From an uncultured archaeon A07HR67 (GTDB lineage: Archaea; Halobacteriota; Halobacteria; Halobacteriales; Haloferacaceae), in assembly GCA_000496175.1 (NCBI GenBank), contig KI543168.1, positions 61,993 through 98,552 on the forward strand: a stretch of 36,560 bases of DNA, written 5' to 3'. Numbering within the stretch: the stretch's first letter is position 1; every line of letters starts with the position of its first letter. The notes beneath the pieces were generated by a model. That model saw nothing but the letters and a program-made list of their open reading frames with translations. It made no database searches and was not told the origin of the DNA. A program made the position numbers and the translations under genes. Of this stretch, positions 1-36,560 are shown one piece after another.

Positions 1-2682
1 CGGCGGACCGCCACCGCCGCCGCCGACGCGGTCGGCGAGGTCGGCGACGACCTGGCCCGCGTTGACGTCGACGCCGTCGGGAACGCCGACGACGACGCTC
101 GCGGAGCCGCCCGCGCCGCTGCCGACGACCGCGACGTTCCCGTCGTCGACGTGGGCGTTCGCGGTCGCACGCAGCTCGTCGGCGTCGGCGTCGAGCCGTT
201 GGATCACGGCGGTCGTCCCGGCGATCTCGACCCGCTCGGCGTCCGCGCCGCCGCCGGCCCGTGCCGCCGCGAGCTCTTCTTTGAGCGATTCGACCTCCTT
301 GCCGCGTTCTTTCCACTCGGTAAAGAAGCGTTCTGCCGTCTCGGGCACGTCGAGCGGCTCCACGTCGAACGCGTCGGCGGCGTCGTACAACGCGTCTTCC
401 ACCCGTTGTGTCGCCGCGATCGCGGCGTCGCCGGCGGCGAAGACGATCCGCTCGACGCCGTCTTGAACCGGCTCGGTTTTCAATACCTTGACCGCGCCGA
501 TGTCGCCGGTTCGGTCGACGTGGGTCCCCGCACACGCCTGTACGTCTGCGTCGCCGACGTGGATGAGCCGAACGGTCGTTCCCGGCGGCACCCCGCCCTG
601 GTACAGGTCGAAGCCGTACGTCGCCTCGGCCTCGTTGCGGTCGGGCCACTCCTGTCTGACGGAGACGTTCTGGCGAACGAGGTCGTTGGCGACGCGCTCG
701 ATCTCGCGCACCTCTTCGCGGGAGATGCGGTCGAAGTGGCGCACGTCGAGCCGCGAGGAATCGAGCCCCTTCTGTGCGCCCGCCTGTCGGACGTGCTCGC
801 CGAGCACCTCGCGGGCCGCGTGGCCGATCAGGTGGGTCGCCGTGTGGTGGGTTCGGAGCCGGTCGCGACGGTCGCCGTCCACCTGCCCGCGAACGAACTC
901 GCCTTTGCCCGGGTCGGCGTCGGTGTGGTGTAAGACGACGCCGTCTACCTCCTGGACGTCGGTGACGGCGGCGGCCGCCTCGCCGCCGACGAGCTGGCCG
1001 CGGTCGGCCGGCTGGCCCCCGCCCTCGGGGTAGAACATCGTCTGGTCCAACACGACCTCGTAGCCGTCCTCGGTCTCGAAGACGTCGAGCACCACCGCCT
1101 CGAACTCGGTCCGACCCTGGTCGTCGTAGAACAACAGCTCCGTCTCCGGGAGGTCCTCGATCCGGTCGTCGCCGTCTGCCGTTGTCGTCTCGCCGTCGGT
1201 CTCCTCGTGACGGTCCGCGACGAGCGCGTAGAAATCGTCCGGAACGTCGACGCTCGCGCCGCGGTCGGCGGCGATCTCGGCGACCATGTCAGGCTGGATC
1301 CCGTGTGAATCGTACAGCTCCAACAGCTCGTCCGTGGGGATCGCCTCGTCGGCGTCGGCGTACTCGTCGGCGAGCGCCTCCACCTTCCGGGAGCCGCGCT
1401 CGAGCGTCTGGCGGTACTTTCGTTCCTCGGTGCGGACGATCTCACGGATCGTGTCGCGGTTCTCGTAGCCGAGCCGCTCGGCTTGCATGTCGACGAGCTC
1501 GTCGAGCGGCGCGCCGACGCCGACCTCGTCGACGAGCCGTTTCGTCCGGCGGAGCACCATCCGCGCGAGGTAGCCGGTCCCGACGTTCGAGGGGACGATG
1601 CCGTCGCCGAGCATGTACGCGAGCGTCCGTGAGTGGTCGGCGATGGCGTAGATCGCTTCCAACGGCTCCACCAGCTCGCGGAGGCGGTCGATGTCGACGT
1701 CGAGCCGCTCGGCGATGTCGCCGCGGGCGGCCTCCACGTCGTCGACGTCGTCGATGTCGAGCCGTCCCGAGAGCGTCGCGGCGCGGCTCACGAGCGCTTC
1801 CTCCTCGTCGGTGTACTCGAGGCCCGCGTTCCGTTTCAGGAAGGCGATGGCGTCGGGATAGATAGCCTCGTAGACGGTGGGCGTGCCCTGGCTCATCCAC
1901 GTCCATCGCTCCAGGCCGTACCCCGTGTCGACGATGTACGTGTCCATGAACGAGTAGGTGTTCCCGTCTTTCATCTCGTACTCGCCGTCGGGGTCCCGTT
2001 CCATACACATGAACACGAGCGTGGCGAGCTCTGCGCCCTTGTAGATGACCTCGATGGCGGGCCGGCGTTGCCGCCGCCGACCCACGGATCTCGATGTAGG
2101 TGATCTCCGAGAGGTCGCGCCGAGCCGCTCGAAGAGCCCGTCACAGAACGCGACGGTCTCGTCTTTCCAGTACACCTCTCCCTCGTAGGCGTACTCTTCG
2201 GTCGCGTCCTCGCGGGTGTTGAACGCGTGGTGGGCCATCATCTCGAACGCCATCGTGTGTCGGCCCGTCTTTCCGACGTTGTCGATGTCTTGCATCCGGA
2301 TACACGGCTGTGAGATCGTGAGCGGGTTCGCCGGCGGCGGCGTCTGCCCGGAGGTGACGAGCGGCTGAAAGTCGTAGATCGACGCCTGCGTCAACAACAC
2401 GTCGTCGCGCCAGCGGTTGGCCGCGACCGGGTACGGCTCGATCCGCTCGTGGCCGTTGTCCTCGAAGTACGAGAGAAACGCCTCGCGCATCTCCGACAGC
2501 GAGTGCGACTCGGGAAAGCCGGGGTCGTCGATGAAGCTGTAATCCTCACACGGCGGTTCGCCGCACAGTTCGCGGTCGGGGTCGCGCGTCCAGAAGTGTG
2601 CGCCACAGGACCGGCACTCCCGGCGATCGAACCCCTCCTCCTCGAAGTAATCGAGGCGGTACTCCGCGTCGAGATCGCTCAT
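1..2682 (-). CDS. alaS: Alanine--tRNA ligase, 3' end outside window, locally scrambled
   Basis: Class II aminoacyl-tRNA synthetase that charges tRNA-Ala in the cytoplasm. The ATG at 2682 opens a frame that stays open for 894 codons to the window edge; the C-terminus is cut off, ending in the glycine-rich [10 protein letters not shown] region. An N-terminal zinc-type CRSC/CGEPPC segment (about residues 23-45) and the class II core are followed by the editing domain, whose metal-binding motifs HTATH (H613, H617) and CAGTH (C717, H721) are intact. Oddity: residues 190-208 read as an Arg/Ser-rich stretch where the family has [20 protein letters not shown]. Restoring one G at about 2116, 2090 and 2058 recovers the family sequence exactly, so three one-base losses cancel to keep the frame open. 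As written, the enzyme would lack a conserved core motif. Identity is certain; whether the lesion is real is not. Confidence 0.96.
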
Positions 2683-2705
2683 TACCACGTTCTGGCCCGT
2701 GTTCG

Positions 2706-2713
2706 TTCAAAAG
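2706..2713 (-). promoter_or_regulatory. TATA-like element of alaS
   Basis: On the minus strand this reads CTTTTGAA and is centred about 27 bp before the alaS ATG, the spacing expected for a leaderless haloarchaeal transcript. The match is modest. Confidence 0.35.
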
Positions 2714-2794
2714 CGTTCCGGGGTGGGGCGGAGCCGGGCCTCGGACGGGTCGCGAGCCGCTCGCCCCCGGCGGCGCCGGCCGCAGTCCGAAACG

Positions 2795-2802
2795 GCCTTA
2801 CC
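2795..2802 (+). promoter_or_regulatory. Weak TATA-like element of SRP19
   Basis: GCCTTACC lies 22-29 bp before the SRP19 ATG inside the 141-bp divergent gap with alaS. It is the only T/A-containing patch at the right spacing, so the call rests mostly on position. Confidence 0.28.
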
Positions 2803-2823
2803 CCGTGCGCTCGCCCCTCCCGT

Positions 2824-3102
2824 ATGGTTGAGAACGTCGTGTATCCCGCGTACTTCGACGCCGGCCGCTCGCGGTCGGAAGGCCGCCGCGTCCCGGCGGG
2901 GCTCGCGGTCGAGGAGCCGACCGTCGACGAGATCGCGAAGGCGGTCCAACAGGTCGGCTACGATGCCGTGATCGAACGGGAGAAGACGTACTCCCGGGAG
3001 TTCGATCCGCGCGGCGCGGTGGTGGTTCGCGGAACCGACGATACCACGAAAAACGACCTCGTACAGGCGGTCGCCGCCTACATCGGGATTCTCCGCGAGT
3101 GA
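2824..3102 (+). CDS. srp19: Signal recognition particle subunit SRP19
   Basis: A 92-residue protein matching the archaeal SRP19 family, which binds the 7S RNA and promotes its assembly with SRP54 for co-translational targeting of membrane proteins. The N-terminal [20 protein letters not shown] segment is the typical SRP19 start, with a basic RNA-binding patch after the first strand, and the family's YSREFDPRG segment lies at about residues 57-65. Length fits archaeal homologues. The ATG at 2824 was chosen because the frame upstream has no SRP19-like sequence and would overlap alaS. The next gene, gar1, follows at once, giving a two-gene unit of RNA-binding proteins. The high acidic content fits a halophile. 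Confidence 0.93.
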
Positions 3103-3104
3103 CG

Positions 3105-3335
3105 ATGCGCCGGGTCGGCACCGTCGTCCGCACCGCCGGCGGGCTCGCGATCGCCCGCCCGGCCGAAGGCGAAGACCCGCCGGAGATCGGCGCGGGCGTC
3201 GTCGACGAGTCGCTCTCGCGGGTCGGTCGGGTCGTGGACGTCTTCGGCCCCGTTGACCACCCGTACGTCGCCGTCACCCCCGCCGACGGCGTCGCGCTCG
3301 CGGCGCTCGTCGGCGGCCCGTTGTACGCCCGGTGA
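3105..3335 (+). CDS. gar1: H/ACA ribonucleoprotein component Gar1-like protein
   Basis: A small beta-barrel protein of 76 residues resembling archaeal Gar1, the H/ACA RNP subunit that binds Cbf5 and helps turnover in RNA-guided pseudouridylation. Seen directly: an MRRVGTVVRTAGGLAI start and the VGRVVDVFGPVDHPYVAV core typical of the Gar1/RimM-like barrel. It lacks the Gly/Arg-rich tails of eukaryotic Gar1, as archaeal forms do. The ATG at 3105 is used; a GTG at 3099 overlaps the SRP19 stop (GTGA) and would add two residues, so translational coupling with SRP19 is likely either way. Confidence 0.85.
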   Translation: MRRVGTVVRTAGGLAIARPAEGEDPPEIGAGVVDESLSRVGRVVDVFGPVDHPYVAVTPADGVALAALVGGPLYAR

Positions 3336-3341
3336 GAACCG

Positions 3342-3611
3342 TCACTCCACCACGGCGAAGTCGTCTATCGTCTTCGTCGACCGAACGAGCCGTTCACACA
3401 CCACGAGCTTTTCCATCCGGTCGAGCCGGGTCCACTCGAGCTCCGACGGCGGCGATTCTTCGAACGCCCGAAACTGCTCGAACACGGCCTCGTTGACGAA
3501 CCGCTGGAAAGAGTCGCAGGTCGGACACGTCATCGAAAGGTGAGAGGTGTCGAACGCCCGATCGATCGTGTGCTCGAGGCAGTTCAGACACCGATACTCC
3601 CTGTTGGTCAC
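3342..3611 (-). CDS. Small zinc-ribbon-like haloarchaeal protein, function unknown
   Basis: An 89-residue protein with CLNC at about residues 8-11 and CPTC at about 29-32, a pair of CxxC knuckles that suggests one bound zinc. The remainder is acidic and helical (FEQFRAFEESPPSELEWTRLDR). I do not recognise a named function. The gene starts with GTG at 3611 and has its own TATA-like element 25-34 bp upstream, so it is probably a separate leaderless unit. It sits between the convergent gar1 and the end of the nuo operon. A nucleic-acid or protein-binding role is possible from the zinc ribbon but not shown. Confidence 0.75.
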   Translation of the reverse strand: MTNREYRCLNCLEHTIDRAFDTSHLSMTCPTCDSFQRFVNEAVFEQFRAFEESPPSELEWTRLDRMEKLVVCERLVRSTKTIDDFAVVE

Positions 3612-3635
3612 AGTGTTATTACGGGCTGGCGCCGG

Positions 3636-3645
3636 TAATATCTGC
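3636..3645 (-). promoter_or_regulatory. TATA element of the small zinc-ribbon gene
   Basis: The minus strand reads AGATATTACC here, 25-34 bp before the GTG at 3611. It is an AT-rich island in GC-rich DNA at leaderless spacing. Confidence 0.5.
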
Positions 3646-3666
3646 GGATACCGGCGGGCGGGTGCT

Positions 3667-3684
3667 AAAACGGCGCGGCGCCGT
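3667..3684 (-). terminator. Hairpin plus T-run after nuoN
   Basis: Just past the nuoN stop, the minus strand has ACGGC-GCCGC-GCCGT (5-bp stem) followed at once by TTTT. This is a short intrinsic-terminator-like signal for the end of the nuo operon; archaeal termination mainly needs the T-run. Confidence 0.4.
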
Positions 3685-3690
3685 TGACCG

Positions 3691-5202
3691 CTAGAACAAC
3701 GCGGACGCCGCCGCCTCGGCCGTCTCGATGACGGGTCCGAAGCCGGGCAACAAGAGCACGGTCGCGACCGCGGCGAAGACGACCGCGGCGTACAACGCGG
3801 TCGGCCGGGCGTCGATCGTGTCCAACGCGCTCGGCGTCGTCGGGTCGTCGAGGAACATCGCCTTCACCACCCGGCTGTAGTAGTACAACGAGATCACGCT
3901 GTTGACCGCGCCGAGTGCCGCCAGCCAGATGAAACCGTTGTCGATCGCGCCCATGAACAGGAAGTACTTCGAGAAGAAGCCGGCGAAGGGGGGGAGCCCC
4001 GCCAGCGAGAACATGAAGACGGCCATCGCGGTACACGCCACGGGCGCGCGCCGGGCGAGGCCGCCGTACTCCTCGAACGTCCGGCCGACGCCCCACCGTT
4101 CCGCCATCGCGACGAAGAGGAACGCGCCGGTGTTCATGAAGCCGTAGACGAACAGGTGTGCCATCGCCGCCCCCATCACGGCGCCGTTTCCGGAGCCGCC
4201 CGCAGAAAGCGCCGCCAGTCCGATCAGCGCGTACCCCGCGTGGCCGATCGAGGAGTACGCGAGCATGCGTTTCACCTCTTCTTGGACGGCGGCCGCGAAG
4301 TTGCCGAGCGTCATCGTCACCGCCGCGAGTACGCCGAACGCGAGCACCCAGTTGATCTCCGCGGACACCGACGCCCCCAGCGGGAACGCCTCGGTGAACA
4401 CGCGGAACGCGACGACGAAGCCGGCGGCCTTCGAGGCCGACGAGAGGAACGCGCTCACCGGCGCGGGTGCGCCCTCGTACGCCTCCGGGGCCCAGAAGTG
4501 GAACGGGACGGAGGCCGTCTTGAACGCGACGCCGCCGACGATCATCACGATCCCGATGCCGGCGATCCCGGCCAGATCGCCGAGCGAGCCGATTCCGGCG
4601 GCGACCTCGGCGAAGATCAGCGATCCCGTCACCGCGTACACGAGCGAGATGCCAAACAGGAACACCGCCGACGACAACGCGCCCACGAGGAAGTACTTCA
4701 ACCCCGCCTCGACGCTGCCGCGGTTCGTCTTCAGGAACGCCACCAGCGCGTACGACGGCAGCGACACCATCTCGAGGGCGACGAAGACGACCGCGAGCGA
4801 GTTGGCAACCGCCAAAAGCGCCATTCCGGTGGCGGCGAACAACGTCAGCGAGTAGAACGCCGCCGGGTTCTCGTGGTCGTGGAAGTAATCGTGAGCGGCA
4901 ACGACCACGAGCGAGGTCACCGACGCGAAGATCGCGGTGAAGAACAACGAGAGCGTGTCCACCGTGATCGCGTCCGCGAACAGGGTGATTCCGCCGCCGG
5001 TGTCGGCGCTTCCGGTGCCGGCGGCGACGAACCAGACGGTGACGGCGAGCGATGCGAGCGCGCCGAGCGCCCCGACGACCGCCATCGAGGTGTTCGACCG
5101 GCTCCGCGGCCGGATCGTGTCGACCAACAACAACGCGAGTCCGGTGAGCCCGAGAAGCAGCGCCGGCGCCAGCGCGGTCCACGGCGGGAGCGCGTTATAC
5201 AT
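3691..5202 (-). CDS. nuoN: NADH-quinone oxidoreductase-like complex I, subunit N
   Basis: A 503-residue antiporter-like membrane subunit of complex I with about 14 predicted membrane segments, one of three proton-pumping modules. The key charged residues are present: Glu144 (ALEMVSLPSYALVAF) in the fifth helix region and Lys228 (GGVAFKTASVPFHFW), followed by the PEAYEGAPAPVSAFL loop that marks the family. It is the last gene of the nuo operon. Its ATG at 5202 overlaps the nuoM TAA by 8 bp, implying translational coupling. A hairpin with a T-run follows the stop. Confidence 0.96.
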   Translation of the reverse strand: MYNALPPWTALAPALLLGLTGLALLLVDTIRPRSRSNTSMAVVGALGALASLAVTVWFVAAGTGSADTGGGITLFADAITVDTLSLFFTAIFASVTSLVVVAAHDYFHDHENPAAFYSLTLFAATGMALLAVANSLAVVFVALEMVSLPSYALVAFLKTNRGSVEAGLKYFLVGALSSAVFLFGISLVYAVTGSLIFAEVAAGIGSLGDLAGIAGIGIVMIVGGVAFKTASVPFHFWAPEAYEGAPAPVSAFLSSASKAAGFVVAFRVFTEAFPLGASVSAEINWVLAFGVLAAVTMTLGNFAAAVQEEVKRMLAYSSIGHAGYALIGLAALSAGGSGNGAVMGAAMAHLFVYGFMNTGAFLFVAMAERWGVGRTFEEYGGLARRAPVACTAMAVFMFSLAGLPPFAGFFSKYFLFMGAIDNGFIWLAALGAVNSVISLYYYSRVVKAMFLDDPTTPSALDTIDARPTALYAAVVFAAVATVLLLPGFGPVIETAEAAASALF

Positions 5203-6727
5203 CGGCGCTCACCCCTTCGACCACGGGTATCGCGGCGTCGCGGATCATCTCGAAGAAGACGTCCGGCGCGACCCCGAGCACGATGATCGCCGCGAGCAGG
5301 ACCGCCAGTGGCGCGACGTCGTGGACTGGTGCGCGGCCGACCTCGTAGTCAGTTTCGAGCCGGAACGGCCCGAACAACGTCTTTTGCATCGCCGACAGGA
5401 GGTAGCCGGCGACGATCACGATGCCGAACATCGCCAGCGCCGTGAACGCGGGCGCGTACGGCAGCGACGGCGCGCCGAACGCGCCGACGAAGATGAAGAA
5501 CTCGCCGGCGAAGCCGGCCATCAACGGCAGCCCCATGTAGCCGAACGCGCCGGCGACGAGGATGCCGACGGTGATCGGCATCCGGTCGGCCATGCCGGCC
5601 ATGTCGCCGACCATCCGCGTGTGGGTCGCGTTGTAGACGACGCCGACGGCCATGAACATCAGCCCGGAGATGAGCCCGTGCGCGACCATCTGGAACGTCG
5701 CGCCGCCGACGCCGTACTCGGTGAAGACGACGAGCCCGAGGATCACGTATCCCATCGACGAGACCGACGAGTAGGCGACGATGCGTTTGAGGTCCTTCTG
5801 TGCCAGCGCCAGCATCGCGCCGTAGATGACGCTGATCACGGCGATCGCGGCGATCGGGATCGCGAGCGCCGACGCCTGGTTCGGCAGCATCGTGAAGTTG
5901 TACCGGAGCAGCGCGTACGTCCCCATCTTCAGAAGGACGCCCGCCAACAGGACGGAGACGGGCGTGGGAGCCTCGACGTGGGCGTCGGGCAGCCACGTGT
6001 GAACCGGGACGACCGGGACCTTCACCGCGAACCCGGCGAACATCGCGAGGAACGCGCCCAGTGCGACGGTGCCGGGCGCGATCCCGAACCACTCGCCGAG
6101 GCCGCCGTTGGCGATGGCCGCCGTGATCTCCGGCAGCGCGAACGAACTCACCGAGTCGCCGAGCGCGAACACGAGACTCATGAATCCGATGAACATCAGC
6201 AACGACGCCGCGTTCGTGTACACGAAGAACTTGATCGCGGCGTACTTCCGGCGCGGGCCGCCCCAGACCCCGATGAGGAAATACATCGGCACCAACACGG
6301 CCTCCCAGAAGACGAACCAGAGGAAGAAATCGAGCGCCGTGAAGACGCCGAGCAGGTTCGCCTCCATGAACAACATCAGCCCGTAAAACTGGCTCTGACG
6401 GGTGTCGATCGGCGTCCACGCGCTCACGATCGCGAGCGGGACGAGGAACGTCGTGAGCACGACGAGCGGGAGGCTGATCCCGTCGAGTCCGACGAACCAC
6501 GACACCGACCGGCCGCCGACCTCGATCCACTCGAACTGCGATTCGAACGCGATCGTGCCGCCGGTGAGCGCGTTGCCGGCGCCGTCGAACTGCGACCACG
6601 CGTAGAGGCTACCGGCGAACGGGACCGCGCTGAGCGCGAACGCGAGGCGGCCGGCCCACGCGTCCGGCGCGAGCAGAACGACCAGCGCGGCGAGGAACGT
6701 GAACGCGATGAGCGCCTCGAGTATCAC
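5195..6727 (-). CDS. nuoM: Complex I subunit M
   Basis: A 510-residue antiporter-like proton-pumping subunit. Glu142 (FVFWEAVLVPMYFLIGVWGG), Lys236 (FAVKVPVVPVHTWLPDAHVEAPTPVS) and Lys267 correspond to the essential Glu/Lys set of NuoM. The HTWLPDAH loop and many hydrophobic helices confirm the family. The start is the GTG at 6727, which overlaps the nuoL TGA by 4 bp (GTGA) and gives an N-terminus, ILEALIAFTFLAALVVLL, that is already the first helix. An upstream extension would run inside nuoL in another frame and is Arg-rich, unlike a membrane protein. Confidence 0.95.
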   Translation of the reverse strand: MILEALIAFTFLAALVVLLAPDAWAGRLAFALSAVPFAGSLYAWSQFDGAGNALTGGTIAFESQFEWIEVGGRSVSWFVGLDGISLPLVVLTTFLVPLAIVSAWTPIDTRQSQFYGLMLFMEANLLGVFTALDFFLWFVFWEAVLVPMYFLIGVWGGPRRKYAAIKFFVYTNAASLLMFIGFMSLVFALGDSVSSFALPEITAAIANGGLGEWFGIAPGTVALGAFLAMFAGFAVKVPVVPVHTWLPDAHVEAPTPVSVLLAGVLLKMGTYALLRYNFTMLPNQASALAIPIAAIAVISVIYGAMLALAQKDLKRIVAYSSVSSMGYVILGLVVFTEYGVGGATFQMVAHGLISGLMFMAVGVVYNATHTRMVGDMAGMADRMPITVGILVAGAFGYMGLPLMAGFAGEFFIFVGAFGAPSLPYAPAFTALAMFGIVIVAGYLLSAMQKTLFGPFRLETDYEVGRAPVHDVAPLAVLLAAIIVLGVAPDVFFEMIRDAAIPVVEGVSADV

Positions 6728-8748
6728 AGGAACCACCCCCCGCCGACGCCGAGGACGACGAGCAACGCGATCAGCCCGAGCGTGAGCATCGCGGCGTACT
6801 CGGAGACCACGCCGGTCTGTATCCGGCGGATCCGGCCGCCGCCGGCGAGACTGACCGAGGATATCCCGTTGACCACGCCGTCGATGATCCCCTGGTCGAA
6901 GGTGTCTGCGCCGCCGGCGATGTCCGCCGTCCGATACGCGATCCAGACCTGTAGTTCGTCGAGGTAGTAGTTGTTGTACAACACGTCTTTGATCCCGCCG
7001 AGTGCAGCCGTGTGTTCCGTCGGCGACGCCACGTTGTAGAACCGCCACGCGAGCCCGAGTCCGGCCAGCGCCAGGCCGAGCGAGACAGCCGCCCCGACCA
7101 GCACCGTCCCGGTCTCTCCGCCGACGAGATAGCCGCTACTGTACGGACCGATGTCTGCGTAGTGGTGTGAGGAGAGCCCAGCGATACCGCCCCACTCGTT
7201 GTCAAGCCAGCGGTGGAGGTAGTCGATCCCCTCGAGACCGAACACCTTCTGGACGGGCACCATGTTGATCAGCCCGGTGCCGACCGCGAGCGTTCCGAGC
7301 ACCATCAGTGGCCCCTTCACGTTCCAGCGAACGGGTTCGGGGTCGCGGGCGGTCTCGGTCCGGGGGTCGCCGTGGAATGTCAGAAACACCATCCGGAAGG
7401 TGTAAAATGCGGTGACCGGCACCGCGAGCAGCCCCATGAGATACCCGCCCAGCAGCAACGGGTCGTTCAGTCCGTGGACGAGCGCCTCGTAGAGCACCTC
7501 GTCTTTCGACCAGAAGCCGGCGAACGGGAAGATGCCCGCGAGCGCGAGCGACCCCGCGAGGAACGTGTAGTAGGTGACGGGGAGTTTCGATTTCAGCCCG
7601 CCCATGTCCCACATATCCTCGTTGTGGTGCATCGCGATGATCACCGAACCGGCGCCTAAGAACAACAACGCTTTGAAGAAGGCGTGGGTGGTGAGGTGGA
7701 AGACGGCCGCCACGTACCCGCCCGCGCCCAGCGCGAGCATCATGTAGCCGTACTGCGAGATGGTGGAGTACGCGAGCACCTGTTTCAGTTCGTCTTTGAC
7801 AACGCCCATCGTCGCCGCGAACAACGCGGTGAAGCCGCCGATAAAGGCGATAACGCCGAGCGTCGTCGGCGTCAGCGCGTAGAAGCCGTACATCCGCGCG
7901 ACGAGGTAGACGCCTGCCGCGACCATCGTCGCGGCGTGGATCAGCGCGGAGACGGGCGTTGGACCCTCCATCGCGTCGGGCAGCCAGGTGTGCAACGGGA
8001 ACTGCGCGGATTTGCCGACGACCCCGCCGAGCACCAACAAACCCACCACCGTGAGCCACGTGCCGAGTTCGAGTCCGCCGGGCGTCCAGACGTCGGCCGA
8101 GCCCTCGAGTGCCGCCTCCGCGAGCGCGGGGAACGAGCCGTCACCCGCGAACGCGGCCGTGCCGAACGTCGCGAACACCGCGACGACGCCGACGAGGAAG
8201 AAGTAGTCGCCGAACCGGGTGACCAAGAACGCCTTCTTCGCCGCCGAGGGCGGGCCGGGCTCGCGGAAGTGGAAGCCGATGAGCAGGTACGAGCAGAGCC
8301 CGACCAGCTCGAAGAACATGAACGCCATCAACAGGTTGTCGGCGACGACGAAGCCGAGCATCGAGGCCGTGAACAATCCGAGCCCGGCGTAGTAGCGCGG
8401 CAGGCCCGTCTCGCCCTCGTCGTTCATGTAGCCCAGCGAGAACACGTGGACCAGCAACGCGACAAGCGTCACGATCACGAGCATCAGCGCCGACAACGGG
8501 TCGACGAGCAGCCCGAACGTCAGCTCGAACTGGTCACCGCCCGCCCACGTGTACACCGTCTCGTTGTACGCGCGGCCGCCGGCGACCGTCGCGGCCACCC
8601 ACACCGACAACAGAAACGAGCCGGCGGTCGCCGCGATCCCGCCGAACGCGCCGCCCTTCGGGAGGTATCTGCCCGCTCCCAGCGCGACCAGGAACGAGAC
8701 GAACGGCAACAGTACAACCGCCGGGACGTACGCGAAGGCATTCACCAT
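6724..8748 (-). CDS. nuoL: Complex I subunit L
   Basis: A 674-residue distal proton-pumping subunit of complex I. It shows the LVDPLSALMLVIVTLVALLVH start of the antiporter domain, Glu147 (FFELVGLCSYLLIGF), Lys246 (GGVVGKSAQFPLHTWLPDAMEGPTPVS) and the KQVLAYSTISQYGYM segment. The C-terminal part, with a long amphipathic stretch after residue 540 and a last helix ending in GGGWFL, corresponds to the lateral-helix end of NuoL. The ATG at 8748 lies one base after the nuoK stop. No break or frameshift is seen. Confidence 0.96.
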   Translation of the reverse strand: MVNAFAYVPAVVLLPFVSFLVALGAGRYLPKGGAFGGIAATAGSFLLSVWVAATVAGGRAYNETVYTWAGGDQFELTFGLLVDPLSALMLVIVTLVALLVHVFSLGYMNDEGETGLPRYYAGLGLFTASMLGFVVADNLLMAFMFFELVGLCSYLLIGFHFREPGPPSAAKKAFLVTRFGDYFFLVGVVAVFATFGTAAFAGDGSFPALAEAALEGSADVWTPGGLELGTWLTVVGLLVLGGVVGKSAQFPLHTWLPDAMEGPTPVSALIHAATMVAAGVYLVARMYGFYALTPTTLGVIAFIGGFTALFAATMGVVKDELKQVLAYSTISQYGYMMLALGAGGYVAAVFHLTTHAFFKALLFLGAGSVIIAMHHNEDMWDMGGLKSKLPVTYYTFLAGSLALAGIFPFAGFWSKDEVLYEALVHGLNDPLLLGGYLMGLLAVPVTAFYTFRMVFLTFHGDPRTETARDPEPVRWNVKGPLMVLGTLAVGTGLINMVPVQKVFGLEGIDYLHRWLDNEWGGIAGLSSHHYADIGPYSSGYLVGGETGTVLVGAAVSLGLALAGLGLAWRFYNVASPTEHTAALGGIKDVLYNNYYLDELQVWIAYRTADIAGGADTFDQGIIDGVVNGISSVSLAGGGRIRRIQTGVVSEYAAMLTLGLIALLVVLGVGGGWFL

Positions 8749-8749
8749 G

Positions 8750-9052
8750 TTACCACCTCATCTCCGTTGGAACGGTCACGTCGATGTCGCCGAAGTTGCG
8801 GTACAACACGAGGATGATCCCGATGCCGATCGCGACCTCCGCGGCCGCCAACGCGATCACGAACAAGGCGAACACCTGGCCGGTGAGGTCGCCGTAGTAC
8901 AAGGCGAACGCGACGAAGTTGATGTTCGCCGCGTTCATCATGAGCTCGACGCTCATGAGAAAGTACAACGCGTCGTTTCGCGTGAGCACGCCGAACAACC
9001 CGATACAGAACACGCCCGCCGCCAGGAGGAGGTACCACTCCGGCGGCACCAT
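8750..9052 (-). CDS. nuoK: Complex I subunit K
   Basis: A 100-residue, three-helix membrane subunit of complex I. The two conserved membrane glutamates of the proton path are present: Glu36 (SVELMMNAANINFVAF) and Glu72 (AAAEVAIGIGIILVLYR). The ATG at 9052 overlaps the nuoJ2 stop as TGATG. A GTG one codon earlier is possible, but ATG gives the usual MVPPEWYLLL family start. Confidence 0.95.
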   Translation of the reverse strand: MVPPEWYLLLAAGVFCIGLFGVLTRNDALYFLMSVELMMNAANINFVAFALYYGDLTGQVFALFVIALAAAEVAIGIGIILVLYRNFGDIDVTVPTEMRW

Positions 9053-9375
9053 CACCGCTCACCCCCGTCGGTGAGCGCGTCGCCAATCGCCGCCGTGACC
9101 GAGCCGTCGTCCTCGCGGCGCGCGAGGTAGAGCGCTCCGTCGACGGCGACGTCGAGTGCGACCGCGACGATCAGGAACGCGGCCAGGAACCCCTCGGAGG
9201 GGATCGCCGCCGCCTCGCCGAGGTTGAACAACGCGTAGCCGAGGTTGTGGACGACCGACTCGCCCTCCGGAAAGCCGGCCGCCTCCTCGAAGGTCGCCGA
9301 CACGAACGTCGCGGCCATCACCACGAACAGCGCGGTCGCCGCGATCGCCGGCAGGGCCCGGCTTCGGTCGGTCAT
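9052..9375 (-). CDS. nuoJ2: Complex I subunit J, C-terminal half (NuoJ2)
   Basis: A 107-residue protein with two strong membrane segments (ALPAIAATALFVVMAATF and LAAFLIVAVALDVAVDGALYL) joined by an acidic loop containing SVVHNLGYALF. It corresponds to the last two helices of NuoJ, which is a single protein in bacteria but split in haloarchaea. Its ATG overlaps the nuoJ1 TGA by 4 bp (ATGA), so the two halves are almost certainly translated together and associate in the membrane. The split is not a frameshift here: both halves have proper starts and stops. Taken alone the protein would be hard to recognise, so the call depends on position in the operon. Confidence 0.88.
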   Translation of the reverse strand: MTDRSRALPAIAATALFVVMAATFVSATFEEAAGFPEGESVVHNLGYALFNLGEAAAIPSEGFLAAFLIVAVALDVAVDGALYLARREDDGSVTAAIGDALTDGGER

Positions 9376-9644
9376 CCGCTGCTCACCTCGACCTCGTCCG
9401 TGCTGTTCGATCGCGTGAGCATCACGGCGAACGTGACGAGAATCAGAACCCCGCCCACGTAGACGAGAATCTGCATGGCGGCGAGAAACTCCGCCTGTAA
9501 CATCACGTAGTGCACCGCGACGCTGGTCAGGGCACCGCCCAACAGCAACGCGGCGTGGAACACGTCGCGAGCCAAGACGACCCCCAAGCTGAACGCCAGC
9601 GTGACCGCGGCGAACAGCGCGAACGCGATGGTGTCGTAGACCAT
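9372..9644 (-). CDS. nuoJ1: Complex I subunit J, N-terminal half (NuoJ1)
   Basis: A 90-residue protein with the first three helices of NuoJ, including the highly conserved MQILVYVGGVLILVTFAVML segment that holds the flexible third helix of the family. The ATG at 9644 gives MVYDTIAFALF; a TTG five codons upstream is less likely. A 49-bp gap separates it from nuoI, the largest gap in the operon. It contains a GGAGAGG purine run 7 nt before the ATG, a likely ribosome binding site that would let this gene restart translation without overlap. Confidence 0.92.
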   Translation of the reverse strand: MVYDTIAFALFAAVTLAFSLGVVLARDVFHAALLLGGALTSVAVHYVMLQAEFLAAMQILVYVGGVLILVTFAVMLTRSNSTDEVEVSSG

Positions 9645-9650
9645 TGTATA

Positions 9651-9657
9651 CCTCTCC
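9651..9657 (-). promoter_or_regulatory. Shine-Dalgarno-like site of nuoJ1
   Basis: The minus strand reads GGAGAGG, ending 6-7 nt before the ATG at 9644. It lies in the only sizeable intercistronic gap of the nuo operon and supports ATG rather than the upstream TTG as start. Confidence 0.5.
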
Positions 9658-9693
9658 AATCAGCGCCCCTTTGAAGATTTCGAGATGTGCCCG

Positions 9694-10155
9694 CTACTGG
9701 TAGTCGACCTCGCCGTCTCCCTCGCCGATCCACGCGCCACGGTCCGGGTTGCGGGATTCGAGCGGGTCGATACCCTTGTACCACGGGACGTTTTTGAGCT
9801 GTTCTTTGTTGTACACGAAGTCGTCTTTCGTGTCCGCGGTGAACTCGAAGTTCTGTGTCAACAGAATCGCGTCGACGGGACACACCTCCTCACACAGCCG
9901 GCAGTAGATGCACTGGCCGATGTGGAGGTTGTATTGTTCGCCGTTGCGCTTGTCGTCTTGAACGATCTGAATCGTGTCGTTCGGACAGACGTTCTCGCAC
10001 TGTCGACACCAGATACACCGTTCTTGACTGAACTTGTGGACCCCGCGGAACCGCGGGCTCACGTCGGGTGCGTCCTCCGGGTACTCCACCGTGAACGTCG
10101 ACCCGTCCAGTGCGTGTTTCATCGTCGTCGCCATCGATTTCATGAGTCCAATCAT
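9694..10155 (-). CDS. nuoI: Complex I iron-sulfur subunit I
   Basis: A 153-residue ferredoxin-like subunit that carries the two [4Fe-4S] clusters (N6a/N6b) relaying electrons toward NuoB. Both cysteine sets are complete: C47, C50, C53, C57 (CIWCRQCENVCP) and C82, C85, C88, C92 (CIYCRLCEEVCP). In organisms without NuoEFG, this subunit is a natural place for an external donor such as a ferredoxin to deliver electrons; that is inference for this organism. The start at 10155 is one base after the nuoH stop. Confidence 0.96.
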   Translation of the reverse strand: MIGLMKSMATTMKHALDGSTFTVEYPEDAPDVSPRFRGVHKFSQERCIWCRQCENVCPNDTIQIVQDDKRNGEQYNLHIGQCIYCRLCEEVCPVDAILLTQNFEFTADTKDDFVYNKEQLKNVPWYKGIDPLESRNPDRGAWIGEGDGEVDYQ

Positions 10156-10156
10156 G

Positions 10157-11230
10157 TTACGCGATCACCCCCACGATTACGGCCGTGAGCACCAGGTTCG
10201 CAAACGACAACACCAGCATTCCCTTCCAGCCGATCTCGATCAGCTGGTCGATACGGACGCGCGGCAGCGCGGAGCGGGCCCACTGTGTGAACAGGAAGAA
10301 GCCCCAGATCTTCGCCACGAACCAGAGGAAGCCGATGCTCTCCGGTCCGGGGCCGGAGGCCCCGCCCAAAAACGTCACCGCGAGAATCGCTCCGCCGAGG
10401 AAGATGTGAACGAACTCCCCGAGGTAGAACAACACGAAGTACGCCGAGGAGTACTCGGTCTGGTATCCCGCGACGATCTCCGTCGGCGCCTCGGGAATAT
10501 CGAACGGGTTCCGTCCGATCTCCGCCATGTTCGCCGTGAGGAACAATACGAACGCGAACGGGTTCACGAAGGCGTACCACGTCGGCACGTCGAACCCGGC
10601 GACGCTGAACAACACCTCGGTCTGTGCGCCGACGATCGCGCTCGTCTGGAGCGTCCCCGCGAAGATCACGACGGACATCGCGGTCACGATCAACGGAATC
10701 TCGTACGCGAGGTTCTGTGCCACCGCTCGGAGCCCGCCGAGCATCGAGTACTTGTTGTTCGACGCGTACCCCGCCATCACCAGCGACACCGACGCGATGG
10801 AGGCAAACGCGAACACCAACGCCAACCCCACCTCGGGATCGGCCAACTGGAGGTTCACCGGACCGAGCCGCCCCATCGGGATCACGGCGAAGCCGAGAAG
10901 CGCCGAGGCGGGCAACACGATCGGCGCGAGGTCCCACGTGGGGCGGTCGACACCCTCCGGGATGATGAGCTCCTTCGCGAGCAGCTGGACCGCCGACGCC
11001 GGGATGATGAGCAACCCGAACGGTCCGACGCGGTTCACGGCGATCCGGTCGGTGAACGCGGCCGTGATCTTGCGTTTCGCCCACGGACCGGCGACACCGG
11101 TGAACGCGAGCACGATGTTGCCCACGACCGCGGCCGCGACGAGCGCCCCGATGACTTCGCCGATCACGCCCGGGAGCCCGAGCGTCTCCGAGATGAACTC
11201 GGGGAACAGCTGTACCGACGCGGTCCCCAT
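10157..11230 (-). CDS. nuoH: Complex I subunit H
   Basis: A 357-residue membrane subunit that with NuoB and NuoD forms the quinone chamber. About eight membrane segments are visible, with the family motifs NRVGPFGLLIIPASAVQLLAKE near the first cytoplasmic loop, NPFDIPEAPTEIVAGYQTEYS in the third loop, and RVRIDQLIEIGWK near the C-terminus. The ATG at 11230 overlaps the nuoCD stop (TGATG). A longer frame upstream exists only as an out-of-frame reading of nuoCD. Confidence 0.96.
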   Translation of the reverse strand: MGTASVQLFPEFISETLGLPGVIGEVIGALVAAAVVGNIVLAFTGVAGPWAKRKITAAFTDRIAVNRVGPFGLLIIPASAVQLLAKELIIPEGVDRPTWDLAPIVLPASALLGFAVIPMGRLGPVNLQLADPEVGLALVFAFASIASVSLVMAGYASNNKYSMLGGLRAVAQNLAYEIPLIVTAMSVVIFAGTLQTSAIVGAQTEVLFSVAGFDVPTWYAFVNPFAFVLFLTANMAEIGRNPFDIPEAPTEIVAGYQTEYSSAYFVLFYLGEFVHIFLGGAILAVTFLGGASGPGPESIGFLWFVAKIWGFFLFTQWARSALPRVRIDQLIEIGWKGMLVLSFANLVLTAVIVGVIA

Positions 11231-12894
11231 CAGCGGTCCACCTCTCCGAGCACGATGTCGAGGCTTCCCAACGCGGCGATCACGTCGGGGATGTACTCGC
11301 CGTTGGCCATCTCCGGCAGCGTCTGGAGGTTCGAAAAGCAGGGCGACCGGATCTTGAACCGGGCCGGCTTGTCGGTGCCGTCGGCGCGGATGTAGATGCC
11401 GAGCTCGCCTTTCGCCGCCTCGACCGCGCGGTAGATCTCGGCGTCGTCGTCCGGCCGGAGCGTGCGGGGGACGTTCGACTGGATGTTCCGCTCGTCTTCG
11501 GGCCAGTCTTCCAACAGGTCGACACACTGACCGATGATCTTCGCGGATTCTTCCACCTCTCGCATCCGGACGAGCAGCCGGCTGTAGTTGTCACAGCCGT
11601 CCTCGGTCACGACGTCCCAGTCGAGCTCGTCGTAGTAGCCGTACGGGTCGTCGCGCCGGAGGTCGTAATCGACGCCGGAACCGCGCGCGACCGGCCCGGT
11701 CGCGCCGTAGTTTTTCGCGACATCGGGCGGAAGAATCCCCGTGTCGATCGTGCGCATCTGGAAGATCTCGTTCGAGGTGACGAGGTTGTGGTACTCCTCG
11801 ACCGAGCCGGGCAGCTGGTCGAGAAAGTCCCGGGTCTTCGAGAAGAACTCCTCGCGCGGCTCGGGCAGGTCCCAGACGACGCCGCCGAGCCGGAAGTAGT
11901 TGAACATCAGCCGCTGGCCCGTCAGGTCCTCCAACAGGTTCTGGACGCGCTCGCGGTCGTTGATCGCGTACATGAACGTCGCGGTGAAATCGCCGTTCAC
12001 GTCGAGCGCGAACGTCGCCAGCGCGAGCATGTGCGCCGCGATCCGGCACATCTCCGCGCCCATGGTGCGGATGACCTGTGCGTATTCTGGCACCTCGATC
12101 TCCGCGAGGTCCTCGGCCGCACGCGCGTACGCCCACTCGTTGAGCAGCCCTGCCGAGATGTAGTCCCAGCGGTCGGGGTACGGCATGATCTGGTGGCGGT
12201 AGGTGCCGTTCTGGGCCATCTGCTCCTCACAACGGTGGAGGTAGCCGATGTCCGGCTCGACGTCGATCACCTGCTCGCCGTCGAGAATCGTCTTCAGGTG
12301 AAGAACGCCGTGGGTCGCCGGGTGGTGTGGACCGATGTTGAGAAACATCGTGTCGGACTCGGCGTCCCTGTGGTGGTCCTCGAGCGGATTGGCGTGTTCC
12401 GGGAGCGTGGCGATCTGCGGGCGGTCCTTGTCGTACCCAATCGACAGCGGGTGACCCTGCCACGTCTCCGGCAGGAGGATCCGACGGAGGTCGGGGTGGT
12501 CGTCGTACTCGATCCCGATCAGGTCGTACGCCTCGCGCTCGTGCCAGTCGGCGGTGCGGAACACCGGCTCGCCGGACTCGGAGACCGGATCGTCCGTGTC
12601 GGCGGGAACGACGACGCTGACCTCCTGGGTCGGGTCGTCGAACTTTTTGAGGTGGTAGATCGACTCGTACCGGTTCTCGTACTCTTGGGCGGTGACCAGC
12701 GAGAGGTGGTCGTAGCCGGCCTCTTCTTTGAGCCGGGAGAGCGTCTGTTGAACCGTGTCCGGCCGGATGACGAAGCCGGGCGCGTTGCGGTGGTCGTCGC
12801 GGCCGACAACTAGGTCGCCGAGCAGCTCGGCCAGCTCATCTGGCGTTCGCTCGATCGTCGCGTCGTCTGGAGTGTCCGGTCGTTCGAGGCTCAT
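11230..12894 (-). CDS. nuoCD: Fused complex I subunit C/D
   Basis: A 554-residue fusion. Residues 1 to about 165 are NuoC-like, with [24 protein letters not shown]; from about 182 on it is NuoD-like, with the quinone-pocket loop GPHHPATHG (188-196), [15 protein letters not shown] and the C-terminal [12 protein letters not shown] end typical of the 49-kDa subunit. NuoD derives from the hydrogenase large subunit and lies beside the N2 cluster of NuoB. The C-D fusion is known from several lineages, including haloarchaea. The ATG at 12894 overlaps the nuoB stop by 4 bp. No frameshift is seen across the junction. Confidence 0.96.
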
Positions 12895-13589
12895 GGCGAA
12901 TCAGCGAAGTTGTACCGCATGACCAGTTCGTCCTCGTCGATCTGGTCGGTGAGTTTTTCGACGAGTTCGTCCTTTTCGAGGTCGGAGAACTCCTCGAGCT
13001 CGTACGGCTTGACCGTCACGGGAGCGGCCTCGCCGTTGGCGACGCGTTCTTGGAGTTTCACGACGCCGTACACGAGCGCCTCCGGGCGGGGCGGACAGCC
13101 GGGAACGTGGATGTCGATCGGGATGACCTCCTCGGCGCCTTTGATCACGTTGTATCCCTCCTGGAACGGGCCGCCGGAGATCGTACACGAGCCCATGCCG
13201 ACGACGAACTTCGGCTCGGGCATCTGGTCGTAGACGCGTTTCATCCGCGGGGCGAACTTCGAGACGATCGTGCCGGGGACGATCATCACGTCGGCCTGCC
13301 GCGGCGACGCCCGGGGGACCCCGCTTCCGAACCGGTCGAGGTCGTGTTTCACCGCGTAGGTGTGCATCATCTCGATGCTACAACAGGCGATGCCGAACTG
13401 CAGCATGAACATCGAGGAGCCGCGACACCAGTTCAGGAACTTGTCGAACTTGGTGAGGATGAACGGCGAGGAGCCGAACGCCTCTCGGAGCCGGGAGTTG
13501 AATCGGTCTCCCTGGCCGGTCATGCGGCTGTCGCGGGTCTCGGTTACCACGCGCGATTCGTCGGTGATGAAGGGTTGATCGCTGCTCAT
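12891..13589 (-). CDS. nuoB: Complex I iron-sulfur subunit B
   Basis: A 232-residue subunit that binds the terminal cluster N2 next to the quinone. The four ligands are present: the adjacent pair C69-C70 ([11 protein letters not shown]), C135 ([10 protein letters not shown]) and C165 ([11 protein letters not shown]). An N-terminal extension of about 40 acidic and polar residues precedes the core. The ATG at 13589 overlaps the nuoA stop by 4 bp. Confidence 0.96.
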
Positions 13590-14005
13590 GTGTTGATGTC
13601 ACGCTCCGTCTTTCTGCTGGCGGCACGGGAGCTGCGGGCCCACTCGACCGCCCCGGTCCGCCACGCCCAGACGAGCCCGACGGCGAGAATGCCAACGAAC
13701 GTCAACATCGGCCACAACAGGTCGGCCATGGGGACGCCCGCCTCGATGGCCGGGCGGTAGATGACGGCCCACGGAAACAACAACACGGTCTCGATGTCGA
13801 AGACGACGAACAACAACGCGACCATGTAGTACTGTATGTTGAACCGGATCCGTGTTCCGCCGGTGGGCGTCTCGCCGGATTCGTAGGTGGTGCTTTTCCC
13901 GGTCTCGGGCACGCTCGGGCGGAGCAACGCCGACACCGTCATCATCCCGACCGGGATGAGAAGGCCAACGGCCGCCAGAGCGCCGATTGCTATCCAATCA
14001 CTCAT
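13586..14005 (-). CDS. nuoA: Complex I subunit A
   Basis: A 139-residue, three-helix membrane subunit and first gene of the operon. The family motifs are FNIQYYMVALLFVVFDIETVLLFPWA (about residues 55-80), including the FDIE acidic motif in the second helix. The start MSDWIAIGALAAVGLL at 14005 is chosen because the first helix begins immediately; the frame is open far upstream but only as Arg-rich non-membrane sequence. The operon promoter is probably the TATA-like patch about 40 bp upstream. Confidence 0.94.
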   Translation of the reverse strand: MSDWIAIGALAAVGLLIPVGMMTVSALLRPSVPETGKSTTYESGETPTGGTRIRFNIQYYMVALLFVVFDIETVLLFPWAVIYRPAIEAGVPMADLLWPMLTFVGILAVGLVWAWRTGAVEWARSSRAASRKTERDINT

Positions 14006-14042
14006 ATGGGTCTCCGTAACGGGCTGAGATTCGAACTGCCCC

Positions 14043-14052
14043 CTCATAAGCG
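14043..14052 (-). promoter_or_regulatory. Probable nuo operon promoter (TATA-like)
   Basis: The minus strand reads CGCTTATGAG, 38-47 bp before the nuoA ATG, which would give a leader of about 15-20 nt. It is the best AT-rich match between the MFS gene and nuoA. Confidence 0.42.
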
Positions 14053-14095
14053 TTGAGACTTGTGTACGCCCGAGCACGCCGAGTCCGGGCTCCGA

Positions 14096-14147
14096 ACGCC
14101 GGGTTTCGTCGCTCCTGACGCCGAATTTCGTCGCCCCTGACGCTGAC
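14096..14147. repeat. 22-bp tandem repeat, about 2.4 copies
   Basis: Unit 1 (14096-14117) and unit 2 (14118-14139) differ at only a few positions and share ACGCCG..TTTCGTCGC.CCTG; a partial third copy, ACGCTGAC, follows. It lies in the 176-bp gap between the MFS stop and nuoA, upstream of the candidate nuo promoter. Confidence 0.7.
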
Positions 14148-14181
14148 CGCCGCCGGATTCCGACCCCGAGGACGGGCCGGC

Positions 14182-15486
14182 TTACGGCTCTGTCGCCTCC
14201 CGCGGCAGGAGCAGACAACAGCCGGCGGCGACGAGCGCGAGCGCCGACGACAGGAGGAACACCTCGTCGAAGAAGCCGGCGTCCGCGAGGGTGCCGGCGA
14301 CGACCGGGCTCCCCGCGCCGATAGCCATGTATCCGGTCCGGAGCACGCCGAGCCCGGAGCCGCGGACAGCCGGCGGGAGGGCGGACGTGAGATACGAGAG
14401 CGTCGCCGTCGAGTAGCCGAGCAGGGCGCTGAGCCCGAGCGTCAGGACGGCCAGCCCGGGAAGCGACCCGACGGAAGGCAGGGCCGCGAGCGACGCGGTC
14501 GCGACCGCCAACACGACGGGCAGCGTCCGCCGCGCCCCGTACATGTCGTACGCGCGACCGGTCACGGGCTTGACCGCGACGCCCATGGCGAAGAACCCGC
14601 CGAACAGCAGCGTCGCCGTCGTCGGCGCGATCGCTTTCACTTCGATCAGGTACGTGGGATAGAAGCCGGTGAACGCCTGCCAGGCACAGTAGGCGAGCGT
14701 CTGGATCGCTGTCACGACGATCACGGGGCGGCTCCGGAGTGCGTCCGCAACGGTCCGGCCCGTCTCGACCGCGCGCCGGAGAGCCCTGCTCGCGGCGGCA
14801 GACGAGACATCGGCAGAGGACCCGGCTGAATTGGCGGAGGACGCGGCCGGGTCGCCGGCGGGTGCGTCGTCGCCCCCGGACCCGCCGTTCGGCGCCGGGA
14901 GCGTGACGAGCAGGCCGATCGCCGCGAGCAAGAATCCCGGGATCGCGAACGCGAACCCGAACTGCCAGGCGAACGTGACCGCGAGAAAGCCGGCGAACGG
15001 CGGCAGAAGGGTGTTTCCGAGGTCGCCGGCAGCCATCGTGACCCCGATCGCGGTCCCGTCGTTGTCGGGGTAGACCGCCGACAGAATGGTGAACCGGGAG
15101 ACGCCGTACAACGCCGTGCTCAGCCCGAACAACGCGGTCGCGGCGAACAACAGCTCGACGACCCCGGCGACGACGACCAACCCCAGTACCGCCCCGGAGA
15201 CGAGCGTGCTCGTCACGAGTATCGCCCGCTCGCCGAACCGGTCCGAGAGGACCCCGCCTGGGAGCTGTCCGACCGCGTACGCCAGCCACAACACGGTGAG
15301 CAGGAGACCGGCCGTCGAAAGCGAGATGCCGTACGCGGTACGGAGGTACGGGATCACCGCCGGATAAACGAGTCGGACGCCGAGCGAGAGGAACCATCCG
15401 CCAGCGACGGCGATCAGGACCGGCGTCCGCGGGTCGTCGCGGAGTCCGCCGACGCTCGCCGCGATCCGCCGAACGTTCGTTCTCAC
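14182..15486 (-). CDS. MFS family transporter
   Basis: A 434-residue major facilitator protein with about 12 membrane helices in two halves. The motif A signature between helices 2 and 3 is visible as GGVLSDRFGER, and a hydrophilic Ala/Ser/Gly/Asp-rich linker joins the halves at about residues 205-250. The second-half equivalent, KPVTGRAYDMYGARRTL, is also present. The substrate cannot be told from sequence. The start is GTG at 15486 (VRTNVRRIAASVGG): a TTTATAA element lies about 27-33 bp upstream, fitting a leaderless message, and the frame further up enters purE. It precedes nuoA but is separated by 176 bp with repeats, so it is not obviously part of the nuo unit. Confidence 0.85.
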   Translation of the reverse strand: MRTNVRRIAASVGGLRDDPRTPVLIAVAGGWFLSLGVRLVYPAVIPYLRTAYGISLSTAGLLLTVLWLAYAVGQLPGGVLSDRFGERAILVTSTLVSGAVLGLVVVAGVVELLFAATALFGLSTALYGVSRFTILSAVYPDNDGTAIGVTMAAGDLGNTLLPPFAGFLAVTFAWQFGFAFAIPGFLLAAIGLLVTLPAPNGGSGGDDAPAGDPAASSANSAGSSADVSSAAASRALRRAVETGRTVADALRSRPVIVVTAIQTLAYCAWQAFTGFYPTYLIEVKAIAPTTATLLFGGFFAMGVAVKPVTGRAYDMYGARRTLPVVLAVATASLAALPSVGSLPGLAVLTLGLSALLGYSTATLSYLTSALPPAVRGSGLGVLRTGYMAIGAGSPVVAGTLADAGFFDEVFLLSSALALVAAGCCLLLPREATEP

Positions 15487-15513
15487 TGTCGCTCGGGCGT
15501 CGTTGACGGCTCG

Positions 15514-15521
15514 GTTATAAA
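15514..15521 (-). promoter_or_regulatory. TATA element of the MFS transporter gene
   Basis: The minus strand reads GTTTATAA here, about 28-35 bp before the GTG at 15486. It also supports GTG as the start of a leaderless transcript. Confidence 0.5.
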
Positions 15522-15559
15522 CCTCGTCGGATCCCGGGGAACCCGGCCGGATCCAGTCG

Positions 15560-16177
15560 TCACTCCCCGTGTTTCTCACGGAACCCGTCGATCCCCAAGT
15601 CGTGGAGGTCGGCGGAGACGCCGGCGACGCCGCCTGTGAGATCCTCGTGGTACGCCAGCAGCCGGTCTTCGATCTCGTCGTGTTCGCGCGCGAGCACCTG
15701 CGCGGCCGACAACCCCGCGTTGAACGACTTGCCGGCGTCGACGGCAACGATCGGCGCGCCGGTGGGCATGCCGATCACGGAGTCGACCGACTTTTCTTGA
15801 ACCGGGACGCCGATGACGGGAATCGGATACGCGATCGACGCGGTCATGTTCGGCAGGTCCGCCGACTTCCCGCCCGCGCCCGCGACGATCACGTCAAGCC
15901 CGCGGTCCGCCGCAGTCTCGCCGTAGGCGTACATGAGTTCGGGGGTGCGGTGTGCGGAGACGACGTAGCTCTCGAAGGTGAAGCGGGCCTCAGGGGGGGT
16001 CGCAAAGTCGGTCTGTTCGGCGAATCCGAGCGCGTCGAGCGCGTCGTACGCGCCCTCCATGGTCGGGAGATCCGAGTCCGAGCCCATGATGATCCCGACG
16101 TCGGGGGTGGTCTCGGAGTCGACGTCCGCCGCCGCCTCCGTCTCGAGCCGGTCGATGAGGTCTGCTACCGTTGTCAC
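15560..16177 (-). CDS. purE: Phosphoribosylaminoimidazole carboxylase/mutase, PurE family
   Basis: A 205-residue PurE-type enzyme of de novo purine synthesis, making CAIR. Family motifs are GSDSD (32-36), SAHRTPE (74-80) and an AGAGG phosphate loop near residue 100. The loop continues as GGKSADLPNM rather than the GGAAHLPGM of typical class I enzymes, and the downstream VPVQEKSVDSVIGMPTGAP also differs, so whether it uses N5-CAIR (with PurK) or AIR plus CO2 is not settled by this sequence. No purK is adjacent. An N-terminal extension of about 25 acidic residues precedes the core. The start is GTG at 16177, with a weak CTTAGA element 24-29 bp upstream. Confidence 0.92.
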   Translation of the reverse strand: MTTVADLIDRLETEAAADVDSETTPDVGIIMGSDSDLPTMEGAYDALDALGFAEQTDFATPPEARFTFESYVVSAHRTPELMYAYGETAADRGLDVIVAGAGGKSADLPNMTASIAYPIPVIGVPVQEKSVDSVIGMPTGAPIVAVDAGKSFNAGLSAAQVLAREHDEIEDRLLAYHEDLTGGVAGVSADLHDLGIDGFREKHGE

Positions 16178-16200
16178 GTGGCGAGAATCGCTCGCCGGCG

Positions 16201-16206
16201 TCTAAG
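16201..16206 (-). promoter_or_regulatory. Weak TATA-like element of purE
   Basis: The minus strand reads CTTAGA at 24-29 bp before the purE GTG. It is supported by spacing more than by sequence. Confidence 0.27.
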
Positions 16207-16316
16207 TGGTTGCGGCTTCGCGGCTCCGTCCGGGTCTCACCAGAGGGTCGGGAACGGCTGGAGGGTGGGCGGGGCGAGACCGAAACGACCATGCGACGCC
16301 CTCATAATCTACGCCC

Positions 16317-17003
16317 ATGTACGTGGTCGTCAACGCCGCAGAAAGCGTCGACGGGAAGCTCTCGACCCGTCGCCGCGAGCAGCTTCGGATCTCGGGCAGC
16401 GAGGACTTCGACCGGGTCGACCGGGTGCGGGCCGCCGCCGACGCGGTGTTGGTCGGCGTCGGCACCGTTCTCGCCGACGACCCACGGCTGGTTCTCGACG
16501 AGGAAGCGCGCCGCGTCGAACGGCTGCGAAACGGACGCCCCGGCGACCCCGCCCGGGTCGTCGTCGACTCGACCGGCCGGACGCCGACCGACGCGCGGAT
16601 CCTCGACGACGCCGCGACCACCCATCTGATCGTGTCTGCGGCCGCCGACCCGGAACGACGCGAGGCGTTGACCGAGGCGGGCGCGAACGTGATCGTCGCC
16701 GGGTCGGACCGCGTGGACATGGCGGCGGCCACGGACGCGCTGGCTCAAGAAGGGATCGACCGGCTGATGATCGAAGGCGGCGGTGAGGTGATCTTCTCGT
16801 GTTTCGCGGCCGGAATCGTCGACGAACTCACCGTCTACGTCGGGTCGCTCGTCGTCGGCGGGCGCGACGCGCCGACGCTGGCCGACGGTGACGGCTTCGT
16901 CGAGGCGTTTCCCCAACTGCGGCTGACGGACGTCGAACGGCTCGATGACGGAGTCGTTCTCTCCTACGAGGTCGGTGAGACGGAGTCGGCCGGCCACGAC
17001 TGA
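16317..17003 (+). CDS. arfC: 2,5-diamino-6-(ribosylamino)-pyrimidinone 5'-phosphate reductase
   Basis: A 228-residue protein of the RibD C-terminal (dihydrofolate-reductase-like) family. In archaea this is a stand-alone NADPH-dependent reductase of the second steps of riboflavin synthesis, without a fused deaminase. Visible motifs: NAAESVDGKLS at the N-terminus (substrate side), VLVGVGTVLADDPRL (44-58), and IEGGGE (152-157) with VDELTVYVGSLVVGG near the C-terminus. Length matches archaeal enzymes. The ATG at 16317 starts directly at the first strand (MYVVVNAAES). It is divergent from purE across 139 bp. No clear TATA box was found at the right spacing. Confidence 0.9.
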   Translation: MYVVVNAAESVDGKLSTRRREQLRISGSEDFDRVDRVRAAADAVLVGVGTVLADDPRLVLDEEARRVERLRNGRPGDPARVVVDSTGRTPTDARILDDAATTHLIVSAAADPERREALTEAGANVIVAGSDRVDMAAATDALAQEGIDRLMIEGGGEVIFSCFAAGIVDELTVYVGSLVVGGRDAPTLADGDGFVEAFPQLRLTDVERLDDGVVLSYEVGETESAGHD

Positions 17004-17257
17004 GGGCGGCGACACGCGGCGTGGAGACGTGTCCGCACGCGGCAGACACGCGGAATCGGGCAGTACACGCCCCGTGCTACCGTGTTTCACACAAATCCAC
17101 CGAAGTATTTATATGTCGGTGCGCGGTACATTTATTTACCAGAACGCCTCCGGCGCTGGTTGGATCGCACGCTGAAATGAACGGGAGTTCTTATTCACGG
17201 CCCCACGCATCTCGGCGAGCGTCGGCCACACCCGGAGCGGTGATGGAGAGATAACAA
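17004..17257. other. 254-bp intergenic leader with promoter and two short upstream frames
   Basis: This gap holds a strong TATA element (17106-17113), a second weaker one (TTCTTATT near 17188-17195), a GGAGAG purine run about 10 nt before the next start, and two short ATG frames of 20 codons (17113-17175) and 25 codons (17177-17254), the second ending 3 bp before the next gene. Whether these short frames are translated is unknown. Confidence 0.5.
17106..17113 (+). promoter_or_regulatory. TATA element upstream of the coiled-coil gene
   Basis: TATTTATA preceded by CGAAG (BRE-like) is one of the best archaeal promoter matches in the window. Transcription from it would begin near 17138 and leave a leader of about 120 nt before the ATG at 17258, unusually long for a haloarchaeon. 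Confidence 0.6.
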
Positions 17258-18181
17258 ATGGTAACGAAAGACGAAGTCATCGAACAGTACGACATCGAGC
17301 CGATGAACGACGCGGACAACATAGACCTTTCCGAGGGCGACCTCGAGAACGGGTCGAAAGGACAGCTCATCAAACGCGCCGGACAGCTGCGAGACCGGCG
17401 CAACAAGCTGAACCAGATGGCCTCCGAGCGCGCGTCGAAGCGCGACGACCTCAACGCGAAAACCCGCGAGAAGGTCGACGAGGCCCAAGAACACCGCGAG
17501 AAGCGCGACGAGCTCAACGAGCAGGTCCAAGAACACAAGGACAAGCGGAACGAGCTGAACGCGAAGGCCAACGAGCTGTTCGACGAGGTCGAAGAACTCA
17601 AACAGGACATGGAGCTGGGCTCGGGCAAGTCCATCGAGGAGCTCAAAGAAGAGATCGAGGACCTCGAGTTCCGCCAGCAGACGGAGGTGCTCGACGCCGA
17701 AGACGAGCGCGAGCTCATCGAAAAGATCGACGACAAACGCGAGGAGCTCGCCGAAAAGAAAGAGAAGGTCGACGACACGAGCGAACTCGACGAGCTCGTC
17801 GAGGAGGCCGAGGAAGTCCGCTCGGAGGCGTCGAAACACCACCAGAAGGTGACAGAGCTCGCGGACAAGGCCCAAGAACACCACAACGACATGATCGAGG
17901 CCTACCGCGAGGCCGACGACATCCGCGACGAGGCCGACGAGATGCACGAGCTCTTCGTCGAGGCACAGGAGGCGGCCGACCGCCACCACGAGGACTTCGT
18001 CCGCGTTCAGAAACGCCTGCGCGAGCTCGACAAGAAGGAGGAAGAAGAACGGAAAGACGAGCGCGCCGAGAAGCGCGAGGAAGAAAAAGAAGAGGCCGAA
18101 GAGATATACCAGAAGTTCAAAGAAGGCGAGACCCTCGACACCGAGGATCTGATGAAGCTACAGAAGACCGGACTGCTGTAA
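17258..18181 (+). CDS. Archaeal coiled-coil protein (COG1340-like)
   Basis: A 307-residue protein that is nearly all charged helix: from about residue 30 to 300 it shows heptad patterns rich in Glu, Lys, Asp and Arg, with repeated phrases such as REKVDEAQEHREKRDELNEQ and few aromatic residues. There is no cysteine, signal peptide or membrane segment. It resembles the conserved archaeal coiled-coil family COG1340, sometimes labelled phosphoserine phosphatase without support in the sequence; I see no HAD motif (DxDxT), so that label should not be used. A structural or scaffold role is inferred from the fold only. The C-terminus ends in a short non-coil tail (GETLDTEDLMKLQKTGLL). A purine run GGAGAG precedes the ATG by about 10 nt, and the leader is long. 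Confidence 0.85.
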   Translation: MVTKDEVIEQYDIEPMNDADNIDLSEGDLENGSKGQLIKRAGQLRDRRNKLNQMASERASKRDDLNAKTREKVDEAQEHREKRDELNEQVQEHKDKRNELNAKANELFDEVEELKQDMELGSGKSIEELKEEIEDLEFRQQTEVLDAEDERELIEKIDDKREELAEKKEKVDDTSELDELVEEAEEVRSEASKHHQKVTELADKAQEHHNDMIEAYREADDIRDEADEMHELFVEAQEAADRHHEDFVRVQKRLRELDKKEEEERKDERAEKREEEKEEAEEIYQKFKEGETLDTEDLMKLQKTGLL

Positions 18182-18253
18182 CGCCGGGGATACTTCTTAC
18201 CGAGCGGTTTCTGTGTGTGATCGCGTGAGGGTAGTTACGCGGCAGCGGCGGGT

Positions 18254-18286
18254 CGAGTGGTTCGGGATCGAAAGCCCGACCACTCG
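18254..18286. other. 12-bp hairpin with one bulge downstream of the coiled-coil gene
   Basis: CGAGTGGT(T)CGGG pairs with CCCGACCACTCG around the loop ATCGAAAG. The only imperfection is one bulged T. GCAG at 18242-18245 and CTGC at 18287-18290 could extend it across an internal bulge. No T-run follows, so it is not a standard terminator. Confidence 0.65.
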
Positions 18287-18460
18287 CTGCGAGGCCGTTG
18301 TTGGCGTGGCGGTATAGAGAGCCCACAGCCACGGCGGTCCGATGCGTCCGTCCCGGCCCTCGGCGCTCACTCCGTGCGATCCTGTGGGTCGTGTGCCGCG
18401 TCGCATCCCTTCGCCCTTGGGGCTACCCCGGGTGTGTCTCGTCTCGCCCGCACCGCGACC

Positions 18461-18486
18461 GCACCTCACGCCTCCCCATCCTCGGC
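18461..18486 (-). repeat. Copy of a GGGGAGG-GTGAGG intergenic motif
   Basis: On the minus strand this reads GAGGATGGGGAGGCGTGAGG, sharing the core TGGGGAGG..GTGAGG with the inverted-repeat arms at 23841-23901 and 24002-24064. All copies in the window lie between genes. Confidence 0.45.
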
Positions 18487-18654
18487 GGCCGGGCCGTCGC
18501 GGACGCGCCGCTCCGGCCCGCCGCCTCCCTCGCGCTCCGTTCGCGCCCTGGCGGGCGCTCGCGGGAGCGCGCCGAGAGGGTGGTCGTGTGGCGAGAACGG
18601 CACGGGACGGCCCTCGAGCAACAGGGTGAAACGCGCCCGTCACCAACCGACAGT

Positions 18655-19590
18655 ATGGACAGCGACGCGCGTTCGACCGGACGGGATCTCCTCGCGGCCG
18701 CCGTATTGGGTGCGACGGCGACGCTGGCGGGTCGACAGGTTCTCGCCCGGCTCACCGGGGGGCGGCTCGGCGAGTCGACGGAGTACAACACGGCAAAGGT
18801 GTCGGTGTCGGGGCCGATCGCCCGCGACCGGGGGCGACCCTCGCCGTTGTCGGGAGCGACCGGCACGACAGCCGACGAGGTCGTCGACCGGATCGAGGCG
18901 GCCGACGACGACGAGGAGGTGGAGGCGCTGCTCGTCGAACTCAACACGCCCGGCGGCGAGGTCGTCCCGAGCGACGACATCCGGCGGGCGGTCGCCGCGT
19001 TCGACGGCCCGACGGTCGCGTACGCGACCGACCTGTGTGCCTCCGGCGGCTACTGGATCGCGAGCGGCTGTGACGAGCTGTGGGCCCGCAACGGGAGTCT
19101 CGTCGGGTCTATCGGCGTCGTCGGCTCGCGGCCGAACGCGGCCGGGCTGGCCGACAAGCTCGGAATCTCCTACGAGCAGTTCACCGCGGGCGAGTACAAA
19201 GACGCCGGCGTCCCGCTTCGCGAGATCGAAGACGACGAGCGCGAGTACCTCCAATCGATCATCGACGGCTACTACGAGCAGTTCGTCGAGACCGTCAGCG
19301 AGGGGCGAGAGATGGACTCCGAAGCGATCCGCGAGACGGAAGCACGCGTCTACCTCGGCCCTGACGCCCTCGATATCGGGCTCGTCGATCAGCTCGGCGT
19401 CGAAAACGACGTGGAAGACCGGATCGGTGAGCGGATCGGCGACGAGGCCGAAATCAGGGAGTTCGCACCCGACCGCGGGCTCATCGAGCGGCTCGGAATC
19501 GGCGCTGAGCGCGTCGCGTTTGCCGCCGGGAGCGGCGTCGCCAGCGTCTTCGCCGGCGACGGTCGCGACGTCGATGTCGAGTTTCGCTGA
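18655..19590 (+). CDS. sppA: SppA-type membrane-associated serine protease (S49 family)
   Basis: A 311-residue signal-peptide-peptidase-A-like protease that cleaves leftover signal peptides or membrane protein fragments. One N-terminal hydrophobic helix (about 12-30) anchors it. The Ser/Lys dyad is visible: Ser130 in CASGGYW and Lys182 in GEYKDAG, with ELNTPGGEV (95-103) and SLVGSIGVV (148-156) forming the crotonase-like core. The single S49 domain, half the length of E. coli SppA, is normal for archaea. The ATG at 18655 was chosen because the longer frame upstream has non-halophilic Arg/Pro-rich composition and no SppA features. The gene stands alone between a gene-free stretch and DUF373. 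Confidence 0.88.
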   Translation: MDSDARSTGRDLLAAAVLGATATLAGRQVLARLTGGRLGESTEYNTAKVSVSGPIARDRGRPSPLSGATGTTADEVVDRIEAADDDEEVEALLVELNTPGGEVVPSDDIRRAVAAFDGPTVAYATDLCASGGYWIASGCDELWARNGSLVGSIGVVGSRPNAAGLADKLGISYEQFTAGEYKDAGVPLREIEDDEREYLQSIIDGYYEQFVETVSEGREMDSEAIRETEARVYLGPDALDIGLVDQLGVENDVEDRIGERIGDEAEIREFAPDRGLIERLGIGAERVAFAAGSGVASVFAGDGRDVDVEFR

Positions 19591-19631
19591 GCGGGTCGAC
19601 CCGGGCCGGCCCGACCCCGCCAGAACGGAGA

Positions 19632-19640
19632 GGCTTTTTA
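19632..19640 (+). promoter_or_regulatory. TATA-like element of the DUF373 gene
   Basis: GGCTTTTTA lies 25-33 bp before the GTG at 19665, the leaderless spacing. Confidence 0.45.
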
Positions 19641-19664
19641 CTCCGTCGGAGAGTTGGCCAAGCC

Positions 19665-20801
19665 GTGACGACGCTGGTCATCTGTGTGGACCGCTCGGGG
19701 ACGATCGGGCGGGCCACGAACGTGCCGATGCCGGTCGCTGGCTGGGAGGCCGTCAGATCGCTCGTCACCGACGCGGGGCTCGCCGACCCCGAGGACGCCA
19801 GCGTCAACTGCCTGCTCGAGGCGCTCCGGATCGCGCGTGACCTCCGCGACGAGCGCGAGGAGTCGGTCGTCGCCGTCGTCTCCGCCGAGAGCGAGACGCC
19901 GGTCGGCGCCGACCGCTCGATCGCGGCCCAACTCGACGACCTCGTCGACCGGTACGCGCCGAGCGCCGCAGTCATCGTCGTCGACTCCGCAGAGGACGAA
20001 CGGGTCCTTCCGATCGTCGAGTCGCGAATGCCCGTCGACGGGGTCGACCGCGTTGTGGTTCGGCAGGCGCACGACCTTGAGTCGACGTACTACCTGTTGA
20101 AACAGTTCCTCGCCGACGAGCAGCTCCGGTCGACCGTCCTCGTTCCGGTCGGGATCGCGTTGTTGTTGTTGCCCGTGTTGTTCGCGCGGTTCTCGGCGGA
20201 GGCCGCGATCGCCGGCGTCGCCGGATTGCTGGGCGCGGCCTTGTTATACAAGGGGTTGGGGATCGATCGGCTGGTGGCGGGAATGCCGGAACGGGTTCGG
20301 GAGGCGTTGTACGCCGGTCAGGTGTCCGTCGTGACGTACGTCGTCGCCGGTGGGCTCTCGCTCGTCGGCGGCTTTTTTGGGGTGTTGGCGGCCACGGACG
20401 TCGAGGACGCCCTGACCGTCCAGGCGATGGAGTTCACCTACGCGGCCGTCCCCTGGCTCGCGGTCGCCGGGGTGACCGCCGCGGTCGGCCGGCTGCTCGA
20501 CGAGCTGATCCGCGACGAGGGTATCCGGACGCCGTACCTCAATCTTCCGTTCGTCATCGTGGCCGTCGGCCTCGTGGTGCGTGGGTTCGCGGGGTACTTT
20601 CTCGCCCAGGAGACGGCGCTCGATCCGGTTCGCATCGGCGAGCTCGCCGTCACGCCCGGTCAGCGGCTCGCGGGGTTCATTGTCGCCGGCGTCGTGGTGT
20701 CGCTTCTGGGCGTGAAACTCGCGAGCGACGTGGGAACGGAGACGTTAGAGGACGTGATCGACGCCGACGCCGACACGGACGGCGGAGCCGAACGCGAGTG
20801 A
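19665..20801 (+). CDS. DUF373 family membrane protein
   Basis: A 378-residue protein conserved in archaea, function unknown. Residues 1 to about 150 form a soluble domain starting [15 protein letters not shown], with [27 protein letters not shown] and [21 protein letters not shown]; the rest holds about six membrane helices and ends in an acidic tail ([15 protein letters not shown]). The architecture of a nucleotide-binding-like N-domain fused to a membrane domain matches DUF373. The start is GTG at 19665, supported by a TATA-like GGCTTTTTA at leaderless spacing. It lies 74 bp after sppA and has its own promoter, so a shared function with sppA is not implied. Confidence 0.88.
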
Positions 20802-20854
20802 GGACCGAGCGGGTCGGCGGCTGACCGGCGAGCGATGCCGCCATCGGACCCGAC

Positions 20855-20864
20855 GGCTTTTATC
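20855..20864 (+). promoter_or_regulatory. TATA element of aroE
   Basis: GGCTTTTATC lies 23-32 bp before the aroE ATG at 20887, as expected for a leaderless message. Confidence 0.5.
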
Positions 20865-20886
20865 GGGTCGGGCCGCTCGTGTCGGC

Positions 20887-21696
20887 ATGGACGTGTACGG
20901 ACTGATCGGGAATCCGGTCGGCCACTCGTTGTCGCCGCCGATGCACGAGGCGGGCTACGCGGCTCTCGACATCGACGCGCGCTACGTCACCTTCGAGCCC
21001 GCTCCCGACGACGCCGCGCTGGCGGTCGAAGGGGCGGCTGCGCTTGGTGTGGCCGGACTCAACGTCACCATTCCGTTCAAACAAGACGTGCTCGAGGCGG
21101 TCGCTGCCGACCCGCTCGCCGAGCGGATTGGCGCGGTGAACACGGTCGTCTTTCCGGGCGGCGACGGCCGGCCGCGGGGGTACAACACGGACGCCGCGGG
21201 AGTGACGCGCGCCTTCGAGCACCACGACGTGACGCTCGCGGGGGCCGACGCGGTCGTCGTCGGCGCCGGCGGCGCGGGGCGGGCCGCGGCGGTCGCGCTG
21301 GCGGACGCGGGCGCGACCGTTCACGTGGCCAACCGCACGGCCGATCGGGCGGTGACACTCGCCGCCGACGTCCCCGAGGCGACCGGCGGTGGGCTCGCGA
21401 CGCTCGACGAGCGGGTGCCCGCGGCCGACGTTCTCGTCAACGCGACGAGCGTCGGGATGGAAGAGGACGCGACGCCGGTTCCGGCAGAACTGCTCCACGC
21501 CGAGCTGGCGGTTCTCGACGCCGTCTACGCGCCGACGGAGACGCATCTCCTTCGGGACGCCGACGCCGCGGGCGCGACGACAATCGAGGGAGCGTGGATG
21601 TTGTTGTTTCAGGGAGTCGAGGCGTTCGAACGCTGGACCGGCGAGGACGCGCCGGTCGCGGCGATGAACGCGGCGCTGCGCGAGCGGCTTGGATGA
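20887..21696 (+). CDS. aroE: Shikimate dehydrogenase
   Basis: A 269-residue enzyme that reduces 3-dehydroshikimate to shikimate with NADPH in aromatic amino acid synthesis. Substrate-site residues are visible: the SLSP motif (14-17), Lys65 in NVTIPFK, Asn86 region in GAVNTVV and Asp102 in YNTDAAG. The nucleotide-binding loop is GAGGAGR (126-132), and NRT (149-151) fits NADP preference. The C-terminal [18 protein letters not shown] helix is typical. The ATG at 20887 begins the family's [14 protein letters not shown] start. It is convergent with the CopD-like gene. Confidence 0.95.
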
Positions 21697-21711
21697 GTCT
21701 CTCCGCGCCGG

Positions 21712-22170
21712 CTACGACCCGAACGGAGCCGCCAACAGCCCGGCGGTGAGGACCAGCCCGACGGAGAGCCCGGCGGCAGCGTAAAAGAACGGCCGCGCGT
21801 CGCGGGCCGGCTCCCGCAGTGTGCCCGCATCGAGGCCGTCGGCGAGCGTTCCGCTCGCGGCCTCCACGAGTCCCGTGGTCACGAACCAGAGCGCGACCAT
21901 CGCGAGAACGAGGTGGCCGCGGTCGGTGGCAAAGAGCGCGTCGACGGTGTACCGCGTCTCCATCATGTAACCGCCGGACCCGAGGAAGGCGAGCGCCGCG
22001 ATCCGGGTGCTCCATCGGAGCCGACCGACGATGTGTGCGAGCGCGTCGGCGCCGATGTCGCCGCGGGTCGCCGGCGGCACGACGGCCACCGCCACGAACA
22101 ACACGCTTCCGGTCCAGAACACCGCGAATCCGACGTGGAGCGACCACGCGGCCGCCTCGACGAGTGACAT
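21712..22170 (-). CDS. Four-helix membrane protein, CopD-like
   Basis: A 152-residue integral membrane protein with four hydrophobic helices. The first (SLHVGFAVFWTGSVLFVAVAV) resembles the CopD family, where a histidine and an FWxG segment sit in the first helix. Copper handling is a family-level association only; no extra Cys/Met/His cluster supports metal transport here, and a general electron-transfer or unknown role is equally possible. The ATG at 22170 follows a clear TATA element (CTTATAAG) at leaderless spacing. It converges with aroE across 15 bp and diverges from the helix-hairpin-helix gene. Confidence 0.75.
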   Translation of the reverse strand: MSLVEAAAWSLHVGFAVFWTGSVLFVAVAVVPPATRGDIGADALAHIVGRLRWSTRIAALAFLGSGGYMMETRYTVDALFATDRGHLVLAMVALWFVTTGLVEAASGTLADGLDAGTLREPARDARPFFYAAAGLSVGLVLTAGLLAAPFGS

Positions 22171-22193
22171 AATCCGTCTCGGTCGCCGCGAGA

Positions 22194-22201
22194 CTTATAA
22201 G
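22194..22201 (-). promoter_or_regulatory. TATA element of the CopD-like gene
   Basis: The palindromic CTTATAAG lies 24-31 bp before the ATG at 22170. It is a strong match at leaderless spacing. Confidence 0.6.
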
Positions 22202-22257
22202 CAAACGACTCGTTCGGACCACTCGTCCAGTCGTCGGCCGCGCGGAACTGTCGCAGG

Positions 22258-22265
22258 CATTTAAC
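22258..22265 (+). promoter_or_regulatory. TATA element of the helix-hairpin-helix gene
   Basis: CATTTAAC lies 26-33 bp before the ATG at 22291, on the other side of the divergent gap from the CopD-like promoter. Confidence 0.5.
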
Positions 22266-22290
22266 TGTCGGGCGCGCCTAATCAGCAATA

Positions 22291-22794
22291 ATGGCACTGC
22301 TGGAGAAGATCAAACGAAAGCTCGGGTTCGGGAGCGAGTCGTCCGACCAGGGCCCCAGAGAAACGACGGTGACCGTCGAACAGGAGGCCGGCGAGACCGC
22401 CGCCGACAGCCGCCCGGCTGGCGTGAAGACGGCCGACGCCGCGTCGACGACTCCCGACGACGAGGCGGCGTCCGGTGCCGAGGAGACGACCGTGGCCGAG
22501 GTCGACGCGGTCGACGAATCCGGGGACGCAGTCGAGTCCGGCGACGCCCCGAGCGCGGCGGCAGACGACACGGCGGCCGACGACACGGCGACCGACGCCG
22601 CGGAGCCCCGCTCGGACGGCGATCCGGTCGACCAGATCAAGGGGATCGGACCGGCGTACGGCGAACGTCTCGCGGAGATGGGGATCGAGACGGTCGACGA
22701 GCTCGCGGCCGCGGACCCCGTCGACGTGGCCGATGGAGCGAGCGTCGGCGAGAAGCGCGCGTCGCGATGGATCGACCGGGCGGAGCAGTTCTGA
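22291..22794 (+). CDS. Helix-hairpin-helix protein with long acidic linker
   Basis: A 167-residue protein in three parts. Residues 1-14 are basic (MALLEKIKRKLGFG). Residues 15-110 are a low-complexity Ala/Asp/Glu/Thr-rich region, probably disordered. Residues 111-167 form a helix-hairpin-helix domain with the KGIGPAYGERLAEMGI hairpin (117-132) and a second half VADGASVGEKRASRWIDRA. This domain is common in haloarchaeal proteins that bind DNA non-specifically, for instance in repair or topology factors. No catalytic domain is present. It has its own promoter, and the class IV aminotransferase follows 52 bp later on the same strand. Confidence 0.82.
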   Translation: MALLEKIKRKLGFGSESSDQGPRETTVTVEQEAGETAADSRPAGVKTADAASTTPDDEAASGAEETTVAEVDAVDESGDAVESGDAPSAAADDTAADDTATDAAEPRSDGDPVDQIKGIGPAYGERLAEMGIETVDELAAADPVDVADGASVGEKRASRWIDRAEQF

Positions 22795-22846
22795 GCGTCG
22801 CCGCCCCCGGGCGCCACAGAACGACAGACCGAGGGGGCGTCGGCGG

Positions 22847-23776
22847 ATGAGCGAGCCATCGGACCGAACGTACCACGTCGACGGCGAGCTCGTCTCCGCC
22901 GACGCGGCGGCCGTCCACGTCGAAGACCGCGGGTTCGCATACGGCGACGCCGCCGTCGAGACGCTGCGGGCCTACGGCGGCGAGGTCTTCCGCTGGAGCG
23001 ACCACGCCGAGCGGCTGGCGTCGACCTGTGAGGCGCTCGCGCTCGATCACGGACTCGACGACGCAGAGCTGAAACGCCGGGTCGACGAGACGCTCGCCGC
23101 CAACGACCTCTCCGATGCGGGCGTCAGGCTCTCGATCACTCGAGGTCGTCAACCGGGAGGGTTCGGCCCCGAACTGCCGCTCGACCCGCAAGCGGAAGTC
23201 GATCCGACCGTCGTCGTTGTCGTCTGGCCGGCCGCGCGCGGGGGCGTCGGCTCGGCGCCGGCACATGCCGGTCCCGCAACGCTTCAGACAACGAAGACCC
23301 GGAAGGTGTCCGACCGTGCGGTTCCCGCGGACGCGAGAACGCACAACTACCTCAATCGGATTCTCGCGCGGCTGGAGCTTCGGGTGACGGGCGCAGACGA
23401 GGCGCTGATCTGCGGTCCCGACGGCCACGTCGCCGAGGGGGCGGCGGCCACCCTGTTTTTCGCCGACGGAACGGGGCTGAAGACGCCAGCGCTCGACGGG
23501 CCGGTGCTCCCGGGCGTCGTCCGCGAGGTCGTCATCGAGATCGCCGACGCCGAGGGGATCCCCGTCGAGGAGGGCACCTACACGCCGAGCGACGTGCGCG
23601 AGGCCGACGAGGTGTTTCTCACGAACACGCGGTGGGAGCTGCGGCCGGTCAGAACGGTCGACGGAATCGACGTCGGAAGCGACGGCGAGGGGGTCGCCGG
23701 GCCGGTCACGACGTTGGTGTCGCGGTTGTTCGACCGGCGGGTCGAAGAACGACACTACGACGGCGAGCGGTGTTGA
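22847..23776 (+). CDS. Class IV aminotransferase (PabC/BCAT-like) lacking the PLP lysine
   Basis: A 309-residue fold-type IV PLP enzyme, closest by pattern to aminodeoxychorismate lyase (PabC) or branched-chain aminotransferase. The start YHVDGELVSADAAAVHVEDRGFAYGDAAVETLR, THNYLNRILARLELR (165-179), GPDGHVAEGAAATLFF and VFLTNTRWELRPVRTVDG are classic. Oddity: the residue before THNYLN is Arg164 (codon AGA, 23336-23338), where the family has the Schiff-base Lys (K-T-x-NYLN). Without it, ordinary PLP transamination or lyase chemistry is not expected; a single G-to-A change would restore Lys. I left the gene symbol empty because activity is doubtful. The ATG at 22847 gives the family start. No pabA or pabB is adjacent. 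Confidence 0.85.
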   Translation: MSEPSDRTYHVDGELVSADAAAVHVEDRGFAYGDAAVETLRAYGGEVFRWSDHAERLASTCEALALDHGLDDAELKRRVDETLAANDLSDAGVRLSITRGRQPGGFGPELPLDPQAEVDPTVVVVVWPAARGGVGSAPAHAGPATLQTTKTRKVSDRAVPADARTHNYLNRILARLELRVTGADEALICGPDGHVAEGAAATLFFADGTGLKTPALDGPVLPGVVREVVIEIADAEGIPVEEGTYTPSDVREADEVFLTNTRWELRPVRTVDGIDVGSDGEGVAGPVTTLVSRLFDRRVEERHYDGERC

Positions 23777-23814
23777 CAGTCACCGACGACGAGTGCCTGC
23801 GGTGGCGCGCTCCG

Positions 23815-23837
23815 GTGTGCGCCCGTCGGGCGCACAC
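23815..23837. other. Perfect 10-bp hairpin after the aminotransferase gene
   Basis: GTGTGCGCCC-GTC-GGGCGCACAC is a perfect inverted repeat with a 3-nt centre, 38 bp after the stop codon at 23776. No T-run follows, so termination is uncertain; it directly abuts the larger inverted repeat. Confidence 0.75.
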
Positions 23838-23840
23838 AGC

Positions 23841-24064
23841 GCGCGAGGGATGAGCGAGGGAGCGAAGCGACCGAGCGAATCGGCTGGGGAGGGTGAGGCA
23901 CAGATCTGTCCGGCTGTCGCGCGGTCGTCTCGTTCACACACCCGTCGACACCGGACGCGAGTGACTCGACTTGACTCGACTCGAACACACGGACACGACT
24001 TGTGCCACCTCCTCCCCAGCCGATTCGCGAGCCGCCTCTGGCGACTCGCTCACCCCTCGCACGC
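23841..24064. repeat. Imperfect inverted repeat, arms about 61-63 bp, loop 100 bp
   Basis: The left arm (23841-23901) matches the reverse complement of the right arm (24002-24064). The best-conserved core is GCGAATCGGCTGGGGAGG, with GCGAGGG.TGAGCGAG further out. The shape is that of a MITE-like or regulatory palindrome, but I see no target-site duplication and no transposase. The core recurs in degenerate form at 18461-18486. Confidence 0.6.
23962..23981. repeat. 10-bp tandem duplication
   Basis: TGACTCGACT occurs twice back to back (23962-23971 and 23972-23981), in the loop between the arms of the larger inverted repeat. Confidence 0.7.
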
Positions 24065-24194
24065 GCTCGCGAACCCGCCTTCGGCGACCTCGCGAGGCGC
24101 GCGCCACTGCGGCTGGCTCCATGTGGCCGTCGACGGACCGGCTGTGGACGGTACCGATCACAGCGTTCAAACGCGCTGCGGGCGTGTGATTGGT

Positions 24195-24665
24195 ATGGAC
24201 GCGGACCGCCGGATCGCGGGCGTCGACGAGGTGCCGGAGGACGGAACGCTGCTCGTCACCATTCGGCCGACAGACCCGGACGGGGTCGACGACGCCGACG
24301 GCGACGTGGGGCGTGACGCCGACGGGGACCCCGAGGCGGAGGCGATACTCACGCGGGCCGCCGGCGAGGTGGCCGCGTTTCGCAACTACTGTCAACACTG
24401 GAGAGATACCCGGCTCGACACGGACGACGGAGCGTTCGTCCGGAACGGCGAGGTGTTCTGTCAGAAACACGGCGCGACGTTCGAGGCCGATTCCGGCTAC
24501 TGCACGTTCGGGCCGTGTGAGGGCGCGGTGCTCGAATCCGTCGGCGTCGGCGTCGTCGACGACGCGGTGTACCTCGAAGACGACGACTACGAGTTCGTTC
24601 GGCTCGGTCCGGCCGAGCGCGACGACGACGGCGGCGGCTCTCGGATCGATTTTACCGGGAGCTGA
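24195..24665 (+). CDS. Rieske [2Fe-2S] ferredoxin-like protein
   Basis: A 156-residue soluble protein with a Rieske cluster motif: CQH (C66, H68) and CQKH (C89, H92), i.e. CxH and CxxH as required for two-Cys two-His ligation. Two more cysteines, C103 and C108 (YCTFGPC), might form a disulfide, though the pattern differs from the cytochrome bc1 type. No membrane segment or oxygenase catalytic domain is present, so it is a stand-alone electron carrier or a subunit of an unlinked enzyme. The ATG at 24195 gives the acidic start MDADRRIAGVDEVPEDG; the longer upstream frame runs through the repeat-rich stretch and is not acidic. It converges with the DUF5788 gene across 18 bp. Confidence 0.87.
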   Translation: MDADRRIAGVDEVPEDGTLLVTIRPTDPDGVDDADGDVGRDADGDPEAEAILTRAAGEVAAFRNYCQHWRDTRLDTDDGAFVRNGEVFCQKHGATFEADSGYCTFGPCEGAVLESVGVGVVDDAVYLEDDDYEFVRLGPAERDDDGGGSRIDFTGS

Positions 24666-24683
24666 GCCGGGGAAACCGGGGCC

Positions 24684-25127
24684 TCAAAACCGCGTCTGTG
24701 ATCCCGAGCCGGCGTCTTCACGGCCGAGCGCCTGCTTGAGGAAGCTCATCCACCGTTTTCTGTCGGCCGCCTCCTGGCGCTGGGCCTCGGTTTCCGGATC
24801 CGCCGCGTTCAGGCCCTCTAAGGCGTTTAACGCGCGGTCGATCCCGATGATCGACGCCGCGAGCTGTTCGCCCCTCTCGTAGCTCACCTCGTTTTCCTCG
24901 ATGCGTTCGAGTCGTTCGAGCCGTTCCCGTCGGAGGTTGCGCTTGGCGCGCTCGACCCGGTCGCGCTCGCCCGACGGCACCGAGTCGCGCCGCTTGATCT
25001 CGAAGACGAACGACTGGAGGTCGATCGATTCTCCCTGAATCTCGATCTCCTCGGGGATCTCCGCGCCGACTGTGGCCGCCTCGCGGTCCACGCGTTCGAG
25101 CAGCCCCTTTCGCTCGTACTCTCTCAC
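24684..25127 (-). CDS. DUF5788 family haloarchaeal protein
   Basis: A 147-residue charged, soluble protein that fits what I recall of DUF5788: REYERKGLLERVDREAATVG at the start, IPEEIEIQGESIDLQSFVFEIKRR in the middle and RKRWMSFLKQALG near the end. The Arg/Glu-rich region at about 65-100 is predicted helical and may be a coiled coil. No catalytic motif is evident and function is unknown. The start is GTG at 25127, because the frame upstream becomes Arg/Pro-rich and unlike a halophilic protein. It is divergent from the YkgJ-type gene. Confidence 0.8.
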   Translation of the reverse strand: MREYERKGLLERVDREAATVGAEIPEEIEIQGESIDLQSFVFEIKRRDSVPSGERDRVERAKRNLRRERLERLERIEENEVSYERGEQLAASIIGIDRALNALEGLNAADPETEAQRQEAADRKRWMSFLKQALGREDAGSGSQTRF

Positions 25128-25201
25128 GTCTCCACGGTACGACGCGGTCGTACTTCGCTCCTTCGGCCCGCAGGCCGCCGCCCGTTCCGCCGAGGGAACG
25201 C

Positions 25202-25208
25202 GGTTAAG
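25202..25208 (+). promoter_or_regulatory. Weak TATA-like element of the YkgJ-type gene
   Basis: GGTTAAG lies 24-30 bp before the ATG at 25232; the sequence match is weak, the spacing good. Confidence 0.32.
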
Positions 25209-25231
25209 CCGATCGGGGCGCAAGTAGCGGT

Positions 25232-26020
25232 ATGGAGTCGCTCGAAGCCGAACTCGACCGCGCTCGCGGCCTCGACGTCGGCGAGTTGGCCGACGCCATC
25301 GAGACGATCGGCTTCGAGTGCACGCGCTGTGGCGGGTGTTGTACGGGCTACGCCCCCGACGACCCTGGCGGCGCGCCGGCCGGCGAGGGCACTGGAGACG
25401 ACGACGCGAGCGGCGGCTGCCACGACGCCGGGCGGACTGACGGCGAGGCGGGCGAGACCGACCGCGAGCCACACACCGCGACCGTCTTCCCCGACGAGGT
25501 TCGCGAGGTCGCCGACGCCGCGGCCGCCGACGAGGCGTACGACTGGCGCGACGTGGCTCGGCCGATGCCGTACGGTCTCGTCGAGGGCGACGACGGCGAG
25601 CCCGCCGGCGAAACGTTCGAGTGGGCGCTCGCGACGGACGAGTGTGGCGACTGCGTCTTCTACGAGGAAGAAGACGACCGAGGAGCGTGCACCGTCCACG
25701 ACTCCCGGCCGTTGATCTGCCAGACGTATCCGTTCAGCGTCGCGCTCGGCGGAACGAGCCAGCCGATGGGCGAAGCGGTCGACGGCGAGGGGATGGTGCG
25801 GGCTCACGAGTGCGAGGGATTGGGGCGTGACATCTCCCGGGCGGACGCCGAGGAGTTAGCGGCGGCGCTCAAAGAACGGGCGGTCCGCGAGCTCACGGAG
25901 GCGATTGGCGTCCGAGACGGCTACGATCCGACGGCCGCAGAACGCGCCGACGGCGACGTGGTGGTGTTCGACTCAGAAGGGCCCAAAACTGCCGACGGGA
26001 CGCCGGTCGACGGCGGCTGA
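25232..26020 (+). CDS. YkgJ-type cysteine-cluster protein
   Basis: A 262-residue protein with the CxxCxxCC signature of the YkgJ family (probable Zn or Fe-S binding): C30, C33, C36, C37 in FECTRCGGCC. More conserved cysteines follow at C138 and C141 (ECGDC), C153 (GACTVH) and C163 (RPLICQTYPF), giving the eight-cysteine pattern of the family. Residues 41-85 are a Gly/Asp/Thr-rich insertion that is probably disordered. The family's biochemical role is not established beyond metal binding. The C-terminal 60 residues are acidic and may be a halophilic tail. It stands alone; a perfect long hairpin follows its stop. Confidence 0.85.
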   Translation: MESLEAELDRARGLDVGELADAIETIGFECTRCGGCCTGYAPDDPGGAPAGEGTGDDDASGGCHDAGRTDGEAGETDREPHTATVFPDEVREVADAAAADEAYDWRDVARPMPYGLVEGDDGEPAGETFEWALATDECGDCVFYEEEDDRGACTVHDSRPLICQTYPFSVALGGTSQPMGEAVDGEGMVRAHECEGLGRDISRADAEELAAALKERAVRELTEAIGVRDGYDPTAAERADGDVVVFDSEGPKTADGTPVDGG

Positions 26021-26094
26021 CGGCCGGTGGGGACGGCAGCGCGGGAGTCGACACGCTGGCCGACCGCAGTGTTGCCGACCGGTCGGATCGTTCA

Positions 26095-26137
26095 GCCCCC
26101 GTTCGACGCCGCGTCGCCGTCGGCGTCGAACGGGGGC
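26095..26137. other. Perfect 17-bp hairpin between the ykgJ-type and TRAM genes
   Basis: The arms 26095-26111 and 26121-26137 are exact reverse complements, beginning GCCCCCGTTCGACG on the left, with a 9-nt loop CGTCGCCGT. It lies 74 bp after the ykgJ-type stop and 157 bp before the TRAM start. No T-run follows. The rest of the 274-bp gap (26021-26294) shows only a weaker CGGCAAC/GTTGCCG pair near 26191-26226. Confidence 0.85.
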
Positions 26138-26294
26138 GAGACGGCCGCGTACCGGAGTATCGGGGGAATCGCCGGAGGTCGCGGGACCACGGCAACAGGC
26201 GTTCGTCCGCTGGCGGCGGTTGCCGCAAGCGGGACGCGGGTCGGGTGGCGGTACAACTATGTGACGTGGTCGCCACGTACCGGTGGAGTATATC

Positions 26295-26705
26295 ATGGAA
26301 ATCTCCGAGAAGCTCCTTTGTCTGTTCAGCGCCGATATCCACGAGGAGGACGGCGACTACATCGTTGAGGTACCGCGCCGAGAGATCGACAACGGGTCGT
26401 TAGAACCCGGAGAAACGTACCGGGTCGCTCTCATCGAACGGGACGGCGACGAGGCGAACTCGGCCGGCGAACGCGGCGGGTCGGGGTCGCGCGCCGACGA
26501 CGGGCCACAGCCGCCCGTCGAGCCCGGCGAGATGCGCTACGTCGAGATCGAAGATCTCGGCAAACAAGGGGATGGGATCGCCCGAGTCGAGCGGGGGTAC
26601 GTCATCATCGTGCCCGACACGGACGTCGGCGAGCGGGTAAAGATCGAGGTGACCGAGGTGAAGTCCAACTTCGCGGTGGGCGAAGTGATAGAAGAAGACG
26701 TGTGA
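26295..26705 (+). CDS. TRAM domain RNA-binding protein
   Basis: A 136-residue protein whose C-terminal part (about 77-136) is a TRAM domain: MRYVEIEDLGKQGDGIARVERGYVIIVPD and GERVKIEVTEVKSNFAVGEV follow the small beta-barrel pattern that binds RNA. Stand-alone TRAM proteins are common in archaea and some act as RNA chaperones; the exact target here is unknown. Residues 1-45 form a separate conserved-looking segment (EISEKLLCLFSADIHEEDG), joined by a Gly/Ser/Asp linker at about 50-75. The ATG at 26295 is preferred over a GTG four codons upstream. An intrinsic-terminator-like hairpin follows the stop. Confidence 0.85.
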   Translation: MEISEKLLCLFSADIHEEDGDYIVEVPRREIDNGSLEPGETYRVALIERDGDEANSAGERGGSGSRADDGPQPPVEPGEMRYVEIEDLGKQGDGIARVERGYVIIVPDTDVGERVKIEVTEVKSNFAVGEVIEEDV

Positions 26706-26712
26706 TCCGGCT

Positions 26713-26744
26713 GCCGGGAGCACCCCGGCGTGCTGTTATTTTTT
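26713..26744 (+). terminator. Hairpin with T6 run after the TRAM gene
   Basis: GCCGGG (26713-26718) pairs with CCCGGC (26724-26729) around a 5-nt loop, followed by TTATTTTTT ending at 26744. It starts 8 bp after the TRAM stop and overlaps the last codons of the convergent methyltransferase gene. Confidence 0.6.
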
Positions 26745-27455
26745 GTCGTCGATTCGCGCGTCCCAGTAGGAGACGGACGCCACGTAATCGCCCGGAATCG
26801 TGGCGCCGATCAACGTGTCGAGGGCGCGAAACGGCTTCGCGACCGGACCCGGGAGCCCGCGGTAAAACCCGTACGGCAGCACGAAGTCGTGGGTCTCGTT
26901 CGCGAGGGTCATGTCGGCCGCGCCGAGCAGTTCGGCGACCCGTCGCTCGGAGTAGAGCCGCGATCCCATCGGGAGCAGCCACGTGTACACCACCCGCAGG
27001 CTTCGTCGATTGAACGTGTCGAAAAACACCTGGTCGGCGCTCACCCGCCGGAGTTCTCGCAGGAATTCGAGCGGGTCGTCCATCAGGTGAAAAAACCGCA
27101 TCGCGACGACGGAATCGAAGTGGTCGTCCGGGAACGGGAGTCGCGACGCGTCGCCGCGGAGGAACTCGACCGTCTCCGACACGCCCGCGCTCGCCGCGTT
27201 CTTGCGGCCCTGTTCGAGCATCTCGCGGGAGATGTCGAGTCCGACGATGTCCGCTCCTCGGGCGGCGAGCATCGTGGTGAACCGGCCGGTGCCGCACGCG
27301 ACCTCCAACACCCGGTGGCCGTCGTCGAACGGGCCGAGCGCGGAGAGCACCGCTTCCTTCTCGCGCCGGTCGATGAGCGCTCCGCCGCCGGAAAATCGGA
27401 GGTCTTCGTACTCCTCGGCGACCTCGTCGGCCTGGTACCATTCCTGACCCTTCAC
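26736..27455 (-). CDS. SAM-dependent class I methyltransferase
   Basis: A 239-residue Rossmann-fold methyltransferase of the UbiE/Methyltransf_11 type. Motif I is VLEVACGTGRF (49-59), the acidic residue at the end of strand 2 is Asp74 (VGLDISREML), and LRGDASRLPFPDDHFDSV is motif II/III with the typical LPFPDD. A VFFDTFNRRSLRVVYTWLLPMGSRLYS segment follows. The substrate is unknown; small metabolites such as quinone intermediates or lipids are possible. Start choice is uncertain: GTG at 27455 (KGQEWYQADEVAEEYEDL) is preferred because the upstream in-frame residues are Gly/Arg-rich and not acidic, but ATGs at 27569 and 27605 remain possible since the nearest strong TATA element is at 27615-27624. 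Confidence 0.82.
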   Translation of the reverse strand: MKGQEWYQADEVAEEYEDLRFSGGGALIDRREKEAVLSALGPFDDGHRVLEVACGTGRFTTMLAARGADIVGLDISREMLEQGRKNAASAGVSETVEFLRGDASRLPFPDDHFDSVVAMRFFHLMDDPLEFLRELRRVSADQVFFDTFNRRSLRVVYTWLLPMGSRLYSERRVAELLGAADMTLANETHDFVLPYGFYRGLPGPVAKPFRALDTLIGATIPGDYVASVSYWDARIDDKK

Positions 27456-27567
27456 TGTGTCTCCGATGGAGGCCGGACGAACAAAACCGTACTGGATGCG
27501 CGCCGCCGGGACGCCTCCGCCCGAAGCGCCGAGTCGTCCGCGAATTTCGCCGCCGGCGAGGGGATCC

Positions 27568-27648
27568 ATGCCAAACGATCGGAAAGAATTCGAGCCGGAA
27601 GACATATTAGGACATTATATAATAACGATCAGATTCCCCCATATGTAG
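27568..27648 (+). CDS. Possible 26-residue small protein
   Basis: A short ATG frame just upstream of the winged-helix gene encodes a 26-residue peptide with an acidic start (MPNDRKEFEPED) and a hydrophobic end (IRFPHM), stopping at TAG. Its acidic content resembles real halophilic proteins, but it overlaps an AT-rich promoter region, so this may be chance. No family is recognised. Confidence 0.15.
   Translation: MPNDRKEFEPEDILGHYIITIRFPHM
27611..27626. promoter_or_regulatory. AT-rich divergent promoter core
   Basis: GACATTATATAATAAC contains TTATATAAT, readable on both strands. It can serve the methyltransferase on the minus strand and the winged-helix gene on the plus strand. A second TATA-like ACCTTTACC at 27653-27661 lies about 25-33 bp before the winged-helix ATG and may be its own element. 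Confidence 0.5.
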
Positions 27649-27685
27649 CCAACCTTTACCAACGGGTGGGGAATTGATAAAACGC

Positions 27686-27958
27686 ATGAGTACCAGTCCC
27701 GTGGGGGCAGCCGATCAGGACCGCCTATCCGAGACCGAATACCGCGAGCGCCTTCGCGATCTTCCGCCCAGCGCCAAACTCGTTGCGAAGGTGTTGGAAG
27801 GCGACTCCCCGCTCTCACAGGGCGGTCTCGCCGAGGAATCGTTGTTGCCCGACCGCACCGTCCGCTACGCGCTCAACCGTCTCGAAGAAGAGGAACTCGT
27901 CGACTCCCGGTACAGTTTCAAGGACGCCCGGAAGCAGGTGTACTTCCTGACGACGTAG
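27686..27958 (+). CDS. Small winged-helix (MarR-like) transcriptional regulator
   Basis: A 90-residue protein that is little more than one winged-helix DNA-binding domain: LPPSAKLVAKVLEGDSPLS (helix 1), QGGLAEESLLPDRTVRYALNRLEEEELV (helix-turn-helix, about 49-76) and a wing DSRYSFKDARKQVYFLTT. It has no ligand-binding domain, so control of its activity must come from elsewhere. It looks like a conserved small haloarchaeal regulator; the target is unknown. The ATG at 27686 is used; a TTG four codons upstream is less likely. A T6 run follows its stop. Confidence 0.82.
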   Translation: MSTSPVGAADQDRLSETEYRERLRDLPPSAKLVAKVLEGDSPLSQGGLAEESLLPDRTVRYALNRLEEEELVDSRYSFKDARKQVYFLTT

Positions 27959-27962
27959 TCGG

Positions 27963-28003
27963 ACGGTCTGATCCGTCTCGGACGCCACGACCGCACTTTT
28001 TTA
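27963..28003 (+). terminator. Weak hairpin and T6 run after the winged-helix gene
   Basis: GACGG-TCTGAT-CCGTC is followed 18 bp later by CTTTTTTAT (T6 at 27997-28002). In archaea a T-run alone can end transcription. It might instead be an AT-rich promoter part for the next gene, though a better TATA lies closer. Confidence 0.4.
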
Positions 28004-28060
28004 TCCGTCATTCCGAAGACCCCTACAGGTCGAAAACGCGGCTCCCGCCGCCACGACGCC

Positions 28061-28070
28061 CTTTTTATAT
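28061..28070 (+). promoter_or_regulatory. TATA element of the glycosyltransferase gene
   Basis: CTTTTTATAT lies 23-32 bp before the ATG at 28093, a very good TATA box at leaderless spacing. Confidence 0.6.
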
Positions 28071-28092
28071 CTTCGAGCCAATCATACACCGT

Positions 28093-29061
28093 ATGGATCT
28101 GTCGGTCGTCGTCCCGACGCTCAACGGCCGGGACCGGTTGGCCGCCTGCCTGGACGGAGTGGCGGCCCACGCCCCCGACGCGGAGGTCGTCGTGGTCAAC
28201 GGCCCCTCGGCGGACGGCACCACCGGGATGGTCCGCGACCGAGACGACGTCGACGTGCTCGTCGAGATCTCCGACCGGACGGTCAACGTCGCCCGCAACG
28301 CCGGTATCGAGGTAGCGACCGGAGACGCGGTCGCGCTCGTCAACTACGACAACCGGATCGACGAGTCGTGGGTCGACGGCGTGGTCGACGGACTCGGCCG
28401 CGCCGGCGTGGTGACCGGGCCGGTTGGGTCGGCAGCGCACGACGCGGCCGACGCCGACGACCCGTTCTCGGCGGAGGCGGACGGCGACGCGGCGGCCGAT
28501 CGCACCGACTACCCCGAGCGTCGCCAGATCGCGGGCCGTGACGTGACGTACTTCGCGGGCGGAAACGTCGCGTTCCGCCGGGAGGTGCTTCGGGACCTCG
28601 ACGGGTTCGACGAGTATCTCCACACCGGCGGCTCGCGCGACACCGCCCACCGGCTCGCGCGGATGGACCACGAGATCGTCTGGAACGACGCGGTCGCGGT
28701 CACGAACGAGCCGGCGAGTCAACCCGCCGCCGACGGGGGGCGAGTCGAGCGCGACTGGCGGTGGAAGTACCGCGCGCTCGCGTACCGCCTGGCGAAGAAC
28801 TACGGGATTCGCCCGACCGTTCTCGGGCGGACCGGCAAACACGCGGTGACCGACGCGGCGTCGACCGCCCGCGACGTGATCAGCGGCGAGGCGACGCCGT
28901 CGGGGTGGGCCGCACACGGACGCGACGTGCTGATGGGAATCGCCGGCGGGAGCGCCGACGGGATGGTAGCGCGCGCACGCGACCGAACCCCCAGACGAAA
29001 CCCGAACGGCCTCTCAGCGCGCGCGGACCGCGCGGTGGCGAAGTACGACCGGCGGGAGTGA
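28093..29061 (+). CDS. Family 2 glycosyltransferase
   Basis: A 322-residue inverting GT2-type glycosyltransferase. The GT-A fold start is MDLSVVVPTLNGRDRL; the acidic nucleotide-sugar/metal site is probably the NYDNRID segment (84-90). YFAGGNVAFRREVLRDLDGFDE is the acceptor-side motif typical of the family, and SRDTAHRLARMDHEI carries the probable catalytic acid. An acidic insertion (about 120-145) is likely a surface loop. The C-terminal 90 residues are basic and amphipathic and may touch the membrane, but there is no clear transmembrane helix. Sugar and acceptor are unknown; haloarchaeal roles include glycoprotein and glycolipid synthesis. It has its own promoter and is followed by hisF. 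Confidence 0.85.
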   Translation: MDLSVVVPTLNGRDRLAACLDGVAAHAPDAEVVVVNGPSADGTTGMVRDRDDVDVLVEISDRTVNVARNAGIEVATGDAVALVNYDNRIDESWVDGVVDGLGRAGVVTGPVGSAAHDAADADDPFSAEADGDAAADRTDYPERRQIAGRDVTYFAGGNVAFRREVLRDLDGFDEYLHTGGSRDTAHRLARMDHEIVWNDAVAVTNEPASQPAADGGRVERDWRWKYRALAYRLAKNYGIRPTVLGRTGKHAVTDAASTARDVISGEATPSGWAAHGRDVLMGIAGGSADGMVARARDRTPRRNPNGLSARADRAVAKYDRRE

Positions 29062-29080
29062 GACTCGACGCGTCCCCACG

Positions 29081-29090
29081 CCATTTAATT
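29081..29090 (+). promoter_or_regulatory. TATA element of hisF
   Basis: CCATTTAATT lies 28-37 bp before the hisF ATG at 29118, in the 56-bp gap after the glycosyltransferase. Confidence 0.5.
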
Positions 29091-29117
29091 CCCGGCGCCG
29101 CCAACGGCGAGTATCGA

Positions 29118-29936
29118 ATGGGACTCACGAAGCGGATCATCCCCTGTATCGACGTCGACCTCGACGACGACGGCGACGCGGCCGTCTACACGGGGGTCAA
29201 CTTCGAGAACCTGGAGTACACCGGCGACCCGGTCGAACTGGCCAAAAAGTACAACGCCGCGGGAGCCGACGAGTTCGTCTTTCTCGATATCACCGCCAGC
29301 GCCGAGGGGCGCGAGACGATGCTCGACGTCGTCAACGCGGTCGCCGACGAGTGTTTCATTCCGCTCACCGTCGGCGGCGGGATCCGCACGAAAGCCGACA
29401 TCAAGGAGACGCTTCGCGCGGGCGCGGACAAGGTGTCGATCACGACCGGCGCGCTCGAACGCCCCGAACTCATCGAGGAGGGCGCGGCCGCGTTCGGCAG
29501 CCAGTGCATCGTTATCTCCGTCGACGCCCGCCGTCGCGACGACGACGCCGGCGAGAACTACGTCACGGACGAGACCGGCGAAGCGGTGTGGTTCGAGTGC
29601 ACGAAGAAGGGCGGCCGCGAGGGAACCGGCCGCGACGCCGTGTCGTGGGCCCGCGAGGCCGAAGAACGCGGCGCGGGCGAACTCTTCGTCAACTCCATCG
29701 ACATGGACGGCACGAAGGACGGATACGACGTTCCGTTGATCCGCGCGATCTGTGACAACGTCTCTACGCCCGTGATCGCTTCTTCGGGCTGTGGCGGCCC
29801 CGAGGACATGCACGAGGTGTTCACGGCGGCGAACGCCGACGCCGGGCTCGCCGCCTCGATCTTCCACTTTGGCGACTACTCGATCGAGGAGACGAAGGCG
29901 TACCTCGACGAGCGGGGCGTCCCCGTCCGGCTGTGA
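29118..29936 (+). CDS. hisF: Imidazole glycerol phosphate synthase cyclase subunit HisF
   Basis: A 272-residue TIM-barrel enzyme that joins PRFAR and ammonia from HisH to make IGP and AICAR in histidine synthesis. The two catalytic aspartates are visible: Asp12 in CIDVDL and Asp136 in VISVDARR. Phosphate loops include TVGGGIR (84-90) and the [10 protein letters not shown] segment. The loop after strand 1 reads [14 protein letters not shown] where many bacteria have GRVVKGVNF, so the bacterial loop lysine is absent; I believe this is normal in haloarchaea. The ATG at 29118 gives the family start [14 protein letters not shown]. No hisH is adjacent, as usual in haloarchaea, where his genes are scattered. 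Confidence 0.95.
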
Positions 29937-30037
29937 GGTGAGCACACGAACCGGGCCGGCGGGTGATCGATCACTCAGAAACGAGTGAAGACGGTGCGGA
30001 TCTGCGAACCGTCGTGGCGCCGAAACGCGAACCAACA

Positions 30038-30047
30038 CCTATTATTC
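30038..30047 (+). promoter_or_regulatory. TATA element of the small DUF7511-like gene
   Basis: CCTATTATTC lies 23-32 bp before the ATG at 30070, fitting a leaderless transcript and supporting that the small gene is real. Confidence 0.5.
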
Positions 30048-30069
30048 GATGGAACATGAACGATGATGT

Positions 30070-30252
30070 ATGTCCACGTCACCGACGCGTGTTCACGCCG
30101 AGCGGCCGGAGATCGTGTGTCGATCGACGGAGGATCCGTCCGCGGACGCCGAGGTGACATTTTTCGAGGCGGACCGCGACCCCGACGAGCGGACGACGCG
30201 GTGGATCACGGTGCGAGAGGCCGACTGCGTGCCGCGCGAGGAGTGGCGATAG
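30070..30252 (+). CDS. Small acidic protein, DUF7511-like
   Basis: A 60-residue acidic protein (MSTSPTRVHAERPEIVCRS, then FFEADRDPDERTTRWITVREADCVPREEWR). The pattern of a short strand, a PAD-like turn, a TxWITxxE segment and a final acidic-aromatic end resembles the small haloarchaeal family I know as DUF7511; the assignment is from memory. Function is unknown. Its own TATA element supports expression. It ends two bases from the convergent GH15 gene, so the two messages probably overlap at their 3' ends. A hisF link is not implied. Confidence 0.6.
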   Translation: MSTSPTRVHAERPEIVCRSTEDPSADAEVTFFEADRDPDERTTRWITVREADCVPREEWR

Positions 30253-30253
30253 G

Positions 30254-32317
30254 TCAGTCGTCCGCGGGAACAGGATCGCCCGCCAGCACGTCGTGTGCGT
30301 CGAGCAGCGCCACCGTCGCCAGCCGAATCGCATGGGGCCAGCCGAGCGGGGTCGCGCTGTCGGGAGTGCCGTCGTCGAAGAACTGTTCGGGGAGGTATCC
30401 CGTCGGCGCACACAACGGGCCGTCCGGCGAGACGCGTCCAAGCAGGTCGCGGGCGCGGCCCGCGAGCCGGTCCGCACGCGGGTCGTCGTGGGCGGCGAGC
30501 AGGACCGCGAGTTCGCCGCAGGCGTGTGCCCCCCAGGCGGTCGACACCGTCCACACCTTCTCGGAGAACTGGTCGCCGCGCCGCCAGGCGTCTCCCTCGT
30601 ATCGGATCAGCCCCGCGATCGCGTCCGTCTCGCGTGCGAGTCCGTCGACGACCGTCTCGACGTGTGAGACCAGCCGGTCGAGCCGCTCGGCGTCGACCCC
30701 GTCCTCGGCGAGCGCGTCGAACGCGCGGTGGGCGCTCGCGAGCGCGAGCGTCGAGGCGTCGAGCCGGTCGTCGACGTCGCCGTGGGGCGTCTCGCGGAGC
30801 GCGTAACAGCCGCGGCCGGGCACCCAGAGGTCGTCGAGGGCGGCGTACACCTCGCGAGCCCGGTCGTGTGCGTCTGCCGCGGGAGCGTCGTCGGCGTCGG
30901 CCGCGATCCCCTCGCCGTGGAGCGCGAGTTCGCTGTACGCCTCCAGAAACGTCGCCGTCGTGTGCGTGAACCGCCCGAGCGAGTCCTCCCAGGCGTTCTG
31001 ACAGACGACCGGAAGACCGTCGTCCGCGAGCGTCGCGTCGAGGCTCGCGAGCGCGTCTCGGAGCGTCGCGTCGAGCCCGTCGACATCGACGTCGTTGGCG
31101 CGCGCACGTGCCAAGTACGCGATGACGCTTGCGGTCTGGTCGGCCTGGTAGTCGACATCCGGGCCGTCCTCGATGCGTGCGTTCGCCCAGCCGGGCGCGA
31201 GCGCGCCGTTCTGCGGCCAGACGCGGTGTGGCCAGGAGCCGTCGGGCCGTTGGGTGGCGACGTACATCCGCGCCGACCGGGCGTGCCAGGCGTCGAGCCC
31301 GAGTCCGAGCCGGTCGTCGGCGTCGATCAGAAACGTCGATATCTCGGCGTCGTCGCGGAACCAGGTGTAGCCGTAGCCGCCGGAGTGTTCACAACAGGGG
31401 TCGAAGTCGGGGCCGGCGATCCGAAGCCCGGTGTCGGCCGACAACAACGACAACACCCGGAGGTCCGCGATCACCGACTCGCGGGACGGGGCCGCGTCGG
31501 GAACGGACGGGACCGAGTCGGCGGCCGCAGCCGCCATCGTGTCGGGGGAGTCGGCCGTCGCGAACGCCGTCGACAGTCGCTCGCGGGCCGCCGTCCGGGT
31601 GGTCTCCGAGCGGTCCGTGAGAAGCGTGGCGACCGTCGCCACGCCGTCCGTCACGGGCACGTCGACGACGAGTTCTCCCGAGAGCCGTTCTTCGTCGTAG
31701 CGGTCGCCGTCGGGCTCACGCGGGAGGTCCGTCGGGGCGTCGTCGAGGAGTTCCGGGAAGGTCGTCGGGGGTTGGCCGCGGAGGTCGGCAAAGCCCGTCG
31801 GGCTCGCGAGAAAGTCGTGTTCGTCCGCGTGGTACACCTCGATCGCGTCGTCGTAGCGGAGCTGTCCCACGCGGTCGTCGCGGCCGTCAGGGGCGAACGC
31901 CGCGTACATCACGAGCGAGACGTCGCCCGGGTCGAGACCCGATTCGGGCGCCGAGTCGACGGTCGCGCGCGTGACGTGGGCGTCGCCGACCGTCAGGTCG
32001 TGTCGCCGGACCGTCGCGCGGTCGGTCTCGTGGACCGTCTCGACCAGCGTCGTCTCGTCGACGTATCGCTGGCGGGTTCGGTCCGCCTCGAACCAAGTCA
32101 CGTCGCCGTCGACGGCGATTCCGAGCCGAGAACGAACGAGCCCGCTGTGACCGGTCAGGGGATAGCCGAAGTCGCGGAGCCGTCCGGCCGCGTCGACGTG
32201 AACGAGCCGGCCGTCTCCGCCCGTGAACCGGCCGGAGGCGGTGCGTCGTTCCCCCGCGAAGAGCCGTCCGTGGCCGGTGTTGCGCTTGTAATCGTCGAGC
32301 GCGTCGCGCAGGTGCAT
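30254..32317 (-). CDS. Glycoside hydrolase family 15, glucoamylase-like
   Basis: A 687-residue protein with an N-terminal beta-sandwich region (to about 270) and a C-terminal (alpha/alpha)6 barrel of GH15, which releases glucose or short units from alpha-glucans by inversion. Barrel signatures are GGYGYTWFRDDAEIS and ATQRPDGSWPHRVWPQNG; the general acid is probably Glu444 (QNAWEDSLGRF) and the general base Glu644 (GYLPEQFFDDG). No signal peptide is visible, so it is probably intracellular. The ATG at 32317 gives MHLRDALDDYKRN; a longer frame to 32383 would add 22 residues that cover the promoter region. It is divergent from the GH13 gene, with a possible operator between. Confidence 0.88.
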   Translation of the reverse strand: MHLRDALDDYKRNTGHGRLFAGERRTASGRFTGGDGRLVHVDAAGRLRDFGYPLTGHSGLVRSRLGIAVDGDVTWFEADRTRQRYVDETTLVETVHETDRATVRRHDLTVGDAHVTRATVDSAPESGLDPGDVSLVMYAAFAPDGRDDRVGQLRYDDAIEVYHADEHDFLASPTGFADLRGQPPTTFPELLDDAPTDLPREPDGDRYDEERLSGELVVDVPVTDGVATVATLLTDRSETTRTAARERLSTAFATADSPDTMAAAAADSVPSVPDAAPSRESVIADLRVLSLLSADTGLRIAGPDFDPCCEHSGGYGYTWFRDDAEISTFLIDADDRLGLGLDAWHARSARMYVATQRPDGSWPHRVWPQNGALAPGWANARIEDGPDVDYQADQTASVIAYLARARANDVDVDGLDATLRDALASLDATLADDGLPVVCQNAWEDSLGRFTHTTATFLEAYSELALHGEGIAADADDAPAADAHDRAREVYAALDDLWVPGRGCYALRETPHGDVDDRLDASTLALASAHRAFDALAEDGVDAERLDRLVSHVETVVDGLARETDAIAGLIRYEGDAWRRGDQFSEKVWTVSTAWGAHACGELAVLLAAHDDPRADRLAGRARDLLGRVSPDGPLCAPTGYLPEQFFDDGTPDSATPLGWPHAIRLATVALLDAHDVLAGDPVPADD

Positions 32318-32343
32318 CACCTTCGAGGAGAACGCGAACGAAA

Positions 32344-32371
32344 ATGAATGTTTGGTGTACTGGTTATTCAT
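32344..32371. promoter_or_regulatory. Divergent promoter with operator-like inverted repeat (GH15/GH13)
   Basis: ATGAAT (32344-32349) and ATTCAT (32366-32371) are perfect inverted 6-mers around a 16-nt centre that itself is partly symmetrical (GGTGTACTGG). The site lies between the divergent GH15 and GH13 starts and overlaps AT-rich sequence that can act as TATA on either strand (CATTCATTTTC minus, TTATTCATA plus). A sugar regulator such as the nearby TrmB is the obvious candidate binder; this is inference. Confidence 0.45.
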
Positions 32372-32420
32372 AGATTCTGTCAACGGAAACGCTCAAGCGA
32401 CTCGGCCGCCGGGTGTGGGT

Positions 32421-34572
32421 ATGCACGAGCCCGGACCGCCGCGGACGACGAGCGTCGGGCGGCCGGTAGAACTGGCGCCCCGCGACCCGGATCCGAGCGG
32501 CCGTTACGACTGGACGCTTCGCGACGCGCCGGCCGAGAGCGACGGCGACGTGCTCGAGCCCGGCGAGACGAGTCGCGCGGACGACCCCGTCGTCCACCTC
32601 CACCCGGACGCGCCCGGAACCTACGTGTTGAGCCTCGAAGCCCCCGACGGCACGCACCGCCAGCGCGTGCGGGTCTTCGCCGACGAGCGGCGCGACACCG
32701 CGATCCGCGTGCCCGCGAGCGACCTGCCGGTCGACGACGACGCGGTCGATCGGGTCTCCGTGTCGTGGCGGCACAACGACCGGCTGCTGGCGCGCGACCG
32801 CCCCGAGCGCGACGGCGACGAGTGGGTGTATCACGCGCGGATTCCGCCGGGCAGACACGCCGTCGGCTTCCTCGCGAACGACGACCGCGCGACCGAACAC
32901 CGCGTCACCCACGAGGTCGACGGGCCGGGACGTCCCCGCCTCTCACTCGACGGCCGTCTCGAGACGACCGACGAGGCCGGCGACGTTCTCGTCGTCGCCG
33001 CAGCGGTCGGCGTCCCGCCGGAGTCGACGACGGATTCCGGCGACGTCGACGTCGCGTTCCTCGTCGACGACCGAGACGCCGACCCGGAGACGGTCGAGCG
33101 AATCGAGCGCCGGGCCGACGGACGGACGCTCCGTGTCCCGCTCGACGACCTCGGCGGCGACGCCGACGGCCTCCGGATCCACGCGGTCCCGCACGCGGAC
33201 CGACACGGCGCGATGGAGACGGTCCGAGTCGACCGGGAGCCGGACGGGTCGAGAACGGTCACGGATCCGCACGCCCGCCCGGCGTGGGCCGACGCCCCCA
33301 CCGTGTACGAGGTGTACGTCCGGTCGTTCGCGGGCGACACGCTGGCGACGACGTTCGCGGAGATCGAACGACGGCTGCCGTACGTGGAGGACCTCGGAGT
33401 CGACGCGCTCTGGCTGACGCCGGTGCTCGCCTCGCCGACCGACCACGGGTATCACGTCACCGACTACTTCGAGACGGCCGCCGACCTGGGGTCGCGGGCG
33501 GCCTTCGAGTCGCTCGTCGACGCCTGTCACGCGGCGGGGATCCGGGTGATCTTCGACCTCGTGATCAATCACACCTCGCGCGACCACCCGGCGTTCCAGC
33601 TTCACGCGGCCGGCGTCGAGGAGTACGCCGACCACTACCGGCGGGCCGACGGCGCCGTCGACGTGACCGGAATCGACTGGGCGGAACTGGAGGGGGGCGC
33701 TACACCCGAGTACTACTTCGACTGGGGCCGGATCCCGAACCTGAACTTCGACAGTCCGGCCGTCCGGACGTGGCTGCTCTCGGTCGTCGACGAGTGGGCG
33801 GCCGTCGTCGACGGCTTCCGCGCGGACGTCGCCTGGGGCGTCCCCCACGGCTTCTGGAAGGAGGTTGCCGACCGCGTCCCCGACGACGTCTTGTTGCTCG
33901 ACGAGACGCTTCCGCACGATCCGTTCTACGGCGAGGGCGAGTTCGACCTCCACTACGACACCTCGTTGTACGGGGCGCTGGACGCGGTTGGCGCCGGCAG
34001 ACGATCCGCCGACGCCGTCGCGGACGCGCTCGACCGCGGCCGGTGGCTCGGGTTCGACGACCCGAGCGCACAGCTGCGGTACATCGAGAACCACGACGAG
34101 GACCGGTATCTCACGTCGCACGGCGAGGCGGCGCTGCGTGCGGCCGCGGCGGTGACGTTCACGCTGCCCGGCGCGCCGATGATCTACGCGGGCCAAGAGC
34201 GGGGCAACGAGACGACCCGCGGGCCGTTCCGCTGGCACGACGGCGACAACGCGCTCACGGCGTTTCACCGCCGGCTCTCGGCGCTGCGAGACGCCGAACC
34301 GCTCCTCCGTTCCGGACGCGTCGACGCCGCGGCCGCCGTCGACGTCGTCGCGGGCGATCCCGACCGGGTGACCGCCTACGAGCGCGTGGCCGAGACAAGC
34401 GACGGGTCCGGCGACGAGACGCCCGAGTCCCGCGACCGACTGCTCGTCGTCGTGAACTTCGGCACAGAGCCCGCGACGATCACGGTTCCGGACCGGTTCG
34501 AACGGGAGCTGTTCGCGGGTGAACCCGTCGAGCGGCGGCTGCGTCGTCGAGGATGTCGCGGTTCTCGCGTGA
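32421..34572 (+). CDS. GH13 alpha-amylase family protein, likely frameshifted at the 3' end
   Basis: An alpha-glucan hydrolase with an N-terminal sandwich part (about 1-230), a CBM48-like segment and a GH13 barrel from PTVYEVYVRSFAG on. All four conserved regions are present: DLVINHT, GFRADVAW with nucleophile Asp469, LLDETL with acid Glu495, and IENHDEDR with Asp559. The ATG at 32421 gives MHEPGPPRTTSVGRPVEL. Oddity: after FAGEPVE (about 34532) the frame turns Arg-rich and stays open to 35591, running through the trmB promoter and gene. In the next frame, GGCVVEDVAVLA ends at TGA 34570-34572, a natural end for this family. One extra base, or two lost, near 34533 explains this. Coordinates given assume that correction. 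Confidence 0.86.
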
Positions 34573-34590
34573 CGCGTGTATCATCGACCA

Positions 34591-34598
34591 TTATAAAT
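34591..34598 (+). promoter_or_regulatory. TATA element of trmB
   Basis: TTATAAAT lies 23-30 bp before the trmB ATG at 34621. It is a strong match at leaderless spacing and shows that trmB is a separate unit from the GH13 gene. Confidence 0.65.
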
Positions 34599-34620
34599 AG
34601 GACGTTCCTCCCTTCGACGT

Positions 34621-35673
34621 ATGGACGACCGGACGTTGACCGACCGCCTCGAGCGGTTCGGGCTCTCCGAGAAGGAGATCGACACGTACCTCACCCTGCT
34701 CGAGTACGGCGAGGCGAAAGCCAGCACCGTCGCCGACGCCGCCGGGGTCTCGAAGCGGTACGTGTACAGCGTGAGCGAGTCGCTCGCGGATCGCGGGTTC
34801 GTCGAGGTCCACGACCACGCCGTGCCAACGACGATCCGCGCGAACCCGCCGACGGAGGTGACAGAACGACTCCGGTCGGAGGTGGACGCGATCCGACCCG
34901 GTCTCGAGGAACGGTTCTCGCGGGCGGAACGCGAGACCGAGCAGTTCGAGGTGATCAAATCCCGGGTCACCGTGATCAAGCGACTCCGGTCGCTCGCCGC
35001 CGGCGCCGACGCGGAGCTGACGCTCTCGATTCCGGCACGGCGCCTGTCGGAGGTCGCTCCTGCGCTCGCCGGCGCCGTCGACCGCGGCGTGTTGGTGTTG
35101 CTCATCGTGTCCGGCGTCGACGACCCGTCGGCGGTCGATGCCGTCCCCGACGGGGTCGCGAGCGTCGTGCGGACTTGGAGCGAGGCGATGCCGACGATGC
35201 TCACCGTCGACTCGGCCCGGGGCGTCGTCGCGCCGCCGGAGTTGGTGTCTCGGTCGAACTCCGACCGGCGGGCGATCGCCTTCACCCAACAGCAGTTGGC
35301 TCCGGTCATCGTTGGGTCGTTTCTGGGGAACTACTGGCCCGTCGCGTCGGAGGCGGCGACCGCAGAGCCGGCCGCGCTGCCGGCGGAGTACACGAACTTC
35401 AGACATGCGGTGTTTCAATCGACCCAGCATCTGCGGAGCGAAACGACCCTCTACGCCACGGTCGGCGGCAGACGCACGGCCGACGACGAGACCGTCGAGG
35501 TCGCGGGACGCGTCGCCTCGGTCAGCCAGGGGATGGTCGAGCCGACGAACAACGAGTTTCCCGTTCAACACTCGCTGACGCTCACGACTGACGACGGGGT
35601 CGTCGCCGTCGGCGGACAGGGAGCGTTCGTCGAGGACGTGGAAGCGGATCTCGTTCGGCTGGACGCCGAGTAG
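34621..35673 (+). CDS. trmB: TrmB family transcriptional regulator
   Basis: A 350-residue sugar-sensing regulator. Residues about 10-62 form the TrmB winged helix (LSEKEIDTYLTLLEYGEAKASTVADAAGVSKRYVYSVSESL), followed by a coiled linker and a phospholipase-D-like effector domain (about 105-230) with RVTVIKRLRSLAAGADAELTLSIPARRL. The C-terminal TrmB domain (about 255-350) has VSQGMVEPTNNEFPVQHSLTL. Family members repress or activate sugar and central-carbon genes depending on sugar binding. Its place beside GH13 and GH15 genes suggests local control. The ATG at 34621 follows a strong TATA. I did not find a clear TACT-N7/8-GAGTA site in the neighbouring promoters. Confidence 0.9.
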   Translation: MDDRTLTDRLERFGLSEKEIDTYLTLLEYGEAKASTVADAAGVSKRYVYSVSESLADRGFVEVHDHAVPTTIRANPPTEVTERLRSEVDAIRPGLEERFSRAERETEQFEVIKSRVTVIKRLRSLAAGADAELTLSIPARRLSEVAPALAGAVDRGVLVLLIVSGVDDPSAVDAVPDGVASVVRTWSEAMPTMLTVDSARGVVAPPELVSRSNSDRRAIAFTQQQLAPVIVGSFLGNYWPVASEAATAEPAALPAEYTNFRHAVFQSTQHLRSETTLYATVGGRRTADDETVEVAGRVASVSQGMVEPTNNEFPVQHSLTLTTDDGVVAVGGQGAFVEDVEADLVRLDAE

Positions 35674-35713
35674 GGGTGAGCGGGAACGGTTCCGCGGATC
35701 GGGGCTCCGAGGA

Positions 35714-36205
35714 TCAGAGCCGTTCGTCTCGAAACGCCCGAACCACGTCCTGGCGGGCGATGAGCCCGACGAGGGTGCCGTCGTCGGCGACGACCGGCAG
35801 CCTGTTGATGTCCGGGTCGTCGCCCGAGAGCAGTTCGAGAATCTCGTCGACGCCGGTGTCGGGACCGACGGTCGCGGCGTCGGCGGTCATCACCTCGGTG
35901 ATCGGCCGGTCCGCGTTGCGGGCAAGGTCGAGGCCGAGGTCGAGGTCCGCCCAGGGCGGCTTCACCTGATAGGTGAGCGTGTCGACGAACGGCGGGAGCC
36001 CGACCGGGATCCACAGCGTTTCTTCGTCGGGTTCGAAGAGGTCGACGAGGTCGGACTCCGTTATCACGCCGACGACGACGCCATCGTCGTCGACGACCGG
36101 GAAGCCCGAGAAGGGATTCCGGGCGAACGTGTGGAAGACGGTGGCGACGTCGTCGCCGGCCGAGACCGTTTTCACGTCGTCGATCATCAGGTCGCGCGCG
36201 TTCAT
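35714..36205 (-). CDS. CBS domain pair protein
   Basis: A 163-residue protein consisting almost only of two CBS motifs (about 1-56 and 103-160), which bind adenosyl nucleotides. CBS1 starts MNARDLMIDDVKTVSAGDDV and ends FPVVDDDGVVVGVITESDL; CBS2 has ITEVMTADAATVGPDTGV and LPVVADDGTLVGLIARQDV. Between them is a longer linker (DLFEPDEETLWIPVGLPPF). No other domain is attached, so a regulatory role for a partner protein is likely but unidentified. The ATG at 36205 is chosen over the longer frame, whose extra residues are Arg/Gln/Pro-rich. It is divergent from the NikR-like gene and converges with trmB. Confidence 0.87.
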   Translation of the reverse strand: MNARDLMIDDVKTVSAGDDVATVFHTFARNPFSGFPVVDDDGVVVGVITESDLVDLFEPDEETLWIPVGLPPFVDTLTYQVKPPWADLDLGLDLARNADRPITEVMTADAATVGPDTGVDEILELLSGDDPDINRLPVVADDGTLVGLIARQDVVRAFRDERL

Positions 36206-36325
36206 GCCGGCGATGGGGCGCCGGCGGTGGTAGGTGTTGTGGCGCTGCCTCGTCGGGCCCGCTCGGCGTTGCGGGCGCGGCGTCGGCTGCCGCGTGAACT
36301 GATCGGGATGACGGCGGATACCAAT

Positions 36326-36333
36326 CTTTAATA
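36326..36333 (+). promoter_or_regulatory. TATA element of the NikR-like gene
   Basis: CTTTAATA lies 24-31 bp before the ATG at 36357 in an AT-rich island, fitting leaderless transcription. Confidence 0.55.
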
Positions 36334-36356
36334 TTTTCACCCCACTGAGTTAGTAC

Positions 36357-36560
36357 ATGAGCGTCGTTAGCGTGTCTATGCCGGAAGAATTGCTCGAGCG
36401 GATCGACCAGTTTGCCGACGACCACGGCTACACCGGTCGGAGCGAGGTGTTTCGAGAAGCGAGCCGGAACCTCCTCGGCGAGTTCGAAGACAAGAAGCTC
36501 GAGGGCCGCGAGCTGATGGGGGTCGTGACCGTGCTCTTCGATTACGAGACGACGAGCGTC
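36357..36560 (+). CDS. NikR-like ribbon-helix-helix regulator, cut by the window end
   Basis: The first 68 codons of a CopG/NikR-type regulator. [39 protein letters not shown] is a ribbon-helix-helix DNA-binding domain, and [15 protein letters not shown] is the start of the ACT-like C-terminal domain of NikR, whose metal-binding histidines lie beyond the window. Nickel response is therefore not testable here. The start follows a good TATA at leaderless spacing. Confidence 0.88.

Follow-up and report, generated by a model that had tools for sequence, protein, structure and literature searches.

The pabC-like gene and its neighbourhood

The stretch of DNA analysed here (the window) is 36,560 nt long and comes from the uncultured archaeon A07HR67, a salt-loving member of Halorubrum judging from its named relatives. 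Its plus strand carries at 22847..23776 an open reading frame for a PabC-like protein of 309 amino acids with the class IV aminotransferase fold, an orphan that is predicted to be a pseudoenzyme. The protein matches profile PF01063 over the length of the profile (positions 2–222 of 223, E = 1.3e-51, 176 bits compared to a cut-off of 28.5), which places it in this fold. It is 74–77% identical to most orthologues in the genus Halorubrum and shares with them a locus adjoining a gene for a helix-hairpin-helix (HHH) protein. Both sequence and locus thus identify it as an orthologue of haloarchaeal pabC. For the window protein, the only one scanned, the best PabC models, which are bacterial, yielded 120–140 bits, below their cut-offs of 177–308.

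Nearly all Halorubrum genomes share one gene order, in which aroE is followed by a membrane-protein gene on the opposite strand, the HHH-domain gene, pabB, pabA and pabC. In the window, the open reading frame at 20887..21696 (plus strand) is taken to be aroE (shikimate dehydrogenase), based on recognition of its sequence and not on a family search; this conserved neighbour was included in the neighbour-gene tree described below. The HHH_5 protein of 167 amino acids (22291..22794, plus strand; PF14520, E = 7e-12, and synteny) is the conserved upstream neighbour of pabB-pabA-pabC. It is separated from pabC by a spacer of 52 nt (22795..22846, plus strand), which marks the site occupied by pabB and pabA in Halorubrum genome G009 and nearly all other members of the genus. 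The two genes are missing at the same place, with a similarly short spacer, in all seven genomes of a Halorubrum clade that is sister to the window (see below). About 40 nt past the pabC stop codon, a perfect inverted repeat, GTGTGCGCCCG-T-CGGGCGCACAC (23815-23837), was noticed by eye and is a possible terminator.

Relocation of pabB and pabA was considered, but no such copies were found elsewhere in the genome of the window or in those of the seven sister species. All matches were to paralogues that other species carry as well, namely TrpE-like (about 45% identity) and TrpG-like (about 50%) proteins and a more distant group resembling chorismate enzymes (about 30%). The genome of the window is 82% complete, and it is the seven sister-clade genomes, at 94–99% completeness, that make this absence firm. 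The genes that would supply a PabC with its substrate, pabA and pabB, were not found in the genome of the window.

Changes in the catalytic site and selection

Codon 164 (23336..23338, plus strand) is AGA and encodes arginine, within the sequence VPADA-R164-THNYLNRILARLEL and an intact reading frame. In phmmer alignments, R164 is placed opposite a lysine of the archaeal transaminases 5mqz, 5cm0 and 5e25 (IKSLNYLNN) and of E. coli IlvE 1i1k (AAKAGGNYL). This lysine of the K-x-x-N-Y-L or K-A-G-G-N-Y-L motif is the one that forms the Schiff base in these enzymes. The protein is therefore a PF01063 member with arginine at the position aligned with that lysine. Comparison of 69 distinct orthologues yielded lysine in 62 (hereafter normal-type proteins) and threonine or alanine in seven; arginine was observed in the window alone. 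The seven orthologues without lysine belong to the sister-clade genomes, six with threonine and one with alanine. Where lysine is present, its codon is mostly AAG (73 sequences, compared to 3 with AAA, duplicates included). When 391 genomes of the class were scanned for the pattern R-T-H-N-Y-L-N, a single match lay inside a pabC, that of the window; four other matches lie in unrelated sequence and were dismissed as chance matches.

The initial annotation had pointed out the arginine at the site of the PLP lysine, and the comparison with the normal-type proteins and with solved structures bears this out, although the codon itself is read from the single assembly available for the species. It had also named Lys150 and Lys153 as residues that might occupy the active site. 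Both lie in a TTKTRK stretch that the orthologues possess alongside their active-site lysine, and were discarded as replacements. A second pabC, for which it had suggested a search, was not found in the genome of the window, where class IV is otherwise represented solely by an ilvE-like gene that encodes its own lysine. A structural model calculated by AlphaFold from ten sequences reached a pLDDT of 49 and was discarded.

Arginine 164 is not an isolated change. Among the normal-type proteins, 116 alignment columns are at least 95% conserved. The window protein differs in ten of these near-invariant columns (F37V, Y92G, L129A, K164R, G171R, D190G, T200A, N202T, T225V and T262R) and the sister clade in 19, compared to a median of 0 and a maximum of 3 in normal Halorubrum orthologues. 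The view that the protein is otherwise intact thus holds for the reading frame, but not for nine further near-invariant positions. Codon 225 (23519..23521, plus strand) encodes valine in the LPG-[IV]-T-R phosphate-loop motif, in which all 62 normal-type proteins have threonine. Codon 202 (23450..23452, plus strand) encodes threonine instead of an asparagine that is invariant in the normal type; the same N202T change is present in six of the seven sister-clade proteins, most of which also share with the window protein a small insertion near residue 105.

The two lineages differ in the extent of erosion. The window protein retains the tyrosine of the NYLN motif (Tyr168; codon 23348..23350, plus strand), the conserved active-site glutamate (Glu197; codon 23435..23437, plus strand) and Thr261. 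In all seven sister-clade proteins, the first two of these positions are occupied by arginine and glycine, respectively, as part of a replacement of NYLNG by ARVNE together with E197G, G223R, T259A and S261A. The whole site is gone in this clade, and the replacements at invariant residues are mostly the same in 7/7 proteins. A scan for the resulting signature THARVNE detected only the seven sister-clade genomes among the 391 genomes of the class. Both lineages therefore encode homologues of an enzyme that lack catalytic residues, namely lysine in the window and lysine, tyrosine, glutamate and others in the sister clade. The sister-clade proteins contain 34–37 arginines, compared to 21–25 in three normal proteins (raw counts, uncorrected for whole-genome composition); judging from composition, this richness might indicate an anionic ligand.

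Selection was analysed with codon models on 286 aligned codons of 14 sequences. When normal branches were set against those that follow the loss of pabB and pabA, ω was 0.048 and 0.114, respectively. With separate classes, ω was 0.047 for the background, 0.079 for the window branch and 0.117 for the crown of the sister clade. Neutrality (ω = 1) was rejected for both the window branch (2ΔlnL = 31) and the sister-clade crown (2ΔlnL = 380), and none of the eight copies (window and seven sister species) contains a frameshift or stop. The constraint is thus relaxed but still strong, indicating purifying selection in both lineages rather than dead genes. The value for the window is derived from a single long branch that is highly diverged from its relatives at synonymous sites, so that function in this protein may have been lost very recently.

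Pairwise comparison of pabC supports the relaxation, with median ω values of 0.109 among sister-clade species compared to 0.033 in normal species. In the neighbouring genes, ω ranges from 0.025 to 0.124 among sister-clade species and for most hardly changes compared to normal species (aroE, 0.056 and 0.050, respectively). Values similar to that of pabC were obtained in the sister clade for a Rieske-like gene (0.105) and for the HHH gene (22291-22794; 0.124, compared to 0.063 in normal species); the latter is uncertain due to a low-complexity acidic stretch.

Phylogeny and losses of pABA synthesis genes

In a tree based on nine neighbouring genes, which takes in six of the seven sister-clade genomes, the window is sister to the clade (SH-aLRT 98), followed by G009 (98), a genome with pabB, pabA and a PabC that contains the lysine. 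The PabC tree agrees with this topology (supports of 81, then 95). A single loss of pabB and pabA in the common ancestor of the window and the sister clade is the simplest reading of these trees. The lysine may have been lost independently in the two lineages, perhaps with differing roles of the resulting proteins.

Two other Halorubrum genomes, G012 and G025, carry separate internal pabB-pabA deletions, while pabC and its lysine are kept and each PabC shows two changes at conserved columns. Shortened pabB and pabA remnants were observed upstream of the intact pabC, at about 7530-7900 of L037 (G012) and about 1870-2550 of L088 (G025). The presence of the lysine in these two genomes suggests that loss of pabB and pabA precedes that of the catalytic site. 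Outside the genus, the haloarchaea G070, G073 and G084 lack pabB and have no pabC either. Taking these and others of the order without pabB and pabC into account, loss of pABA synthesis seems to be recurrent in haloarchaea.

Dihydropteroate synthase (PF00809) is encoded in all 52 genomes of the genus, indicating that folate synthesis still needs pABA. The alternative pABA enzyme of the Chlamydia type (TIGR04305) was absent from the 12 genomes examined. Cells of the window species and the sister clade presumably import pABA, since dihydropteroate synthase is kept. Two genomes possess an additional, more divergent set of these genes, with pabB, pabA and the one for dihydropteroate synthase close together (G036:C50:14367-21051 and G022:C3:2960591-2967140), perhaps an acquired folate cluster.

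A probable pseudoenzyme derived from PabC

The haloarchaeal pabABC genes are assigned by prediction (PMC8305020) and have been reported to form an operon in Natrialba (PMC3403918). The window protein belongs to the same fold family as haloarchaeal PabC, a predicted aminodeoxychorismate lyase (HVO_0708; operon Nmag_2792-2794), but differs from it by the missing PLP lysine, the missing partners PabA and PabB and the nine further near-invariant changes. We infer that its ancestral activity was that of an aminodeoxychorismate lyase. The branched-chain and D-amino acid transaminases 5mqz, 5cm0 and 5e25 are of the same fold family as well and can be aligned over nearly the full length (E values down to 1e-43), but possess the Schiff-base lysine that the window protein lacks. 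The window protein also resembles its PabC-like counterparts in the sister clade (L040-L045 and L062), in which loss of pabB and pabA at the same place, loss of the lysine and purifying selection all recur.

Based on these results, we consider the window gene to be a former pabC that was orphaned by the loss of pabB and pabA, whose product has an eroded site and is kept as a pseudoenzyme for a PLP-independent task (probability roughly 0.7). For the wider proposal that at least eight Halorubrum species possess a lysine-free fold-type IV protein derived from PabC and selected for a new PLP-independent function, with the window as an early-diverging and less eroded member, we see the odds as slightly better than even. 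In the proposed course of events, the ancestor of the window and the seven species would have lost the pabB and pabA genes directly upstream of pabC. With no aminodeoxychorismate made, the PLP-binding and catalytic site would have been freed from selection and would then have eroded. Lys164 would have become arginine in the window lineage while other PLP contacts were still there, and threonine or alanine in the sister clade, where tyrosine, glutamate and other residues would have been lost as well. Catalysis is probably gone in the proteins of both lineages, judging from their residues. The PabC-like protein probably acquired a non-catalytic function or had one beforehand, and as the sister clade has no catalytic site, the role retained there does not need PLP. 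Binding of a ligand or a partner protein via the fold-type IV scaffold is the most likely reason for purifying selection on the fold; we thus infer a binding or scaffolding role.

An additional, non-catalytic role of PabC predating the loss, which would explain why pabC survives each loss in Halorubrum, is a version of this explanation rather than a full rival, and we regard it as tentative. It would account for the retention of pabC after three separate losses of pabB and pabA (window and sister clade, G012, G025), but G012 and G025 look recent from their few changes at conserved columns, so that retention may be a lag, and pabC is missing from the other haloarchaea that lack pabB.

A gene that became useless with the pABA synthase and is now an early pseudogene, whose frame happens to remain open in a genome rich in GC, appears unlikely. 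Such decay would fit the removal of the known function, the many changed invariant positions and an ω about two to three times that of normal orthologues. It is difficult to reconcile with an ω near 0.1 across seven species and the clear rejection of neutrality, with eight uninterrupted copies, or with derived residues that are fixed throughout the sister clade. A recent simple inactivation, one of three options offered by the initial annotation, likewise fits poorly, as the partner genes have been lost and the seven species of the sister clade share a fully dismantled site in a protein under purifying selection. Its option of another role fits best. A little less probable than decay is an altered PLP enzyme, proposed for the window protein only, in which Arg164, the retained Tyr168, Glu197 and Thr261 and other contacts would bind PLP non-covalently and support a slow or different reaction. 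Some PLP enzymes do work with histidine or another residue in place of the lysine. However, further contacts have changed in the window protein (T225V, N202T, F37V, T262R), and the sister clade dispenses with the whole site.

The remaining option of the initial annotation, a one-base error, is the least probable of these readings. Codon 164 would then be AAA in truth, a single base away from AGA, and only the sister clade would be lysine-free. AAA does account for 25 of 65 lysine codons in ten window genes, but most orthologues use AAG at this site, from which AGA is two changes away. An error would also explain none of the nine other near-invariant changes; together with the absence of pabB and pabA, these make loss of the lysine expected in the window. 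Even if the call were wrong, the sister clade and the larger picture would be unchanged.

Metabolic pseudoenzymes are known from other families, such as PDX1.2 (PMC6829848) and one that acts in eudicot indole synthesis (PMC12727527), in which an enzyme fold without catalytic residues is likewise under selection. The open-licence literature searched yielded no report of lysine-free fold-type IV proteins or pseudoenzymes, nor of pabB and pabA loss in Halorubrum. Taken together, the findings are best read as a clade-level change from PabC to a pseudoenzyme after loss of the pABA synthase, a variant within an already known kind of evolutionary event. It offers an ordered series from a vitamin-pathway enzyme to a pseudoenzyme, in which the partners are deleted, the lysine is lost, the site is dismantled and the protein is kept. 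All stages occur in living relatives (G012 and G025, the window, the seven-species clade), and the retained role is therefore testable. Automatic pipelines that label these genes as aminotransferases or PabC would be in error, and a group of haloarchaea is predicted to depend on external pABA while still making folate.
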